A DNA stretch of 64,000 bases from Halobacteriovoraceae bacterium. Lineage in GTDB: Bacteria; Bdellovibrionota; Bacteriovoracia; Bacteriovoracales; Bacteriovoracaceae. The notes below the pieces were generated by a model that had not been told where the DNA came from, searched no databases, and worked only from the letters and a program-made list of their open reading frames with translations. Of this stretch, positions 1 to 64,000 are shown in pieces (the stretch's first letter is position 1; every line of letters begins with the position of its first letter). Location: assembly GCA_002712005.1 (NCBI GenBank), contig PASP01000004.1, forward strand, positions 33,302-97,301, written 5' to 3'. A program made the translations under genes and the position numbers.

Positions 1-464
1 ATATTATCAACATTACCTAGTCCCACATCAGAATTCGTGGCTCCTGTTTTATCAATCTTACTCCAGGAAATAGCCGCACTGGCATTGATCTTGGCATTGG
101 TAATCCCGCCATCCTTTAATTGAAGAGCATCCGTGGCCACTTCAATCGTACTATTATCCACTTGAACATCGATAGTTCCCGTTGTGGTATACGGTCCATC
201 ACTAAGAGCAGCTCCCCCAGTAATAGACGTTACGCTTCCCATTCCTGAAGTGGCATTATCCACATAAGTCTTTACTGCATTTTGAGAAGGAACTTTATTC
301 GCATCCGTTCCTAGCGTTGCGGCTTGGTCGAGATAGCTTAGAGGCATCTGTTGAATATTATCTACATTTCCAAGTCCCACATCAGAATTGGTGGCGCCAG
401 TTTTATCGATCTTACTCCAAGCAATCGCTGCACTTCCTGAAACGTCAGCATCGACGATCGCGCC
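1..464 (-). repeat. Long direct repeat inside the fibre-like lipoprotein gene
   Basis: Bases 1-110 closely match bases 355-464. The offset of 354 bases equals 118 codons, so the repeat stays in frame. It encodes the motif WSKIDKTGATNSDVGLGNVDN and neighbouring residues. More units probably lie beyond the window edge. Confidence 0.8.
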
Positions 465-1442
465 ATCAGCAATTTCAGTGGAAGAGACAGAACCGGCTCC
501 CCCACCCGAGAGATCATCGCCTACCACCCACTGGCTTCCATCATATTTTAAAATTTTTCCTGCACTAGGAGCTATGGTGGTTAAATCCACATCGGAGATA
601 TCCCCAATAGAAGAAGTACTCTTATCAATTTGCGCCCAAGTGTAATCCCCTGTGGTGGGAACAATCCCACCCGTTCTTCCGTTAAAGCTTGTCACATCAG
701 ATGAGTTACTAATTTGATCCCAAGTCGCTGTAACATCGTTATAAACAATCCAGTCTCCTTGAGACCACGAACGAGAGTTACCGTCACCTGGATCAGAAAC
801 CCCATCGTTGGAAACAATATAGTACTCGCCCCCAACTGCTGAAGGATTGGGATTTCCTCCAACGGAAGCATCCCATGTTCCGGCATAAGTGAGAGCATCT
901 AAATCAGCGGCCACCCACGAAGACCCATTCCATCTTAAAAGCTGACCCGTAAGCGCTCCCATGGAAGAAAGCTTAACAGAAGTAATCGCTCCATCAGCAA
1001 TCTTCGCCGTTGTCACTTGATCATCTCCAATCTTAGCGGTGCTCACGGAAGAATCTGGAAGATTAAAGGTCACTTCGATGACGGCCGCTCCATAAGCGTC
1101 TTCTAGAGTTAGGGTCATCAACGTATTTAGAGCGAGGGCAACTTTCGAAGAAGAGCTTAAAATCAGCTTAGTTGCACTTTTTGAAACTATGGATAAAAGA
1201 GAATCACTTCCCGATTGAGTGATTTTCACTTTTGTTACACCATCGAGGTCAGTTCCCGTGATGACGATTTCGTCATTCACAAGTTTAACCTGATCCACAC
1301 TCGCGCGTACTGAGCGATTGCGATCTCTCGCCTCTTGATCTTTAGAAGAAAGATTCAAAGAGACCTTACCTTTATCACTGGGAAGAAGGCAGGAGCTGAG
1401 CGCACAGAATAGAAATATAAGAGTTAGAAATCTTTTCGTCAT
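1..1442 (-). CDS. Tail-fibre-like repeat lipoprotein (3' end outside window)
   Basis: The gene starts at the ATG at 1442 and is still open at base 1, so its C-terminus is missing. The N-terminus is a lipoprotein signal ending in LSSC, which points to a lipid-anchored envelope protein. The next 100 or so residues look like an Ig-like fold. After that come low-complexity repeats with phrases such as TTAKIADGAITSVKLS, WSKIDKTGATNSDVGLGNVDN and PSQNAVKTYVDNAT, which are typical of phage tail-collar fibres and large surface fibres. One repeat of about 118 codons is seen about one and a half times. Function is unknown; a surface fibre or adhesin is inferred from the repeat style. The reading frame and lipobox are clear; the role is not. 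Confidence 0.8.
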   Translation of the reverse strand, partial: MTKRFLTLIFLFCALSSCLLPSDKGKVSLNLSSKDQEARDRNRSVRASVDQVKLVNDEIVITGTDLDGVTKVKITQSGSDSLLSIVSKSATKLILSSSSKVALALNTLMTLTLEDAYGAAVIEVTFNLPDSSVSTAKIGDDQVTTAKIADGAITSVKLSSMGALTGQLLRWNGSSWVAADLDALTYAGTWDASVGGNPNPSAVGGEYYIVSNDGVSDPGDGNSRSWSQGDWIVYNDVTATWDQISNSSDVTSFNGRTGGIVPTTGDYTWAQIDKSTSSIGDISDVDLTTIAPSAGKILKYDGSQWVVGDDLSGGGAGSVSSTEIADGAIVDADVSGSAAIAWSKIDKTGATNSDVGLGNVDNIQQMPLSYLDQAATLGTDANKVPSQNAVKTYVDNATSGMGSVTSITGGAALSDGPYTTTGTIDVQVDNSTIEVATDALQLKDGGITNAKINASAAISWSKIDKTGATNSDVGLGNVDN

Positions 1443-1695
1443 AAATCCTAGGTAAACGATATCACTAGACTTATCGGCATCTTAAAAGATCAATGAAAGC
1501 AGTAACTTAAGTGGATGAACAAAGGGGCAATATCTTCCAAAATGCCCTAGAAATAGGGCATATCTGGCCAATAATTTGAATACTTTATACTTTTTGAAAT
1601 TAATATTTATTTACTTATTTCTAAACAAGATCTCTCCCAAAAGATCGAAAGCTTTCCTTTGGTTCCATCCCCACTCTTCGGTTAAACTAGTCTTA

Positions 1696-2823
1696 ATGAA
1701 TTTTAAAAACCAGTTCTGCCCTAAGCCTTTCGAATATTTAGATATCCACTATGTTGATGGAGAATTTAGGGCCTATATGTGTTGCCCTACTTGGCTCCCT
1801 GTAAATCTTGGGGATATAGAAAAAGTCGGTTTTAAAAATCTATGGAATGGAGAGATCGCAAAGGAGATAAGAAAGAGTATTCTCAATGAATCCTTTCTCT
1901 ATTGTAGTGAAGAGCTTTGCCCAGAGATCCAATCTCAAAATCTCCATGATAAGAATTTCCTCTACAAGAAGGATTACCTCGATTACTTAAGTTACACGCA
2001 AGGAGAAGTTCCCCATGGCCCTAAGATCTTATACTTTAGTGAAGATCGAAGCTGTAATTTGAAATGCCCGAGTTGTAGAAAAGATTATATTTCCCTGTCG
2101 GAAGAAGATGTTGATCATTTGATTTCCGTACGAGAGGGATTTATGCCAGAGCTCATGAGAGATGTGGAATCTTTGAATATTTGTTCAAGTGGAGATCCTT
2201 TTGCCTCACAAATTTATCGAAAATTTCTTTTTGAATTAGAGGGAAGAAAATATCCCTCCCTTAAAATTAATTTAAATACAAATGGTGTTCTTCTTACTTC
2301 TCATGTTTTTGAAAAAATGAATAAAGTACATGCCAATCTTGGTTCAATCTTCATTAGTCTTGATGCTGCAACAGAAGCGACTTACAACAAAGTGAGAGTC
2401 GGAGGAAATTGGGATAAAGTGATCCAAAATATTCGAGACCTTGTTCAAGCAAAGAAGCGAGGAATCATCGATCATCTTCAACTGGACTTTGTGGTTCAAG
2501 ATAATAATTTTCACGAAATGCCTCAGTTTGTTAAATTGGGTAAAGAGCTAGGTGTTGATCAGGTATATTTTCAAAGAATATCCAACTGGGGAACATACTC
2601 TCGCGAAGAATTTAAAAGAAAAGATATGGCCCATCCCCAACACGCTCAATACAAACGCTTCTTAGAAGTTTGCCGTCATCCCCTCATGAGAAATGGTCTG
2701 ATTAAGAAAGGAAATATTCAAAGGTTTATACCAAAGTCTAATCGAGACAAGGCCATTGAATTCATCAAAGACTTCAGTTGGTTAAGAAGAACGAGAACGA
2801 AGCTCAAAAAAATTTTAAATTAA
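1696..2823 (+). CDS. Radical SAM protein with N-terminal SPASM-like cysteines
   Basis: The radical SAM cluster motif CNLKCPSC lies in the middle of the protein, followed by a TIM-barrel-like stretch with NLNTNGV and FISLDAATEATY. Ahead of it is a SPASM-like segment with CCPTW, a LWNG block and a C-x4-CP pair. In most SPASM enzymes that segment is at the C-terminus. I chose the ATG at 1696. An upstream TTG at 1576 would add 40 hydrophobic residues with no ribosome site, but neither start has a strong one. The gene ends inside the last codons of purE on the other strand. The substrate is unknown; relatives modify peptides or act in surface polysaccharide clusters. Confidence 0.8.
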   Translation: MNFKNQFCPKPFEYLDIHYVDGEFRAYMCCPTWLPVNLGDIEKVGFKNLWNGEIAKEIRKSILNESFLYCSEELCPEIQSQNLHDKNFLYKKDYLDYLSYTQGEVPHGPKILYFSEDRSCNLKCPSCRKDYISLSEEDVDHLISVREGFMPELMRDVESLNICSSGDPFASQIYRKFLFELEGRKYPSLKINLNTNGVLLTSHVFEKMNKVHANLGSIFISLDAATEATYNKVRVGGNWDKVIQNIRDLVQAKKRGIIDHLQLDFVVQDNNFHEMPQFVKLGKELGVDQVYFQRISNWGTYSREEFKRKDMAHPQHAQYKRFLEVCRHPLMRNGLIKKGNIQRFIPKSNRDKAIEFIKDFSWLRRTRTKLKKILN

Positions 2824-3294
2824 GTCCTTATTCATCTGATCCACTTTCTCTTTAAGTGAATCCTTATAATTCTTTAATTTCTCTTGGAGTTGAGAATTTC
2901 CTGTGGCCAAAATTTTAACCATAAAAAGCCCCCCGTTATAAGCACCATTTACGGCCATAGTGGCAACAGGCACTCCCTTTGACATTTGAGCTATAGATAA
3001 TAAGGAATCCCATCCATCAAGTGAGTTACTGGACTTAACTGGAACACCGATCACAGGAAGTGTCGTTGCACTGGCCACCATTCCCGGAAGATGGGCAGCA
3101 CCACCGGCTCCTGCAATAATCCCTTGAAAGCCATTATCTAGAGCTTTTTGGGCAAATTCAATCATGGCCTCAGGTGTTCGATGAGCACTAATCACTTTCA
3201 CCATATGAGGAATATCAAATTCGTTAAGAGCATCGATTGCTCCTTGCATAACCTTTAGATCACTTGAAGACCCCATGATAATAGCAACTTTCAT
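2815..3294 (-). CDS. purE: N5-carboxyaminoimidazole ribonucleotide mutase (class I PurE)
   Basis: PurE moves the carboxyl group of N5-CAIR to give CAIR in purine synthesis. The 159-residue length fits class I. Visible motifs are GSSSD near residue 8, SAHRTP near 40 and GAGGAAHLPGM near 62, which form the substrate pocket. The ATG overlaps the end of purK by four bases, so the two are translationally coupled, with purK first. The 3' end overlaps the convergent radical SAM gene by nine bases. Confidence 0.97.
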   Translation of the reverse strand: MKVAIIMGSSSDLKVMQGAIDALNEFDIPHMVKVISAHRTPEAMIEFAQKALDNGFQGIIAGAGGAAHLPGMVASATTLPVIGVPVKSSNSLDGWDSLLSIAQMSKGVPVATMAVNGAYNGGLFMVKILATGNSQLQEKLKNYKDSLKEKVDQMNKDLI

Positions 3295-4418
3295 TTTTTC
3301 ATTCCTTGTACTCTTATTTTATTCTTATTCCATTCATATCTTTTAATAAGATTTTTTAAAGAAGAGTCTATCAATGTAATATGACCCATCTTTCTTCCCT
3401 CACGACATTCTTTCTTTCCATAGTTATGGATATAGAGTTGATCTTCAGCAAGGGCTTCCCCTATTCCTAGCCATTGAGCTTCTCCTTCACCTTCACCAAT
3501 AATATTAAAAGTTAGAGAAAAGTCCGAACTACGTTTGCGATCGACGCTACCTAGGGGAAGACCTAGGACGGCCCTTAAATGATTCTCAAACTGAGATGAC
3601 CTACAAGATTCGATGGTGTGGTGACCTGAATTATGAGGTCGAGGTGCCAGTTCATTAATGAGAAGATCTCCCTTCTTATCTATAAACATTTCCACAGCGA
3701 GAACGCCAACCATATCAATTTTTTCAGCAATCTCTTGGGCAAGACTCATGGCCTGGTCTTGAATACGACGATCCACTTGAGCCGGGTACAGAGTATAAGA
3801 AATGAGATTTAATTCAGGATCAAAAACCATCTCCGTAGGAAGATATGTCTTAGTCTCTCCCGAAAACCCCCTTACAACAATGACTGATAACTCTTTTTCA
3901 ATCTCAACGGCTTCTTCCCACAAGACATTTTTCTTAAATACTTCAGTAATGTCTTGGAAGTTTCCTTTCCAGGCACAGACCCCTTTTCCATCATATCCAC
4001 CAGTAGGTGCTTTAAGAAAACCGTGAGGTGTATCTTTGTCTAGTTCTTCAAGTAATTGATAAGAAGATGTCGGAATATTATTTCTTTTGAAAAATTCCTT
4101 CTGCAGAAATTTATTTTGAATGATCTCAAGAACACTTGAATGGGGAGCTGTTAAAACACCCTTCTCTTCAAGTCTTTTCATCCCTTCTATGGAGACCGCT
4201 TCTAAATCTAAGGTGATGACATCACACTGTCCCAGCTGAGTCACCATATCATCAGGACTACGAAAAGATCCCTCTGATTCAGGACTTTGTCGGTTAAATC
4301 GCAAGGCCACGCAATCTTTTTGATCTAAAATTTGGACATCAATATCCCAGTCCAAACAAGTAGGAAGCATCATACGAGCAAGCTGCCCGCCACCAAGTAT
4401 ACCTAGTTTCTTATGCAT
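3291..4418 (-). CDS. purK: N5-carboxyaminoimidazole ribonucleotide synthase
   Basis: PurK is an ATP-grasp enzyme that makes N5-CAIR from AIR, bicarbonate and ATP, supplying PurE. The protein opens with the nucleotide-binding GILGGGQLARM motif. It also shows KAPTGGYDGKGVCAW of the ATP-grasp lid and NELAPRPHNSGHHTIE near the active site. Its 375 residues match the family. It is the first gene of a two-gene purKE operon. No riboswitch-like leader is evident upstream. Confidence 0.97.
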   Translation of the reverse strand: MHKKLGILGGGQLARMMLPTCLDWDIDVQILDQKDCVALRFNRQSPESEGSFRSPDDMVTQLGQCDVITLDLEAVSIEGMKRLEEKGVLTAPHSSVLEIIQNKFLQKEFFKRNNIPTSSYQLLEELDKDTPHGFLKAPTGGYDGKGVCAWKGNFQDITEVFKKNVLWEEAVEIEKELSVIVVRGFSGETKTYLPTEMVFDPELNLISYTLYPAQVDRRIQDQAMSLAQEIAEKIDMVGVLAVEMFIDKKGDLLINELAPRPHNSGHHTIESCRSSQFENHLRAVLGLPLGSVDRKRSSDFSLTFNIIGEGEGEAQWLGIGEALAEDQLYIHNYGKKECREGRKMGHITLIDSSLKNLIKRYEWNKNKIRVQGMKK

Positions 4419-4483
4419 AGGTTTTCCCGTTAAAATAAAGGATGACTTAGCTTAACAAATGTTTTTTTCGATGGAAATAGAAA

Positions 4484-4924
4484 CTAATTCTGAACTTGGC
4501 AAAGCTTTACAAATTGCCCTTGTCTATTCTTTTGACCGGAGCAATGGGCGGTACGCACAAAGAACTTCACCTCAGTACCATTGGCCTTATAATTAGACCC
4601 ATATAGAGAAAGCTGAAGCGCTAACTTGAAAGCATCTTTATTATAGAGAACTCCGAAGTCACCCTTTCTATTTTTGAAAGTACAACTTCCCTCTTCACTC
4701 ATCTCTCCGTTAGCAATATCCAAAGTGCATCTTATTTGACTTAGAGAAACCATACATTTTTGATCATTAGAGCAAAGGACTCTCATCCCTGACTTATAAT
4801 TACCCATGATAAGAGTATCAAAGAGATCTTTTTTTACCCCTTTGGTGGACACAGTCGCCCAAGTAGATGAAATCGAAAAAAAGAGAGTTATGAGTAGAGT
4901 GATCATGCTGAATCTTTTTAACAC
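4484..4924 (-). CDS. Small secreted protein of unknown function
   Basis: The 146-residue product begins with a Sec signal peptide, cut probably after TWA. The mature part has six cysteines, suggesting disulphides and a periplasmic or secreted site. The start is GTG at 4924, with AAGGA about ten bases upstream; the ATG six codons later is a possible alternative. It lies upstream of purK on the same strand, 65 bases away, but no functional link is seen. I do not recognise the family. Confidence 0.7.
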   Translation of the reverse strand: MLKRFSMITLLITLFFSISSTWATVSTKGVKKDLFDTLIMGNYKSGMRVLCSNDQKCMVSLSQIRCTLDIANGEMSEEGSCTFKNRKGDFGVLYNKDAFKLALQLSLYGSNYKANGTEVKFFVRTAHCSGQKNRQGQFVKLCQVQN

Positions 4925-5124
4925 TTAGAAGTTCCTTTGCAGAAAATCGTTTCTCTACTTTTATAATGGGCCATAAATTTTGGGTAGCTGACAGTAAATT
5001 TTACTAATATCACTGCACATGCCTAAAACTTTTACACTATCGTTCCCACCGACTTATCCAATTGCCTGAAATCACATCAAAAAAGATGGCAACAATCCTG
5101 CAAACTATAAGTCAGAGGTTATGA

Positions 5125-5742
5125 ATGATTAAAAAAATGACATATATACTAATTTCCCTAATAGGCGCACTAAGCCTTTCTTCTTGTGGCGTACCTCTAC
5201 CGCTACAAAGTGACCTTATGATCCGTGGAGAAAATGCAGTAAGACAATTCTCTACCACAGACAGTGCCTTCACTTCCTATGTTGAAGAATTTGAGCAATT
5301 GGGAAAAACCATAAATCAAGATGTTAAATTTGAAGTAGGCGATATCCCTATTAATTTTGGGAATATCAAAAATGAGAGCTATCAAGGGGTGTGCTACACC
5401 TATACGGATGGAACAAGAGAAGTCATTATCAGAAAATCTTGGTGGGACAACCATACTGATGACTACAGAAGATCTCTAATCTTTCATGAACTAGGACATT
5501 GTCGTCTCGATCGCGACCACCTGGATGAAACCCACGAGGTCAATGGCGAAGTTATGAAGATTTCCATGATGAACTCTGTTATCATACGACCTAGAGACTA
5601 TACTCGTTATACAAATCCTTATCACAATGAGCTATTCACAAAGAGCACCGTTAGCCTCTTTGAAGCATGGACAAGTGATCAAAATGAAGAAGAAGATGAT
5701 GAGTCTTCTCAAGGTGAAGAGGCCGAACACAGTCATGACTAA
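5125..5742 (+). CDS. Putative zinc metallopeptidase lipoprotein
   Basis: The signal peptide ends in the lipobox LSSC, so the protein is probably lipid-anchored. The motif FHELGHCRLDRDH contains HExxH, the zinc site of gluzincin and metzincin peptidases; the downstream histidine or aspartate could be the third ligand. The 205-residue length suits a minimal peptidase domain. The last 20 residues are very acidic. The stop overlaps the start of the following esterase by eight bases, implying coupling. Substrate unknown; peptidase activity is inferred from HExxH only. Confidence 0.8.
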   Translation: MIKKMTYILISLIGALSLSSCGVPLPLQSDLMIRGENAVRQFSTTDSAFTSYVEEFEQLGKTINQDVKFEVGDIPINFGNIKNESYQGVCYTYTDGTREVIIRKSWWDNHTDDYRRSLIFHELGHCRLDRDHLDETHEVNGEVMKISMMNSVIIRPRDYTRYTNPYHNELFTKSTVSLFEAWTSDQNEEEDDESSQGEEAEHSHD

Positions 5743-6412
5743 CACATCCGAATGCCCCTTTCGTTTAGATAATCTCCCCCTAACTTATAGCTATATTCCC
5801 GCTGTGAATAAAGGGATGACGGATGGCTCAAAATGGATGCTCCTTCTTCACGGTCGTGGAGACAATAAAAGCTCCTACGAAGTCCTCGCGAAAGAAATCA
5901 ACGTGACAGGCGTAAACTTCTTGGCACTCAATGCTCCCTTTCCTATGCCCATGGGCTTTATGGAAGGATACTCTTGGTATGACGAACACTTTGATCCTCA
6001 AGAGATTCCCTATAGAAAGTCTATTGAACTTCTTATTCAGACTATTGAAACCCTCTATTCCCAAGGACTTCACTGCAGCGATCTCTTTATTTTAGGATTC
6101 TCTCAGGGAGGACGAATGGCGATCGATCTTCTTCACCACTTAGAAACTCCAATTGCAGGGGCCATGGCGCTAAGTCCACGCATGAGCTCTTTTCACAACT
6201 ATATAAATCCTTCTCAAGCACTTACGAAAACCCCTATTTTTAGTGCTCATGGGGCACTTGATCCCATTATTCCTTACAGCGAAACCAAGGCCGAAATACA
6301 GAGAATGAGAGAAGTGAATCCCCAAATTGAATTTCAAACTTATGAAATAGGTCATGAAATAGATATTATGGAGATCATCGATTTAAGAAATTGGCTCAAC
6401 GAGCTGATTTAA
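5735..6412 (+). CDS. Alpha/beta hydrolase, phospholipase/carboxylesterase family
   Basis: The protein has LLLHGRGDNKSSY for the oxyanion region, GFSQGG for the serine nucleophile, an acidic residue in GALDPIIPY and a histidine in GHEID, giving the full Ser-Asp-His triad in the usual order. The fold and size match the YpfH-like carboxylesterase family. I chose the ATG at 5735, with GAAGAGG about a dozen bases upstream, because an upstream in-frame start would run deep into the previous gene. There is no signal peptide, so it is cytoplasmic. Substrate unknown, probably short esters. Confidence 0.85.
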   Translation: MTNTSECPFRLDNLPLTYSYIPAVNKGMTDGSKWMLLLHGRGDNKSSYEVLAKEINVTGVNFLALNAPFPMPMGFMEGYSWYDEHFDPQEIPYRKSIELLIQTIETLYSQGLHCSDLFILGFSQGGRMAIDLLHHLETPIAGAMALSPRMSSFHNYINPSQALTKTPIFSAHGALDPIIPYSETKAEIQRMREVNPQIEFQTYEIGHEIDIMEIIDLRNWLNELI

Positions 6413-6477
6413 GACCAAATTCCCCCAAAAGACATAAATAACTACTCAAAAGCATTGTTTTTAGGCATAATTTTTCT

Positions 6478-7038
6478 ATGACTAAAGTAAAAGAATTCTA
6501 TTCTCTTAAGACTAGGTCCATTCTTCTTGGCCTTCTCTTTGTAACCCTCACCCTTGCAGATCAGTGGTCCAAGATTTGGGCCGTTGAAGCCCTCAAAGGA
6601 AAAATGCCACGATTCTATCTTATGGGCACTTTTCAGCTGCGCTATGCTGAAAATACCGGAGCCTGGGGAAATCTCGGTGGTGACTGGGCTGAGCCTTGGC
6701 GCTCTATCTTTCTAATAGGACTTCCTATCCTCATCATTATTGGCTTTACTGGCTTTTACCTACTCTACAAGCATACTTCTAAATTAGAATCTTGGGCCTA
6801 TGCCCTTATCATTACAGGTGGAGTAGGAAATTTGATCGATCGCGTTCGCTACAACTATGTCGTAGACTTCCTTTATATGGGAATCAAAGAAAGGATCAAT
6901 CTTGGCTTTATGCAAATCCCTCTGGAAACCAATATTTTCAATATTGCGGATGTTGTGATTATGAGTGGAGCCTTTCTCATCATCATTAAAGTCATCAAAG
7001 AGAAATTCGAGAAAACTGACCCCTCTAATTGGAGTTGA
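6478..7038 (+). CDS. lspA: Lipoprotein signal peptidase (signal peptidase II)
   Basis: LspA cleaves the signal peptide of prolipoproteins ahead of the lipidated cysteine, in the inner membrane. Four hydrophobic segments are visible. The aspartyl-protease motifs are GGVGNLIDR and FNIADV, with the catalytic aspartates; DQWSK near residue 28 and NTGAWGNL are also family marks. The 186-residue length is normal. It stands alone here, in a genome rich in lipoproteins. It ends in TGA, which shows that UGA is used as an ordinary stop. Confidence 0.97.
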   Translation: MTKVKEFYSLKTRSILLGLLFVTLTLADQWSKIWAVEALKGKMPRFYLMGTFQLRYAENTGAWGNLGGDWAEPWRSIFLIGLPILIIIGFTGFYLLYKHTSKLESWAYALIITGGVGNLIDRVRYNYVVDFLYMGIKERINLGFMQIPLETNIFNIADVVIMSGAFLIIIKVIKEKFEKTDPSNWS

Positions 7039-7297
7039 TTTCTCTCGGACATCTTTCTATCTTCCATAAAAGCGAGGACTTAATTTCTGCTCAAGAGGTC
7101 TGTATATTAATGAGCTCTCCTGGGTCAGCCCTCGCTCCATTCAAACAGCTAACCTATTAATATTTAATGATATTCTGAGTGCATGAGAAGACCAACACCA
7201 TTTAAAGGGGTCAGTTTGTTACTTTTTTACTTGGGATATTGATGTTTTTTCGAATTTCTATAGATTACTCGAAATTCATTTATAAATGGGGGTTTAT

Positions 7298-7897
7298 ATG
7301 AAATTAGCATTGGGGACGATGATTCTCGTCTTATTTTCGATCCATACTCAAGCTGAAGAAACAAAGCTCTGTGTAGCCACGAAGAATAATCAAATTGGTT
7401 ACGCAAGTGCAATGAACTATCAAGTAGGTTGCCTAAATAGTGTGATTGAAACTGAAAGTATCGTTACCAGCTTTCTCTTTCCTCTTCCCTACAACTGGGG
7501 AAAGAAGGCCCGTAAAATTCTTGATCAGCAAATGGACGTATTTGGTAGAGAGAGAGTCGGATTTATGGATGCAGGATTAGAAGATGATATTTTGATTTAT
7601 GATGAAAAGGGAACGGCAGAAAAAGTTGAAAATTTCTGTACGGCGAATAAGTTCAATTATAAAAAAATTGGAATCAATCAAGATCAGATTGTCTTTGATA
7701 TTGCATTAAATTGTGGTGACCAATCTATCATCAATGAGCATATTCAAGGTATATCCGACGAAGAGCTTAAAACTTATATGAAAGACATTGGTTATGAGTT
7801 TGCTGTTGAGGCTAAGATCTCTAATCGTGGTGTATTCGGGACAGGTCTAAACAAGAGTTACTACTCTTTCTCATCCCTATCTTTGTTTAAAAAATAG
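7298..7897 (+). CDS. Secreted protein of unknown function
   Basis: A signal peptide of about 20 residues is followed by a 180-residue mature part with four or five cysteines. The ATG at 7298 is preferred because a GGGGG ribosome site sits six bases before it; the ATG at 7286 overlaps that site. A hairpin follows the stop. No domain is recognised, and the neighbours give no clue. Confidence 0.7.
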   Translation: MKLALGTMILVLFSIHTQAEETKLCVATKNNQIGYASAMNYQVGCLNSVIETESIVTSFLFPLPYNWGKKARKILDQQMDVFGRERVGFMDAGLEDDILIYDEKGTAEKVENFCTANKFNYKKIGINQDQIVFDIALNCGDQSIINEHIQGISDEELKTYMKDIGYEFAVEAKISNRGVFGTGLNKSYYSFSSLSLFKK

Positions 7898-7904
7898 TCT
7901 TTTA

Positions 7905-7939
7905 GACGCTAGAAAGATCATTTTGGTCTTTCTAGTGTC
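7905..7939 (+). terminator. Hairpin after the secreted-protein gene
   Basis: GACGCTAGAAAGA pairs with TCTTTCTAGTGTC with one wobble around a nine-base loop, just past the stop codon at 7897. The T-run after it is weak, so it may be a partial terminator. Confidence 0.5.
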
Positions 7940-8070
7940 CAAAATATTTACGGCCTGTAAAAACTTCACCCAATCCCACTTTCCTAAGTCACTAAATTTA
8001 CGTTCAGCTTTCTGGCATCCTTTTTGTATCTTAATTAGTGAGAGAATCTAAGAGAGATTGAGAGGAAATT

Positions 8071-8598
8071 ATGAAATACGAAATTGTTCAAGCATCAAAT
8101 GTGGCCAAGAGAGCGATGAGAAAAGTTAATAAGAAGCAGGCCGATCGCGAACAACTCATGAAGCAAAAAAAGTATGCCATGAGACAGTATCGTAAAATGA
8201 TCAATGCTAAGAAGAAAGCATCTGAAGCTCGCCTTGATCAAGACTATTCTAAATATATTGAATGGGCGATTCTCGCTACTATTGCTTTGGCCGTCTTAAG
8301 TGTAAGTCATCCTCAAGTAGGTATTCTAGCGATTATTTTTGCCATTTTAATTGTAGCCGCCATTATGGATACAAAAATAAAGGCCATGGCCAATAAGCAT
8401 GAAAAAGAAATGGCCATGAAAGAAGAGAAACTAGAAAAGGCCTTACGTATGGTACAAAACGAAAATAGAGCTCAAGCAATCGAAGTAAAACCCGCTTCTA
8501 TTCTTGAGAAGACTGTACATCGCTTAAAACTTGCCAGTCATAAAGTATCACAAAACGATCAAAGCTTTACTGAGTTTCCTTACCGGAATATCCAATAG
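8071..8598 (+). CDS. Membrane protein with two helices and charged coiled-coil ends
   Basis: The 175-residue protein starts with about 50 lysine/arginine-rich residues likely to form a helix. Two adjacent hydrophobic helices follow (about residues 64-80 and 84-100), then a second charged helical tail. There is no signal peptide. The 3' end overlaps the convergent penicillin acylase gene by 32 bases. I do not recognise the family; the topology suggests an inner-membrane hairpin with both ends in the cytoplasm. Confidence 0.7.
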   Translation: MKYEIVQASNVAKRAMRKVNKKQADREQLMKQKKYAMRQYRKMINAKKKASEARLDQDYSKYIEWAILATIALAVLSVSHPQVGILAIIFAILIVAAIMDTKIKAMANKHEKEMAMKEEKLEKALRMVQNENRAQAIEVKPASILEKTVHRLKLASHKVSQNDQSFTEFPYRNIQ

Positions 8599-11008
8599 GA
8601 AAAAGCTTTAAAGTTTTATAATCATGGGCCTTAACTTCTTTAAGGTCCATCCATTGTTCTCGATACTGTCCATTTAAGAAAAGATCGACTTGATCATCAT
8701 AAAATGGACTATTAACGTGACCAACATTACCCGTTGGCAATATCCCAAATGAAAGTTCTGGTTTTTTAAAGTCGATAAGTCTTCTTACACTTGGACCTAG
8801 CTTTACCGCGAAAGAGTCTTCATAACGAGCAGTACTCATATTATCAACTTGAAAGTAACCCCCACCTGCTTCATAGGGTCCGAGATTAAAAATATAATTA
8901 AGAGGTTTTACTTTTCCTAAGGGATGAGCATACTCGACGGTATGTAACTCCCCCCAACGCCAATTTTGAAAGTCTTTTCCCAATCTCTTTTCTAAAACAG
9001 AGATTGCTTTTCTATAGGCTTGATTAATAATATCGCCTCGGCTTTCTTTATTATTTTCTGTTTTAATATTATCCCAAAAAATATTTCTCTCATCTTTGAG
9101 AAAACTCTTAAAAAAATTCCAGAAGTCTGCAACTTTGTTATAAGCAATAAAACGTTCAGGACCTAGCTCATCCTCAAGGGCATACTTACCAATATAATGA
9201 GTCCACATATGATAGAGAGCACTACCAAAACTTGATTTCTTACTCTCTCCATTCCAATTCTTAAACTTCTTAAGAATATCTCTATCTCTTTGAGTATAGA
9301 AAGTGGAATCTACTTTTATATGAGAAAGAAGAATATCTCTCATCCATGTTCCGGTAACAACATGTTGATCGAATTGAATGGCCTTCAATTCTTTTAAAGT
9401 CCACTTATCTTGTCTATCCAATAATTGAGAAATCCTCTCATACCGTTCTGATGGCTGCCAATAACCATCAATAGGTAATTTCCCTTTATATTCAGGTCTA
9501 TAATTTGTTGTGACTATATAACCTCTATCGGGATTAATGAGACCTGGATTTTCTTCAATCGTAAAATACCTTTCATACTCAAAGAGTCCATTGTCACCTC
9601 TTAGAATTTGATTTCCTCTAAAGCCTTTTCTATAAGGAATTTTTCCCATTACTTTCCAAGCAATATTTCATTTTGTATCGACCCAGCTTATATTCAGCCC
9701 AGGAGTGGCTCCATACTTAAGGGCTTCATTAAGATCAGATAACTTCTTTGTTCGAGAGAGTTTATAAAAAGCCGTAGCTATATCATTGTCGGGATGATGA
9801 TATGACCACTTTATTGCGAGATGCTTTCCTTTAACTCCATACTTACTATCATCAATTAAAGGCCCGTGCGGTGTTTGAATAATATCAACTTCAATATTCT
9901 TAGCTGCACGAATGGTGATTTCTTCCCTTTCTTTTTTGAGATCCACCCAAGTATTCTTATAGAGAACTTGTCCATTTTCATTGATCACTTCTTCGTAGAG
10001 ATCAAGATCATCCATTTCTGACATCGTAACGGCCCACCCTCTTTCTCGATTATGTCCCATAGCTGGGAAAGGAACGAGGGGAATAAAGTGGCCGTATATT
10101 TCATACTGAGGTGATTTCAAATGGGCTTCATACCAAATTCCCGGACTTGAAAAGGCCACGTGAGGATCATTGGCCAATATTGGAGCTCCTGAAAGAGTTT
10201 TAGAAGGAGCGAGTACCCAACTATTAGAGCCATGAAAGAGACTTAAGTAATCCCTAAAGAAATTATGAGCTTTGATAAAGTTTCGATACCAAGATTGGTA
10301 GGTGTAGCCTTTCTTCTTGTTTTCTTTATAAAGCTCACTCGATTTTAGAGCGGGTTGAATAATTGCATTAATATCGTTCTTTTCTCTCACCCACATAAGA
10401 TCCAAAATCTCTTTGGGTAACTCGTCTTTTAAGTCAGTGTAAAGCGGATCCGTAATGAGAGCTTCAGCAAAGCTTAGGGCCAAATAGCCACTTATTCCCA
10501 TAGCCTCTTGAGGAGAAAAAGGACGAGGTCTATAATTTAAGAGAGTAAACTCCAACGGAAGAGGTTGAGTTTCCATATAAGAATGGACTCCTTCCAAGAA
10601 AGCTTCCATCAATTCAACCATCTTTGGCTCAAAAGTATGGCGCTTTTTTTTCCAAACTTCATCCATGTGTTTTCTTAGTCTCAGCTTACGCAGAAGAATA
10701 TCAAACTCTACCGTACTCTTTCCAAAGATTTCACTGAGCTGACCATTAACAATTCGGCGTAAAAGATCCATTTGAAAAAGGCGATCTCCCGCCATGACAA
10801 AACCTAAAGCACGTTGAAGATCTTTCTCATTCTCCGCTTCGATATGGGGTACTCCCCACTCGTCTCGAGTTACCGTAACAACACCAGTAAGACCTTTTAG
10901 ATTGAGCTTTCCTTCATATTGAGGAAGGCGAGAATGAACAAAGAAATATCCTCCAAATACAACGGCCAGAGACAAGATGAATAGAGAAGATAAGACAAAC
11001 TTCTTCAT
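8567..11008 (-). pseudogene. Penicillin acylase family hydrolase with one in-frame TGA
   Basis: The N-terminal part (9668-11008) has a signal anchor, VTVTRDEWGVPHIEAE, and the nucleophile motif HGSNSW, with serine 261 as the likely N-terminal nucleophile after self-cleavage. The C-terminal part (8567-9649) continues in the same frame with MGKIPYRKGF and the rest of the beta chain. They are separated only by TGA at 9668-9670, where the context reads DTK-stop-NIAW. Relatives have glycine here, so GGA to TGA is the simplest change. Full length would be about 813 codons, normal for this Ntn-hydrolase family, which cleaves amides such as acyl-homoserine lactones or beta-lactams. It could be a pseudogene, a readthrough gene or a base error. 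Confidence 0.85.
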
Positions 11009-11144
11009 GAAATTCCTTTACATAGATAAGATCCATTTATTCAATCAAATCCGTTACGATATATGAACAAAAATTTACCATTTAGCAGCAGAAAAATCAC
11101 GAATTTACCTCGTAGTCGATATTCATTTTTGGTAGGATAGCGTA

Positions 11145-12188
11145 ATGAGAAAAGCAGTTCTACTCGACCTTTCGAAATATCATCGGTTATTCGTTTTCAA
11201 CTATGCGAACTTGATTCTCTCGGCTATGGAAGCTTTCGAAAAAAAGGAAGCCTCTTCTTCTCTTGCATTAAAAAGTAAGTCTAAAAAAACTCAGAAAATA
11301 AAGCTCTATTTAGAAAGAAGCCTTCCCCAAAGGCCTGAAACCTTTTCTAACTTTCCCATTGGCCAAGTCCATATTTACCATATCTATTCTTTGATCATGG
11401 CCTCGATAGAATCATCTCGGCGCGACGAATTTGCATTTGAATTGGGAATGCTTTGCCCTCTCCAACATCATCGACTGGTGGAGCTCATTTTAAAAGTTAA
11501 TCCTACTCTTTCAAAAAGTCTGAATGACCTCGCGGATCACTATAATTTAATCAACCCCAACCATCAGCTCCATTTAATTGAAGGGGAAATGACATTAATT
11601 TCCAAATTTCCTCAAATGAAAAATGATCGAGTTTCTCTTTATTTTGAAATGGGGTGGATCATCAACAAATTGATTCATCTCTTTAACTTAGAAAATAAAA
11701 GTTTTAGAGAGATTAAGTCGCACAGAAATGGGCTCAGTCTTAGTTTAACCAAAAGTCAGTTAAAATTTAAATCTCCTAAACCAGAGCCCAATTTAAAAAA
11801 AATACTTCACCGTCAGGCATCAGATACTTTGAGCCAGCTCTTTGGTTTCGATATTAGTTCAATTAAAGATCCAGTGATGGCCAGTACCATTTCTTTTGTA
11901 TTGAAAAATATCCATTCAAATCAAGTGAATTTAGAAAATATAGCTGTTCATTTAAATATGTCAGAGAGAACATTGCAGAGAATATATGATCGGGGAAATA
12001 CGAGTTTCTCGCAAATTCTACAATATATAAGATCAGAAGTTGCTAAGCAGATGCTTGAAGTTCCCAATATACGGGTTACTTCAATTGCTCAACATTTAGG
12101 CTATTCGGAATCGAGCTCTTTTAATCGGGCCTTTAAAAAATGGGAGGGGATTTCTCCCCTCACTTATCGTAAAAAATACAATCAGTAA
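11145..12188 (+). CDS. AraC-family transcription regulator
   Basis: The C-terminal 90 residues form two helix-turn-helix units, with LENIAVHLNMSERTLQRI and VTSIAQHLGYSESSSFNRAFKKW followed by GISPLTYRKKY, the classic AraC signature. The N-terminal 240 residues resemble the arabinose-binding-like effector domain of OruR/AraC-type regulators. It is divergent from the penicillin acylase gene, about 136 bases away, so it may control that gene. Effector unknown. The start has GGTAGGAT upstream. Confidence 0.9.
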   Translation: MRKAVLLDLSKYHRLFVFNYANLILSAMEAFEKKEASSSLALKSKSKKTQKIKLYLERSLPQRPETFSNFPIGQVHIYHIYSLIMASIESSRRDEFAFELGMLCPLQHHRLVELILKVNPTLSKSLNDLADHYNLINPNHQLHLIEGEMTLISKFPQMKNDRVSLYFEMGWIINKLIHLFNLENKSFREIKSHRNGLSLSLTKSQLKFKSPKPEPNLKKILHRQASDTLSQLFGFDISSIKDPVMASTISFVLKNIHSNQVNLENIAVHLNMSERTLQRIYDRGNTSFSQILQYIRSEVAKQMLEVPNIRVTSIAQHLGYSESSSFNRAFKKWEGISPLTYRKKYNQ

Positions 12189-12194
12189 TTATTT

Positions 12195-12503
12195 TTAGAA
12201 TGAAGCAGAAGTGGTCTCTTCAGAGTTTGAAGAGTTCTTCGTTGATTCATTAAGATAATAATCTAGGGTAAGTTCATAGTCTTTGAGGATGGCCGTTTTA
12301 AGTTCATCTTCTGAAATATTGAGAACTTTCAAGAAATTCGTCATTCCCTTGAGAGGAATACTACAAAGACCTCTTTCTAGGTTAGAAATAAATTGGCCAT
12401 TCTTATAACCAAGAGTTTTTGAAAGTTTAGTTTGAGAATATCTTTCAGGATGAGAAAGTCTTTTATCTTTAATAAGTTTAGCAACGTAGCTAAAATTGCG
12501 CAT
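12195..12503 (-). CDS. XRE-family helix-turn-helix regulator
   Basis: The 102-residue protein carries a Cro/CI-type helix-turn-helix: YSQTKLSKTLGYKNGQFISNLERG, then a helical stretch with IPLKGMTNFLKVLNI. The tail is polar. A good AAGGAG site precedes the ATG. It ends six bases from the AraC gene on the other strand. Target genes are unknown. Confidence 0.85.
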   Translation of the reverse strand: MRNFSYVAKLIKDKRLSHPERYSQTKLSKTLGYKNGQFISNLERGLCSIPLKGMTNFLKVLNISEDELKTAILKDYELTLDYYLNESTKNSSNSEETTSASF

Positions 12504-12641
12504 GGGTTAACTCCTTAAAATTTCAAAAGAACAAAATTTCTTATTTTGCTCAATGAAAATTATGGCAAAGAAAGCTACTAAAAAATTGACATTTTACGCC
12601 AAACAGAAATGATTATTTAAGAGTTCTTAATATTCAAGTAC

Positions 12642-13343
12642 TTAGACTATTTCTTTTAGAAGTTTTGGCCAAATCCTCTCCCATTTTTGCGACTCTTCTG
12701 CCTTAAAAAGGAAGCGCATAGAGATTTTCTTTCCGGCATAAGGAATATTCTCGTAGATAAATGGCCTAATTTTTAGGACTGAAGTTATCTCTAAGTCGAG
12801 TTTAATCGAGAAAGGGGCCAACCATCCACTCAAGATTTCTTGATTTAAGGGAAATCGATCGGATTTAGAAAGAATAATACTTAAGCCCCCTTTACTAATA
12901 TCAAAGATGCGATAGGTTCGTTTAGAACGTTCTCTAACTCCCCTTGAGGAGCTCTCTGAAGTATCAAGATGAAGCTTCAACTGATTTTCAATATCATATC
13001 TCTCATCTTGCCGTCGTTCTTTCTTATAGGCGGTTTGCGGCATCTCCACGACAAGTGTTTGGGTTGATTCTCTAAAGGCCAGAGAATGGGGGAAAATGAA
13101 AATCCCTGCCCCTTTGAAAAAGCATTTGATTTCTCGGGAAGACTTAAAAATTTTCAAGAATTCTTCATCTTCTCGCGTAAGCTTTAGCCAAAGACTCTGA
13201 TTTTCCAAATCTACACGGTTAAGCTCAAAGGGAATGAGCAAAATTTGCTCCTCCAAAGAAACCCACATCTCACCTGGGCCATCTATACTCTTCTCTCGTT
13301 GTAGAATTTTTTGTAGGGCAATGGGGTCAGTTATCTCGTTCAA
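12642..13343 (-). CDS. PilZ-domain protein
   Basis: The C-terminal half has the PilZ c-di-GMP motifs: an arginine-rich RRQDERYD and the downstream DISKGGLSI of the (D/N)xSxxG type. The N-terminal half is a YcgR-like region. The start is TTG at 13343, supported by AAAGGTAG six bases upstream. It is divergent from the Hpt-receiver gene, which suggests a shared signalling neighbourhood. It probably links c-di-GMP to motility or surface behaviour; the output is unknown. Confidence 0.88.
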   Translation of the reverse strand: MNEITDPIALQKILQREKSIDGPGEMWVSLEEQILLIPFELNRVDLENQSLWLKLTREDEEFLKIFKSSREIKCFFKGAGIFIFPHSLAFRESTQTLVVEMPQTAYKKERRQDERYDIENQLKLHLDTSESSSRGVRERSKRTYRIFDISKGGLSIILSKSDRFPLNQEILSGWLAPFSIKLDLEITSVLKIRPFIYENIPYAGKKISMRFLFKAEESQKWERIWPKLLKEIV

Positions 13344-13425
13344 AACGCTACCTTTAATCAGCTTTTGAGTTATAATAGTAGTATTTTAAATCTTTCTAAA
13401 AATAAAGTATAGGGACACAAATATT

Positions 13426-14481
13426 ATGGATGAAGAAGTACTCGCGGAATTTAGTATCGAGGCAGAAGAGCTTCTTGGTGAAGCTGAGGAAGTCCTATTA
13501 AAAATAGAAAGTACCGATAGCTTTGATGAAGACTTCAATAAAATTTTTCGCTCCTTCCATTCTTTAAAGGGTGCAGCTGGTATGTTCGAAATAGATGAAC
13601 TCCAAAGCTTTATGCACACTATAGAAGATCAATTTGAATCTACTAAAGATCAAGGTTCAATGGATCAACATCAAGTTGACTATTTCTTAGAAGCCATCGA
13701 TTGCGCTAGAAAAATACTCGGTGGTCAGAGCATTGAATTTGATACTCAAGCTTTTTCTGGAGAAGCTTCTCCTAAGCCATCTGCACCACAAGAAAACTCT
13801 CAAACGGCAGTAGAAGCGAAACAAGAGCCAAGTGAGGAAGAAAAAGTCCCTCCCTCTGAACCTTGAGCAGAGAAACCTAGTCCAATACGCGAACAAACCC
13901 AAAAGAATGTAGAAACTAAAAAGGCCAATGAACTTGGCTCAGATAAGGGAATTGTCTATATTGTCGACGACGAAGATTTCATATGCGAAAGCCTCTCTGA
14001 GATTTTAAAAGATCACGGTCATGAAGTCGTAAGCTTTACCGATCCCAGCAAAGTACTGGAAAAAGTTAAAGAACAAACTCCCGATCTTATCTGTACCGAT
14101 TTGAAAATGCCTCAAATGAGTGGTCTTGATCTTCTCAATCAAATGCGAGAAAACTCCTATGACTTCCCTATTGTTTTTATCTCGGGTTTTATTGACAACG
14201 AATTACTAACAGAGGGCTTGAGTTGTGGAGCGAGTGGTTTTTTAGAAAAGCCTTTTGAGGAACATCAAGTCATTGGATTAGTGAGTAATGCCATTGAAAA
14301 GCACAAAGCTTGGAAACTTCTCAATAAATCCATCAATTATATTCTATATCAATTTAATGACCTGGATCGCTTTCTTGAATCTCAAGGAAAGAATACCATT
14401 CGACAAAGTTTAAGAACTGAGCTTCAAGAACTTCTCACCTTGAAGAAGAGCCTTTCTCAAAATAAAATACGTAAAAAATAA
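13426..14481 (+). pseudogene. Hpt-receiver signalling protein with one in-frame TGA
   Basis: Residues 1-110 are an Hpt domain with the phospho-acceptor motif HSLKGAAG (His45). An acidic, proline-rich linker follows. TGA at 13864-13866 (codon 147) interrupts this linker. The same frame then continues into a complete receiver domain, with VDDED (codons 180-184), the phospho-acceptor Asp225 in TDLKMPQMSG, and FLEKPF. No ATG, GTG or TTG lies in frame between the stop and the first receiver strand, so the second half has no obvious start of its own; the next is TTG at 14101, inside the domain. It is either a nonsense allele, a readthrough product or a base error. Confidence 0.8.
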
Positions 14482-14499
14482 AATCATAAGGAATAAAGC

Positions 14500-14652
14500 A
14501 TGAAATTCTCACATATTTACAATGTAAGAAGAATCTTCACACTCATCAATTCTGTAGGTCAAACGAAGGCGACAATCCATGATATTGCATGGGTAAGAAG
14601 AGAGATTAGCAAAACGATTTCCTACTACTTCTGCCTAGACTTTCTCAAGTAA
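14500..14652 (+). CDS. Possible 50-residue protein
   Basis: An ATG with AAGGA seven bases upstream opens a 50-codon frame that ends exactly where the convergent msrA gene ends. It is basic in the first half and aromatic-rich near the end. It may be transcribed with the upstream Hpt-receiver gene. No homology is recognised, so this is a weak call based on the ribosome site and the use of otherwise empty sequence. Confidence 0.35.
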   Translation: MKFSHIYNVRRIFTLINSVGQTKATIHDIAWVRREISKTISYYFCLDFLK

Positions 14653-15222
14653 TCAATTCCTTCTACCAGAGCCCCTTCGATACATCTGATAGCGAAGTGG
14701 GTTCTTCTTCGAATAATCCTGATGGTACTCTTCAGCTTTATAGAACTCTTGAGCTTTCTTAATTTCTGTTACAATCGGCTTCTTATACTTTCCCGACTTT
14801 TCTAGCTTCTTCTTTGACTTCTCAGCTAAAGCTTTCTGTTTTTCATTATGATAGAAAATAACGGTTTTATACTGCTGTCCAATATCTACATATTGGCCAT
14901 CTTCTTGAGTAGGATCAATTTCATCCCAAAAAGCATTGAGTAAGAGTTCATAAGAAACTTTATCTTCCTCGTAGTCAACTTGAACAACTTCATAATGACT
15001 CGTTTTACCTGAAGATACCGATTTATAGTTGGCATCTTCTTTCGTTCCCCCCATGTAGCCACTTACAACGGAATTGACACCCTTAACTTTTTCAAGAACC
15101 GATTCAATACACCAGAAGCATCCCCCAGCAAAAGTAGCTTTCGCTGCAAAGGTATTTGAAATCATCAAAAGAGAAATGATTGCAATTGTACTCTTATTTA
15201 CTATCTTTCTTACTACTTTCAT
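14653..15222 (-). CDS. msrA: Peptide methionine-S-sulphoxide reductase, exported
   Basis: MsrA reduces methionine S-sulphoxide in proteins. The catalytic motif GCFWC is present near residue 35, with GYMGG, HYEVVQV and YHQDY further on. An N-terminal signal peptide places it in the periplasm, unlike most cytoplasmic MsrA. The start overlaps the end of the upstream ABC1 kinase gene by 29 bases, indicating one transcript. The tail is basic. Confidence 0.95.
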   Translation of the reverse strand: MKVVRKIVNKSTIAIISLLMISNTFAAKATFAGGCFWCIESVLEKVKGVNSVVSGYMGGTKEDANYKSVSSGKTSHYEVVQVDYEEDKVSYELLLNAFWDEIDPTQEDGQYVDIGQQYKTVIFYHNEKQKALAEKSKKKLEKSGKYKKPIVTEIKKAQEFYKAEEYHQDYSKKNPLRYQMYRRGSGRRN

Positions 15223-16540
15223 AAAGGTCCCATCCCAAATGCTTAGAGGTTAACCAATCTATTTTTGCATTCCACTGTTTAATTTTAGTATACAAACCCA
15301 AGTGAGTACGATCGAGAAGAAGGAACTCTTCTCGAGGTGATTTCCTTCCCTTTAAATCAATACTATCAACAAAACCTTTAACCATATCCATGGGGTTCTC
15401 TTTCTCAACAGGATGCTTGCCTTCTCGTAAGAAAGGAGAATAGAGCTTGTGAACCATATCGAGATGATCTTTGAATAGCTGATCAGTATCCTCTTCACTG
15501 AAGAAACCAAAGTCGATAAGAACTTTCTTATAGAGAACTAAATCTTTCTTCTCAATACTCTTAAGGAGCTCAATGTAGCTGGAAACAAAGTCTTGTGAAA
15601 AACTACGTACTGAACCAAAATCAAGTAATCGCAAGGAATCTTCTGTAAATAGGAAATTTCCATATTGGGGGTCGGAGTGTAGAGTTCTCAATTCGTAGAA
15701 ACAAAAGTTGTGATAGTCATAGAGAAGCTGCGCTAAATGATCTCTCTTATCTTGAGGATATTTCTTACTCTCAATGAAACTATCTCCCTCTATAAACTCC
15801 ATTGTTAAAATCGTTGTCGTACAAAATTCAGGATAAACTTCTGGGATAACGACTTGAGGAAATCGCTCCCTACTCTTCTCTTTAAAAAATTGTAAGGACT
15901 CTCTCTCGGCATTGTAATCACAATCCTCTAAGAGTGATCTTTTAAGTTCTAAGAGATAGGAATCAACATTAGGAAGACCCGGAAATAGCACCAATAGAAC
16001 TTTTTTTAAGCGATCTAAATTTGATATATCATATTGGATGGCCTGAACAATTTTGGGATATTGAACCTTGACCGCCACTCTTTGGCCATCCTCGAGAAAG
16101 GCTTCGTGAACTTGTCCAATAGATGCGGCTGCAATAGGCTTTCTTTTAAACTCTCTAAATATCTCTTCTGGCCTTTTTCCAAAGGCATCTAGGAAGACGT
16201 CATTGAGCTCTTCATCATTCATCGCCGGAGCATCTTTTTGCAATTGATTAAAGAGAGCTGAAATTTCGGGAGGCAATATCATATCTTCTGTTATCGATAT
16301 CATTTGCCCTAATTTCATGAGAGCGCCTTTTAACTCTCCCATAGTCTGAACAATTTCTTTGGCAGCAGCAATTCTATTGCTCATGGATTTTAATTCTTTA
16401 ATTTTCTCTGATGACTGTGAGTTAATTTGAGAGAGTTTATCCTTGGCCAAAGCTCCGGCCATGTGGCCAGAGGCTTTAACTAAGGATTTACCAAATTTAG
16501 ATATTCTTCCCAGGCGGTGGGATACAAATTTTTTACTCAT
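15194..16540 (-). CDS. ABC1/UbiB-family atypical kinase
   Basis: The protein has the family's KLGQM motif, the alanine-rich loop in AAASIGQVHEA, the lysine in VAVKVQYP, and the HSDPQYGNFLF and LLDFGSVR motifs of the kinase-like core. The family includes UbiB and COQ8, which support isoprenoid-quinone synthesis. The 448-residue length is normal and there is no C-terminal membrane helix pair like that of UbiB. It comes first in a short operon with msrA. The exact role is unproven. Confidence 0.9.
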   Translation of the reverse strand: MSKKFVSHRLGRISKFGKSLVKASGHMAGALAKDKLSQINSQSSEKIKELKSMSNRIAAAKEIVQTMGELKGALMKLGQMISITEDMILPPEISALFNQLQKDAPAMNDEELNDVFLDAFGKRPEEIFREFKRKPIAAASIGQVHEAFLEDGQRVAVKVQYPKIVQAIQYDISNLDRLKKVLLVLFPGLPNVDSYLLELKRSLLEDCDYNAERESLQFFKEKSRERFPQVVIPEVYPEFCTTTILTMEFIEGDSFIESKKYPQDKRDHLAQLLYDYHNFCFYELRTLHSDPQYGNFLFTEDSLRLLDFGSVRSFSQDFVSSYIELLKSIEKKDLVLYKKVLIDFGFFSEEDTDQLFKDHLDMVHKLYSPFLREGKHPVEKENPMDMVKGFVDSIDLKGRKSPREEFLLLDRTHLGLYTKIKQWNAKIDWLTSKHLGWDLYESSKKDSK

Positions 16541-16569
16541 ACTTACCCTAATAGGAGTAAAGCAAGAGA

Positions 16570-18012
16570 TTAGAAATAAAACAAGTTAGAAAAGCTAGAT
16601 ACTACTGCTGCAAGCTCACTACTTTCACAACTTCCTACAAAAGACTGCTCCCATGAAGTAGGTGTCTGCGTTTTGTAAAAGTGAAGTCCACATTGTTCAA
16701 GAAATTTAACTCCACCGATTGTGTAGTCAGCAAAGCTTGTTCCATTGAAACTTATAGGTAAACCTTCATTAATCTCGGGATAAGACTGTTCTTCAAAAAT
16801 TCCAGCATAAACTTCTTCAAATGAGGCCACGCTAGGAATCCCCTCAACAACGGTCATTTTAGTTACTTCTTCTCCCATACAACCGTCTTGAGCACACTCA
16901 TTAACTTGACGACAACGACTTCCATCACTGTAGGTTACGACTTGATAGTCCGTTTCCCCTCTAACTAGAATTCCTTCTGCTATTCCCGATGACTTATTAA
17001 TTACGACTGAACCAGAGTTTCCACCAAAAACATCGAGATCGCTTGTAAAGTAGATATCATTTGAATTATCACGAACCGAAGCACCATCAGCGATCTTTGT
17101 AGGGAGTCCTGAGGGGTGACCGATTACGACAAGCTCAGTTCCATTGGCTACTTTTCCAGAAGTTCGAGCTCTAAAAAACTTTCTTCCCTCTACCTTTCGA
17201 TCGAGTTTGACTACAGCATAGTCGGAACCATCATCTGTTAGAACACTTTTAATAACTTCTTTACACTCATAGATATTATTTGGATCAAGCTTGGTCACTT
17301 CATTTGTAAATCCAAATACCCAACTATAATTCGCACAACTCGATTCACTTACACAGTGTCCTGCTGTAACCAGTGTGTCTGGTCCAACAAGGAATCCACT
17401 ACATACGGCAGAGCTAAATTGATTGAAGAAGCGCTGATCAGGACATAGTCGTAAGGAGTCTCCTATACTGTCAGAAATGATATTAAATTCAGAATCCCAT
17501 TCACTCGGTGCCATCATAGCCGCTGTAGACTGAGCCCAATCCTGATACTTCTGAGGGGCTTCACTCACATCTACACGATTATCGACTCCATAGATTACTT
17601 TTGGAGTTAAACGCTTATTCACGCTCATTCCATCAAACTCGGAATGGGCCTGGGTTATCCCCTTCGCTAACGAAGCTCCGAAGAACTTAGGCAATGATTG
17701 GGAGAAGGCCTTGACTTCCGCAGTGGGTGCAAAGTCTTTACCCTCACTATCAGAACACTCTACACCTTCATGCTGAGATATGAATTTATCCAATGAGGAA
17801 CGAAAGCTTTCTAGCTCTGAGGCTCCAGCATTTTCAGAATAGAGTTTCTTAAATTCTGCTTGCATACTTGCATAGTCTTGTAGGAAAGCATCGGAACATA
17901 CATCTGATTCTTCTTCACAAGAAGAAAGCCCCATCGTCATTGAAACAACGGCCAAGACCATTCCCTGTTTCTTTAAAGTACGCACGAGTCCTTTATTGTT
18001 AAATCCTTTCAC
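16570..18012 (-). CDS. Trypsin-like serine protease lipoprotein
   Basis: The start is GTG at 18012, with AGGAGAG just before it. The signal ends in the lipobox LSSC. The N-terminal 130 residues are a separate helical region. The S1-type protease domain shows TAGHC (His), SDYAVVKLDR (Asp) and FGGNSGSVV (Ser), with several cysteines. It is probably lipid-anchored and acts outside the cytoplasm. The V8/trypsin family is clear; the substrate is unknown. Confidence 0.9.
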   Translation of the reverse strand: MKGFNNKGLVRTLKKQGMVLAVVSMTMGLSSCEEESDVCSDAFLQDYASMQAEFKKLYSENAGASELESFRSSLDKFISQHEGVECSDSEGKDFAPTAEVKAFSQSLPKFFGASLAKGITQAHSEFDGMSVNKRLTPKVIYGVDNRVDVSEAPQKYQDWAQSTAAMMAPSEWDSEFNIISDSIGDSLRLCPDQRFFNQFSSAVCSGFLVGPDTLVTAGHCVSESSCANYSWVFGFTNEVTKLDPNNIYECKEVIKSVLTDDGSDYAVVKLDRKVEGRKFFRARTSGKVANGTELVVIGHPSGLPTKIADGASVRDNSNDIYFTSDLDVFGGNSGSVVINKSSGIAEGILVRGETDYQVVTYSDGSRCRQVNECAQDGCMGEEVTKMTVVEGIPSVASFEEVYAGIFEEQSYPEINEGLPISFNGTSFADYTIGGVKFLEQCGLHFYKTQTPTSWEQSFVGSCESSELAAVVSSFSNLFYF

Positions 18013-18263
18013 TTTCTCTCCTTTTCCATCGACGAGAATTCCCTCTCATCTTTACCGCGCATCTATTTTAGCAAAAAAGAAAGTAATCCCTAGAGAGGAC
18101 CCGGCAAAAAGGATCAAAACCATAGAGAATGCAGGAAAATGTTAGAAATATAGTTGATTAAAATGATCTTTAGGTGAAAAAAGTTCGATTTGGCCCTAAT
18201 TCCAATCCCTCTACTCACAAGTATAGAGAAAGAAAAAAAGTGCCAAATCGCCAAGGATTTAGA

Positions 18264-18923
18264 TTACCAAGGTAACTTCTCTCCATTGCTATGCCAGAAA
18301 GTACCTGTCTGCTCTAATTTTCCATGCTCCTCAATCACCTGATATAAGCCGCTTGCAGACTCTTGAGTGTCTATAAGCCCTTGATGACCTGTCATCTCCG
18401 TTTTTACATAACCTGGGTGAAGGAGAAGTACACATATCCCTTCTTCCTTTAAATCCATCGCGAGGGATTTTCCCACAGCATTGCCAGCGGCTTTAGAAAG
18501 GCGATAGCCATAGTAGCTGCCCGAATCATTATCCTCAATAGATCCCATGCGACTCGTGAGAATACCAAATACTCCGCCCTTCTTAAGGCCTTTACCAAGT
18601 GTCGTTATCACTTTTAGAGGAGCATAAGTATTTACTTCAACCTGCTTTTGGATCGTTTCAAAATTGAGGTCTTCTAAGGTCTCATTGAAGAGAACTCCTG
18701 CATTATTAATGAGGATATCCATTTCTCCGACCTTTTTCGCACACTCTTCTAGAGAAGATAAATTCGTAACATCTACATTCTCCATAATTTCGGCTTTAGT
18801 TTGTGAAAGCTCAGAGGAAGATTGACGACAAAGGGCCAAAACTTGATGACCTTCTGATAAATATTTCTTAGTGAGGGCCAAACCAATTCCACGATTTGCC
18901 CCAGTAATTACGATTTTTGCCAT
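18264..18923 (-). CDS. Short-chain dehydrogenase/reductase
   Basis: The NAD(P) site is GANRGIG near residue 8, with NNAG near residue 73 and the catalytic YRLSK motif near residue 145. The 219-residue length is that of a classical short-chain dehydrogenase of the carbonyl-reductase type. A clear GGAG lies upstream of the ATG. Substrate unknown; it stands alone. Confidence 0.93.
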   Translation of the reverse strand: MAKIVITGANRGIGLALTKKYLSEGHQVLALCRQSSSELSQTKAEIMENVDVTNLSSLEECAKKVGEMDILINNAGVLFNETLEDLNFETIQKQVEVNTYAPLKVITTLGKGLKKGGVFGILTSRMGSIEDNDSGSYYGYRLSKAAGNAVGKSLAMDLKEEGICVLLLHPGYVKTEMTGHQGLIDTQESASGLYQVIEEHGKLEQTGTFWHSNGEKLPW

Positions 18924-19147
18924 TTATTGCTCCTTAGATAATTCATTGTAATAAGGTGGAGCCATTCTAACTAAATAGGAGATATTAAGACACCCCAAGC
19001 TAACAAAATCCTAATAAAAACCACTACTTTTTTAACGAATATCTAAGTAGTATGCGGGGAATTTTTACAATTCCTCGAGCTTTAATTGCGCAGCGTGCCC
19101 CAATGATATAAGTTCGGCTTAATTTTACACACATGAGCGAGATAAAA

Positions 19148-20617
19148 ATGCACAGAAATCACACCCGAAGACTACTCCTTCTTACGGCCACTGTTACCCT
19201 TTCAGCGACCAACCTTTTTGCCCAAGACACTGTATCTATTCAAAGAATGAAAAGGGCCGAGATTAATAAAGAAACTCCTGATGATAAAACTTTCTTTATC
19301 GAAACTTTCTATTATGAAGACTATGTTTACTCTAAAGGAAAGAAAACTCAGTTGGGTGACCAAACCGAACTCTCTGCTTCTTTAAGATATCAATATTCAC
19401 CCGATACTTTTTTTAGAACTCGTTTTGAAACCTTTCCCGAAGACAACCGCTTTAATAATAAAACAAATCGTTTTGAACTTTTGGCCAACCACCAATACGG
19501 AAATGTTAACTTTCAACTCGATCTTGAAATTAATACGAATGAGAAAGACTCTGATGGATCGACAACCGGAGGTTCAACTGTTGGACTCGATTTAGATTCA
19601 GAATTTTCCGTTATTCAGTGGCAACTCAATGATAAGTTAAAACTAAGTTTTTATCCTTTTAACTTCGATGGAGAAGTTGGGGTTGAATTCAATACTTGGG
19701 ACGTTACCCGAATGTATTTCATCGATGGTGGACAAGCTTCCTTCATTGGTTCAGATCCCGGTACGACTAAAGTTGCTCAAAAAACAATTCCAGGTCTTGA
19801 AGTTACTCTAGGTGATTCTAGAATGAACTTCTACGTAGGAGCGGGTGCTGCAACTTACCTCTACCCAACAAACCCAGACTTCGATATTCAATTTAACACC
19901 ACCGCTGTTCGTTGGGAGAGAAAAGAGAATATTGGATATAAATTTGGTGCTAATTACTTAAGTGAATCAACTCGTGCTTCTTTTGCAGCTGTTGGACATA
20001 CTCAGGCAGATGAAACAGGATCCTTACTTGAGAGAGCCGCAGCTTTCTACGGGATTCATAAAATGACAACTGGACTTGTTTTTGAGGGTGAATTAGTTGG
20101 AGCAACGGCTGGGAAGAATGCTTGGCGCTTAAATCGTTCAAGTACATGGTTTGAGCAAACGACTTTCCCTACCTATCAACCGGTTTACTCTGACTACAAT
20201 GGAAATCGTCAAAACTGGCTAGGAAAAACGGACTTTGCCGTTAGCTTAAGAATGGGTTATGAGGTTAGCGATACTTGGACTCCTTACTATGCCCTTCGCT
20301 ATCAAGGAGAGCACTTTGTTTATTCAGATCCAGAAAGTGCGCACATCTTAAGAACTGCTGATGAATCTCAATCACACGGTGGCCTTCATAGAGTGGCCAT
20401 TGGATCTTTCTTAAATTACGGAAACTTTGTCGTTAATCCTGAACTTGAATACAGAAAGGCAAAGAATGCTGTTTTCACCAATGCTTCTGATGCGGTAGAT
20501 ATTACGAGCTCTACCTACCAGGGACAAAGATTACAGGCAAAATTCTCAAATGATGATGTTGTTCTAAAAGTACAACTTACATATAGCTTTGATGGCAGTA
20601 AACCATTTACACCATAA
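19148..20617 (+). CDS. Outer-membrane beta-barrel protein
   Basis: A signal peptide ending near NLFAQ is followed by about 460 residues of alternating aromatic and polar strands, as in porin-like barrels. I prefer the ATG at 19148 because it directly precedes the signal peptide; the ATG at 19133 adds five residues. It is the first gene of an operon with a repeat lipoprotein and a secreted nuclease, 19 bases before the next gene. It may be the outer-membrane partner of these, but this is inference. Confidence 0.8.
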   Translation: MHRNHTRRLLLLTATVTLSATNLFAQDTVSIQRMKRAEINKETPDDKTFFIETFYYEDYVYSKGKKTQLGDQTELSASLRYQYSPDTFFRTRFETFPEDNRFNNKTNRFELLANHQYGNVNFQLDLEINTNEKDSDGSTTGGSTVGLDLDSEFSVIQWQLNDKLKLSFYPFNFDGEVGVEFNTWDVTRMYFIDGGQASFIGSDPGTTKVAQKTIPGLEVTLGDSRMNFYVGAGAATYLYPTNPDFDIQFNTTAVRWERKENIGYKFGANYLSESTRASFAAVGHTQADETGSLLERAAAFYGIHKMTTGLVFEGELVGATAGKNAWRLNRSSTWFEQTTFPTYQPVYSDYNGNRQNWLGKTDFAVSLRMGYEVSDTWTPYYALRYQGEHFVYSDPESAHILRTADESQSHGGLHRVAIGSFLNYGNFVVNPELEYRKAKNAVFTNASDAVDITSSTYQGQRLQAKFSNDDVVLKVQLTYSFDGSKPFTP

Positions 20618-20636
20618 TTATATAGGATAAAGAACC

Positions 20637-22694
20637 ATGAAATGTTTGAATAAAATCATTGGACTTATCATTCTCTGTAGCCTTCTTTCAACTTGTGGAG
20701 ACTCAACTGAAGTGAAGGTTTCTGAGTATAATGATCCAAGAGTTGAAACTCTAATTGAAGAGGCAACGGACATTGATTACCTCATCGCTTCAGAGCAAAT
20801 TCTAAGAAATAGCTCTCAAAGGGATAAAGATAATCTCAAGTCATCTCTTCATAATATTAGAGTTAATCTTGCGATACTTGATGAAAATCCAAATGATGCT
20901 AATGCCCTTCAGAGATTAAACTCGGCTCTCGATTCCTACCAAGGACTTATCATTACAGAAAGAGACCAAGAGCGTATTCGCCCTATCTTTGACTTAGCAG
21001 CGAAACTTTTGGCCAAATATGCGAAAGCTCAAAATACTGATCTCGAAAATATTCGCTGGTCTGTATTCTCTTATCGCTTCTCTGATGGTCTTGGGGATTT
21101 CACCAATATGATTGAAAATAGCACTTGGAAAGTACGCTATGTTCAACAAGAAAGATATTTGGCGAATTTTGGAAATGGTTCTCCTTCAACCGCTGTTATG
21201 TTGAGTCCCATCTATGATTTAAGCAATGTTAAAAACGCGGCCTATTCAATTCGCCACAACATTGGTGTTGAAGATGATCTTGGCTCAGAAGCGACAAGAG
21301 CTGAAATCATGAATAATACTTTTAAAGTTATGGTTTCAACTACCTATCAAAAAGGTGAAGAATTCGATTTCTCCAAGTTTAAAAGACTTCCCATGGGTCC
21401 CATACCTACTGGTTTAAACTTTGATACGGTTGATTCAGGAATCATCGATCTCTCTGCTTACTCAGGTAAGAAAAATGTGACCTTCGCCATCGTTTTTGAT
21501 CAGCAAAAGAGACTGGAACGTTTTAGTTGGATAAGCTGGTCCATTGAGAGATTTAATCTCTATGGACTCACAGATACAGAACTCCCCTATGTATCCGCAT
21601 ATATTCCGCCCATTCCATCTTCTTGGTCTTACCAATTTGGTGAACAAGGATTTAGCAACCTACAACAAGTTACGGTAGAGGGTACTCCTGATGAGTTTGT
21701 TGTTGGTGAACATGGTGGAAATAAATTTATTAAGATGCAAAATCAGAATGCGAGAGGAACAAAACTTCTCTTTACTGCGCCCCTTGATCTTAAAAGTTTA
21801 AATGAACCAGCTGTTCAATTTGAGCACACTATCAACTTCTATGAAGGTGAGGCCAAAGAAAAGAAAGACCTAAGAATGATGGTTGCTGAATATCAAGAGG
21901 GAGTTCATCCAAAAGATCTCGCGTGGGAAACTTTAGATTTTGAAGTAGGGCCAGATGGCGGTAGTTGGAATGTATTCAAATCAGAAGACTTACCTCTTCC
22001 CGATAAATTTAAAGGAAAAGTGGTTCGTCTTGGCTGGTCTCATACTTCAAGAGATGGAAGTACACCAGTTTGGCAGATGATCTCTACTAATATTAAAGAC
22101 CTTACCGATAGTGGTTTCAATGTAGAAGTTCTTGAAGATGACTTTTCAACGGGCTCAGATGCTGATGATACTCCAGTGGATCCCGCTGCCTTTACGTGGA
22201 ATTATGACTTTGGAGGCCAAGGTTTATCCGACTTCAGTCAAATCACAATAGAGGGAGCTCCTGGTCAATTTACTGAAGGAGAACACAATGGAGTTGCTTT
22301 TGTAAAAATGCAGGCAAGAGATGTCGTTGGAACTCAACTTCTCTTCTCCAATGTAATCGACCTTACGAGCAATAAAGAGGCAACCATTCAAGTCTCTCAT
22401 ACGATTAATTTCTACAAAGATGAATTCAAGGCGCAAAACGATGTAAAAATCTTAGTGGCCCTTGATCAAGAATCTGTAGAGGCTAAAGATTTAACTTGGG
22501 AAGTACTCGATTTCCAACAAGGACCAAATGGTAGTGATTGGAATGTTTACACCACTGAAGATCTTCCTATTCCTGCGAATATGCAAGGAAAAAAAATTAG
22601 AGTCGCCTTCTCTCATACATCACGAGAAGGAAGTACTCCCGTATGGCAAATCTTATCGGCCAATATTAAAGATCAGAGTTTAATTGGAGAATAG
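20637..22694 (+). CDS. Lipoprotein with two tandem choice-of-anchor-like domains
   Basis: The signal ends in LLSTC. A helical N-terminal region of about 120 residues is followed by three beta-rich segments. The last two, about residues 330-500 and 520-680, are clear duplicates sharing HTINFY, DLPLP/DLPIP, SHTSR and GSTPVWQ. Such jelly-roll modules resemble the choice-of-anchor or cleaved-adhesin type that bind surfaces or substrates. Its stop is one base from the next ATG, so it is tightly coupled to the nuclease lipoprotein. A substrate-binding or anchoring role is inferred. Confidence 0.8.
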   Translation: MKCLNKIIGLIILCSLLSTCGDSTEVKVSEYNDPRVETLIEEATDIDYLIASEQILRNSSQRDKDNLKSSLHNIRVNLAILDENPNDANALQRLNSALDSYQGLIITERDQERIRPIFDLAAKLLAKYAKAQNTDLENIRWSVFSYRFSDGLGDFTNMIENSTWKVRYVQQERYLANFGNGSPSTAVMLSPIYDLSNVKNAAYSIRHNIGVEDDLGSEATRAEIMNNTFKVMVSTTYQKGEEFDFSKFKRLPMGPIPTGLNFDTVDSGIIDLSAYSGKKNVTFAIVFDQQKRLERFSWISWSIERFNLYGLTDTELPYVSAYIPPIPSSWSYQFGEQGFSNLQQVTVEGTPDEFVVGEHGGNKFIKMQNQNARGTKLLFTAPLDLKSLNEPAVQFEHTINFYEGEAKEKKDLRMMVAEYQEGVHPKDLAWETLDFEVGPDGGSWNVFKSEDLPLPDKFKGKVVRLGWSHTSRDGSTPVWQMISTNIKDLTDSGFNVEVLEDDFSTGSDADDTPVDPAAFTWNYDFGGQGLSDFSQITIEGAPGQFTEGEHNGVAFVKMQARDVVGTQLLFSNVIDLTSNKEATIQVSHTINFYKDEFKAQNDVKILVALDQESVEAKDLTWEVLDFQQGPNGSDWNVYTTEDLPIPANMQGKKIRVAFSHTSREGSTPVWQILSANIKDQSLIGE

Positions 22695-22695
22695 A

Positions 22696-25389
22696 ATGAA
22701 ATCATCGTTTAAGGTTTATTTTCAAATTCTATCGATGCTAATCACAGCTCAGCTACTTTCTTGTGGAAGTAGTTACCAAATGGAATCTGGTGATAATTTT
22801 ATTTCAACACTTAAGGGTTTTGAAGTAAAGGAAACGGATAAAGGAACAGCTAAGATATACACTTCCACAAGTGCTGGAAACTTAATGGCAACAGCAATTA
22901 AGGAAGTCTATGATCTCGATATTGTACTCTACCCTCAGGCCTTAATAAATGATTACAACTATGGATTTGCTCATGCAAATATGACCAGTTCAGAGGTTGA
23001 TTACTTACTTGATATCTACCCAAAAAATGGAAATAAAGACCAATTTATGATTGGACTGATGGACGGAGCATCCATTAAGCATTTGATCAGAACACGAGTC
23101 CAAGACACTTTCAATCTTGACGTGGAAGTGGCCGGATTAGTTTATAATATCAACCTAATGGCCGGAGTGGTACAGACCTCGTACTTCGAATTGGCCAACG
23201 GTAGAAAGTTTGATGACGATAAAACCTATCGTATTGCGATCAATCAACATTTCTTCTTCTCAGGAGAAACTTTCCCCTCTTACAAATATAGAAATAACTT
23301 AAATTTTAGTTTTGTAAGAAGTGGGATTCGTTTTTCTGCAAGAGAAGCTCTTACCAAGTATCTCTCCGAAACAAAGATTCTCCCCTTCTTAGACAATAAA
23401 AGAGGAACAGTTACAGACTTTGAATTGAAATATGCAGGAAAATACAAGACCTATGAAATTCAAAGTGACCGCCACCGCTCTCCCCTTTGGGGAAAGAAGG
23501 TTGTAACTTCAGGAATTGTTACAGCTCTTGATAATGTCGAGTGGTTTCCAAGAGGCGTCGATATCATCATTCAAGATCCTAAAGGAGATGGAAGAGATGA
23601 AACATCCGATGCTCTACATATCCATCTTGATAGCGATGCTACTGAAGTTCAAATTGGTGACTATATCGAAGTAACCGGTACGGTCTGGGAAAGAATGACA
23701 TTAGATGCCAATCAAAATATGTCTAAGACAGTGATTCGCAATGTAACGGATGTCAAAATAATTTCAACAAAGAATAAACTCCCCGAGCCAGTTCTTCTAG
23801 GTTATGACGGACGTCAAATTCCTGATCGAGTTCTTTCCACTTATAAAGGTAATCTTAACTTTAAAACTTACCTCACCTTAACAGACGGTATTGATTTCTG
23901 GGAATCACTAGAAGGAATGCGCGTAAAAATTAGAAACCCTAGAGTTACAGGTTTCCGCGGAGGACATGAAGAATTAGCGAGACAGAGTGTTCAGCGCTAT
24001 ATCACTCTCTATGTGCTACCAGACGGAAAGAGACGCTCTTATAAAACAACTTATGCTGGTGGAGTAAGAGAAGACTTTATGAGAGGAGACTATTCTCCAG
24101 AAGTCCTTCACTTATCCACAGGGAATCTATCGGCTCCCGATATAGTTGATCCTGAAGATTATTATAATGTTGGTGATATTATCGAAGCTGATATTGTTGG
24201 TAATATTAGCTATGAAATGAACCTCTTTGGTGGTGGAGAATACACTTTAGTTCTGCCCATTAAAGAAGAAGCTTTCACTAGTGATAAGATCAAAAGAAGA
24301 GATCTTGATTTTCCAGCTTTCACAGCAGATGTAGATTGTGAAAAGATCAATCCCAACAAGAACCACTGGCCTATAGAATGTCGTCCAAGAACGACTTTAA
24401 AAGGTGAAGGTTCTAAGCTTACAGTGGCCACCTTTAACCTTAAAAACCTTTCTTCCAATGAAGATGGAACCATTGACTATGGAAATGAAAGAATGGCCGA
24501 AATGGGTAAGGCCATCCGTTTTAGCCTACAATGTCCAGATATCGTGAACCTAGTAGAGGTCCAAGACGACAATGGACAAGACCTCCAAGGAGGTACAGGA
24601 GCTGGAAGAACTCTCAAAAATATTATTGAGGCTTCCTCTTGTGATGAACAAGGTGTCCTTTACAAGACAGTTAATATCGACCCCATCAATCATAGTGAGG
24701 GGGGGCAACCCGGTGGTAATATTCGAGAATCTATCATCTATAATGCTGCTAGAGTAAGTTTCACACCACGTTTTGATGAGCGCTATAATGGCAATATTCT
24801 CAATAGAGAGCTTAGAGAAACTACTGTAACTAAAGAGGGTGACCTTTCTGTTAACCCAGGACGTATCTTCCCTCTTTCAGAAGAATTTAGAAACACGAGA
24901 AAAAGTATCGTTGCGCAATTTGAATTCAGAGGAGAAAAAGTTTTCCTTATTGGAAACCACCTCAATTCTAAACTTGGTGACAGTTCATTCTGGGGAGAAA
25001 GACAACCTCCTTATATACGCTCGGATGAGAGAAGACATGCTTCAGCGACCCTCTTGGCCCAGTTTGTAAGAATCTTGAATATGAGAAATAATCAAAAGGC
25101 CAATGTTATCGTTCTCGGTGACATGAATGCTCATTACAATGAAAGATCCATGACAGCACTAGAAAACAATGGTGCATTAACGAATATGATGTTTGTTGAT
25201 GAGCTGACTCCACCAGAAGAGCGCTACACTCACAACTACAACGGGGAATCAAGTGCGATCGATTTTATCTTCGCTTCTCAAAATCTGATGTCAATGGATC
25301 CTAAGCTAGAGCCTATCCATATCAATTCGGACTATATGGGAAGACTGTCTGACCACGACCCTGTCATCTCTCAATTTACTTTTCGATAA
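22696..25389 (+). CDS. Large secreted nuclease lipoprotein (5'-nucleotidase C-domain, OB fold, EEP domain)
   Basis: The lipobox is LLSC. Residues 30-220 resemble the C-terminal substrate domain of 5'-nucleotidases, without the metallophosphatase half. Residues 260-360 look like the OB-type module of ExeM/YhcR nucleases. Residues 570-897 are an endonuclease/exonuclease/phosphatase domain with ATFNLKNLS, LVEVQDDN, GDMNAHYN and SDHDPV, so the metal and catalytic residues are intact. The ATG at 22696 has GGAG upstream. The protein is probably displayed at the surface, where it would degrade external nucleic acid, which would suit a predator or scavenger. Confidence 0.87.
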   Translation: MKSSFKVYFQILSMLITAQLLSCGSSYQMESGDNFISTLKGFEVKETDKGTAKIYTSTSAGNLMATAIKEVYDLDIVLYPQALINDYNYGFAHANMTSSEVDYLLDIYPKNGNKDQFMIGLMDGASIKHLIRTRVQDTFNLDVEVAGLVYNINLMAGVVQTSYFELANGRKFDDDKTYRIAINQHFFFSGETFPSYKYRNNLNFSFVRSGIRFSAREALTKYLSETKILPFLDNKRGTVTDFELKYAGKYKTYEIQSDRHRSPLWGKKVVTSGIVTALDNVEWFPRGVDIIIQDPKGDGRDETSDALHIHLDSDATEVQIGDYIEVTGTVWERMTLDANQNMSKTVIRNVTDVKIISTKNKLPEPVLLGYDGRQIPDRVLSTYKGNLNFKTYLTLTDGIDFWESLEGMRVKIRNPRVTGFRGGHEELARQSVQRYITLYVLPDGKRRSYKTTYAGGVREDFMRGDYSPEVLHLSTGNLSAPDIVDPEDYYNVGDIIEADIVGNISYEMNLFGGGEYTLVLPIKEEAFTSDKIKRRDLDFPAFTADVDCEKINPNKNHWPIECRPRTTLKGEGSKLTVATFNLKNLSSNEDGTIDYGNERMAEMGKAIRFSLQCPDIVNLVEVQDDNGQDLQGGTGAGRTLKNIIEASSCDEQGVLYKTVNIDPINHSEGGQPGGNIRESIIYNAARVSFTPRFDERYNGNILNRELRETTVTKEGDLSVNPGRIFPLSEEFRNTRKSIVAQFEFRGEKVFLIGNHLNSKLGDSSFWGERQPPYIRSDERRHASATLLAQFVRILNMRNNQKANVIVLGDMNAHYNERSMTALENNGALTNMMFVDELTPPEERYTHNYNGESSAIDFIFASQNLMSMDPKLEPIHINSDYMGRLSDHDPVISQFTFR

Positions 25390-25397
25390 AGAAACTC

Positions 25398-26534
25398 ATG
25401 GAGTGGGAAAATTTAAAATCTTATATAGATAAGATTCTGAGCTTTTCCCACTGCTCTTTTTCTCGAGAACGCATACTTAATTTTGAACAAGAAAGAGTGA
25501 GTACCGATTGTTCTGGTATTATACACTTATTATTAGAACTCATTAATAATGAATCAATTCCAAAGTCTTATAAAGCTTTTGAAATCTACAATCACCTATT
25601 ACTCTCAACCCACTCTTCAAGTTATATCCACCATGTAAGAGAAGGAATGGTACTTCTTTGGAAAAAAAAGTCACCTCCCAAATCAGGAGATACAGGTCAT
25701 TGCTGTATTGTATACCAGGCCCCTATCGAAGTCGTCTCTAGTCGAAAAGGAAGAAGAGAATTTGAAATAGAAATATTTGAAGTTTCAAAAAACGCAAACG
25801 GCCCTCAGAGAAGAAAGATAAGAATTCAAACTGATCTTTGTGGACGTATGATGGGAGTTCTTTGGAATAAGTGGAAACAGACCAATCTCATTGTTCATGA
25901 TACCTTCTCACAAAATCGGCCAAAATGCGTAAAATGTAAGAGGGTTATCTCACTGTGCTACTGTTTTCTCTTACCTCAAAACCCATGGTCTTCTCCGCCA
26001 ATTACAATCATTCGACATCCAAGTGAATTAAAACACCCCTTAGGTAGTGTTAAAATTTTAGAAAACTCGTTTAATGGATTAGAGATCTTAGATACTGAAA
26101 TCGTCAATCAACATTCTTTTTCAAAGAAAGTTGCCCTTATTTACCCCAGCGAAAAGGCCATAGAATGGGATGATTTTAAAATTCAAAATAAGGAAGAAAT
26201 CGAAAACTTCCAATTTATTCTTCTCGACGGTACTTGGAAGAAGACAAAGAAAATCCTTTACTCCAATTCTTGGCTTCAATCGATCCCTCATTTAAAGATC
26301 CAGCGAGATCAACTTCCCCAGTATAAGATTAGAAAAGAGTTAAGTTCAGAGCACTACTCAACTTTAGAAGTCTTTAGTGAACTTTGGACAAAGATTGATT
26401 CTCAAGCTCGCTATAAAGGAGCAAGGCTTGAAGAGATATTTAATTTTGTTATTGATCATCAATTAAATAAGATTGGTGCTGATAAATACAATCACAATTA
26501 TCAGCACTATCCTGGATTTATAAAAAGAAAATAG
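25398..26534 (+). CDS. NlpC/P60-like domain fused to a DTW (tRNA acp3U) domain
   Basis: Residues 175-378 are a DTW domain, the family of tRNA-uridine aminocarboxypropyltransferases (TapT): CVKC and CYC zinc cysteines at 177-189, HPSE at 207 and LDGTW at 276. Residues 1-160 look like a papain-type NlpC/P60 fold with DCSG (Cys38) and GDTGHCCIV (His101). No signal peptide is seen. The nuclease gene ends just upstream, so it may share its transcript. The fusion is unusual and the N-terminal assignment rests on two motifs only. Confidence 0.75.
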   Translation: MEWENLKSYIDKILSFSHCSFSRERILNFEQERVSTDCSGIIHLLLELINNESIPKSYKAFEIYNHLLLSTHSSSYIHHVREGMVLLWKKKSPPKSGDTGHCCIVYQAPIEVVSSRKGRREFEIEIFEVSKNANGPQRRKIRIQTDLCGRMMGVLWNKWKQTNLIVHDTFSQNRPKCVKCKRVISLCYCFLLPQNPWSSPPITIIRHPSELKHPLGSVKILENSFNGLEILDTEIVNQHSFSKKVALIYPSEKAIEWDDFKIQNKEEIENFQFILLDGTWKKTKKILYSNSWLQSIPHLKIQRDQLPQYKIRKELSSEHYSTLEVFSELWTKIDSQARYKGARLEEIFNFVIDHQLNKIGADKYNHNYQHYPGFIKRK

Positions 26535-26541
26535 ACTGTTT

Positions 26542-28728
26542 CTAGTCTTGAGGTAGTCCCGACAAGATACTATCGGCCCAGCTGTCTATAACATTATCAG
26601 GTACTTCAACCTCTACTGATTTCACTTCAACTGTCCCACGTGGTGTGCTTACAGGCATTTCATCTCCAATGGGGGCTTCATTTGTGCCATCGACAACTCC
26701 AGCTTCTGCAATCCCATTCTTATCTTCGATAATCACAACTTCGGTTTTCACCCCTGTATCGCTCGTACCCGTATAAGTATGTTCAACAACATCCTCACGA
26801 ATAAGTTCTTCTTTATGCTCAAGATCATTACCAACTGCAAAATGATCTTTAATAAAAGGCAAGAGTACAGCAGAGTAGAAAACTAAATAGTCCCACTTTC
26901 CTAGGGTTGCAAAGGCATGGTAGGCACAAAAATCTAGTCCCGTTTGGAGAGGCCAATAGGCTTTACTTAATCCCGTTTTCTTGGCCAAGGCATTCGCTAG
27001 GCGAGGTATAACTTTATGGCGAATAGGATTTATAACGGCCATATTTTTTACTCCTAACCAAACACCGTGGTAGAGAAAAGATATAGGTAATAATGCCGCC
27101 ATATCATTTATAGAAAGAGGAGTTACGACTTTATGGCCTAAGGCCATAAAGAGATGATCAAATCCCGTTGTAAGGGAGAGAAGACCAACACTTGAGAAGA
27201 ATCCCTTTAAAGCAACGCCCTTTAACTTTCCAAAGACTCGATTGGTCTTAGTTAAAGCGTTTGTTATCACTTCTTTTTCAGGAATCTGGGTTCCAAAAGC
27301 AAGATCTCCTTTGAATGAAGCACGACAATTAGCTTCTGCCATAACAGGTGCAAATGCAGCACCATTAATCATAATTTCAATAGGAAATCGTTGAAAACTT
27401 TCAGGGTTTTGATAGTAGAACCAAGTGAGTCCTCCCCACATGATACCTAGGTCCATGACCATAGATTTTAGAACGACAGGATTATTACCCAAACAAGAGA
27501 AAGCTTTCTTATAAGAGCGAAGTTTGAATATTTCCAGCCATCCATTTCTCGCTTGTTTATTATAACAGTCAAGATCAGCACAAGACTTTTGCCCTTTACT
27601 CAATTTATCCCAAAGATCCCTAGTTCTTTCAATGGTAACTTCTGCAAAGCTCTTATTTACGACAGGTGGTCTATCTTGATAAGGAGCAAATTTTTGGTAT
27701 TGATCCCTTAAGATCATTCCAAGATCAACATCTATCCCCTCTGCTTTTCGGATACCTCTGTAATATTGCAGGCTCTCTTCAGAGAAGAATTCTTCATCAA
27801 ATAAATATTTTGTAAATCCATCTTTATTAAATCTTGGCTCTAGTAGAGAAAAGAGTTGAATATAGATAAGACTCTGTTTTTTGAGTTCATCCGCATCTAC
27901 CAGATCATCTACAAATTTTTTCGTAACTTGATTATGTAAAGTGAGAAGGTTCTTCTTTCCATCTGTTACCATTTGCTTACGAGTAGACTTAGACATGTGC
28001 TTGGCCACTTCTCTATACTCTTTAAGCCATAGATTTATATTGTCATAAATATGATCCCCATCAAGACTTTCGAAGTCAGCTTTTGCAAATACCCAATAGG
28101 TAAACTCTTTCAGCTCATCCTGAGAAATTTCATCATCAGCATTCTGGGCCTTTGCCCAGAGACCTTGGATGATAGAGCTTCTCTTATTAACCATTTCAAT
28201 TGCTTCTATCTCTTCTGTTTTCAATTCTTTAACAACAGCTTCAGCCTCTTCTTCTATTTTTGAAACTTGTTCTGAAGCTTTGATGAGATCTTCTTTTTCT
28301 GTATTTCTCCAATGATTAAAGAAATCCTTCTTATATTGATTCCAATTGGAGCGAAATGAATCAAAGGAACTTCCTGAATATTTATATTGTTGAAAAGTGG
28401 ACATCATAGACATCCATGAGTCCTGCAATGTTGGGCTCTCGTAAGATAGGACCTTCCCTCTTAAGTCAGTTAAGTACTCTTCAACTTCAAGCTGTTTTTC
28501 ACTTGAAGGGTTTGCGATGAGCTCCTCTTCTAATTTTGTTAATCGATTTAAGGCCTTATGACTAAATGAAGTTTCATCGTAAACTTCTCCAAAGACACTA
28601 AAACAACTTCCATCCTGTGAAGCTAAAGATCGAGAATAGTCTTTTGGGACTTGAGACGGATCTTTACTCAGGTGAGAGCAACTAGAGGAAAGAGAAAGGG
28701 CAATAAAAGGTATAATCAGTTTTTTCAT
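26542..28728 (-). CDS. Large lipoprotein with helical N-half and membrane segments
   Basis: The signal ends in SLSSSC. Residues 40-400 are helical and charged, with some coiled-coil character. The region around 410-640 has several hydrophobic stretches that may enter a membrane. The C-terminal 90 residues are acidic and valine-rich. I do not recognise the family; the size and layout look lineage-specific. It is convergent with the DTW fusion gene. Confidence 0.65.
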   Translation of the reverse strand: MKKLIIPFIALSLSSSCSHLSKDPSQVPKDYSRSLASQDGSCFSVFGEVYDETSFSHKALNRLTKLEEELIANPSSEKQLEVEEYLTDLRGKVLSYESPTLQDSWMSMMSTFQQYKYSGSSFDSFRSNWNQYKKDFFNHWRNTEKEDLIKASEQVSKIEEEAEAVVKELKTEEIEAIEMVNKRSSIIQGLWAKAQNADDEISQDELKEFTYWVFAKADFESLDGDHIYDNINLWLKEYREVAKHMSKSTRKQMVTDGKKNLLTLHNQVTKKFVDDLVDADELKKQSLIYIQLFSLLEPRFNKDGFTKYLFDEEFFSEESLQYYRGIRKAEGIDVDLGMILRDQYQKFAPYQDRPPVVNKSFAEVTIERTRDLWDKLSKGQKSCADLDCYNKQARNGWLEIFKLRSYKKAFSCLGNNPVVLKSMVMDLGIMWGGLTWFYYQNPESFQRFPIEIMINGAAFAPVMAEANCRASFKGDLAFGTQIPEKEVITNALTKTNRVFGKLKGVALKGFFSSVGLLSLTTGFDHLFMALGHKVVTPLSINDMAALLPISFLYHGVWLGVKNMAVINPIRHKVIPRLANALAKKTGLSKAYWPLQTGLDFCAYHAFATLGKWDYLVFYSAVLLPFIKDHFAVGNDLEHKEELIREDVVEHTYTGTSDTGVKTEVVIIEDKNGIAEAGVVDGTNEAPIGDEMPVSTPRGTVEVKSVEVEVPDNVIDSWADSILSGLPQD

Positions 28729-28867
28729 AGCGGTACTATTATCGGAAGAATAGACCTTAAAATTGAACTTTTCTCTATATTATTTCAGCTCAATTTTAAT
28801 AATTATCAATAACTTATATTGCCCTAGGGGATAAAAATATCTTTATTCGTAAGATTTTGAGAAATCT

Positions 28868-29212
28868 CTAAACAAAATCACTGATTTTTTCTGGTGGTCT
28901 TGCAATGATGGCCTTCTTCCCTTTAACGACAATGGGACGTTCTAAAAGCTTTGGGGTTTTAGTAAGAGCTTTTATTATTTCTTTCTCTTTCTCTGTATCA
29001 AAGGGGTTCTCTTTAAACTCAGTTTCTTTTTTTCTAATTAAAGATGAAACTTCATCTCCCAACATTACAATTAAATTTTCGACTTCAGCTTTATCAAGAC
29101 CAGTTTTAAGATACTCGATAATCTCCACATCATGTCCACCATCGTTAAGCATCTCCAAAGCTTGACGACTCTTACTACATCTTGGGTTGTGATAAATTTT
29201 TACCTTCGCCAT
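28868..29212 (-). CDS. arsC: ArsC-family arsenate reductase (glutaredoxin type)
   Basis: The protein has the catalytic HNPRCSKSRQALE motif (Cys about residue 12) and the arginine segments RPIVV and ARPPEKISDFV of the ArsC/Spx-like fold. Glutaredoxin-dependent ArsC reduces arsenate to arsenite. I chose the start at 29212, where AAAAAGGA precedes the ATG; an upstream frame extends further but lacks a site. No other ars gene is nearby. A role in arsenate reduction is probable, but close relatives (YffB type) lack it. Confidence 0.88.
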   Translation of the reverse strand: MAKVKIYHNPRCSKSRQALEMLNDGGHDVEIIEYLKTGLDKAEVENLIVMLGDEVSSLIRKKETEFKENPFDTEKEKEIIKALTKTPKLLERPIVVKGKKAIIARPPEKISDFV

Positions 29213-29299
29213 ATTCTTTCCTTTTTCTGTATAGAAATTTCTTTCATATTTTAGTTTCATTCCCTTTACCTGTCGAGTTTGAGCTGTCACACTAGGCTC

Positions 29300-30052
29300 A
29301 TGAAATATTTAGCATTTGTTACTCTTGTTTTTTGTCTTCTCTATCCTAATACTAGCTTTGGTTTCCTCAATATAGAGTCGCTTCGCCAGTCAAAGAATTA
29401 TACGGAGAAGTTTAAGGGCTCGACCCAACTTGGTGTCAGTGATGCTAATGGTAATGTGAATAAGACCATTCTCAGCCTATCTTCTCTCAACATGATCAAT
29501 CTTGGAAAGAGCAACTATATTGTTTTAGGTAGCTATAACTATGGGAAAAGTACCGGCGTTGAAGATGTGAATGATGGCCATCTTCATTTTCGATATACTC
29601 GAAATCTAGGAAGTGGACTTTTCCTAGAGCTTTTTCAGCAGACAGAATTTGATAAATTCCAAGACCTCAATGCCCGTTATCTCTTTGGTGCTGGTGCAAG
29701 ACAGCGTCTCTTTGAGAAAACAAAGCATGCCCTATTCTTAGGCGCAGGTGCTTTCTATGAGAAAGAAGAGCTTCAAGACTCTCCTAATCAAAATAATCCA
29801 CGAGGAAATATCTATCTCAGCTATGTATTTTCTAAACCTGACGAATATAGCGCGAGTGTGGTTACTTATTATCAACCCAATACGGAGAGATTATCAGATC
29901 ACCGTGTTCGCCTAAACTTAGGAATTGAAAGCTACTTCGGAGAAAATTTTGTTCAGCAGTGGGAGTATTCCCTATCGCGAGATAGCGCTCCACCAGCGGG
30001 AGTTCAAAGAACCGATAGTAAAGTTACGGCACAGATAGGAATAACCTACTAA
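29300..30052 (+). CDS. DUF481-type outer-membrane protein
   Basis: A signal peptide ending near SFGF leads to a beta-rich barrel with regular aromatic and glycine strands, typical of the DUF481 family (salt-induced outer-membrane type). The ATG at 29300 has AGG just upstream. It is divergent from arsC. Role unknown. Confidence 0.78.
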   Translation: MKYLAFVTLVFCLLYPNTSFGFLNIESLRQSKNYTEKFKGSTQLGVSDANGNVNKTILSLSSLNMINLGKSNYIVLGSYNYGKSTGVEDVNDGHLHFRYTRNLGSGLFLELFQQTEFDKFQDLNARYLFGAGARQRLFEKTKHALFLGAGAFYEKEELQDSPNQNNPRGNIYLSYVFSKPDEYSASVVTYYQPNTERLSDHRVRLNLGIESYFGENFVQQWEYSLSRDSAPPAGVQRTDSKVTAQIGITY

Positions 30053-30111
30053 TAGTGTCCGAAATATTTTGCTCTATAGCTTCACTGCCTAGAGTAAAGT
30101 AAAATAGCTTT

Positions 30112-31041
30112 ATGAAAGCTCGATCCCTGATCCTCAGTCTATTCATTCTTCTTTTTTCCTGTGGCAAGGAAGCCGATGAAGTAAGATCGGCCATCGAAGA
30201 GGCCCATTTTCTCTTAACAGAGAAGAATTGCTCTCAAGCAAAAGAAGTTCTTGATGAAATAGGTTATCAAGCGACAAATGCCGACTATATTGGAGCTTAT
30301 GCCTCCATGTATGGTTGTTTGGCCGGTTATTCAACGATTACCTTCTTTGCTGATGATATCGACCAACTCTCTGCGGATCAAAATGGACTCATGGGCTCTC
30401 TCACTCTTTTTAGCACTTCTGATGATATGACCTCACCTACTGATCCAGATTTTACCAATCTTCAGTTGGCGATAAGTACAATACTGTATGCTGGTAACCA
30501 AAGCTCATCTTCTTCGGCCAATCGAGAAACTGTATTCAATATCCGAGACAATACTAACCTCAATGTTCAGGCCATGTATATGATCCTAGTCAACCTAGGA
30601 AGATGGCTTAAATTTTACGGAAATCCAGACGTAACTGGGGAAAAAGGAGCAGGTCCCGATAGTAATACCTGTCTTTTCACCTACACTGATGGAGATGCTC
30701 TTCTTGCCCTTTCAGCAGGAGAAACGGGAAATTGCACAAATGTTAATAATACTGGAAGCTCTGATATGATGACCGGTGATCCCGTTGAAGAAAAAACGAG
30801 ACTTTGCCAAGGTATTGTCATGTTCACTAACTTCATCGACCTCTTGGCCAATGTTGAATTCTCCGGAGATCAAGCGGGAGACTTATCTGATATTGGTGAC
30901 ACCTTTGAAGAGGCCTGTGATGATATCGCTACAGCAGGTTATCCCTATTGTGATATGAGAGACCTATCAGGTTGCTTAGCTCGTGATATTGATGATCTCC
31001 AAGTATTTTCCGTGCTCCTTTTCGAAAGCAATTACAAATAA
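30112..31041 (+). CDS. Lipoprotein of unknown function
   Basis: The lipobox is LLFSC. A short tetratricopeptide-like helical segment follows (residues 25-80). The rest is acidic, with about ten cysteines spread along it. It is 59 bases downstream of the DUF481 gene on the same strand, perhaps on one transcript. No family is recognised. Confidence 0.68.
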   Translation: MKARSLILSLFILLFSCGKEADEVRSAIEEAHFLLTEKNCSQAKEVLDEIGYQATNADYIGAYASMYGCLAGYSTITFFADDIDQLSADQNGLMGSLTLFSTSDDMTSPTDPDFTNLQLAISTILYAGNQSSSSSANRETVFNIRDNTNLNVQAMYMILVNLGRWLKFYGNPDVTGEKGAGPDSNTCLFTYTDGDALLALSAGETGNCTNVNNTGSSDMMTGDPVEEKTRLCQGIVMFTNFIDLLANVEFSGDQAGDLSDIGDTFEEACDDIATAGYPYCDMRDLSGCLARDIDDLQVFSVLLFESNYK

Positions 31042-31058
31042 TCACTCCCTACTAAAAT

Positions 31059-31802
31059 CTAATATCTCTGTGATACCCTATTTTTCATTTTCCATTCTTC
31101 TTTGACTCTCTCGTGAAGGTGGCCAAGATGTTCAAAGGCATCTTCTTTTTGAGCTATGAGATTTTCATACTCTAGGCGATCTACTCCAGAAATTTCATGA
31201 CTATGAGAATAGGCGGTAACAATACTCTGAATTCTAGATCTGTACTTACTTTTCATGCGAGAAAGATTTCTCAAAAGTGAACGAAAGTTTGAATACTGTT
31301 CGGGCTCACTCACTGTATATTGCTGAATATCAACTTGATCAATCAGTTCTGAAGCGGAGGGAACCAGAGAGGATTCCCCACTGCGAGCAATTCCTTGGCC
31401 CAAAGAATAGGTGCCATTGAGTTCTTTTCTAAGCTCTTCTTTAAGCTTTCCCTTAATCTCAAGAACTTTCGCATCAATATAGTCTCGATCTCCTCTCGAG
31501 TCACTGCCTCTATGATTAACTTCTACAGATAAGTAACCTTTTTCCTTCTGATCGGCTTGGGCTTTTTTAAGCTCAGAGACTTGATCTCCTAGGGACTTCA
31601 CACCTTTATAGAGCTGCCAATTAAAAAGTAAGGAGCCAATAAGAACAAGACCAAAGACCACTGTAGGATTTAATCCGACAACCCTCTCTTTCATATTGAA
31701 ATGAGGGATATTTAATTCGATTCGTCTTTTATCAAGGGCAGCACTTTGCTTTTTATAGAGTTCACTCTTTCCCAATTTATTTAGATCTTTCTTTTCACTC
31801 AT
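31059..31802 (-). CDS. Membrane-anchored coiled-coil protein
   Basis: One transmembrane helix lies near residues 45-62, after a basic cytoplasmic tail. A long helical, charged periplasmic part follows. There is no signal peptide. Length 247. Family unknown; the topology suggests a structural or envelope-linking protein. It is convergent with the upstream lipoprotein gene. Confidence 0.62.
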   Translation of the reverse strand: MSEKKDLNKLGKSELYKKQSAALDKRRIELNIPHFNMKERVVGLNPTVVFGLVLIGSLLFNWQLYKGVKSLGDQVSELKKAQADQKEKGYLSVEVNHRGSDSRGDRDYIDAKVLEIKGKLKEELRKELNGTYSLGQGIARSGESSLVPSASELIDQVDIQQYTVSEPEQYSNFRSLLRNLSRMKSKYRSRIQSIVTAYSHSHEISGVDRLEYENLIAQKEDAFEHLGHLHERVKEEWKMKNRVSQRY

Positions 31803-31978
31803 GAGAAGCTCCAGAATATAACCATCATCTCTATCTCCTCAATATTCTAATCGAATCTTCTTAAATCAAAGAGTAACAGAGCTAAAGTACTGAAAGTTCG
31901 TAATTCAGTGTGCCCAAATAAAGTGTAAGCTATGAATAACCGATAAATAGAGACGAGTTGAAAGAGGATTTATTCGTT

Positions 31979-32455
31979 ATGGGCTTAAAAATTAAATTTA
32001 TTATAATTGCGAGTTGCATGAGCTTAACTCATGCCTTGGCCCTTGTAGAAAAAAGAGATATCCAAACCCTAGAATCTTTAATCACTCGTTACAAAGTCGA
32101 TGAAAAGAATACTCCAGGTGAGAAAGTAAAGTTATATGCCACTTTGGCCAAAGAGCTTGAGAGTTACCATTATAAGGACCAGGCCCTTCAATACTACGAG
32201 AAAGTAATTAATCTTTCACTTAGACCAAGCTTTAAAAGTCAAAATTTAGATATCGATCTATTGGGAGTCTACACTCAATACCTCTTTCTACTTGAAAAGA
32301 AAGATCCCATGAAGGCCCAAAGTTTTTATCAAGATACTCTATCCCCCTACCTAGAAAATCGCGATACCTTGGAAGCAAAAGAAATGAACCTTTTTGGAAA
32401 GATCACTTCGAAGCTCATCAAGATAATCAAAACAATATTAGCAATAGAAAAATGA
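31979..32455 (+). CDS. Secreted TPR-like helical protein
   Basis: The ATG at 31979 has AGAGGAT nine bases upstream. A signal peptide (about 20 residues) precedes a helical domain resembling tetratricopeptide repeats, with EKVKLYATLAKELE and DQALQYYEKVINLS. It overlaps the next gene by four bases and is the first of three coupled genes that end with a papain-like lipoprotein. Confidence 0.7.
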   Translation: MGLKIKFIIIASCMSLTHALALVEKRDIQTLESLITRYKVDEKNTPGEKVKLYATLAKELESYHYKDQALQYYEKVINLSLRPSFKSQNLDIDLLGVYTQYLFLLEKKDPMKAQSFYQDTLSPYLENRDTLEAKEMNLFGKITSKLIKIIKTILAIEK

Positions 32456-32835
32456 AGCGCCCCTTCTTTAATCAATATCAACTCGATAAAAAACTCAAAG
32501 AGCTCATTAAAGAAAAATCTTATTCACAGGCCTACACTTTAATCAAAGATCGTGATGCCACTCATCTCAATATAAATATTAAGCTTGAGCAAGATCTCCT
32601 CTATCAATTATCAAATGAGAAAAAAGGTAAACAAGCAAAGAAGCTCTATTGCGAAAGTATGCTTAAAGACTATCCAAAATCTCCTTCTATACCAGTTGAG
32701 GCCTGTCGTTATCTCAAAACAAGATCACTTAAATATGGGAACTTAAAGGATCTCCTAAAGAGGACTCAATCCGAACAACCTCACTTACATTATCTTATTG
32801 AAGCTCTACAAGATCTTTCTAAGGAGAAGAAGTGA
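32452..32835 (+). CDS. Small helical TPR-like protein
   Basis: The 127-residue product is helical and lysine-rich, with TPR-like periodicity. It has no signal peptide. The ATG sits inside the stop of the previous gene and the stop contains the GTG of the next, so all three are translationally coupled. Function unknown. Confidence 0.65.
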   Translation: MKRPFFNQYQLDKKLKELIKEKSYSQAYTLIKDRDATHLNINIKLEQDLLYQLSNEKKGKQAKKLYCESMLKDYPKSPSIPVEACRYLKTRSLKYGNLKDLLKRTQSEQPHLHYLIEALQDLSKEKK

Positions 32836-34016
32836 GAAGGTTAAAAACTCTCCTATTTCTTCTCTCATCCTTAGTGATTATATCTTGTAATCAAAATCAC
32901 CTTGGTGCATTTACTGCGGCAAAGAATTTAGTCAGTCTTCCCTTTAAGGGAATCAGTAATTACTTTTCAAATAACGAATATGACGACGTAGAATCAAGAG
33001 GTGGTGGAAATCTTACTTTTAGCGAAAGGACGATCGCCATTGACCAAGAGGATAACCCCAGTTGCGAAGCTGATCAGTCTTCAACTTCTCCTGAACTTCC
33101 TATAGAAGATTATGGCCAGTTAATGAATGAAACTCGAAATTTAGTTTGTAGTTGTAGACCTTTTGGTTCCTGCGATAAAGATCTTTGTTCGTGTGAAAAT
33201 CTATGCCCTGATAATTTTGACATCTTTAAAAGAGAACCTTATCAAAACTCTCTAGAGGATCTTTCCCAACCTGAACATTCTATAAGTTTTAGGAATGCAG
33301 ATGCTATGTATTTAAGCTCAATCCAAGGAACAAACGGTTACTGCTGGGGACATGCCTCTGTAACATCCAAATTTAATCGACTCGCTTTTTTTAATCCTGA
33401 AGACACTCAAATAAAAGAGGCCCTTAATGCGCCTCCTAATTCAGATGAACGAAATCAGGCGATTCAGTACTATAAAGACGTTATTGATCAGGTTGTTGAT
33501 AATAAGGTTACTTCAATACCAGGATTTAGAAACTTAAATGAATTCTCTGCTCATCCAGATCTACAAACCTATCTCGCTGACAAAGTCGCTAACTCCTGGG
33601 CTGAAAGGGCCATGTCTATGCAAGGGTTATCTACCGCCGTTAGGGCGAGGGCCATGGAACAAGAGGCCTCAGAACAATTTTTTAAGGAAATCATAAAAAA
33701 GATTGATCACAATCAACAACCTCAAATTGTTTTTAAAAAAGAAGGTGAACGCTTTAAAACTCACGCGGTACTTGTATCCGATTATAAAGTAGTCGATGAT
33801 GAAGTTATTCTATGTATTCGCGATAATAATTATTACCCGTTTAGAAATGCTCAATGTCTTCATCAAATGAAAATTATGAATGATGGCTCTATTAATTATA
33901 CAGAATGGGGAATCTTAGGGCGAGTAGAGTTGGCCCATAATGACAATCCCGATGCTATAAGCCAATTCCATGCACTACGTGAACATTGTGCTCAAACTAA
34001 AGATTGTCCCATCTAG
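32832..34016 (+). CDS. Papain-like cysteine protease lipoprotein
   Basis: The start is GTG at 32832, with AAGGAGAAGAA just before it and a four-base overlap with the previous stop. The lipobox is IISC. A cysteine-rich segment (CSCRPFGSCDKDLCSCENLC) may form disulphides or bind metal. The C-terminal half resembles C1 peptidases: NGYCWGHAS for the nucleophile, HAVLVSDY for the histidine and RDNNYYPF for the asparagine. It is probably a lipid-anchored peptidase; the substrate is unknown. Confidence 0.75.
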   Translation: MRRLKTLLFLLSSLVIISCNQNHLGAFTAAKNLVSLPFKGISNYFSNNEYDDVESRGGGNLTFSERTIAIDQEDNPSCEADQSSTSPELPIEDYGQLMNETRNLVCSCRPFGSCDKDLCSCENLCPDNFDIFKREPYQNSLEDLSQPEHSISFRNADAMYLSSIQGTNGYCWGHASVTSKFNRLAFFNPEDTQIKEALNAPPNSDERNQAIQYYKDVIDQVVDNKVTSIPGFRNLNEFSAHPDLQTYLADKVANSWAERAMSMQGLSTAVRARAMEQEASEQFFKEIIKKIDHNQQPQIVFKKEGERFKTHAVLVSDYKVVDDEVILCIRDNNYYPFRNAQCLHQMKIMNDGSINYTEWGILGRVELAHNDNPDAISQFHALREHCAQTKDCPI

Positions 34017-34030
34017 AAGAAGGATATGAC

Positions 34031-34085
34031 TCTTCCCAAGCCTCCACCTCGCCGTCGGTGAAGATAGAAGCTTGAGAAGGTTTTT
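34031..34085 (+). terminator. Rho-independent terminator
   Basis: TCTTCCCAAGC pairs with GCTTGAGAAGG around a structured centre (CACC/GGTG), followed by five T. It closes the papain-like operon, ahead of the convergent icd gene. Confidence 0.75.
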
Positions 34086-34092
34086 GTCTTAA

Positions 34093-36309
34093 TTAAAGAT
34101 TATCAATAATAGAATTAAGCGTAGTAGAAGGTCTCATCACTTTTTCAACAACTTCAGAGTTCGTGTGAAAATAGCCTTGAAGATCAACTGCATTCCCCTG
34201 AGCTCCATTTAGCTCTTCTACAATTGTCGATTCTTTTCCTGTCATTTCTTCTGCAATTTTAGAGAAATGATTTTTAAGTTCAGAATCTTTTTCTTGCTTA
34301 GCAAGTTCTTGTGCCCAATAAAGAGCAAGATAGAAGTGAGAACCACGATTGTCGAGTTCACCAACCTTACGTGATGGAGAGCGATTCTCATCGAGGAATC
34401 TTTCAGTCGCAGCATCTAGGCATTCTGCAAGAACTCCTGCTTTTGCATTAGATTCATTATTCGCTAAGTGTTCAAGTGAAACACCTAAGGCCAAAAACTC
34501 TCCTAAAGAATCCCAACGCAGGTGGTTTTCTTCTACGACTTGCTGAACATGCTTAGGAGCAGAACCACCAGCACCTGTTTCAAAAAGTCCTCCCCCATTG
34601 AGAAGCGGAACAATTGAAAGCATTTTTGCCGATGTTCCCAATTCAAGAATAGGGAAAAGATCAGTTAAATAATCTCTTAGAACGTTTCCAGTAGCTGAAA
34701 TCGTATCCTGTCCTTTTCTAATTCTCTCTACTGAATACTTGAGCGCTTCTGCAGGAGCTAGAATTTTAATTTCTAAGCCTTGAGTATCGTGATCTTCCAG
34801 AAACTTTTCTGTCTTAGTAATAACCTGAGCATCATGGGCCCTTTCAGAGTTTAACCAAAATACTACTGGCGTATCAGTAGCACGAGCGCGATTTACTGCA
34901 AGCTTAACCCAATCTTTTATAGCAATATCTCTAACACGAGACATTCTCCAGATATCACCTTCTTCTACAGTATGCTCCATTAAGCTCTTACCTGCAGCAT
35001 CTTTTACAACAACTTTTCCTCCTTGAGAAAGAATGAAAGTCGTTGGATGTGAACCATATTCTTCAGCTTTTTGGGCCATCAGTCCAACATTGGAAACAGA
35101 GCCCATTGTTGAAACATCATATTTTCCATTCTTCTTACAGTCTTCAATCGTAGCTTGATAGAAGGTTGCATAAGAACGATCAGGAATCAAAGCAACTGCT
35201 TCTTCTAGCTTTCCAGCTGGACTCCACATTTTACCGCCATCACGGATCACAACGGGCATGGAGGCATCGATGATCACATTATTAGGAACGTGGAGACATG
35301 TAATTCCTTTATCAGAATCAACCATCGCAAGCTCAGGTCTCTTCTTATAAACTTCATTAATATCAAAGATGATTTCTTCTTTCTTTGCATCCGATAACTT
35401 TTCGATTTTATCGTAAACATCTTTGATACCGTTGTTAGCATTAACCCCTAGTTCTTTAAATGTTTCAGCATGCTTTTCAAAGACATCTTTATAGAAAACC
35501 TCTACACAATGACCAAAGATAACAGGATCAGAAACATTCATCATGGTAGCTTTCATATGAAGAGAAAATAGGATTCCTTTCTCTTTCGCATTTTCGATTT
35601 CTTTTTCAATATATTCACGTAGAGCTTTTTTGCTCATGAAAGTTCCATCTACAATTTCCCCATCAGTTGTCTTTACACCACTTTTGAGAATTGTAGTCTG
35701 ACCATCCTTTCCTTGGAGCTCAATCGTTAATTCAGTTGCTTTCTCAGTCACAAGAGACTTTTCGTTTCCAAAGAAATCACCATCATTCATATGGGCCACA
35801 TGCGCTTGAGAGTTAGAGTCCCACTCTCCCATGCGATGAGGATTTTTTTGAGCGTAATTTTTAACAGCTCTTGGTGAACGACGATCTGAGTTTCCTTCTC
35901 TTAGAACAGGATTTACAGCAGAGCCCATAACCTTGGCGTACTTTTCAACGATGGCCTTTTCTTCATCAGTAGAAGGATTTGATGGGTAATCTGGTAAAGC
36001 ATAACCTTGAGCTTGTAATTCTTTAACCGCATCTAGAAGTTGTGGGAGGGAAGCTGAAATATTCGGAAGTTTGATAATATTAGCTTGTGAGTCTTTTACC
36101 ATCTCTCCTAGTAAAGAGAGGTCATCATTAATTCTTTGATCTTCTTTAAGATACTCTGGAAATTGAGAAATAATTCTACCTGCTAGAGAGATGTCCTTAG
36201 TTTCAACATCAATACCAGCGCTTTTGGTAAAACCTTTAACAATGGGAAGAAGGGAGAAAGTTGCTAAGGCCGGAGCCTCGTCTGTCTTGGTCCAAGTAAT
36301 TTTTGCCAC
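34093..36309 (-). CDS. icd: NADP-dependent isocitrate dehydrogenase, monomeric type
   Basis: The 738-residue length and the N-terminus [20 protein letters not shown] are characteristic of the monomeric IDH family, as in Vibrio and Corynebacterium, rather than the 45 kDa dimeric form. It converts isocitrate to 2-oxoglutarate in the TCA cycle, in the cytoplasm, with NADP. The start is GTG at 36309, with AAAGGATG upstream. It is a single gene with a terminator from the opposite strand just past its end. Confidence 0.96.
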
Positions 36310-36464
36310 GATACATCATCCTTTATTTAAATTTTGAAATAATTTAACACTAAAGACACCAAATAAATAGCTCATGCCGCGCAACAAAAAGCACAATTAT
36401 GCGGATTTTACTTAATTTTAGGAATGAATTCTTACAAGCGAAGCGTCAACTTCAGATAGAAAAC

Positions 36465-36947
36465 TTAATCAAGAAGCTCGTTTAAATTATCGATTAAGGT
36501 ATCCAAAGTAAGATTGGCCTCTATGATTTTGGCATCGTTAACAGAAGAAAAGGGATCGCGAACAAAATCAAAGAATTCAGGTCTCTTTGATTTGATGAAG
36601 TCCTTGCCTTTTTCAGTTAGGGAAAGAAGCTTCACCCGATAATCATCTTCACACTCTTTTCTCTGAACAAAGCCATTCTTTTCTAAACGACTGATCATCC
36701 CTGTCATATTGGCCTTAGTCACTTGAAGCTGTTGGGCCAAATCAGAAGAACGGATGCTAATTCCCGTCTCTATCATGTGAAGAATCTTGATCTGATTAAA
36801 AGACAATTCTTTACTTATTTTCTTTGTAGCAATCAATTCGATCAAGTTAGAGAGTTGAACCACATTTGATATGAGTTGATGATGATGATCTGAAATCAAC
36901 TCAGGGGAAGGATTTATTTTAAAAATATCTCTATTTATTTTATTCAT
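36465..36947 (-). CDS. MarR-family regulator
   Basis: The winged-helix core shows IRSSDLAQQLQVTKANMTGMISRLEKNGFVQRKECEDDYRVKLLSLTEKG, split here by the recognition helix and wing. I chose the ATG at 36947 because GGAGGAG lies just before it; an upstream frame adds 16 residues. It follows the envelope redox operon by 66 bases on the same strand and could regulate it. Ligand unknown. Confidence 0.9.
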   Translation of the reverse strand: MNKINRDIFKINPSPELISDHHHQLISNVVQLSNLIELIATKKISKELSFNQIKILHMIETGISIRSSDLAQQLQVTKANMTGMISRLEKNGFVQRKECEDDYRVKLLSLTEKGKDFIKSKRPEFFDFVRDPFSSVNDAKIIEANLTLDTLIDNLNELLD

Positions 36948-37013
36948 GGTTTGGTTCTCCTCCTCTATTTTTAACCAAGAGTCACAGAAGTACAATTTAT
37001 GGAGGAAAAATTC

Positions 37014-37931
37014 TTATAATTCGAAGAATTTAATAAAAGAGAGTCCAATAATTTTTGAAAGCGTAGTATTCTTCGCCTTTGCGAAGAAGCTTTGGTCTTT
37101 ATAAAAGAGATTAAGTGAGTAACTGTCCATCAAATAACTCACGTTTATCCCCCCTTCCCAAAAGTAAGCTTTTTCACTCACAGAGTCTATCGGTCCTGAA
37201 ATCTCACGACTTCCTTCTCGTGAATAAAGGAGCGTTCCTCCAAATCTAATATCGCCATTCCAAGGGCTAATTCCCGCACCTAAAAGAAATGATCCTCCTA
37301 AGGAAGGTCTAACTGTGATCGAATCATTTTCTTGTTGAAATTCATTCTTAAAAGGTAAATGAAGCTCACTCATAAGAAGAAAGTCTAAATTTGAAATGAT
37401 TTTAACAAAGGAGAATCCTAAGGCAGTGGTAGAAAAGCCATTTCCTAGAGAGTCAGACCTTAAAGGCTTTTGAGCTTCATAAGTTGAAGTTGAGTGAGCG
37501 AAGGATTGCTCTAAATAAATATAACCTCTTGGTTTCCATTTACTATAGCCATATTCGGGCAAAAATTCATAAGCAACACGTGCCTTGATATCACCTAGAC
37601 CTGCACTTGATTCTTCTCTAAATGAGTTGCGATGAGTATTCATCTTAACAGGAAGAGTAAGTCCGATTTGCCATAGAGGTGATACGAGATAGGCAGCTGA
37701 CAAGGAAAGTGTTTCTATGACTTCTTGATTATTTTCTCTTCTCTTAGCTATTTCTCCCTGAGGATTCACATCATGAGTGATAGCAGCATTGGAGCCAGAT
37801 AATACAACCTGGGCTCGATTATCTCCAGTAATGAGAGAAGGCAAGCTCGCTCCTCCCCCACAGCAAGCGGCTGCCCATGAGGATGAAGAGGCAAGATAGA
37901 GAAGAATAGCAATTAAAGAGTAAGTCCCCAT
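37014..37931 (-). CDS. Outer-membrane protein with N-terminal Cys-Cys-Gly motif
   Basis: A signal peptide ending near SSWA is followed at once by ACCGGGASLPSL, so the mature protein begins with paired cysteines. The rest is beta-barrel-like. AGGAGG sits six bases before the ATG. It overlaps the previous gene by 19 bases and is the fourth gene of an envelope redox operon. Paired cysteines next to a redoxin suggest metal or thiol chemistry; this is inference. Confidence 0.7.
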   Translation of the reverse strand: MGTYSLIAILLYLASSSSWAAACCGGGASLPSLITGDNRAQVVLSGSNAAITHDVNPQGEIAKRRENNQEVIETLSLSAAYLVSPLWQIGLTLPVKMNTHRNSFREESSAGLGDIKARVAYEFLPEYGYSKWKPRGYIYLEQSFAHSTSTYEAQKPLRSDSLGNGFSTTALGFSFVKIISNLDFLLMSELHLPFKNEFQQENDSITVRPSLGGSFLLGAGISPWNGDIRFGGTLLYSREGSREISGPIDSVSEKAYFWEGGINVSYLMDSYSLNLFYKDQSFFAKAKNTTLSKIIGLSFIKFFEL

Positions 37932-38404
37932 TTAACCTCCTCTACCAGCTGATTCTCACGATCAAGAAGCTGAAAATGAATATCCCAATACCCCGGCATA
38001 ATAAAGAAGATCTCACGGGCTTCAAAGATTCCCTCTCCAACTTCAGTCACTTTTATAGGGAAACTTCCATGACCCATTGTGGGCATCCAAATTTTTAAAA
38101 AGACTTTATACTCGGGACTTATGGGATAACCACTCTCATCTAAAATAAGAAATAATAGTTTTGATTCATCTGCAACGAAAGGTCCCAAGCGCCATAGGGG
38201 TCGGACTTGATATCGATTCTCTCGCAACCATAGGCTTCCTTCCTCTTCAAAATTATCGGAGTTTAAAGTATCCCTATTTTGAATTTCCTCAGGAGTCTCA
38301 TCAGAAAGAAAAGGAGAATCACCACAAGAACTAAGATTTATTATTAAAGTAAATTTAATAAAAATAAGACAGTAGGATTTATACTTATTTATGAGATAAG
38401 ACAT
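37913..38404 (-). CDS. YtkA/FixH-like lipoprotein
   Basis: The lipobox is LSSC. The C-terminal 90 residues have MPTMGHGSFPIKVTEVGEG and MPGYWDIHF, which resemble the YtkA-like domain (FixH relatives) seen near copper and cytochrome oxidase genes. GGGAG precedes the ATG. Part of the four-gene operon 39458-37014. Confidence 0.75.
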   Translation of the reverse strand: MSYLINKYKSYCLIFIKFTLIINLSSCGDSPFLSDETPEEIQNRDTLNSDNFEEEGSLWLRENRYQVRPLWRLGPFVADESKLLFLILDESGYPISPEYKVFLKIWMPTMGHGSFPIKVTEVGEGIFEAREIFFIMPGYWDIHFQLLDRENQLVEEVKWGLTL

Positions 38405-38424
38405 TGGATTCTCCCTTCCCCTAA

Positions 38425-38871
38425 TTAATGCTGATGTCCACCACCATGACCATTGCCATCAGAAGAAAGAGGCACTCTCTGACTTCCTACTATGACTTCA
38501 CCTTGATCGTCAGATAACTTTACTCTTATTTCCCAATGTCCATTCATTCCATGAGTAAAGAAACGAGCATTTTGGATATCAAAGAGTCCCTCTTCTATTT
38601 CATAGGCATTCATGGCGGGACCTCCATGATTCATTCCATTTTCCATAATCATCCAAGAGTAAATATCAAGGTGATAGTCTGGTGAAACAAGACGATGTTC
38701 TGCATCTCCACGCTTCCAAAAAAGCATTTGAAAATGAGACGTCTCATTAGCGTAAGGTCCATCTACCCATGTAATGTCTGCACACAAGTTCGTTTTTCCC
38801 AAGTCAATGGGACAATGGGCGAAGCTCGAAAGTGAAAGAAGAAATAAAATCATAATGCTCATTCGTTTCAT
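38425..38871 (-). CDS. Secreted YtkA-like protein with His-rich tail
   Basis: I chose the ATG at 38871, where AGGAG lies upstream; a longer frame lacks a site. The signal ends near SSFA and the mature protein starts HCPIDLGKTNLC. The NGMNHGGPAM stretch, a glycine in GLFDIQ, and the tail GNGHGGGHQH suggest metal binding. It is similar in layout to the next gene in the operon. A metal-trafficking role is inferred only. Confidence 0.7.
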   Translation of the reverse strand: MKRMSIMILFLLSLSSFAHCPIDLGKTNLCADITWVDGPYANETSHFQMLFWKRGDAEHRLVSPDYHLDIYSWMIMENGMNHGGPAMNAYEIEEGLFDIQNARFFTHGMNGHWEIRVKLSDDQGEVIVGSQRVPLSSDGNGHGGGHQH

Positions 38872-38903
38872 GGAATCTCCTCTATTTAAAGAATGAATAT
38901 AAG

Positions 38904-39458
38904 TTATCTTTGGATATAACATCCGATTGATTTTTTATTGGTGTAACGAGGCTTTAAATCTTGAGCTAAATCACCCAAGACTTCTTGCAAATAGAACTTA
39001 TCTGCTTTTTCAGGATTTCTAGAGTTCGTAGCAGCTCCTTGATAGATAATCTCCCCTCTCTTATCCACCACAAAAATATGAGGTGTTTTTAAAGCAGAGA
39101 ATTGATTGGCAAATTTCAGGCTTTTATCAAGCAGGATGGGAAAGTTAATTTCAAATTGAGAAAAATAATCCATGGCCTTTTCTTTAGGAATGGCCTTATG
39201 AGAATGAAAGCCTATAAAACTAAATTGAGGGTATTTTTGCTGCAATTGATTTAAGTGAGTAAAGTGAGCTTGTGAACAAGGACATGAACTACTTAGAAAA
39301 TAGAGTATCGTATATTTTTTGGAGTCGATTTTAATACTCTTACTTTTGCCTTCACGTAAATCAATCCCTTGGAAATCATTCCTATATGCAGCATATCCAC
39401 TATTAAGAATAAGAAAAAATAAAAGTGCACTCTTGAATAAAGACTTCCCTAAATTCAT
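38904..39458 (-). CDS. Periplasmic redoxin (AhpC/TSA-like)
   Basis: I chose the ATG at 39458, with AGGAG seven bases upstream. A signal peptide is followed by a thioredoxin-fold protein with SSSCPCSQAHF as the redox site, LDKSLKFANQF, and TPHIFVVDKRGEIIYQG (cis-proline and central strand). It is the first gene of the envelope redox operon. The CPC site instead of CxxC is unusual. It probably acts as a thiol oxidoreductase or peroxidase in the periplasm. Confidence 0.8.
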   Translation of the reverse strand: MNLGKSLFKSALLFFLILNSGYAAYRNDFQGIDLREGKSKSIKIDSKKYTILYFLSSSCPCSQAHFTHLNQLQQKYPQFSFIGFHSHKAIPKEKAMDYFSQFEINFPILLDKSLKFANQFSALKTPHIFVVDKRGEIIYQGAATNSRNPEKADKFYLQEVLGDLAQDLKPRYTNKKSIGCYIQR

Positions 39459-39641
39459 AAAATTTCTCCTAAGAAATAGAAATCTACAGATAGCGAAGAG
39501 AGAGGGCTCCGCCAATGCAGCAGATTGTTGCACTCTCATAAAAACAAACACTTAAGGCGGTCCTCTACCCATTTTTTCCTTAGCAATCGGAGTTTGAATT
39601 CTAAAATAGAAGTAATATAAATAAAAAATTAAGGAACCCTA

Positions 39642-39692
39642 ATGATCAAGAATCTACTTTTCTTTTCTTTCTTCCTGCTTTCTCAAAGCTCC
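39642..39692 (+). CDS. Possible lipoprotein-like short peptide ending at TGA
   Basis: ATG with AGGAACCC upstream opens a 16-codon frame, MIKNLLFFSFFLLSQSS, then TGA where a lipobox cysteine would be expected. Five codons later a TAG follows. It could be a fossil of a small lipoprotein with a TGC to TGA change, or chance. The terminator downstream supports some transcript here. Confidence 0.25.
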
Positions 39693-39771
39693 TGAAACGA
39701 GAGGAAATAGGTATCAGAATGAAGCATCCGTTCTCTCCCCCGAGATCCTCTCAATTCAATAACGAAAATCA

Positions 39772-39803
39772 AAGGTGGCCCAACAGCTTCACAAGGCCAC
39801 CTT
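39772..39803 (+). terminator. Strong rho-independent terminator
   Basis: AAGGTGGCC pairs perfectly with GGCCACCTT around a 14-base loop, followed by CCTTTACTTTTT. It would stop transcripts from the short peptide region, or from the minus strand. Confidence 0.75.
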
Positions 39804-39946
39804 CCTTTACTTTTTACATGAGTGTCTTTCTTTCTTACATCCTCCCTATTTCTAAATCTCATTTAGTTATAAGGTACGACCCCAAACGAAACTAAACCCC
39901 AATCTCATAATCATCCCAAAATAGTTATGAGGAAGTTGAGTATGAA

Positions 39947-40597
39947 ATGAAAGAGACAATCAAGAAATTGATGAGTAAGACTCTCATCACCACCCTCCTA
40001 TTTAGCCAAGTCACTATTGCAGATACTTTAATACAAGCCGAAGATACCCAAGGTAAGTATATAAAAGCAGTTGAACTTGATGATAATCGTTATCGCTTTT
40101 TTGAATGTACTGAAATCAATCAAGAGCTAGACTGTACATCCCTTTTCAATGATCAAAGAACCTTTTCTCGTTCAGATATCTATAAGCTCTCTCGCCGCAA
40201 TAGAAGAAATGCGATTATCGCAGGCGTAGCTGATGTAGGTATTCTTGCGATTTCTCTATATCTTGGTGTTGTTGGCGCAGCCTATGGTTCAGCAGCCTAT
40301 TATACAGCAGCTGGTGCCAGCCTAGATGGTGGAGTCGCTGCAGTTGGTGGATTTATTTTTGGAGCACCTACAGGTGGAGCCGCTGCAGCCGGTGTAACCA
40401 TTGCGGCTAGTGATCTCGATCCTTTCATGCATAGAGATATTTCTTTGGCCATGAAAGAAGTTATTCAAATGGCCGATGAAGATGAACTTGATGATATTGA
40501 AGCTCAAGTTAAAGACTATGGAACTGTCGTGCAAATTGAAGATATTAGTTACGATCGCTTAGTCCATAAATTGAAATCACAACTCGAAGATCTTTAA
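39947..40597 (+). CDS. Secreted protein with Gly/Ala-rich hydrophobic middle
   Basis: A signal peptide is followed by a short soluble region with two cysteines. Two Gly/Ala-rich hydrophobic stretches (about residues 88-150) could insert into a membrane. The tail is acidic and helical. Family unknown. The two ATGs at 39942 and 39947 are close; the frame is set by the second. Confidence 0.65.
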   Translation: MKETIKKLMSKTLITTLLFSQVTIADTLIQAEDTQGKYIKAVELDDNRYRFFECTEINQELDCTSLFNDQRTFSRSDIYKLSRRNRRNAIIAGVADVGILAISLYLGVVGAAYGSAAYYTAAGASLDGGVAAVGGFIFGAPTGGAAAAGVTIAASDLDPFMHRDISLAMKEVIQMADEDELDDIEAQVKDYGTVVQIEDISYDRLVHKLKSQLEDL

Positions 40598-40619
40598 TCT
40601 TAATAAGGCCGGACTTTTG

Positions 40620-41390
40620 TTAGGCCCTTTTAATCTCTTCTTTTTTTAAGTCCTTTATTTCTTTTCTTCTCTCAAGTGCAGCTTTCTTATGAGCAAAATC
40701 ACCAGCAATACCATATTCTCTTTCTGCTAACTGGCGTAACTTATCTAAGTGGCCATAGAGAATCAGTTCATCCCCTTCATGAATAGTATTTGCCACCATA
40801 GGGGCTCCAATAAATTCACCATCTGCCCTTTTTATCCCAAGTAAAAGAATTCCCTCTTTCCAAAGTTTAATTTCTTTTAGCTTCTTATCACAGATCCACA
40901 TATCTTTTGTAACGGCTTGCTCAGAGATTCGATAATTACCTTGTAGATGGAGTAAACTAGCATAGTCTTTAATTTCTAACGATGTATAACGCTTTAAGAA
41001 CTTTTCAACGAATATAGAGAGATATTTCTCAACGATAGCACTTGAGGCCATGGTCCATATCCCCACGATTCCCGTCATGATCATAAAAATTTTCAACCAT
41101 GAAGGCCCCGAATCATCCTGACCCACGAAAGCAATCAATAGAGAGGACATAGAGGTTACAATCCCCATATTTCCCAATAGCATAAGAACCATCAAGGTTT
41201 TTCTTCGAACAGGATGATTGACTACTTTCTCACTTTCTTTAGTTGTGAAACCTACTCCCGTAAATGCGGATCTTGCTTGAAAACGAGCAGACTGCTCAGA
41301 TAGGCCAGTATGCTTAAGGATGATCGTTGCAACTTTAGTTACAGTAATAGATAGAGTTAAGATAATGATTAACGAAGCAATAGCTAACAC
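40620..41390 (-). CDS. Membrane protein with TrkA-C domain
   Basis: Three hydrophobic segments occupy the first 120 residues, with the loop ARSAFTGVGFTTKESEKVVNHPVRRK. The C-terminal part (about 150-215) matches the RCK/TrkA-C regulatory fold: ITKD-type entry, LGIKRADGEFIGAP and INEGDELILYG-like GDELILYGH. Such proteins sense ligands for ion transport. The start is GTG at 41390, with AAGGA just before it. Transport function is unproven; it lacks a full channel. Confidence 0.78.
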   Translation of the reverse strand: MLAIASLIIILTLSITVTKVATIILKHTGLSEQSARFQARSAFTGVGFTTKESEKVVNHPVRRKTLMVLMLLGNMGIVTSMSSLLIAFVGQDDSGPSWLKIFMIMTGIVGIWTMASSAIVEKYLSIFVEKFLKRYTSLEIKDYASLLHLQGNYRISEQAVTKDMWICDKKLKEIKLWKEGILLLGIKRADGEFIGAPMVANTIHEGDELILYGHLDKLRQLAEREYGIAGDFAHKKAALERRKEIKDLKKEEIKRA

Positions 41391-41469
41391 AATTTTCCTT
41401 AGGTTACCTTTTGTAAAATTATAACAGACAACTCAGGAAGAAAGAAGAAGCTTTCACTATACGAATAAG

Positions 41470-41498
41470 ATGTAGCTACCTTTATTAGGTAGCTACAT
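41470..41498 (-). terminator. Perfect 12-bp hairpin after a small gene
   Basis: ATGTAGCTACCT and AGGTAGCTACAT pair perfectly around a five-base loop, nine bases past the stop of the minus-strand gene at 41507. The following T-run is weak. Confidence 0.65.
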
Positions 41499-41506
41499 TA
41501 AAGAAA

Positions 41507-41767
41507 TTAATGACACTCAAATGGTTCATTATCAGAATGTCTATGGCAACTCAATTCTACTGAGTCCTCACCTTTTACGTAAATTTTAACTTTTACACCA
41601 CCTGAAACAGGCCAAGCTTTAACACCGTTAAATTTTGCAACTGATGAAGATTGTTTCGTAAAAAGAACGAGTGCTTCAGTTGTAGCTTCACTAGTGTCAA
41701 TAATTTTTGAATTCGCAAATACTGATGAAGCTAAAAGAGTAGTCACAAATAAAGTAAATAATTTCAT
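41507..41767 (-). CDS. Small secreted protein of unknown function
   Basis: The 86-residue product has a signal peptide ending at VFA and a short mature part with two cysteines near its end (SCHRHSDNEPFECH). GGAG precedes the ATG. A hairpin follows. No family is recognised; it lies just downstream of the cytochrome-like lipoprotein. Confidence 0.65.
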   Translation of the reverse strand: MKLFTLFVTTLLASSVFANSKIIDTSEATTEALVLFTKQSSSVAKFNGVKAWPVSGGVKVKIYVKGEDSVELSCHRHSDNEPFECH

Positions 41768-41829
41768 ATAAATCTCCTATCGTTACTATGACATTCAACT
41801 AGAATATCAAACTTAAAAATCTAAATTTC

Positions 41830-42414
41830 CTAAGGTTCATCATCACCAGGTTCGTCATCACCAGGTTCATCATCACCAGGTTCATCATCACCGGGTTCGT
41901 CATCACCAGGTTCATCATCACCAGGTTCATCATCACCAGGTTCGTCATCACCAGGCTCAGAAGGTATTCGATCTTTACATAAGTTAATATCTTCTTGAAA
42001 CTCTGGTGCACATAAATCAATCCACTTCTTGATATAGTCAATTTCTTTTGGATCTAGAGGAGCCTTTGGAGGCATTTCTCCATGTTTTACTGATAGAAAT
42101 AATCTACTTCTTTCAGCATTTCCTTTAACTAAAATAGGTACAAATCTACTTTCAACGAGATAAAAGTATTTTGATAAATTAACAGGGTCATTTTCTGGAT
42201 AGGCTAATTGACTAGAGTGACATCCTATACATTTAGGCTTAAGAATATAATTGTAAAGGGATTTGAAATTAATAGGAGCATCACCATCTAGAATAGGATT
42301 AACTTCTACAAACTCTGTAGTGCCTACTTCTTTAAAATTGAACTTACCCTTCTTCTTATCAATACAGCTAAATGCAATTGAGCTCAGTAGAAAAAGTATC
42401 AACAATAACTTCAA
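41830..42414 (-). CDS. Cytochrome-c-like lipoprotein with EPGDD tail
   Basis: The lipobox is AFSC. The motif CIGCH binds haem c, and the downstream GEMPPKAPL offers the distal methionine, as in planctomycete-type cytochrome c domains. The C-terminus is eight copies of EPGDD, then EP and the stop. I prefer the TTG at 42414, with AGGAGG five bases upstream; the ATG at 42432 has none. A CsoR-like operator lies in the promoter, so copper may induce it. Electron transfer in the envelope is inferred. Confidence 0.8.
   Translation of the reverse strand: MKLLLILFLLSSIAFSCIDKKKGKFNFKEVGTTEFVEVNPILDGDAPINFKSLYNYILKPKCIGCHSSQLAYPENDPVNLSKYFYLVESRFVPILVKGNAERSRLFLSVKHGEMPPKAPLDPKEIDYIKKWIDLCAPEFQEDINLCKDRIPSEPGDDEPGDDEPGDDEPGDDEPGDDEPGDDEPGDDEPGDDEP
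41833..41958 (-). repeat. 15-base tandem repeat encoding EPGDD
   Basis: Eight units of 15 bases, with small synonymous changes, encode (EPGDD)8 and end at the stop codon. Slippage would change tail length by five residues without shifting frame. The other frames of this repeat give spurious methionine-rich reading frames. Confidence 0.95.
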
Positions 42415-42487
42415 AACGCCTCCTAATTTCATTTAGAGACAAAATTAACATAACAATAAATACCATAGTAGAGACCATGTAAAATGT

Positions 42488-42504
42488 ATACCCCCTGGGG
42501 GTAT
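42488..42504 (-). promoter_or_regulatory. CsoR-type operator in the cytochrome-like gene promoter
   Basis: The site is the perfect palindrome ATACCCCC-T-GGGGGTAT. On the minus strand it lies between GACA (a -35-like box) and TACATT (a -10-like box), spacing 17. This matches the second site at 46223 in layout and resembles the copZA operator of CsoR. It would control the lipoprotein that starts at 42414. Confidence 0.75.
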
Positions 42505-42591
42505 GTGTCGTTTATTTTTTTTACAAATCTCAAAAACCAAGAATTTTAATAGGTCAGTACCATCTACATCGAGAGATGATCACTCTCTAGA

Positions 42592-43896
42592 TTAAATATT
42601 AACCTTCTTTAAATAAAATCTTTCTATGAAGTATATAAGCGACATTCCAGCAATACTATAAATTATAAGCCAGGGATCTTCTTCAATTTTTATCCAAAAG
42701 AGACCTAAAAAGATAATTACATCTATTACAATGGAAAATATTAATAGAAGCGAATTAAAGTGAACCTCTTTTCTATTAGCATATTTAAAAACACCGTAAT
42801 GGATTAATATATCCATTACCAGATAAAAGAAGGCTCCCATAGCAGCAATTCTGCTTACATTAAATACTAAGGTCAAAAGTGCTGTTATAACAGTAATGTA
42901 AACAAGTAGGTGCTTTTGAATATTACCAGGTAAGCCAAAATGCTTGTGAGGAACCAAATCCATCTTCGTGAGCATTGTTAACATTCTTGATACCGCAAAC
43001 ATACTGGCTACAATTCCAGTAAAAGTAGAAATTAAGGCTACAAAGATGGTTATATTCACCCCAAATTCGCCATAGGTCGGCCTTGCTGCTTCCGCTAATG
43101 TATAATTTTTAGCACTTATTATCTCATTAATTGAAAGACTGTTTGAAACGGCAAACGTCACAAGAAGATAGACTGAAATACATATTATAATAGTATATTT
43201 TATAGCTTTACCTATGTTTTTTTTTGGATCAGTAATCTCACCTCCACTGTTCGTAATTGTAGTAAATCCCTTAAAGGCTAATACTCCAACAGCGATAGAT
43301 CCGAGAATGTTTAAAATACTTACATTATCAACCTCACTTTGAGGAATGATAGCATTTATATCCACACCACTTGCAGCCAGTCCGCCAATAGCTAATAGAA
43401 ACAACCCAATGGCTTTAAAAAAAGCACCTATAAATTGAAACTTTTGAATAGCTTGATTACTTAAAATATTTATAAAAAATGAAAATATCACTAAAGCAGT
43501 TGCAACATAAGGTATAGAAGAACTAGAAATTGTTAAAAAGCTAGATCTCGACAAGTAATTTGCAAAAGTTCTAGCAACTAAGCTTTGATTTATTATCATG
43601 GAGAAAAGCATTAGTAATGCCCCCCAAGCAGCTATAGAAGAGTTCCCATAAACTTTGGTTAAGATTTTTGCTACTCCTCCAGAAGAAGGATAACTATTGG
43701 ACATTTTTACATAAGTATAAGATGTCAGAGCTGAGACACAGCCTGCGAGAGTAAAAGCTATAATAAAATAAGGTCCAGCATAATTAGCTATTTCGCCTGT
43801 AAGAGTGAAGATACCAGCACCAATCATCACGCCAGTTCCCATTGCAATAGCACCAGAGAGAGTAATCTTATCTTTATCCTTATTGTTTACTGACAT
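42592..43896 (-). CDS. APC-family amino acid permease
   Basis: The 434-residue protein has about twelve hydrophobic helices. The N-terminal GTGVMIGAGIFTLTG and the FKGFTTITNSGGEITDPKK loop are hallmarks of the APC superfamily. It starts 24 bases after the multicopper oxidase stop, so it probably shares its copper-responsive transcript. The substrate is probably an amino acid, but cannot be read from sequence. Confidence 0.9.
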   Translation of the reverse strand: MSVNNKDKDKITLSGAIAMGTGVMIGAGIFTLTGEIANYAGPYFIIAFTLAGCVSALTSYTYVKMSNSYPSSGGVAKILTKVYGNSSIAAWGALLMLFSMIINQSLVARTFANYLSRSSFLTISSSSIPYVATALVIFSFFINILSNQAIQKFQFIGAFFKAIGLFLLAIGGLAASGVDINAIIPQSEVDNVSILNILGSIAVGVLAFKGFTTITNSGGEITDPKKNIGKAIKYTIIICISVYLLVTFAVSNSLSINEIISAKNYTLAEAARPTYGEFGVNITIFVALISTFTGIVASMFAVSRMLTMLTKMDLVPHKHFGLPGNIQKHLLVYITVITALLTLVFNVSRIAAMGAFFYLVMDILIHYGVFKYANRKEVHFNSLLLIFSIVIDVIIFLGLFWIKIEEDPWLIIYSIAGMSLIYFIERFYLKKVNI

Positions 43897-43920
43897 AAAA
43901 TCTCTTTGTTGGAAAGAATC

Positions 43921-46188
43921 TTAATATGTGTATGCCAAACCAGCTCCCCATTTCTTAAACGTTTTATTGTAACTTGCGATAAATGAGAGATTTTTATTTT
44001 GTCGATATTCAAACTCAGAATAAAAATTCCTTATTGAACTATACTCATAATTAAACTGTAGCTTGGAAGTTAACTGAATTTCGCTTTCAAACTCAAACTC
44101 AAATTTTTTATCCATTTCAGGCTGATACTTAAGATCAATTGAAATATTTAATGGTAAAACCCATGTAAAACCCAATGTTGGAGTAGTCTCAAACTTGCCG
44201 TATTCCGCTTCCGTCTTAACACCAACATAGGGCTCTAAATACCTTGTAAGGATTCTAGATGCATGTAACTCACCCTCCATATTTGTGTCATAATCTCCAA
44301 CGATATCAAAATCCAAAGCGTAAAACGAATTAAAAAAAGAGGATTCTGTTCTATAATAATTACTTTGAAGAAAATTTCGACTCCTTAAAAAGAAACTATC
44401 AGCATAGTTAAACTCCTTAGATTTCTCGCGCGCATTGGCTAGTTCTTTTGAACCTGGGCTATTTTCATATCGAACGATTCGGGCCATTCCCCCCATCATG
44501 TGATAAAGAATATGACAATGGAAGAACCAATCTTTTTCTTCATTTGCCTCAAATTCAATAATCCTTCTGTCAAGTGGTGGAATATTTACGGTATGCTTAA
44601 ATACAGAGCTCTTGCCCTGATCTGTCATGACTCTAAAAAAATGTCCATGTAAATGCATCGGATGATTCATCATTGTTGTATTATCCATGACAAATCTAAT
44701 TCTTTCCCCCTTCTTTATTTTCAGATAGGTATTTGGGTTAAGGGGTTTTCCATTAATTGACCAAACGTATCGCCCCATATTTCCGTTTAATGTGAAATGA
44801 AGAGTTCTTAACTTAATTCCATCTTTGACGATAATTTTCTTATCAGTGCTTAAAAGATCGTACGTTAATTCTTTGTAAATTGATTTCTTCTTATCGTAAA
44901 CGTTGTTTTGTCTTAACTCAGGAGATCTATTTACTATACGAAAACCCATACTATCTTCGCTATTTTCAATATACATAGTATGATTAGTTTTTTTCATCAT
45001 AGGCTTAAGTTCTTCTAATGAAGGTAAATTATAATTCGAAGTAAAATCATAATTCTGCTGAGATGGTATATCTTTAAATTCATTTTGATAATTCATGAAG
45101 AGCTCAGACCAAAAGCTCATTTTCTTCATCCCCATCATCTCTCCCATGGTTACACCAATGGGGTGTTCCCAATAAATATCGGTGGCTACAAAAAATGATT
45201 CTCCATTACCTATTAATACTTGCGAATGACCTGTCTTATCAATTGATTCAATCCTTAATTCATATGTTTTTTTAGGATCTACTTCTAATTCAATATCATA
45301 AGTTTCCGCAACTGAAATAGGTAACGACTTAACTTTTACAGGCTTTACATCTAGTCCATCAGCTCCAACGACTGTGATATATTCACCACCATAAGTAATT
45401 TTGTAGATACTTGTTGCAGAACCGTTAATTATTCTTAATCGAACTTTTTCTATTTCTTTAAAGTCACTAAATAAACGAATCTGTTGTTTTCCGTTTACTA
45501 AAAAATAATCATAGGCAATATCGGCATAGTCCATACCTTCCATTCGCTGAAAACTATTTCGCCACTTTGTTAATGCGTTTCCACTTTTAAAAGCTTCATA
45601 CCACGACTGGACAGTTCCTTTAATAACATCATAGTACTCTCCCTGCTTTTTTAAATTTTTTTGAATTGTTTCACCGCTTTCTTTACTGAAATCTGATAAA
45701 ATTATAACTTTATCCTTCTTCTTAGGTGCTTCTGATATGCCTTTTCCCCCTTGAGAGTGCTTAGGGTGAATAATAAAAGCACCATACATTCCATCCTGCT
45801 CTTGAAACATTACATGAGAATGATACCAATAAGTTCCGCTTTGTATAAGTTTAAATCTGTAAGTTTTAGACGAATGGGGGGGAATTGGTAATGAATTAAT
45901 ATAAGGAACCCCATCTTGATTATTTTTTATAAGAAGTCCATGCCAATGAATCAAAGTTTTATCATTTGTCTCATTATCAACTTTTATTACTGCTGTTTCG
46001 CCTTCTACAAATTCAAGAACTGGTGCAGGAATAGAGTTATTTACTAGAACTTTATTCACATACTTCTTTCCGTTAACGATATGGCTTCCTCTAGATATAG
46101 TTAAGTGATAATGTCTCTCTTTTGCAAAAAGAGAGACGCAAAAACTTGCAAGAAAAAGAAATACTACAACAATATATCTTATGAACAT
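43921..46188 (-). CDS. Multicopper oxidase fused to a CopB-like outer-membrane barrel
   Basis: The first 575 residues are a CopA-type multicopper oxidase with all copper sites: HWHG (81), WYHSH (121), HPMHLHGH (509) and HCHILYHMM (557). A signal peptide precedes it, with no twin-arginine motif. Residues about 595-755 look like CopB, a copper-resistance outer-membrane barrel: HASRILTRYLEPYVGVKTEAEYG and repeated alternating strands to a terminal aromatic. CopA and CopB are normally separate genes. The promoter carries a CsoR-type operator, and GGGGAGG precedes the ATG. It probably oxidises or sequesters copper at the outer membrane. Confidence 0.88.
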   Translation of the reverse strand: MFIRYIVVVFLFLASFCVSLFAKERHYHLTISRGSHIVNGKKYVNKVLVNNSIPAPVLEFVEGETAVIKVDNETNDKTLIHWHGLLIKNNQDGVPYINSLPIPPHSSKTYRFKLIQSGTYWYHSHVMFQEQDGMYGAFIIHPKHSQGGKGISEAPKKKDKVIILSDFSKESGETIQKNLKKQGEYYDVIKGTVQSWYEAFKSGNALTKWRNSFQRMEGMDYADIAYDYFLVNGKQQIRLFSDFKEIEKVRLRIINGSATSIYKITYGGEYITVVGADGLDVKPVKVKSLPISVAETYDIELEVDPKKTYELRIESIDKTGHSQVLIGNGESFFVATDIYWEHPIGVTMGEMMGMKKMSFWSELFMNYQNEFKDIPSQQNYDFTSNYNLPSLEELKPMMKKTNHTMYIENSEDSMGFRIVNRSPELRQNNVYDKKKSIYKELTYDLLSTDKKIIVKDGIKLRTLHFTLNGNMGRYVWSINGKPLNPNTYLKIKKGERIRFVMDNTTMMNHPMHLHGHFFRVMTDQGKSSVFKHTVNIPPLDRRIIEFEANEEKDWFFHCHILYHMMGGMARIVRYENSPGSKELANAREKSKEFNYADSFFLRSRNFLQSNYYRTESSFFNSFYALDFDIVGDYDTNMEGELHASRILTRYLEPYVGVKTEAEYGKFETTPTLGFTWVLPLNISIDLKYQPEMDKKFEFEFESEIQLTSKLQFNYEYSSIRNFYSEFEYRQNKNLSFIASYNKTFKKWGAGLAYTY

Positions 46189-46222
46189 TTAACCTCCCCG
46201 AGTATAAGTACTATTTCAATCT

Positions 46223-46239
46223 ATACCCCCATAGGGTAT
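46223..46239 (-). promoter_or_regulatory. CsoR-type operator in the multicopper oxidase promoter
   Basis: ATACCCCCATAGGGTAT lies about 35 bases upstream of the ATG at 46188. On the minus strand it reads ATACCCTATGGGGGTAT, between TGACA (-35-like) and TAGATT (-10-like) at 17-base spacing. It closely resembles the CsoR site of Bacillus copZA. It probably represses the oxidase and permease until copper appears. No CsoR gene is in the window. Confidence 0.8.
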
Positions 46240-46425
46240 TTGTCATATATAGATTTAACTTATTCATTAGATAAATCAACAATTCGATACAGGAGGTTCA
46301 TTTTTCCTTAGGGCAAGACAGTAATTAACTATGCTAATATCTTCGTGACAAAACCAAAAGAATTTCAAAGTTATATATACGGAGATCTTAACAACAACTT
46401 TGGAAATCTAAGTTAAGAAAATTAA

Positions 46426-46456
46426 AATGCCCTTCTATAATTAATAAAAGGGCATT
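46426..46456 (-). terminator. Terminator of the MerR-type operon
   Basis: AATGCCCTT pairs with AAGGGCATT; on the minus strand a T-rich run follows. It lies 25 bases past the end of the small thioredoxin gene. Confidence 0.75.
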
Positions 46457-46480
46457 ATTAGAAAACTAGAAAAGAAAGAT

Positions 46481-46735
46481 TTAACTCCCAATACCAGCAG
46501 CTTTTAGACCTTCTCTCGTAGGGCCATTAGATTGACAGCAATCTGCTAATTTTCCATTCACGACAACCGCAGGAATTCTAGTGATTCCTAGCTCATCAGC
46601 ACGACTCGAGATTGCAGAATCATTCATATCAAGAATGTTTATTTCGCAGTTATTGCAAGCTAATTCGTTAACTAGCTCAATTGTACTCTTACACGCGGAA
46701 CATCCCGCATTAAAAATCTCAACTTTTTTTACCAT
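46481..46735 (-). CDS. Small thioredoxin-fold protein
   Basis: The 84-residue product has the redox motif CSAC near residue 12, GITRIPAVVVNGK with the cis-proline, and later CC. It matches the small thioredoxin/glutaredoxin-like family found in metal-resistance operons. AAGGAGG lies eight bases before the ATG. It is the last gene of the merR operon. No signal peptide, so cytoplasmic. Confidence 0.85.
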   Translation of the reverse strand: MVKKVEIFNAGCSACKSTIELVNELACNNCEINILDMNDSAISSRADELGITRIPAVVVNGKLADCCQSNGPTREGLKAAGIGS

Positions 46736-46750
46736 ACAATCCTCCTTAGA

Positions 46751-47433
46751 TTAAATACAAGTATCACATTGCTTTTTCAGAGGTAATAAGTTCCAAATAG
46801 AAGCAATTACTAAAATACTTATTCCTAATTAAAAAAAATTCATTTCTTAAATTATAAAACAATGTTGCTATTCCAATGACTCCTAAATAAAAGGGCCCAT
46901 ATCCTCTTCTAGACTGAGCTCTAAAACCAAGCCCGAAAATAGTTATTCCTAAAAACAACGCTATTAAAATAGTATCCTTCAAAGAGAAAACCCAAGCCAA
47001 CACTGGATAAAATATCAGCTATAGCAGGATAACATAAAGGACATGCTGCTTTAGCTAGAAAGGCCACTCCTAATACCGGCCCAGTAGATACAATACCAAG
47101 GAAATCAAAAACCTTACTTTTTTTTGATGGAAACGAATTTGCAGCTTCCATTAATTTTGAAGAAATTAATTCAATTGATGGAATACCAGAGCCTTCATAT
47201 AATCGACAGCAGTTGGCATCAGATTCTGGTTCTACTCCCATTATATCCACTCCATTAATTAATATTGTAGGTGAACCATGTTTCTTTACATAAACAGGAG
47301 CTACATCTGAATTCCTATCCCACTCCTTCCAACGTGCATTCAAATTTATATTTGAAAATGCTTTCATCAAGTTAGCCCTACTTGCTTTAACATTTGGACA
47401 ATCTTTATCAAAAATAAACTCAACATTTAACAT
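46751..47433 (-). pseudogene. Thioredoxin-MerC-like gene with two frameshifts
   Basis: The N-terminal 95 residues are thioredoxin-like with DKDCPN, SPTILINGVDI and CCRLYEGSG. A MerC-like membrane part follows with KAACPLCYPAIADILSSVGLGFLF. An extra G in GAAGG near 46976-46977 shifts the frame. The membrane part continues one frame over as DTILIALFLGITIFGLGFRA. A second shift near 46830 leads to the last helix, GISILVIASIWNLLPLKKQ, ending at 46751. Open segments are 46921-47433 and 46764-47003. Removing one base at each site restores one protein. It overlaps merR by seven bases. Probably decayed mercury transport. Confidence 0.72.
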
Positions 47434-47840
47434 CTCTTATCCTTTTCAAAACATTCTAGAATCGGGCACTCTGTGACAAATTTTTCATCATTGGAACAAG
47501 AATTAATCATCTTCTTTAAGGAACGCTTCATTATATTTAAGTCTTTAATCCTTTTTTCGACTTCATCCAGTTTCTGTTCAGCTTTTACCTTAACTTGACC
47601 ACACCTTGCTCTGTTATTCACACGTAGCTCTAACAGTTCTTTTGCTTCATTCAAAGTAAATCCTAGATACTGAGCTCTTTTAATGAATTTGATTTTAATA
47701 ATGTCATCAAAAGAATATTTTCGATATCCAGATTTAGGTGTGGGTTGCTTAATCAACCCCTTTTGAACATAAAACCTTACGGTTTCAACAGTAACACCAG
47801 AGTTTTTAGCCAATTGTCCAATAGTATATTCATCTTTCAT
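47427..47840 (-). CDS. merR: MerR-family metal regulator, Hg-type cysteines
   Basis: The N-terminal winged helix reads YTIGQLAKNSGVTVETVRFY, followed by a dimer helix. Cysteines at 80, 115 and 125 fit the Hg(II) ligands of MerR (82, 117, 126), and extra cysteines lie at 130 and 137. I chose the ATG at 47840; the longer frame reads through the promoter dyad. It heads an operon with the broken MerC-like gene and a thioredoxin. It probably senses Hg(II) or a related soft metal. Confidence 0.85.
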   Translation of the reverse strand: MKDEYTIGQLAKNSGVTVETVRFYVQKGLIKQPTPKSGYRKYSFDDIIKIKFIKRAQYLGFTLNEAKELLELRVNNRARCGQVKVKAEQKLDEVEKRIKDLNIMKRSLKKMINSCSNDEKFVTECPILECFEKDKRC

Positions 47841-48192
47841 AAATTCATTATAAACCCTGTAGTACACTACAGAGTAAAGTAAAATATAATTACATTTGAA
47901 TATGAATTTGAATTTGAATGCGAGGTTATTGAATTCACTAAAAAAACTTAAACTCAATTAATGTTTCATATAGTGTATTTAAAATCAAATAGAAGAACTC
48001 TCTATACTTATCTTAGAAAATTTTATGGACATTTGGAAATATTATAATTATTTATCATCCTCAGACAGTTAGCTATCGTAATAACTTGCTTCGCTAAATC
48101 GAGTAAAGAGAAAATCTATCACCTTTGCTTTAAAAGTTAAAAAGTATAGAAAACTAAGCGCACTCCGGTCGAGTCAGGAAAGGTTTAGAAAG
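47841..48192. other. 352-base intergenic region upstream of merR and the SIP gene
   Basis: It holds the merR promoter dyad near its left end and AGGAAAGG just before the siderophore-interacting gene on the right. The rest is AT-rich with no supported gene. Confidence 0.7.
47846..47882 (-). promoter_or_regulatory. MerR-type promoter with long spacer and central dyad
   Basis: The perfect dyad CTGTAGT-AC-ACTACAG (47857-47872) sits between TTTACT or TTACTC (-35) and TATAAT (-10) on the minus strand. The spacer is 19 or 20 bases, longer than the usual 17. MerR regulators untwist such promoters to activate them. It lies just ahead of merR, so the operon is probably autoregulated. Confidence 0.8.
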
Positions 48193-48933
48193 ATGGGAAA
48201 TAAGCAAAAATATATAGCAGGTACAATTAGCAAAATCAGTATCATTTCGAAAAGACTTAAAAGAATCACATTTGATATAACTGAAAGTCATTTTTTTTCT
48301 AAGGATCTAGAAGGTGCATCTCTTAAGGTCTATTTTGCAAATCAGTTAGAAGATATAAAAAAGTCCAAATCGAGAACCTATACCCTTTCCCAATTCCAGC
48401 CTAAAGATAATAGCATAACTATTGATTTTATGACTCATGATCAAGGGGGGCCTGGTTCGAGCTGGGCCAAGATGGCAAAAATGGGAGACATCCTTTATTT
48501 TTCAAGACCAAGTCGCATAAAAATGAAAACCTTTCCTATAACAGACTACCTCTTTATTGGAGATCTTACTTCTTTTGGAGCAATCAATGCGTACGCTCGA
48601 AAACTACCAGAAGGCTCATCAATAAGAGCAACCCTATTTCTAGAATCAAAGGATGAGATTAAAAATCTGAGGAAATTTTCAAGTATTGATATCAAATTCA
48701 AAAATTTGAAATCTAAAAAAGACTTTGTGAAAGTTGTGAAAAAATATGAAGCTCTCTCATCCCATACAATTCTATTTTCTGCTGGACAGAGCTGTCGTAT
48801 AAAGAAGTTAAAAAATTATCTAAAAAAGAAAAGTGCCCTCTTAAGCCCAAGAATGTCTTTATCTCCAGCTATTGGTCATGAATCTTATTTCCCCCTTTTT
48901 CAACAAATTTCATCTTCTTTAATTAAGCTGTAA
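48193..48933 (+). CDS. Siderophore-interacting protein (FAD-binding reductase)
   Basis: The FAD motif RTYTLSQF and the substrate-side HDQGGPGSSWA are hallmarks of the ViuB/SIP family, which reduce ferric siderophores in the cytoplasm. The NAD(P) half is less conserved. AGGAAAGG lies upstream. It is divergent from merR, with no siderophore genes nearby. Iron-siderophore reduction is probable by family. Confidence 0.85.
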   Translation: MGNKQKYIAGTISKISIISKRLKRITFDITESHFFSKDLEGASLKVYFANQLEDIKKSKSRTYTLSQFQPKDNSITIDFMTHDQGGPGSSWAKMAKMGDILYFSRPSRIKMKTFPITDYLFIGDLTSFGAINAYARKLPEGSSIRATLFLESKDEIKNLRKFSSIDIKFKNLKSKKDFVKVVKKYEALSSHTILFSAGQSCRIKKLKNYLKKKSALLSPRMSLSPAIGHESYFPLFQQISSSLIKL

Positions 48934-49001
48934 TTTTTATAAAATAGACGCTCGTACTTTTCTGATGTGATAGATAGATATTATCAAAAGGGGTTAAATT
49001 T

Positions 49002-49496
49002 ATGAAAAAAGCTATTCTACTATCTGTATTATTTATTACTCAACCACTTCAGGCCCAATGGGAATGCATTGCCTTTAAAGATCTAACTAAAGATAAAGAC
49101 CCTCAATACATTCAAATAAAACTAGAGGAGTCGAAACTAGGTTATCAGGCCATGTTTGAAAATCATGCTATTACCGCCTCTCTTGACCCTTACACAAAAG
49201 GTAATCCTTTAATACTTATGATTCATGAAGCTCCCCCGAAAGATGTTTCATTTGATCCTTCAACAATGAGGTTTCCTACATTAAAAAAGCCCATTACAAG
49301 TACTATGTCTGCTGGGGCTAGCTTTGGGACATCTCAGAAACTTATCATGACAGGTTTTGGTCCAGGTCAAGCTTACTCTTTAGGAATTAGTTGTATCGAC
49401 CGCTCCATTCATTTTGATGAATCTACACTTGAGTATCAACTCTTCGAAGAACTCAAAACAGTTTCCGGCCTAACTCCTCAACAAGTTAATCTCTAA
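49002..49496 (+). CDS. Secreted protein of unknown function
   Basis: A signal peptide ending at LQA leads to a 145-residue mature protein with two cysteines. AAAAGGGG lies nine bases before the ATG. It follows the SIP gene by 68 bases. Family not recognised. Confidence 0.65.
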   Translation: MKKAILLSVLFITQPLQAQWECIAFKDLTKDKDPQYIQIKLEESKLGYQAMFENHAITASLDPYTKGNPLILMIHEAPPKDVSFDPSTMRFPTLKKPITSTMSAGASFGTSQKLIMTGFGPGQAYSLGISCIDRSIHFDESTLEYQLFEELKTVSGLTPQQVNL

Positions 49497-49654
49497 GACA
49501 CTTACTTTAATCTGAAAATATCATCGAAAGTTAGGGTGCATAATGATCTTTATGCATCTTAATTTTTAAAATCAATATGTGAACGGCTCATTCTGAATCT
49601 AAATTCTGTTATTAATAAATCATAGACTCGAAATGTGATTTTATAATAAGAAAG

Positions 49655-49720
49655 GAAGAAAGAAAAAGGCACTCATCAAGAATTCCGCCATTTGGAAAAT
49701 CAAGTTCGTGCCTCTTCTTT
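49655..49720. terminator. Possible bidirectional terminator
   Basis: AGGCAC (49667-49672) pairs with GTGCCT (49708-49713), with an outer A-rich/T-rich pairing, between the ends of two convergent genes. The loop is long, so it is a weak call. Confidence 0.4.
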
Positions 49721-49727
49721 ATAAAAA

Positions 49728-50354
49728 TTAGATAATTTTTCTAACGCATGAGTTATGAGACGGTGCCTCTGAGAATCCAGGATAATATCTAATAAAGTCG
49801 AGCTTTGTAACCGCTTCTTCATCATTTATATCTTTACCCATCTCTATTTCGTAGTAAACATGCTTTTTAAACTTAGGGAATCCAAAGCTATCTATATAAC
49901 CATCTTCTTTGTAATCAATCGATAATTGATTTCCAGAGAAGGTGATGAATTTTTCAACATGTTCTGAGTCTTTCTCAGCATCTAAGTAGAGTAAGAGATC
50001 TCCCCTATCCCCCAAATTATCGTCGACAAAATTTCCAAAACCTAGGAATCTGATTTCTAAAAAGGCATTTTTCACGTTACCATTTGCATCACAGTTACCG
50101 ATTAAAATAATCCCTCCTCTATCACAATTAAAAGAAGAATAGTATCGATAAGGTGAATTGAATCTTGGATCATTTGCCCCATATCTTTCCTCAATATCTT
50201 TCTTTGCCTTTAGTAGAAAACTAACAAGACGTTTTGTTTTCGCAGAAGAAAAATCATTCTCAGTAAGATCACGGCCACAAGAAGTAGCACTCACTTTCGA
50301 TGCAAATAGATTACTCGATAATAATAAAAGCCCTGCAATTAATGCTTGTTTCAT
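49728..50354 (-). CDS. Secreted protein of unknown function
   Basis: A signal peptide ending at LFA is followed by 190 residues rich in beta-prone and acidic segments, with four cysteines. GGGG lies upstream of the ATG. It belongs to a run of short secreted genes here, each with its own spacer. No family is recognised. Confidence 0.65.
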   Translation of the reverse strand: MKQALIAGLLLLSSNLFASKVSATSCGRDLTENDFSSAKTKRLVSFLLKAKKDIEERYGANDPRFNSPYRYYSSFNCDRGGIILIGNCDANGNVKNAFLEIRFLGFGNFVDDNLGDRGDLLLYLDAEKDSEHVEKFITFSGNQLSIDYKEDGYIDSFGFPKFKKHVYYEIEMGKDINDEEAVTKLDFIRYYPGFSEAPSHNSCVRKII

Positions 50355-50689
50355 AAAACCCCCTAAGTAAAACTTTGATAAGCAATTAAATAAAAAACAC
50401 TAACCTTGTCAAACAAACTATAATAAATACCCTATGATAAAAACTTCTTACATCTCATAAATTCAATTAACTCGTTAAATTAAACTCATCCTAATCCTCC
50501 TGAAAAGTACAGTAAGTCGTTAATGAATAGGTATTGAAAAACTCAACTCGAGCAATAAGAAGAATAACATTGGAATGAATTACAGATAATAAGAAAAGAG
50601 ATGTATGAATCCATGGATATGTTTTTCGCTCCATGGATTCATGACTATAAAGATACTTATACTAGATAGATTGTCTTAAATGATAAAGA
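50355..50689. other. 335-base intergenic region with a strong hairpin
   Basis: The only clear structure is the 13-base perfect inverted repeat ATGAATCCATGGA/TCCATGGATTCAT at 50605-50642, about 50 bases past the stop of the minus-strand gene at 50690. It may end that transcript. No gene is supported. Confidence 0.6.
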
Positions 50690-51001
50690 TTACTTACCCT
50701 CTCTCATTTGCTTAATTCTATCAAGGCATTTTCTACCAGCTTCTGCTTCACTCTTGTACGAGTAGTACTCGCGAATTAAAACATTCTCTAATCTAATCTG
50801 GTAACCCCAACGATTAAATTGATCTTTATCGGTCTGACAATTACACTTTTGAGTATTACTTACGTCGCCACAAGTAACGTAAACAGAATCTCCAGCTTGA
50901 ATATAAGAAGATGAACCTGGAGCTAGATCAATCGTAGTTCCAGCAAAGGCAAAATTTGTAGTAGATAAACAAGTAATTAGACCTAAAATTAGCTTTTTCA
51001 T
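50690..51001 (-). CDS. Small secreted cysteine-containing protein
   Basis: The 103-residue product has a signal peptide ending at AFA and four cysteines in the mature part, as TCGDV, KCNCQ and RKCL. GGGG lies before the ATG. Family unknown. Confidence 0.62.
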   Translation of the reverse strand: MKKLILGLITCLSTTNFAFAGTTIDLAPGSSSYIQAGDSVYVTCGDVSNTQKCNCQTDKDQFNRWGYQIRLENVLIREYYSYKSEAEAGRKCLDRIKQMREGK

Positions 51002-51148
51002 TATGACCCCTCTTAATGATTTTCGTAAATTGTTGGCAATATTTTTAATTTACCACCATTTTATAGTCAAACGAACTCAGCGAACTATGAAAATTTGATA
51101 GAGTTATGCTCACTATTCATTTTTAAATAGAACATAATATAAGAGGAA

Positions 51149-51664
51149 TTATGTGAAACGGGCTTCATTCCATAATTTATCAAAATAAAGGGTTTCATCT
51201 TTTGATCGAGTTAATCGAACTTCTAAAGAGGTTATCCAAAGCTTAACTGTATCTAGTGAATCCTTATTCTCTAAAAGATCACTTAGCTCAATTCGTGCTG
51301 AGTCCTCCTCCTTAGAAAACTCAGCAACTACATTAGAGGCCAAGGCATCAATACCAAACTGAATAAATATTCTTCCAGCAGAATCTGTAACGGGATCTAG
51401 TTTATTCAAATCTTTAAGAAGATCATCATTTAGATTTTCTTTAACTAAATAACCGTAGCCAAACCATATTGAGTCATTATGTTTTTTTAAAACTTTTGCT
51501 TTAAGTAAGGGACGAAAATCATAATCACTCAATTCAATCCATCCTTCCCACTCATTAAATATTTTTTTTCTCACAAGGGATTTTGAATCAGAGGATCTTA
51601 AAGTCTTCACATAGAAATAAAGACAAACCATAACACCTATTAAAATTACAGTAATCAATTCCAT
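51149..51664 (-). CDS. Membrane-anchored protein of unknown function
   Basis: One N-terminal hydrophobic helix (residues 4-18) is followed by a soluble acidic domain of about 150 residues. I place the start at the ATG at 51664; a GTG lies one codon upstream. It is 20 bases past the end of the broken substrate-binding protein gene, possibly co-transcribed. Family unknown. Confidence 0.6.
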   Translation of the reverse strand: MELITVILIGVMVCLYFYVKTLRSSDSKSLVRKKIFNEWEGWIELSDYDFRPLLKAKVLKKHNDSIWFGYGYLVKENLNDDLLKDLNKLDPVTDSAGRIFIQFGIDALASNVVAEFSKEEDSARIELSDLLENKDSLDTVKLWITSLEVRLTRSKDETLYFDKLWNEARFT

Positions 51665-51687
51665 CACTTTTAACTCTCAATACAATT

Positions 51688-52383
51688 CTATTTCGTCATT
51701 TTTTTATAAGCAGCTTCAAATCTTTCTTTGAACTCTTTTAACTCTTTCTTTTTTGAAAAACCAAAATAGCCTTTATTAAGAGTAATTCTTGGGGTAAGGG
51801 ATTTAATTTTAGCTTTATTTTCATTAAGAGAAAGTAAACGGAATGCCTCTCGATTATGGGCAATCGCGATATCAATTCTTTTTAGTTTTAACATGGTAAA
51901 AAGCTGATCGATATTGTTAAGATAAATAATATCGAGCTTTTGACTATTCTTATTAAAATCCTCTCCTAAACTCCACCCTCTAATTGCGCCAATTTTCAAC
52001 CCCCTTAATTTGGAAAAGTCCCCTTTCCAATTAATTTGCGACTTCTTAAGGCCATAGAATAAAATTTCATCTTCGTAGAAATGGAAATTAGAAAAGTCTA
52101 GATAAGCTTCTCTATTTTTTGATTTATAGGGACCAATGATCGCATCAGCCTATCCCCTTTGCATAATGAGATGGGCCCTTTTTAAGGGATAGAGGGTTAT
52201 ATTAATATCCACATCCATCTCTCTAGCAATTCTATGAGTTAAATCAGCTCCCAATCCAATCACTTTGCCATTTGATTGAGCCTCGAGGATTTCAGGGAAA
52301 TAAGAGCCAATGAATTCATAAGTTCTTCCCATACTTGAAAAAGACAAGAAGCCAGAAATTATAATTACGGATAAAAACCTCAA
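51688..52383 (-). pseudogene. Periplasmic solute-binding protein (SBP_bac_3) with one in-frame TAG
   Basis: The start is TTG at 52383, with AAGGA upstream, and a signal peptide. Residues up to TAG at 52150-52152 show GLGADLTHRIAREM and YPLKRAHLIMQRG. After the stop the same frame continues ADAIIGPYKSKNREAYLDF and LRGLKIGAIRGWSLG, standard parts of the extracellular solute-binding family 3. A single-base change of a Lys, Gln or Glu codon to TAG is the simplest cause. The gene is otherwise intact to 51688. No permease genes are adjacent. Confidence 0.82.
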
Positions 52384-52491
52384 ATAGAATCCTTACTAGA
52401 GTATGCCTATTTTAGTTACACTTGATTTAAAAGACTAGCTCTACTTAAAATAAGAATTCTTAAGAAAGCTCGCACAACTCTGAAAGAGGCT

Positions 52492-53019
52492 TTACTCACC
52501 AGAGATTTTAAATTTGAAGCCTGAATTAAAGACTACGGTAGAGCGAGATTCAATAATATAATCATCATAAGTATCGTTAATAATATTGTATCCCATATAA
52601 CCCTTTCTTGGTTCTAAATTACAATAAATCGCAATCGGCCTACCTTCCAAATCTCTTTTAACCTCTTTAGAAACTGAATATTCAGGAGAAAGCATATGAA
52701 AGCGATTTTCACTTTCATCATCCAAATCATAGTATTGGCTTTTAATTACGAGATGAGACCCGTTAATGGTTAATACAGAAGCTGATATATTTAATCCTTC
52801 GGGCCAAATATTTCTATATTCAATATTAAACTGAATAGAATCTTCAAAAACTTCGACTCCTATCTCTTTGAGTCTATCTAAAAACATAGATTTTAGATTT
52901 TTCTTTGCTAAGAATTCGGAAGTTCTCTTAACAGTTGGATCTTTCATTTCACATTCAATAGCATTGGTTTCAACACCTAATACAAAAAGAAAGAAAGTAA
53001 AAATACAGAATAACTTCAT
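52492..53019 (-). CDS. Secreted protein of unknown function
   Basis: A signal peptide (residues 1-20) precedes 155 residues with beta-rich character and two cysteines. GGGG lies upstream. It is part of the run of small secreted genes. Family unknown. Confidence 0.63.
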   Translation of the reverse strand: MKLFCIFTFFLFVLGVETNAIECEMKDPTVKRTSEFLAKKNLKSMFLDRLKEIGVEVFEDSIQFNIEYRNIWPEGLNISASVLTINGSHLVIKSQYYDLDDESENRFHMLSPEYSVSKEVKRDLEGRPIAIYCNLEPRKGYMGYNIINDTYDDYIIESRSTVVFNSGFKFKISGE

Positions 53020-53333
53020 TGAGCCCCCAAAATAAATCTTATATACACAGGATCATACTTTTGAAATCATTTGTCTACTTTAAAGAAGTGCCATGCTCCT
53101 TTGGTTTCGCTCCTGCTAAGTAAAATATAATTCACTTCTTTAAAATACGAATATTGCATGGACCTTTAGCTCTATCTCTAAGTATATAAATAAAAAAAAG
53201 ATTAAGAGTGACTTTAAAGTTAAATGAGAGAGAACTCTGAAGATTAAGAAAACTTAACTGATAAAAGAGAGCGGCACTCTTTTCACGAATGCAAAACATT
53301 TGCACCTGCGAAACCAAAAGTGCATAGCACCAC
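53020..53333. other. 314-base intergenic region with palindromic repeats
   Basis: It holds one copy of a dispersed repeat (53079-53121), a perfect arm TTTAAAGAAGTG/CACTTCTTTAAA (53079-53090 and 53133-53144), and a degenerate inverted copy near 53298-53335. A 61-codon frame here looks spurious. Confidence 0.6.
53075..53144. repeat. Dispersed palindromic repeat, copy 1
   Basis: The 43-base core (53079-53121) is nearly identical to the copy at 54989-55030. It starts with one arm of a 12-base inverted repeat that closes at 53144, so it can fold as a hairpin with a 42-base loop. The phrase TTTGGTTTCGCT is shared by both copies. Confidence 0.75.
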
Positions 53334-54503
53334 TTAAATATCTTTTGGGACTTCTATCCCGTTTGCTTGATAATAATTTTTAATCATCTCTATTTCACTC
53401 AAATAAAGCCAAGAGCTTTGATAGTTTTCTTCTCTTGGAATAATTTGTGACGATCTATAATCTGGATGGATATATTTACTCCTCTCCCAAAGAGGTAATA
53501 AAAAATAATTCTCATCATAGTCAGTTGCTCTACTAGGAACTCCATATGTTGTAATTTTAGCATCGTCTCCAAGTATCGATAAAGAAGGTATCCATATCTT
53601 ATTTTCTTTATTTTTAATTATGTAATAAGAAATATCATTATTCTTAGACTCATATACAGAACCACTTACATTACCATAATAAGAAATATTATATTCTGCT
53701 TTTGTTACTAAACCGGTCTCAAAATCAGGACCATCTCGATAATCTTTAAGTGTGATAGACTTAGGAGATGCAAAGATTCGAGAACGTTCTTCACCTTTAT
53801 AGATAAATGACTTTTCAACAAAAACAGGCGCTTTTATAAGTGGAGGTATAAATTCAACCTCTTTCGCCATTAAACTATTCTCAGATTCTTTGAAGTTTTC
53901 AAAATGTTGATCTCGCCTAATATATAGGTCTGAAAGTTCTTCTCCCTCTCTTTGTTCTAGTTCAGGAGAAAGGAAATTATACGAAGCGATTAATTCAAAA
54001 ATATTTAAACTAGATATATCTGTTCTTGCATTATTTTTATTAATTTCACTTGCTAAATATACTTGTATAACAGGAGGTAAGGCCAGAGAGCCCTCACCTA
54101 TTCCTTTGCTATACCACGAAATAGAAGTCATTTGCTCATTTTCGTTATTTAACCATGAAGCGTAAGCTATAAAAGGAGCAAGTCTAAAAATACCGTGGGA
54201 ATTTGACTTGTAAAAAAACCTAAAATAAAAGACATTATCGATTTCAATATAAGCAAAGACTCCATATCTTTTTCGCCCATCCGAGGGAATGGTTTGATCA
54301 AAATGAAATAATTCAGTAAAGTGATAAATTGCGTTCTTTACCGCAATACTCTTTACAGGAACTAGATCAAGTTCATGAACAAGCTTTTCAGCTCTAATAG
54401 GATTTTTTCCAAAAAACCTAGTGTTTAAAGGAATTGAACTCGAATAGCATGAAATAGAAATGATATATAAGAAAATGAAAGACTTGATAAAGTTGTTATA
54501 CAT
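53334..54503 (-). CDS. Large secreted protein of unknown function
   Basis: I chose the ATG at 54503, with AGGAC upstream; a longer frame adds nine residues. The signal peptide ends in ISCYSSS and might be a lipobox with ISC. The rest is 360 residues of mixed fold with many aromatic residues. It lies between two copies of the dispersed repeat. Family unknown. Confidence 0.62.
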   Translation of the reverse strand: MYNNFIKSFIFLYIISISCYSSSIPLNTRFFGKNPIRAEKLVHELDLVPVKSIAVKNAIYHFTELFHFDQTIPSDGRKRYGVFAYIEIDNVFYFRFFYKSNSHGIFRLAPFIAYASWLNNENEQMTSISWYSKGIGEGSLALPPVIQVYLASEINKNNARTDISSLNIFELIASYNFLSPELEQREGEELSDLYIRRDQHFENFKESENSLMAKEVEFIPPLIKAPVFVEKSFIYKGEERSRIFASPKSITLKDYRDGPDFETGLVTKAEYNISYYGNVSGSVYESKNNDISYYIIKNKENKIWIPSLSILGDDAKITTYGVPSRATDYDENYFLLPLWERSKYIHPDYRSSQIIPREENYQSSWLYLSEIEMIKNYYQANGIEVPKDI

Positions 54504-54549
54504 ATATTTAAGTCCTGCAGATACGTGCACAATGCACTTTCATTTGGGA

Positions 54550-54583
54550 TTTTTTAGGAGTTCTTGAAAGAACTCATAAAAAA
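54550..54583. terminator. Long A/T-flanked hairpin
   Basis: GAGTTCTT-GA-AAGAACTC is extended by TTTTTTA and TAAAAAA on either side, giving a 34-base hairpin with one mismatch. It lies between two minus-strand genes, just after the stop at 54592. Confidence 0.55.
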
Positions 54584-54591
54584 GAAGCTAT

Positions 54592-54888
54592 TTAAATCCC
54601 ATCCACTTGAGTGATGTTACTTATTGCAATACCGTCTGTACCTTGAGTTCCGTACCAAATAAATGCATCAAAACTAAATACTTCATTATCTTTTTTAACA
54701 AGACCAATATAACTTCCCTCAACACCTGTATAAGCACTCAAATCTTTGATGAATACTGGCTCAGCGCCTAACTCTCTTATAATATCATTTTGTAGGGTAA
54801 TACTTAGCTCGCTAAATTCAGGTAATTCTGAAGCGAAACTATTCACACTTAAAAGTAAGAAGCTTAGAGTTAAAATTATTTTTTTCAT
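54592..54888 (-). CDS. Small secreted protein of unknown function
   Basis: The 98-residue product has a signal peptide ending at SFA and a mature part with repeated beta-prone segments, similar in size to its neighbours. CGGAGG lies before the ATG. Family unknown. Confidence 0.63.
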   Translation of the reverse strand: MKKIILTLSFLLLSVNSFASELPEFSELSITLQNDIIRELGAEPVFIKDLSAYTGVEGSYIGLVKKDNEVFSFDAFIWYGTQGTDGIAISNITQVDGI

Positions 54889-54981
54889 ATATCCTCCGAT
54901 AGATTAAATTATTCCAAGCCTTGTAACACACCACGCCAATTACTTCTAAATAATAACTCTCTGTTGGAAAAAATTACAAAC

Positions 54982-55032
54982 TCTACCTAAAGAAGTGCCA
55001 TGCTCTTTTGGTTTCGCTCTTGCTAAGTACAT
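54982..55032. repeat. Dispersed palindromic repeat, copy 2
   Basis: It nearly matches copy 1 at 53079-53121, including GAAGTGCCATGCTC and TTTGGTTTCGCTC. A related but weaker sequence, GAAGTGCCATGCC, occurs at 57757-57769. Confidence 0.75.
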
Positions 55033-55057
55033 ATAGATTTCTTAAGGAAAGAAAATT

Positions 55058-55262
55058 TAAACTGGTTGGGTGGACGACGTGCTCTGTTTCTAGCTAATCG
55101 TGTATGGTGGGCTCGTGAATGCCGCGCCTTCGGCTGGATTCACTTCAATCACATACCTCTGCGCTTCAATGCTTGTCACTGGCAACCATTGCTGCGCGAG
55201 GCTAGCAGGATCTTTTCGATCCCGCTCAACGGGTCCACCAGTATGGCGCTGAAAGACGCAAT
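55058..55262 (+). other. GC-rich element with tRNA 3'-end-like segment
   Basis: This stretch is visibly GC-richer than its surroundings. At 55215-55240 it reads TTCGATCCCGCT, then CAAC, then GGGTCCACCA. These match the 3' end of the tRNA-Ala at 58214-58289 (with A in place of CAAC), but in the opposite orientation. ACTGGT recurs near both ends as an inverted pair. It may be a mobile element end, an attachment site or a structured RNA; the type is unknown. Confidence 0.45.
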
Positions 55263-55418
55263 TATGCTTTTGATTAATTTTGTGTGTTAGAAATGATATG
55301 GGGAATTGAATGGTGGATTTTTAAGACTTCTCCTAAATCCAACACCTTAAGTTAGGCTCGTTGACAACATAGCGAACGTGAGTCACGTCCAGTCACATTG
55401 AGAAGAAAAAAAGCTATT

Positions 55419-56909
55419 TTATCGATTCATTTCAGAAAGAAGTGCATTAAAGTATTCTTCGAAATTTGTTACTAAGCGATCTCTGTTTTTATTTGATTCA
55501 TTAGGAAAATATTGATTAAAAACAAATTTAAGATTCTCAGGCTTTTTATTATCTTCTACTATCGATGCTAGTTTCTCAAACATCTCCATAGGCTTATCTT
55601 TAAAAATAGAACATAGGATATCTAAGTCATCTATAGGTACAAAAAACAAACAATCGGGATTAAAGTGATCTAACTTTAAATCTGGGTAGGAGCTTCTTAC
55701 TGCATCATAAAGAAATTCATCCCAGACGCTTCTACCATTTCCTAGAAAAAGTTCACTATAAGTCACAACAAAAATAAAGTTATCAAATCGACATCCTGAA
55801 GTATTAATATCTTCTAAGTTGTTTAGACTTATAATACTTTGGACCACTCCCTTTATAATATCTTTATCAAGACGTTCTTTTAACAAGTCATCTAGTGGGT
55901 TGATTTGTAAAATTTCTTTAAGTTTAATAAACTTACACTCTATTATTAATCTATAGTGAGCTTCTACAATAAGAAAATCTGCGTTTTTTGAGTCCTTAAA
56001 TAATTCTTTGAAAAAGTTATCTCTTTTTACATTTTTTGTAATTTCATTTAGAGCATTGAAAACATAATCTTCAAAAGTGTCACTGAAAATCCTATTAAAA
56101 TTACCGTTACTTTTCAGAGAAGGAAAAGAATATAAAAAGTCATACATAAAATATGAGTAGATGTTTCGCGATACACACAGTAAACCTTTATCAGTTCTCA
56201 AAAAAGGTCTATCCTTAAAAGGAGATCTTTCGACATTTTGAAGCTTTAAATTACGATTAAAGCTTTTGTTAGAAATGTCATAAGCTTCATCATAATTTAT
56301 AGAGATCAAACTTAGGAAAGTATTTAATTTATTTTCATCATACCCATTCCAATTTAGAAAAAAGCCTTTATTCAAATAAGGATTTTCCTCATTTAAAGAC
56401 TCAAGAAAAAACCAAACAATAAATAGATGATCAAAAACATCCTTAGTCGTCATTGAAATTTCAGAAATAAAGAAAGAGTTTAAATCAAACTTAGAATCCA
56501 TTTTAAAATAAAGTTCAATAAGTCTTCCAATACTACTCTTATTTAAAAACTGATTCCCCTGTAGCCAGAACTGTTGAAATGCTGCTCTACGCATAAATTT
56601 AATAATTTGATTTTTAACAGATTTATCAAATCCTAAATCTGTGTTCATACTTTGATTAAGAATTAATAAATCTCTAATATCTTTATCTGTAGCTAATCTC
56701 TTAGTTTCTTTTGATGAAAATACAATAGACCATTTTAGGAGCAATAATAACTCCCATGTAGTCATACCTGAACGTGGCATCTCTTCTATTGGAGATTTTT
56801 CTAAATGATATACTTTACCAATGATCAAGAAAAGTATTGAATCTATATTCAATTTTCTTAGACGATTTCTAATTGGCTTAAATTTTCTATATTCTTCGCT
56901 AATGGCCAT
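55419..56909 (-). CDS. PD-(D/E)XK nuclease-like protein
   Basis: Residues about 275-330 show a PD-(D/E)XK arrangement: Glu281 in FEDYV, Asp312 in ADFLI and ECK at 325-327. The rest is helical and lysine-rich, with no recognised domain. I chose the ATG at 56909; a GTG lies one codon upstream. It begins 37 bases after the antitoxin stop, so it probably shares that operon. A restriction or defence nuclease is inferred from motif and context only. Confidence 0.65.
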   Translation of the reverse strand: MAISEEYRKFKPIRNRLRKLNIDSILFLIIGKVYHLEKSPIEEMPRSGMTTWELLLLLKWSIVFSSKETKRLATDKDIRDLLILNQSMNTDLGFDKSVKNQIIKFMRRAAFQQFWLQGNQFLNKSSIGRLIELYFKMDSKFDLNSFFISEISMTTKDVFDHLFIVWFFLESLNEENPYLNKGFFLNWNGYDENKLNTFLSLISINYDEAYDISNKSFNRNLKLQNVERSPFKDRPFLRTDKGLLCVSRNIYSYFMYDFLYSFPSLKSNGNFNRIFSDTFEDYVFNALNEITKNVKRDNFFKELFKDSKNADFLIVEAHYRLIIECKFIKLKEILQINPLDDLLKERLDKDIIKGVVQSIISLNNLEDINTSGCRFDNFIFVVTYSELFLGNGRSVWDEFLYDAVRSSYPDLKLDHFNPDCLFFVPIDDLDILCSIFKDKPMEMFEKLASIVEDNKKPENLKFVFNQYFPNESNKNRDRLVTNFEEYFNALLSEMNR

Positions 56910-56946
56910 CACCTATCATTATTCAATTATGAATATGGCTTAAAAA

Positions 56947-57276
56947 TTAAGCCGCCAGTTCTTTACTGATAGCAGAGGTTACTTTCAACATATTGTCGAT
57001 ATTGAAATTAGCTCCAGCCGCCATCCTTCTAATTGTAGCGATTGGGACTTTCGATCTTCTAGCGAGTTCTTCTTTATTAATGACACTGAGATAACCAGAA
57101 ATAATGTCATGAAAAGCTTCTTTATCACCTTCAAGGATAGCTTTGGAGAGAGCTTCGGAGAGAGCTTCGGCTACGGCCTTGCTGTCTTTGAAAAATTCAA
57201 CAGAATCATTCTTAAAAAGAGTTTTCCCTTTCTTAACCTTAATAGGAGCTAATGAATCAATGTTAAAATTTGCCAT
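56947..57276 (-). CDS. HigA-like antitoxin with helix-turn-helix
   Basis: The 109-residue protein ends with a helix-turn-helix: NKEELARRSKVPIATIRRMAAG. The N-terminal half is acidic and helical with ALSEALSKAILEGD, as in HigA antitoxins paired with Gp49-type toxins. The ATG directly follows the toxin stop, which is the usual HigBA order. It probably autoregulates the operon. Confidence 0.85.
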   Translation of the reverse strand: MANFNIDSLAPIKVKKGKTLFKNDSVEFFKDSKAVAEALSEALSKAILEGDKEAFHDIISGYLSVINKEELARRSKVPIATIRRMAAGANFNIDNMLKVTSAISKELAA

Positions 57277-57582
57277 TTAATTATCCTCACTTATTTTCTT
57301 CAAGATAGATTTAGCTTTTCTAATGTCCTTATCTTGAGAGTTCTTATTTCCACCGATTAAAAGAATTATTATGTTTCCATTTTTATCTTTCGTAAGGGTG
57401 AAATAAATCCTTCTTCCATTCCCCCACTTTAGCTCTGCTAGACTTTCAGCCAGCTTCTTAGCAATTCCAAAGTGGCCATCAGTTCTTATTCTAGCGATTC
57501 TCGCTTGAATTTGAGCCTGTTCTTTGATCGCCTGTTTATTAAACCAATCTATGTATTCCTTGGTTTCTTCGACTCTATACAT
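57277..57582 (-). CDS. HigB/RelE-like toxin (Gp49 family)
   Basis: The protein fits the phage-derived Gp49/HigB toxin family: ETKEYIDWFNKQ, IARIRTDGHFG, LAELKWGNGRRIYFTL and LLIGGNKNSQDKDIRKA. I chose the ATG at 57582, with AGGA seven bases upstream. Such toxins usually cleave mRNA at the ribosome. It is first in an operon with its antitoxin and a nuclease-like gene. Confidence 0.85.
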   Translation of the reverse strand: MYRVEETKEYIDWFNKQAIKEQAQIQARIARIRTDGHFGIAKKLAESLAELKWGNGRRIYFTLTKDKNGNIIILLIGGNKNSQDKDIRKAKSILKKISEDN

Positions 57583-57589
57583 CCAAATC

Positions 57590-57659
57590 CTATCATATTT
57601 GATATGAAAATCAACATTTCCTATCATTTTTGATATATTTCATACATTCTCAAATGTAT
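57590..57659 (-). promoter_or_regulatory. Likely promoter/operator of the toxin-antitoxin operon
   Basis: A perfect dyad ATACATT-CTCA-AATGTAT lies at 57642-57659. A second near-palindrome, CATATTTGATATG, lies closer to the toxin start. HigA-type antitoxins bind such sites to repress their own operon. Confidence 0.55.
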
Positions 57660-57679
57660 AATCAACCAGTTAAAAGAGG

Positions 57680-57718
57680 CTAAGGGGCCATTTCAAGCCC
57701 CTTAGTATTCTATTTTTT
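57680..57718 (+). terminator. Rho-independent terminator
   Basis: CTAAGGGGC pairs perfectly with GCCCCTTAG around an eight-base loop, followed by TATTCTATTTTTT. On the minus strand a T-run also follows, so it may serve the GIY-YIG gene as well. Confidence 0.8.
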
Positions 57719-57802
57719 AAGTCTGATAACATTATAAAGCGAACTAAATTTACCAATGAAGTGCCATGCCTGATTCAATTTACTAGCGCTACTTTCTTCT
57801 TA

Positions 57803-58051
57803 TCAAAATCTTTTATTCCTAAATGCAATTCCAGATGCTGTTTTAAGATATCTTTCAAAGTTGTAGGCTTTCTGCTTGTCAGAAAACCAGTGAACAGTTT
57901 CTAGTTTCCATGGAATATACTTTGATGTGTATTTACTTTCGCCTCTATTATGTTCTCTAAGACGTCGTTTAAAGTCATTACTAAGACCAACATAAGTTTT
58001 TGAGATATTTGATTTGCTTCTAAGGATATAGACGTACATGTTTTTATTCAT
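57803..58051 (-). CDS. GIY-YIG domain protein
   Basis: MYVYILRS and TYVGLSNDFKRRLREHN are the GIY-YIG core of the small UPF0213/YhbQ-type family, with the catalytic arginine in the last motif. The 82-residue length is normal. It lies between the toxin-antitoxin operon and tRNA-Ala. These small proteins are thought to act on DNA, but roles are poorly known. Confidence 0.85.
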   Translation of the reverse strand: MNKNMYVYILRSKSNISKTYVGLSNDFKRRLREHNRGESKYTSKYIPWKLETVHWFSDKQKAYNFERYLKTASGIAFRNKRF

Positions 58052-58134
58052 GCAAGAACAGGTTGCTATATAAGATATTATAAATTGTTTAAATTATTGA
58101 TGTGATTTGAGTAGATTTTCAAAGTTGATTGCTC

Positions 58135-58213
58135 TTCTTCGCTAAAGCTTCGAAGAACACCATTCTTCTTTTATCTTTAAATGGCCTCCGCCATTCGAAG
58201 CTTTAGCGAAGAA
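58135..58213. repeat. Perfect 20-bp inverted repeat abutting tRNA-Ala
   Basis: TTCTTCGCTAAAGCTTCGAA (58135-58154) is the exact reverse complement of 58194-58213, the base next to the tRNA CCA end. A second pair, CACCATTCTTC/GAAGAATGGTG (58158-58168 and 58208-58218), overlaps the CCA end itself. It could be the tRNA terminator or part of an insertion scar. Confidence 0.75.
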
Positions 58214-58289
58214 TGGTGGACCCTAGCGGGATCGAACCGCTGACCTCCTCGCTGCCAGCGAGGCGCTCTCCCAGCTGAGCTAAGGGCCC
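58214..58289 (-). tRNA. tRNA-Ala (anticodon GGC)
   Basis: The sequence folds as a 76-base tRNA. The acceptor stem GGGCCCT pairs with AGGGTCC, including one G-T pair. The anticodon loop CTGGCAG gives anticodon GGC, reading GCC. The T-loop is GGTTCGATCC, and the 3' CCA is encoded. It is the only tRNA in the window and could serve as an integration target. Confidence 0.95.
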
Positions 58290-58472
58290 ATTCAAAGAAG
58301 TGAATTGCTCAACAATTTAAGGGAGATGACTTCATATGGCCAGTAAAAAGAGTGAATGCGCCGCACATTTTTCCGTATCCCCTAAGCCTCTGAAGAAAAC
58401 TTCAAAAACATAATCCTCTACCGATGAGAGGCCATTACTCATCATTTATAGACACATACAAAGGATCTCATC

Positions 58473-58736
58473 ATGAATGAAAAATGGTCAGCACAAATTC
58501 AAGTTAAATGGAATAAGAATGCTCCAAAGAGTTGGGAGTGGCTTAGTGAATGGAGTGAAGTGAAAACGGCTTGGTCTACAATGGGAGACTGGGATATGAC
58601 TCTTTGGGTAGAAGTTGAAGGGCCAAAAGAGCTTGAGGACTTTGTTCAAAATAAATTGTGGTCAAAAGACTGGGTAGAAAATACGAAATCGACTTGGTCA
58701 AAGGAGCTTTGGTTCTCGGAACAAAGAGCTGCTTAA
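58473..58736 (+). CDS. Trp-rich small protein resembling an Lrp/AsnC ligand (RAM) domain
   Basis: The 87-residue protein contains 12 tryptophans (about 14 percent). Its TMGDWDMTLWVEVEG, LEDFV and TKSTWSKELW match the beta-alpha-beta pattern of the RAM domain in Lrp/AsnC regulators, without any DNA-binding part. AAGGATC lies upstream, and a strong terminator follows. It may be a small ligand-binding or dimer-forming protein. Confidence 0.75.
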   Translation: MNEKWSAQIQVKWNKNAPKSWEWLSEWSEVKTAWSTMGDWDMTLWVEVEGPKELEDFVQNKLWSKDWVENTKSTWSKELWFSEQRAA

Positions 58737-58752
58737 TTCCTTATTTATCATG

Positions 58753-58774
58753 CGGGAATCTTTTAAGATTCCCG
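58753..58774 (+). terminator. Rho-independent terminator
   Basis: CGGGAATCTT pairs perfectly with AAGATTCCCG around a two-base loop, then TGTCTTTAAAT. It lies 17 bases past the Trp-rich gene. Confidence 0.75.
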
Positions 58775-58816
58775 TGTCTTTAAATATGACTTTTAAAAAT
58801 TAAAATGAAAGAAAGA

Positions 58817-60148
58817 TTAAAAGAAGCGAATCAAATTAAAGTAAGCATGATGGGCTTCATGTAATACTTCCAATCCTTGGGCCACCGTTCCCTTTACAGG
58901 CGCATTATAGATTCGTACTCCAGAGCTGATTTTCCAAATATCGCTTAAACGCTGAGAATAAGAGAAGGTGATCAGATCTTCTTTATCCCTTTCAATATCG
59001 TGAACCCACATCAGAAGAAGTTCTTTCCCCATAATATCATTGAAAGCATGGCGAGCCCCTAAGAGAATATCTCTTTGAAAAATAGAAAGTCGCGCTCTCT
59101 CTTCCTTACTAGCTCCAACAATTCCTCCAGCTTCAAAGAAGAAAGAAGTTTCACCGTAATTCCACTCAGGAAGGTTATACTCAAGACCAAAAGCTAAATC
59201 ACCGTGATCGATTGGCTTTTGAAGACCACTGGCCGTATAGACCTGTTGATCACCATCACTGAAGAAACGATAAGCTCCTTCAAACTTAAGAAGCACATTG
59301 GAAAGAGCATACTGTAGGGTCCCCCCCAATTGAGTCTTCTTAAAATAATAAGGAGTTGGATTATTTTGTAGACGATTAATATCTAAAGGAACTGGAGTGC
59401 CTGTTATAGGATTAAGGGCATAGTTTAAAGTTCCCGTTAAAGGTTGGTTCCTATCTACATGATGAATAACATGAAAACTCGCATCTCCATCATCCATTAA
59501 ATATCTTAAGCGTGCTCCCCCTTGGGCTACCCACTGGTCACCATTGCCCTCTTCTCCATCAATATACTCAGGTCGAGCAATATCGGTACCAAAACCTAGG
59601 CGTGAATGCTTTCCAGGGAATTGTGGATTTTCAAAACGAGGCCAGTAGAAGAAACTAATATCACCCCAATCAAATTCTTTATTCAGTTCTAAAGTCAGTT
59701 CACCGAGTTTTTCAAAATACTCAAGATCAGAATCATAATTTCTAGAGTTTACGACATCAGCAGGATGAAAGGCTTCCGTGGCGGTCCAATTAAAAAGCTT
59801 ATACCCTGCAAGAACCTTCCAAGAGTCTCCTTCACCAAAGCGCATGGATAGATAGACATCTTCAAAGGCCATAAAGTCTCGATCAGAGTCTTTTTGATCA
59901 ACTCTGGCAAAACCTCGAAAGGAATGTTCAAAAGGACCATTTTCATAGCGTGCTTCAACACGAGAAAAAACAAGCATCCCCACATCTTCAGTCGTTTCAT
60001 TGTCATCATCTTTAAATTGACGAAATTGAAAAGAAACTTGACCGCGATTAAACCAAGTCCCTTCATCTTCCTGGGCCATACTACTTTCAAAAGATAAGCC
60101 TAAGAGCAGACATAAAAATGCTAGAGAATGCGTATTTAAATATTTCAT
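58817..60148 (-). CDS. Outer-membrane porin-like protein
   Basis: I chose the ATG at 60148, with AAGG upstream; an upstream frame adds six residues. A signal peptide ending near SSMA is followed by regular alternating strands with aromatic belts, ending in a phenylalanine as many barrels do. It follows the LolA-like gene by 18 bases on the same transcript. Similar pairs often sit beside RND-type exporters, but none is in the window. Confidence 0.78.
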   Translation of the reverse strand: MKYLNTHSLAFLCLLLGLSFESSMAQEDEGTWFNRGQVSFQFRQFKDDDNETTEDVGMLVFSRVEARYENGPFEHSFRGFARVDQKDSDRDFMAFEDVYLSMRFGEGDSWKVLAGYKLFNWTATEAFHPADVVNSRNYDSDLEYFEKLGELTLELNKEFDWGDISFFYWPRFENPQFPGKHSRLGFGTDIARPEYIDGEEGNGDQWVAQGGARLRYLMDDGDASFHVIHHVDRNQPLTGTLNYALNPITGTPVPLDINRLQNNPTPYYFKKTQLGGTLQYALSNVLLKFEGAYRFFSDGDQQVYTASGLQKPIDHGDLAFGLEYNLPEWNYGETSFFFEAGGIVGASKEERARLSIFQRDILLGARHAFNDIMGKELLLMWVHDIERDKEDLITFSYSQRLSDIWKISSGVRIYNAPVKGTVAQGLEVLHEAHHAYFNLIRFF

Positions 60149-60166
60149 CGAATAATGCCTTACCAA

Positions 60167-61027
60167 TTATTTTAAAGAAGTTTTCTTAAAGTCTCGTGCA
60201 CTGTGATTAACACCCAGTTTTCTCTTCTTCCACTCCATCGTTGACTCTTTCTTCGTTTGAACATTCTTCATATGAATCTTACTTGCGCGCCAAAGAGTCT
60301 TATCTCCAACTTTATAAGATTTAAAATCAGTGAAGTTTGCAATTTTAAGAAGCTCACCTTTACGATCAAAGTATTCCATTTTTACCGGATTCATAAACTT
60401 TGATGAAATGGTCATCACCATTTTTGAGTAACCTGAATTACTCTTTGGAACTCTCTCAACAATCCAACCTTTAACACCGGAATCTAATGTTGTGTCCTTA
60501 AGCCATTTGAAATTATACTTATCCACTTCTTGAGAACCTAAATCTTCGTAGCTGAATTCACTCCCCATAAAAGAAGAAGACTTATTACTAGAAGAAATTC
60601 TCTTTACACGACGAATTGTCGGTAGATAAAGCCATTGATCATCGTCCTCACCTTTATGGGAGTGAGTTAACATTTTAGTTCCTTTAACGTCTTTTGGATT
60701 AAGAAAGGTCATTAAAGACTTGTCTCCGTCACCTTCGACCTCGAGAGTTTTCCCTGCCATAACACGAGTCGTTTTAGCTCCATAGGCATCAATAAGGATC
60801 ATCTCCATGTCCGACTCTTCACCTTTAAAATTCTCATTCTTGTATTCGAGTCCTCGGGCAATTAAAGTTCCGCGAATCTCAGGAGTCTTTGAACTCATGA
60901 ACTTTGTATTGAGAAGATCCATAGAAGGTTTAAATTCAATTTTTCCCGCATCACTTTGAGCGGCCATAACCGCGGTTCCACTAAAAAGAAGGCCTATGGC
61001 CAAAGAAAGAATGCTATTCATTTTCAT
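60167..61027 (-). CDS. LolA-like outer-membrane lipoprotein-sorting family protein
   Basis: A signal peptide precedes a protein with the hallmarks of the LolA-like family: GTKMLTHSHKGEDDDQWLYLPTIRRVKRISSSNK, SFMGSEFSYEDL and WIVERVPK. These proteins bind lipid moieties in the periplasm and often partner RND (MMPL-type) transporters. GAGGAG precedes the ATG. It is first in an operon with a porin-like gene. Confidence 0.85.
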   Translation of the reverse strand: MKMNSILSLAIGLLFSGTAVMAAQSDAGKIEFKPSMDLLNTKFMSSKTPEIRGTLIARGLEYKNENFKGEESDMEMILIDAYGAKTTRVMAGKTLEVEGDGDKSLMTFLNPKDVKGTKMLTHSHKGEDDDQWLYLPTIRRVKRISSSNKSSSFMGSEFSYEDLGSQEVDKYNFKWLKDTTLDSGVKGWIVERVPKSNSGYSKMVMTISSKFMNPVKMEYFDRKGELLKIANFTDFKSYKVGDKTLWRASKIHMKNVQTKKESTMEWKKRKLGVNHSARDFKKTSLK

Positions 61028-61296
61028 ATACTCTCCTCACAAACTACGCAGTGCAAAGTTTATTGATTAAAATCCGCCCCATCTTATCGTGATTACTAGC
61101 ACCTGACCAGAAATCCTCCCTGGTTTCGAGGGCCAAGTCTAAGTAATATAATGATTATCTAATTAAAACTATAAATGACTCTAATAATTTCAAGACATTA
61201 CACACTGTACCAACACCTTTGCTTTTAAGATGCCTATACTGTCGCTAGTATCAATTTAAATTAACCCTACCCCAATCTAAAAAATAAAGGTTACCT

Positions 61297-62691
61297 ATGA
61301 CAGTATTTATAAATAGAACCATTAACTTGAAAAAAATCAAGGCCATCGGACTTGATATGGACTACACCATTGTCCGCTACAACACGGAGGCATTTGAAGA
61401 GCTCACTCATAAAGAGGTACTTGCCAAGCTCGTCTCTCTTAAGAATTATCCTGAAAAAATCAAAACATTAAAATTTGAATTTGAAAGATCGATTCAAGGA
61501 CTTGTGATTGATAAGAAGAGAGGACATCTATTAAAGATTAGTCGCTATGGAAAAGTTAAAGAAGCCTACCATGGTTTAGAACCTCTAGATTTTAAAACTC
61601 AACAAGATATCTATGCCAACCGTATTATTGATTTGGCCCTACATCAATTTCAATCACTAGATACAAGTTTTTCCATATCAAACGGAGTGCTTTATTCTCA
61701 GTTAGTGCAATTGAAAAGAGAGGGCATGGAGCTTCCTGACTTTTACAATCTTGCAGATGATATTAAAGAAATTCTTGATATCTGCCATGGAGATGGGACC
61801 ATTAAAGATCAAGTAAGAGAAGATCTTGAGCGCTTTATTATCAAAGATAAAGAAATAGTTCATTTACTAGAAAGATATAAAGACTATGGGAAACAACTCA
61901 TTGTTATCACCAATTCAGACTATAACTATACAAAGCTTCTACTCGATTATGCCATTAATCCTTTTCTTGAGAACCATAAGGACTGGTCGGAACTTTTTGA
62001 TATAACAATCACCCTTTCTCGTAAGCCTGCCTTCTTCACAAATGAAGCAAGCTTTCTCAAGATTGATTTAGAAAGTGGTCTGATGAGCAATCACTTTGGA
62101 AAAGTAGAAAGTGGAGTTTATCAAGGAGGCTCTGCTCATAAACTCCAAAAAGATCTAGGATTAAATGGAGAGGAAATTCTCTATTTAGGAGATCATATTT
62201 ATGGAGACGTGGTGTCGATCAAGAAAACATTTAATTGGAGAACGGCCCTAATTCTCGATCCTTTAAAAGACGAGCTTAACTCCATCAAAAAGTCTTCTTC
62301 CGTACAAAAGAAGATTGATAAACTGATGGGTGAAAAGCAAGATCTTGAATACAAAATTAATGAAATTGAAATTAAAAAATTTGAAGCTCGAAAAAACAAA
62401 ACAACTTCTGACGAAGTTAAGGCCTTCAAAGAAGAGCTTAATAAAGTTTATGCTCAAATTGAAAAGATCAATACAGAGATTTCAGACCTGATTACTGAAT
62501 ACCGTAGCCACTTCAATCCTTATTGGGGTGAACTTATGCGAGCTGGTCAAGAAGAGTCTCGAATGGCCGATCAAGTGGAAAAGTACGCATGCCTCTATAT
62601 GATTAAGATTTCTGATCTCTTCTCTCATAGTCCACGGACTTACTTTAGACCAGAAAAGAGAATTCTACCCCATGAGGTGGAGAATCTTTAA
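61297..62691 (+). CDS. HAD-family 5'-nucleotidase (cN-II-like)
   Basis: The catalytic motif DMDYT lies near residue 20, with VITNSDY and LYLGDHIYGDVV further on. The family (HAD-superfamily purine 5'-nucleotidase) dephosphorylates IMP or GMP in the cytoplasm. A coiled-coil insertion of about 60 residues lies near residues 330-400. Length 464 is normal. It overlaps the convergent deacetylase by 27 bases. Confidence 0.88.
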   Translation: MTVFINRTINLKKIKAIGLDMDYTIVRYNTEAFEELTHKEVLAKLVSLKNYPEKIKTLKFEFERSIQGLVIDKKRGHLLKISRYGKVKEAYHGLEPLDFKTQQDIYANRIIDLALHQFQSLDTSFSISNGVLYSQLVQLKREGMELPDFYNLADDIKEILDICHGDGTIKDQVREDLERFIIKDKEIVHLLERYKDYGKQLIVITNSDYNYTKLLLDYAINPFLENHKDWSELFDITITLSRKPAFFTNEASFLKIDLESGLMSNHFGKVESGVYQGGSAHKLQKDLGLNGEEILYLGDHIYGDVVSIKKTFNWRTALILDPLKDELNSIKKSSSVQKKIDKLMGEKQDLEYKINEIEIKKFEARKNKTTSDEVKAFKEELNKVYAQIEKINTEISDLITEYRSHFNPYWGELMRAGQEESRMADQVEKYACLYMIKISDLFSHSPRTYFRPEKRILPHEVENL

Positions 62692-63630
62692 AAGAAATTG
62701 AGAATAGATGTCGGCGGCTTTTTCACCATAGCCGCCGGCCATTACCCATGCTTGAGGAATATCTAAATCTCTGGCCCACTTATAGATCAACATATCTCTG
62801 GCCAAGAGTTGCTCTTTTGAAAGCTTAAGCCCTTCACTAGACTTAAGAGCATCTCCTTCGTAAGGGTCAGCCCCATTAACCACAAAGAGCAAGTCCCATT
62901 TCTTCTCCATAATGTCAGAATCAAAGAGTATATTTTGCAATCGAGGAAGATAACTCTCTTCTTCATTTAGCTTAAAGGGCAAATCATAGTCTGAGCTAAT
63001 GATAGGAAGCTCACTATGAATGGGCCAGCCATCGGCCATATGTAAACTAATCGTAGTAAGAGTGGGATCATCTTTTGTGATTTCCGCAGTACCATCGCCC
63101 ATGTGAGCATCCACATCGAGTATGAGAATATTTTGTAATGAATATTCCTTTTGGGCCTTGCGAAGGGCAATGACAATATCACTTAAAGGACAAAACCCTG
63201 CTCCGGTATAAGAGCGTGCGTGATGCATTCCTCCGCCAAGGTAATAACAGAACTTCTTTGCTTCTAATGCTGTCTTGACGGTTAAAACAGTTCCCTTAAC
63301 CTGAGAGAGGATACTCTCTCTTAATTGAGTCAGTGGAGCTTGCGCTCTTTCAGGAAGATAACGGCTCGGATCTTGGCAATCATAGGCATAGAGGATTTGA
63401 GTGATAAACTCTTCATCCGAAAACCACCTTTCTAAAAAATCCGAATCATGAGCACGTTTAAGATCTTCTCGCGTGAGTTCCTCAAGTAAGGAGAGATCAA
63501 GCTCTTTTAACTGAGGAAAGTCTTGTTTTAGCCTTTCAAAAACTCGCTGTGAACGATCGTCGCAAAGAGGGATCGCAATGCCATATTTCTCAAGCTCAGT
63601 GGATAATTTTGGGTGATAAATAATTGTCAT
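62665..63630 (-). CDS. Histone deacetylase family protein
   Basis: The GGGMHHA motif and ILDVDAHMGDGTAEI are the zinc-site residues of the deacetylase fold (HDAC/AcuC-type), followed by VVNGADPYEGD and MAGGYG. Bacterial members remove acetyl groups from small polyamines or from proteins. Length 321 is normal. The target is unknown. Confidence 0.9.
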   Translation of the reverse strand: MTIIYHPKLSTELEKYGIAIPLCDDRSQRVFERLKQDFPQLKELDLSLLEELTREDLKRAHDSDFLERWFSDEEFITQILYAYDCQDPSRYLPERAQAPLTQLRESILSQVKGTVLTVKTALEAKKFCYYLGGGMHHARSYTGAGFCPLSDIVIALRKAQKEYSLQNILILDVDAHMGDGTAEITKDDPTLTTISLHMADGWPIHSELPIISSDYDLPFKLNEEESYLPRLQNILFDSDIMEKKWDLLFVVNGADPYEGDALKSSEGLKLSKEQLLARDMLIYKWARDLDIPQAWVMAGGYGEKAADIYSQFLLKILHLMG

Positions 63631-63782
63631 AAGGCATGAAATCTATGACAAATGCTCTAAGTCGTCAAAAATATTGAAGAATCCCCGTATTATTTACAAG
63701 CATTAAATTTACAAGGGCTCTTTCCCTATTGAAGCTTTTCTTTTATTAATAAGGGGTTAATTCACAAATAATGAGGACTCCT

Positions 63783-64000
63783 ATGAAAAGACTTCTTTGG
63801 CTACGCCATGAAACGAAACCTTTTGAAAAACGTGTAGCGCTTACACCTGATCAAGTTTCTGTTCTCTTAAGCCTCGGTCATAGAGTTGTGGTTGAGAGAA
63901 GTCCCAATCGTGTTTTCTCAGATGAAGAATATGAGAAGACAGGTTGTGAAATGATGGAGCCTAATAGTTGGATTGAACTTGCCCCTCAAGAGGCCACTAT
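63783..64000 (+). CDS. Saccharopine dehydrogenase (lysine-forming)-like, 3' end outside window
   Basis: The N-terminus LLWLRHETKPFEKRVALTPDQV matches the alanine dehydrogenase/PNT-type N-terminal domain of NAD saccharopine dehydrogenase. GAGGA lies five bases before the ATG. The frame is open to the window end, so only 72 codons are seen. It could instead be a close relative within the same fold. Confidence 0.75.
   Translation, partial: MKRLLWLRHETKPFEKRVALTPDQVSVLLSLGHRVVVERSPNRVFSDEEYEKTGCEMMEPNSWIELAPQEAT

Follow-up and report, generated by a model that had tools for sequence, protein, structure and literature searches.

A nuclease gene related to GapS1 and a HigB/HigA-like toxin-antitoxin pair are very probably two functionally separate cargo modules of an integrative-element remnant at a tRNA-Ala(GGC) gene of a Bacteriovoracales bacterium. 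The genes lie in the 64,000-nucleotide stretch of DNA that we analysed (hereafter the window), whose preliminary description had taken the three of them, standing beside a tRNA, for a tripartite toxin-antitoxin-nuclease unit and a possible unrecorded phage-defence system. In the trio, known parts have come together by chance, and it is no new three-part system.

The arrangement of the genes is as first described: all three are on the minus strand and nearly gapless, with ORFs at 57277-57627, 56947-57276 and 55419-56912. The end of the toxin ORF directly abuts the start of the antitoxin ORF, and 34 nt separate the antitoxin from the nuclease. The toxin ORF is longer than the probable gene; because relatives of the toxin begin at MYRVEE, HigB probably starts at 57582, and the operators would then lie upstream of higB and not inside the gene. 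The nuclease ORF has a GTG start and codes for 497 aa, a numbering that is kept for the active-site residues below, and the protein probably starts at the ATG at 56909 rather than at the GTG at 56912. The dyad operator that had been placed ahead of the genes is likewise present, as a tandem TATCA-N4-TGATA of which the 64-kb window holds two perfect copies only. The HigB-proximal copy is kept at an equal distance from higB in a congener (L104) and in the other relatives named in Table 1, and the HigB-distal copy is found in the same congener in a shorter form, ATCA-N4-TGAT, at roughly the same position.

Table 1. Features of the trio, of the modelled nuclease and of the surrounding island (window positions unless residues are given)
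Feature	Position	Strand	Remarks
higB-like toxin	57277..57582	-	RelE/ParE superfamily, TIGR02683; 101 aa; start set by alignment with relatives
higA-like antitoxin, HTH protein	56947..57276	-	109 aa; weak HTH_3; homologues adjoin the higB of relatives
GapS1-like PD-(D/E)XK nuclease	55419..56909	-	~496 aa from ATG 56909
Operator dyad TATCATATTTGATA	57591..57604		same position upstream of higB in L104, L106, L085 and L088
Second operator dyad TATCATTTTTGATA	57622..57635		31 bp upstream of the first dyad
Small dyad TATTCA-N4-TGAATA	56920..56935		higA/GapS1 gap
Hairpin overlapping the higA stop	56936..56954		terminator-like score on + strand only
GIY-YIG domain protein	57803..58051	-	82 aa; PF01541, 2.4e-16; within the tRNA-bounded interval
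tRNA-Ala(GGC)	58214-58289	-	presumed integration target
tRNA-side repeat copy TCCACCATTC (attL-like core)	58211..58220		10-bp direct repeat
Conserved distal end (attR-like)	55309..55417		starts a few nt past the GapS1 stop; ends in TCCACCATTC
Nuclease core elements (model)	H271-288, E295-297, E313-317, E320-327, H341-369, E377-384		residue numbers
Active-site residues	E281, D312, E325-x-K327, K354, Q358		497-aa ORF numbering

The first two genes proved to be a HigB/HigA-like pair, as had been proposed. The toxin scores 68.7 bits against TIGR02683 (NCBIfam), above the cut-off of 62.85, and also matches a phage toxin family; a PDB sequence search with the toxin profile gave no credible match. 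Its HTH partner follows directly downstream and matches HTH_3 weakly (14 bits), and a HigA homologue adjoins nearly every HigB relative examined. HigBA is an ordinary toxin-antitoxin pair, which shares with TIGR02683-type pairs the order of its parts (toxin first, HTH antitoxin second, dyad operator upstream) and differs from them in nothing notable apart from a 4-residue (12 bp) internal duplication in HigA, seen in comparison with the congener copy. By analogy with the family, HigB is probably a ribosome-dependent mRNase restrained by HigA, and the pair is probably self-regulated, with HigA binding HigB and using the tandem dyad to repress its own promoter. Another copy of the pair, in genome G208 (L105 4917-5471), has higB interrupted by an in-frame stop and higA shortened, and is apparently decaying.

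The third protein had been assigned to no known family. Its sequence identifies it as distantly related to GapS1, a known anti-phage nuclease made up of one protein, since it matches NF047931 (antiphage_GapS1, NCBIfam) over its full length with an E value of 1.1e-59, residues 14-467 aligning with profile positions 1-454 of 455. The score of 202.6 bits is under the curated naming cut-off of 320, and we therefore file the protein as a GapS1 relative and do not name it GapS1. Neither Pfam nor PADLOC returned anything for the nuclease, plasmid records gave no match, and the PDB sequence search yielded no credible match and no solved structure of the GapS1 family. A scan of genome contigs with the single sequence found no match, whereas an alignment-based scan did find homologues. 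Homologues were drawn from GTDB genomes, IMG/VR and Klebsiella prophages, and all 37 of those aligned match NF047931.

GapS1, or GAPS1 (Mahata et al. 2024, Nat Microbiol 9:3268, as cited in passages of PMC12774648 and PMC12259885), is reported to be a stand-alone defence system in passages of PMC12774648 and PMC12908700, and according to a conference abstract (PMC12908700) the GAPS1 of K. pneumoniae gives protection against many phages. The window protein has in common with GapS1 the full-length homology, the two-part layout and the PD-(D/E)XK residues, and differs from it in occurring in Bdellovibrionota, in standing downstream of HigBA and in two substitutions at near-invariant positions, E330K and E298D. 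Among the Klebsiella prophages that yielded homologues, ST437-OXA245phi4.1 encodes a GAPS1-like protein that has been described by structure (PMC12774648). This protein is homologous over 84% of the window protein and is also mobile-element cargo; however, the identity is ~23%, and the gene lies directly after the integrase of a P2-type prophage with no toxin-antitoxin pair. The only congeneric GapS1 relative (L002 522-4225) shows 37% identity; its neighbours are a small PARP/DUF3990-like gene and an unknown gene of 407 aa.

The preliminary description had pointed out E-D-ExK residues as in PD-(D/E)XK nucleases; they are present and conserved, and structure prediction places them in a nuclease fold. 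The AlphaFold2 model (mean pLDDT 88.4, pTM 0.89) consists of an all-helical N-terminal part followed by a canonical PD-(D/E)XK core, in which residues 271-384 form a helix, three strands, a long helix and a strand in the order typical of this fold. Across the 37-member alignment D312, K327 and Q358 are invariant, E281 is found in 36 members and position 325 holds D or E in every member. The best fold match in the PDB is Upx (9wuf, cryo-EM; Z 12.6, 355 residues, rmsd 4.4), a match that spans both domains; Upx is a 1212-residue protein of which only residues 33-525 align, with 8% identity. Nt.BspD6I and FokI-like nucleases follow with Z of 7-10, together with other restriction-type nucleases, and a fold search of BFVD gave no match at E 0.001. 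The N-terminal all-helical domain (~6-230) would presumably sense infection and the C-terminal PD-(D/E)XK domain (~270-450) would cut nucleic acid once triggered, a role that we infer for the latter from its fold, its residues and the reported anti-phage role of GAPS1.

A PD-(D/E)XK fold is common to resolvases and restriction enzymes, and the gene is carried by a mobile remnant, with a GIY-YIG gene close by; both facts would suit a homing or replication/repair nuclease of the mobile element rather than a defence protein. We regard this as highly improbable, because the full-length match to the anti-phage GapS1 family includes the N-terminal domain, the best fold match covers both Upx domains, and relatives occupy varied cargo positions, including, in P2-type prophages of Klebsiella, the one that immediately follows the integrase. 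Defence cargo is common in the slot downstream of the integrase in P2-type prophages.

The window protein departs from seven near-invariant columns of the alignment, as do two other members, the worst in this respect. Two of these departures, E298D and E330K, the latter immediately behind the ExK motif, fall at positions that are E in 36 of the 37 members, and judged from the alignment the seven departures could weaken activity. The seven changes, one of them beside the active site, and the want of an integrase in the surrounding element would be in keeping with a gene in decay, its frame intact and its protection lost, which is kept only through recent arrival. Such decay is unlikely in view of the 497 intact codons, the retention of all catalytic residues, the high-confidence fold and the existence of two other members with as many departures.

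The idea of a tripartite system did not survive the comparison of loci. HigBA and GapS1 travel separately and the trio is not conserved, as judged from sequence comparisons in both directions. This kind of HigB/HigA pair stands beside GapS1 at none of 58 GapS1-family loci, of which 56 offered at least 1 kb of flank upstream and 46 flanks on both sides; a single weak HTH match (E 0.002) was found ~1 kb from GapS1 in L024. The same HigB/HigA profiles recover HigB at 23 of 23 toxin loci, though they were built from those loci. In an independent search, TIGR02683 matches occur in 10 of the 40 source genomes or records, none of them inside a GapS1 locus when coordinates alone are compared. The closest same-genus relative of the toxin, in G215, is 93% identical, against only 70% for a conserved chromosomal protein. 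Its HigBA matches the window at the DNA level over 56947-57636 (690 bp, 89% identity); the match breaks off precisely at the stop codon of higA, and the pair stands alone elsewhere in its genome, in which no match to GapS1 was found.

These results bear on whether the three genes could form one conditional abortive-infection unit, in which HigA would repress all of them and phage transcription shut-off or HigA loss would free both HigB and the nuclease. The shared strand and the short gap speak for it: the gap holds no predicted promoter and, on the genes' strand, no predicted terminator either, since the hairpin at the higA stop is terminator-like only in the other direction. A small dyad also lies within the gap; it has only TCA-N4-TGA in common with the operators and is, on its letters, a possible but weak HigA site. 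We nevertheless consider such a unit quite improbable, given that the pair is found at no other GapS1 locus, that the closest HigBA copy stops at the higA stop without GapS1, and that GapS1 is reported, in passages of PMC12774648 and PMC12908700, to defend alone. There is, to the same small degree, a chance that HigA gates the downstream GapS1 in this lineage and that HigA loss during infection triggers both effectors. With two separate modules, GapS1 may still be read from the HigA-controlled promoter, because 34 nt, and no terminator predicted on that strand, separate it from higA; such read-through would be incidental to its function, since GapS1 relatives lack the HigBA pair. What stands of the proposed unrecorded phage-defence system is a plausible defence role; the family was already known as GapS1, and the tripartite unit falls away.

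The neighbouring tRNA turned out to be relevant, as tRNA-Ala(GGC) bounds an island and its 3' end is repeated at the distal end. The distal copy of TCCACCATTC, at 55308-55317, reproduces the tRNA 3' end, and the 64-kb window contains this sequence twice only, at 58211 and 55308. The interval between the tRNA and the ~105-bp end sequence measures 2.9 kb, and a search of Rfam gave only the tRNA. Among 98 related genomes the core motif of the distal end was found in seven, at most once per genome (backwards control, 0), and TCCACCA, the tRNA 3' end, closes six of the seven end copies, the exception being that of G126. Where the DNA upstream of the end sequence is readable it contains accessory genes, namely a HipA-like gene in G126, a probable toxin-antitoxin pair in G123 and, in G288, a 311-aa HTH protein behind a PtuA/PtuB-like pair. 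The latter pair, an ATPase and an HNH protein (L133 3765-5850) of the Septu or retron Ec78 effector type, is cargo of a related tRNA-Ala-type island.

The island of G055 lies between tRNA-Ala(GGC) and the end sequence and occupies the chromosomal site that the window segment occupies, adjoining the lipoprotein gene pair found there too. In G288 the tRNA-Ala flank is homologous, beginning with the first bases after CCA, to the DNA beyond the G099 end, where the homology begins right after TCCACCA, as expected for an empty versus an occupied site. A tyrosine integrase is associated with the end sequence in related genomes: five of the seven end-bearing genomes (G288, G099, G123, G295 and G055) encode integrases that are 78-100% identical, or a fragment (86%), and G246 has a 70% identical integrase with no end sequence detected. 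The G099 element additionally contains a TraG-like coupling protein, TrbI, SSB and an HTH gene.

Taken as an element of this kind, an integrative (conjugative-type) element would have inserted at the 3' end of tRNA-Ala(GGC) and left its accessory cargo behind. The ORFs of the 2.9-kb interval include no integrase and no conjugation gene, and the best integrase relative in the window's own genome is 41% identical and lies on another contig. The best reading of the window segment is a remnant or cargo-only form of an integrative element at tRNA-Ala, so called because it has no integrase inside. As in tRNA-integrated ICE/IME and their cargo-only derivatives (CIME), the tRNA 3' end is repeated at the far end, and the end sequence is common to integrase-bearing relatives; the window copy differs from ICE/IME in its lack of integrase and conjugation genes. 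The repeat core of only 10 bp and the fact that no integrase is left count against the island reading. An integron gene cassette was considered and rejected, as the short attC-core-like motifs of the 3' element lie much too close together and none of the 98 relatives has more than one copy of the element in its genome.

Further observations concern the islands and their surroundings. A PRiA4_ORF3-like gene in the G055 and G099 islands (L130 10771-11400; L156 10679-11308) starts with the first ~20 codons of HigA (MKKFDxRSLEPIKVKKGKTF), with a DNA match score of 53 against a shuffle maximum of 29; this apparent fusion scar suggests that HigBA was once in the same cargo slot. Beyond the distal end of the window segment, a dispersed short repeat, AAGTGCCATGCTCTTTTGGTTT (54988-55032), recurs several more times in the genome and many times in relatives, frequently in inverted pairs, and is REP- or MITE-like. 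A hairpin-bearing GC-rich repeat (55114-55240; ~51% GC versus 37% in the window) contains tRNA-like strings and has copies in G059, G215 and G173. A lipoprotein-like ORF (41830-42432) ends in a run of PGDDE repeats.

These findings extend the GapS1-like defence family to Bdellovibrionota, and the model obtained for this divergent member has high confidence and links it structurally to Upx. Of greatest interest among the by-products is a family of tRNA-Ala elements in Bacteriovoracales whose defence cargo is exchangeable. These related integrative elements can be recognised by one end sequence, and their cargo, which differs between genomes, includes toxin-antitoxin, Septu-like and GapS1-like genes. 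The end sequence can be used to seek further defence cargo in Bacteriovoracales, a group that includes predatory Bacteriovorax-type bacteria.
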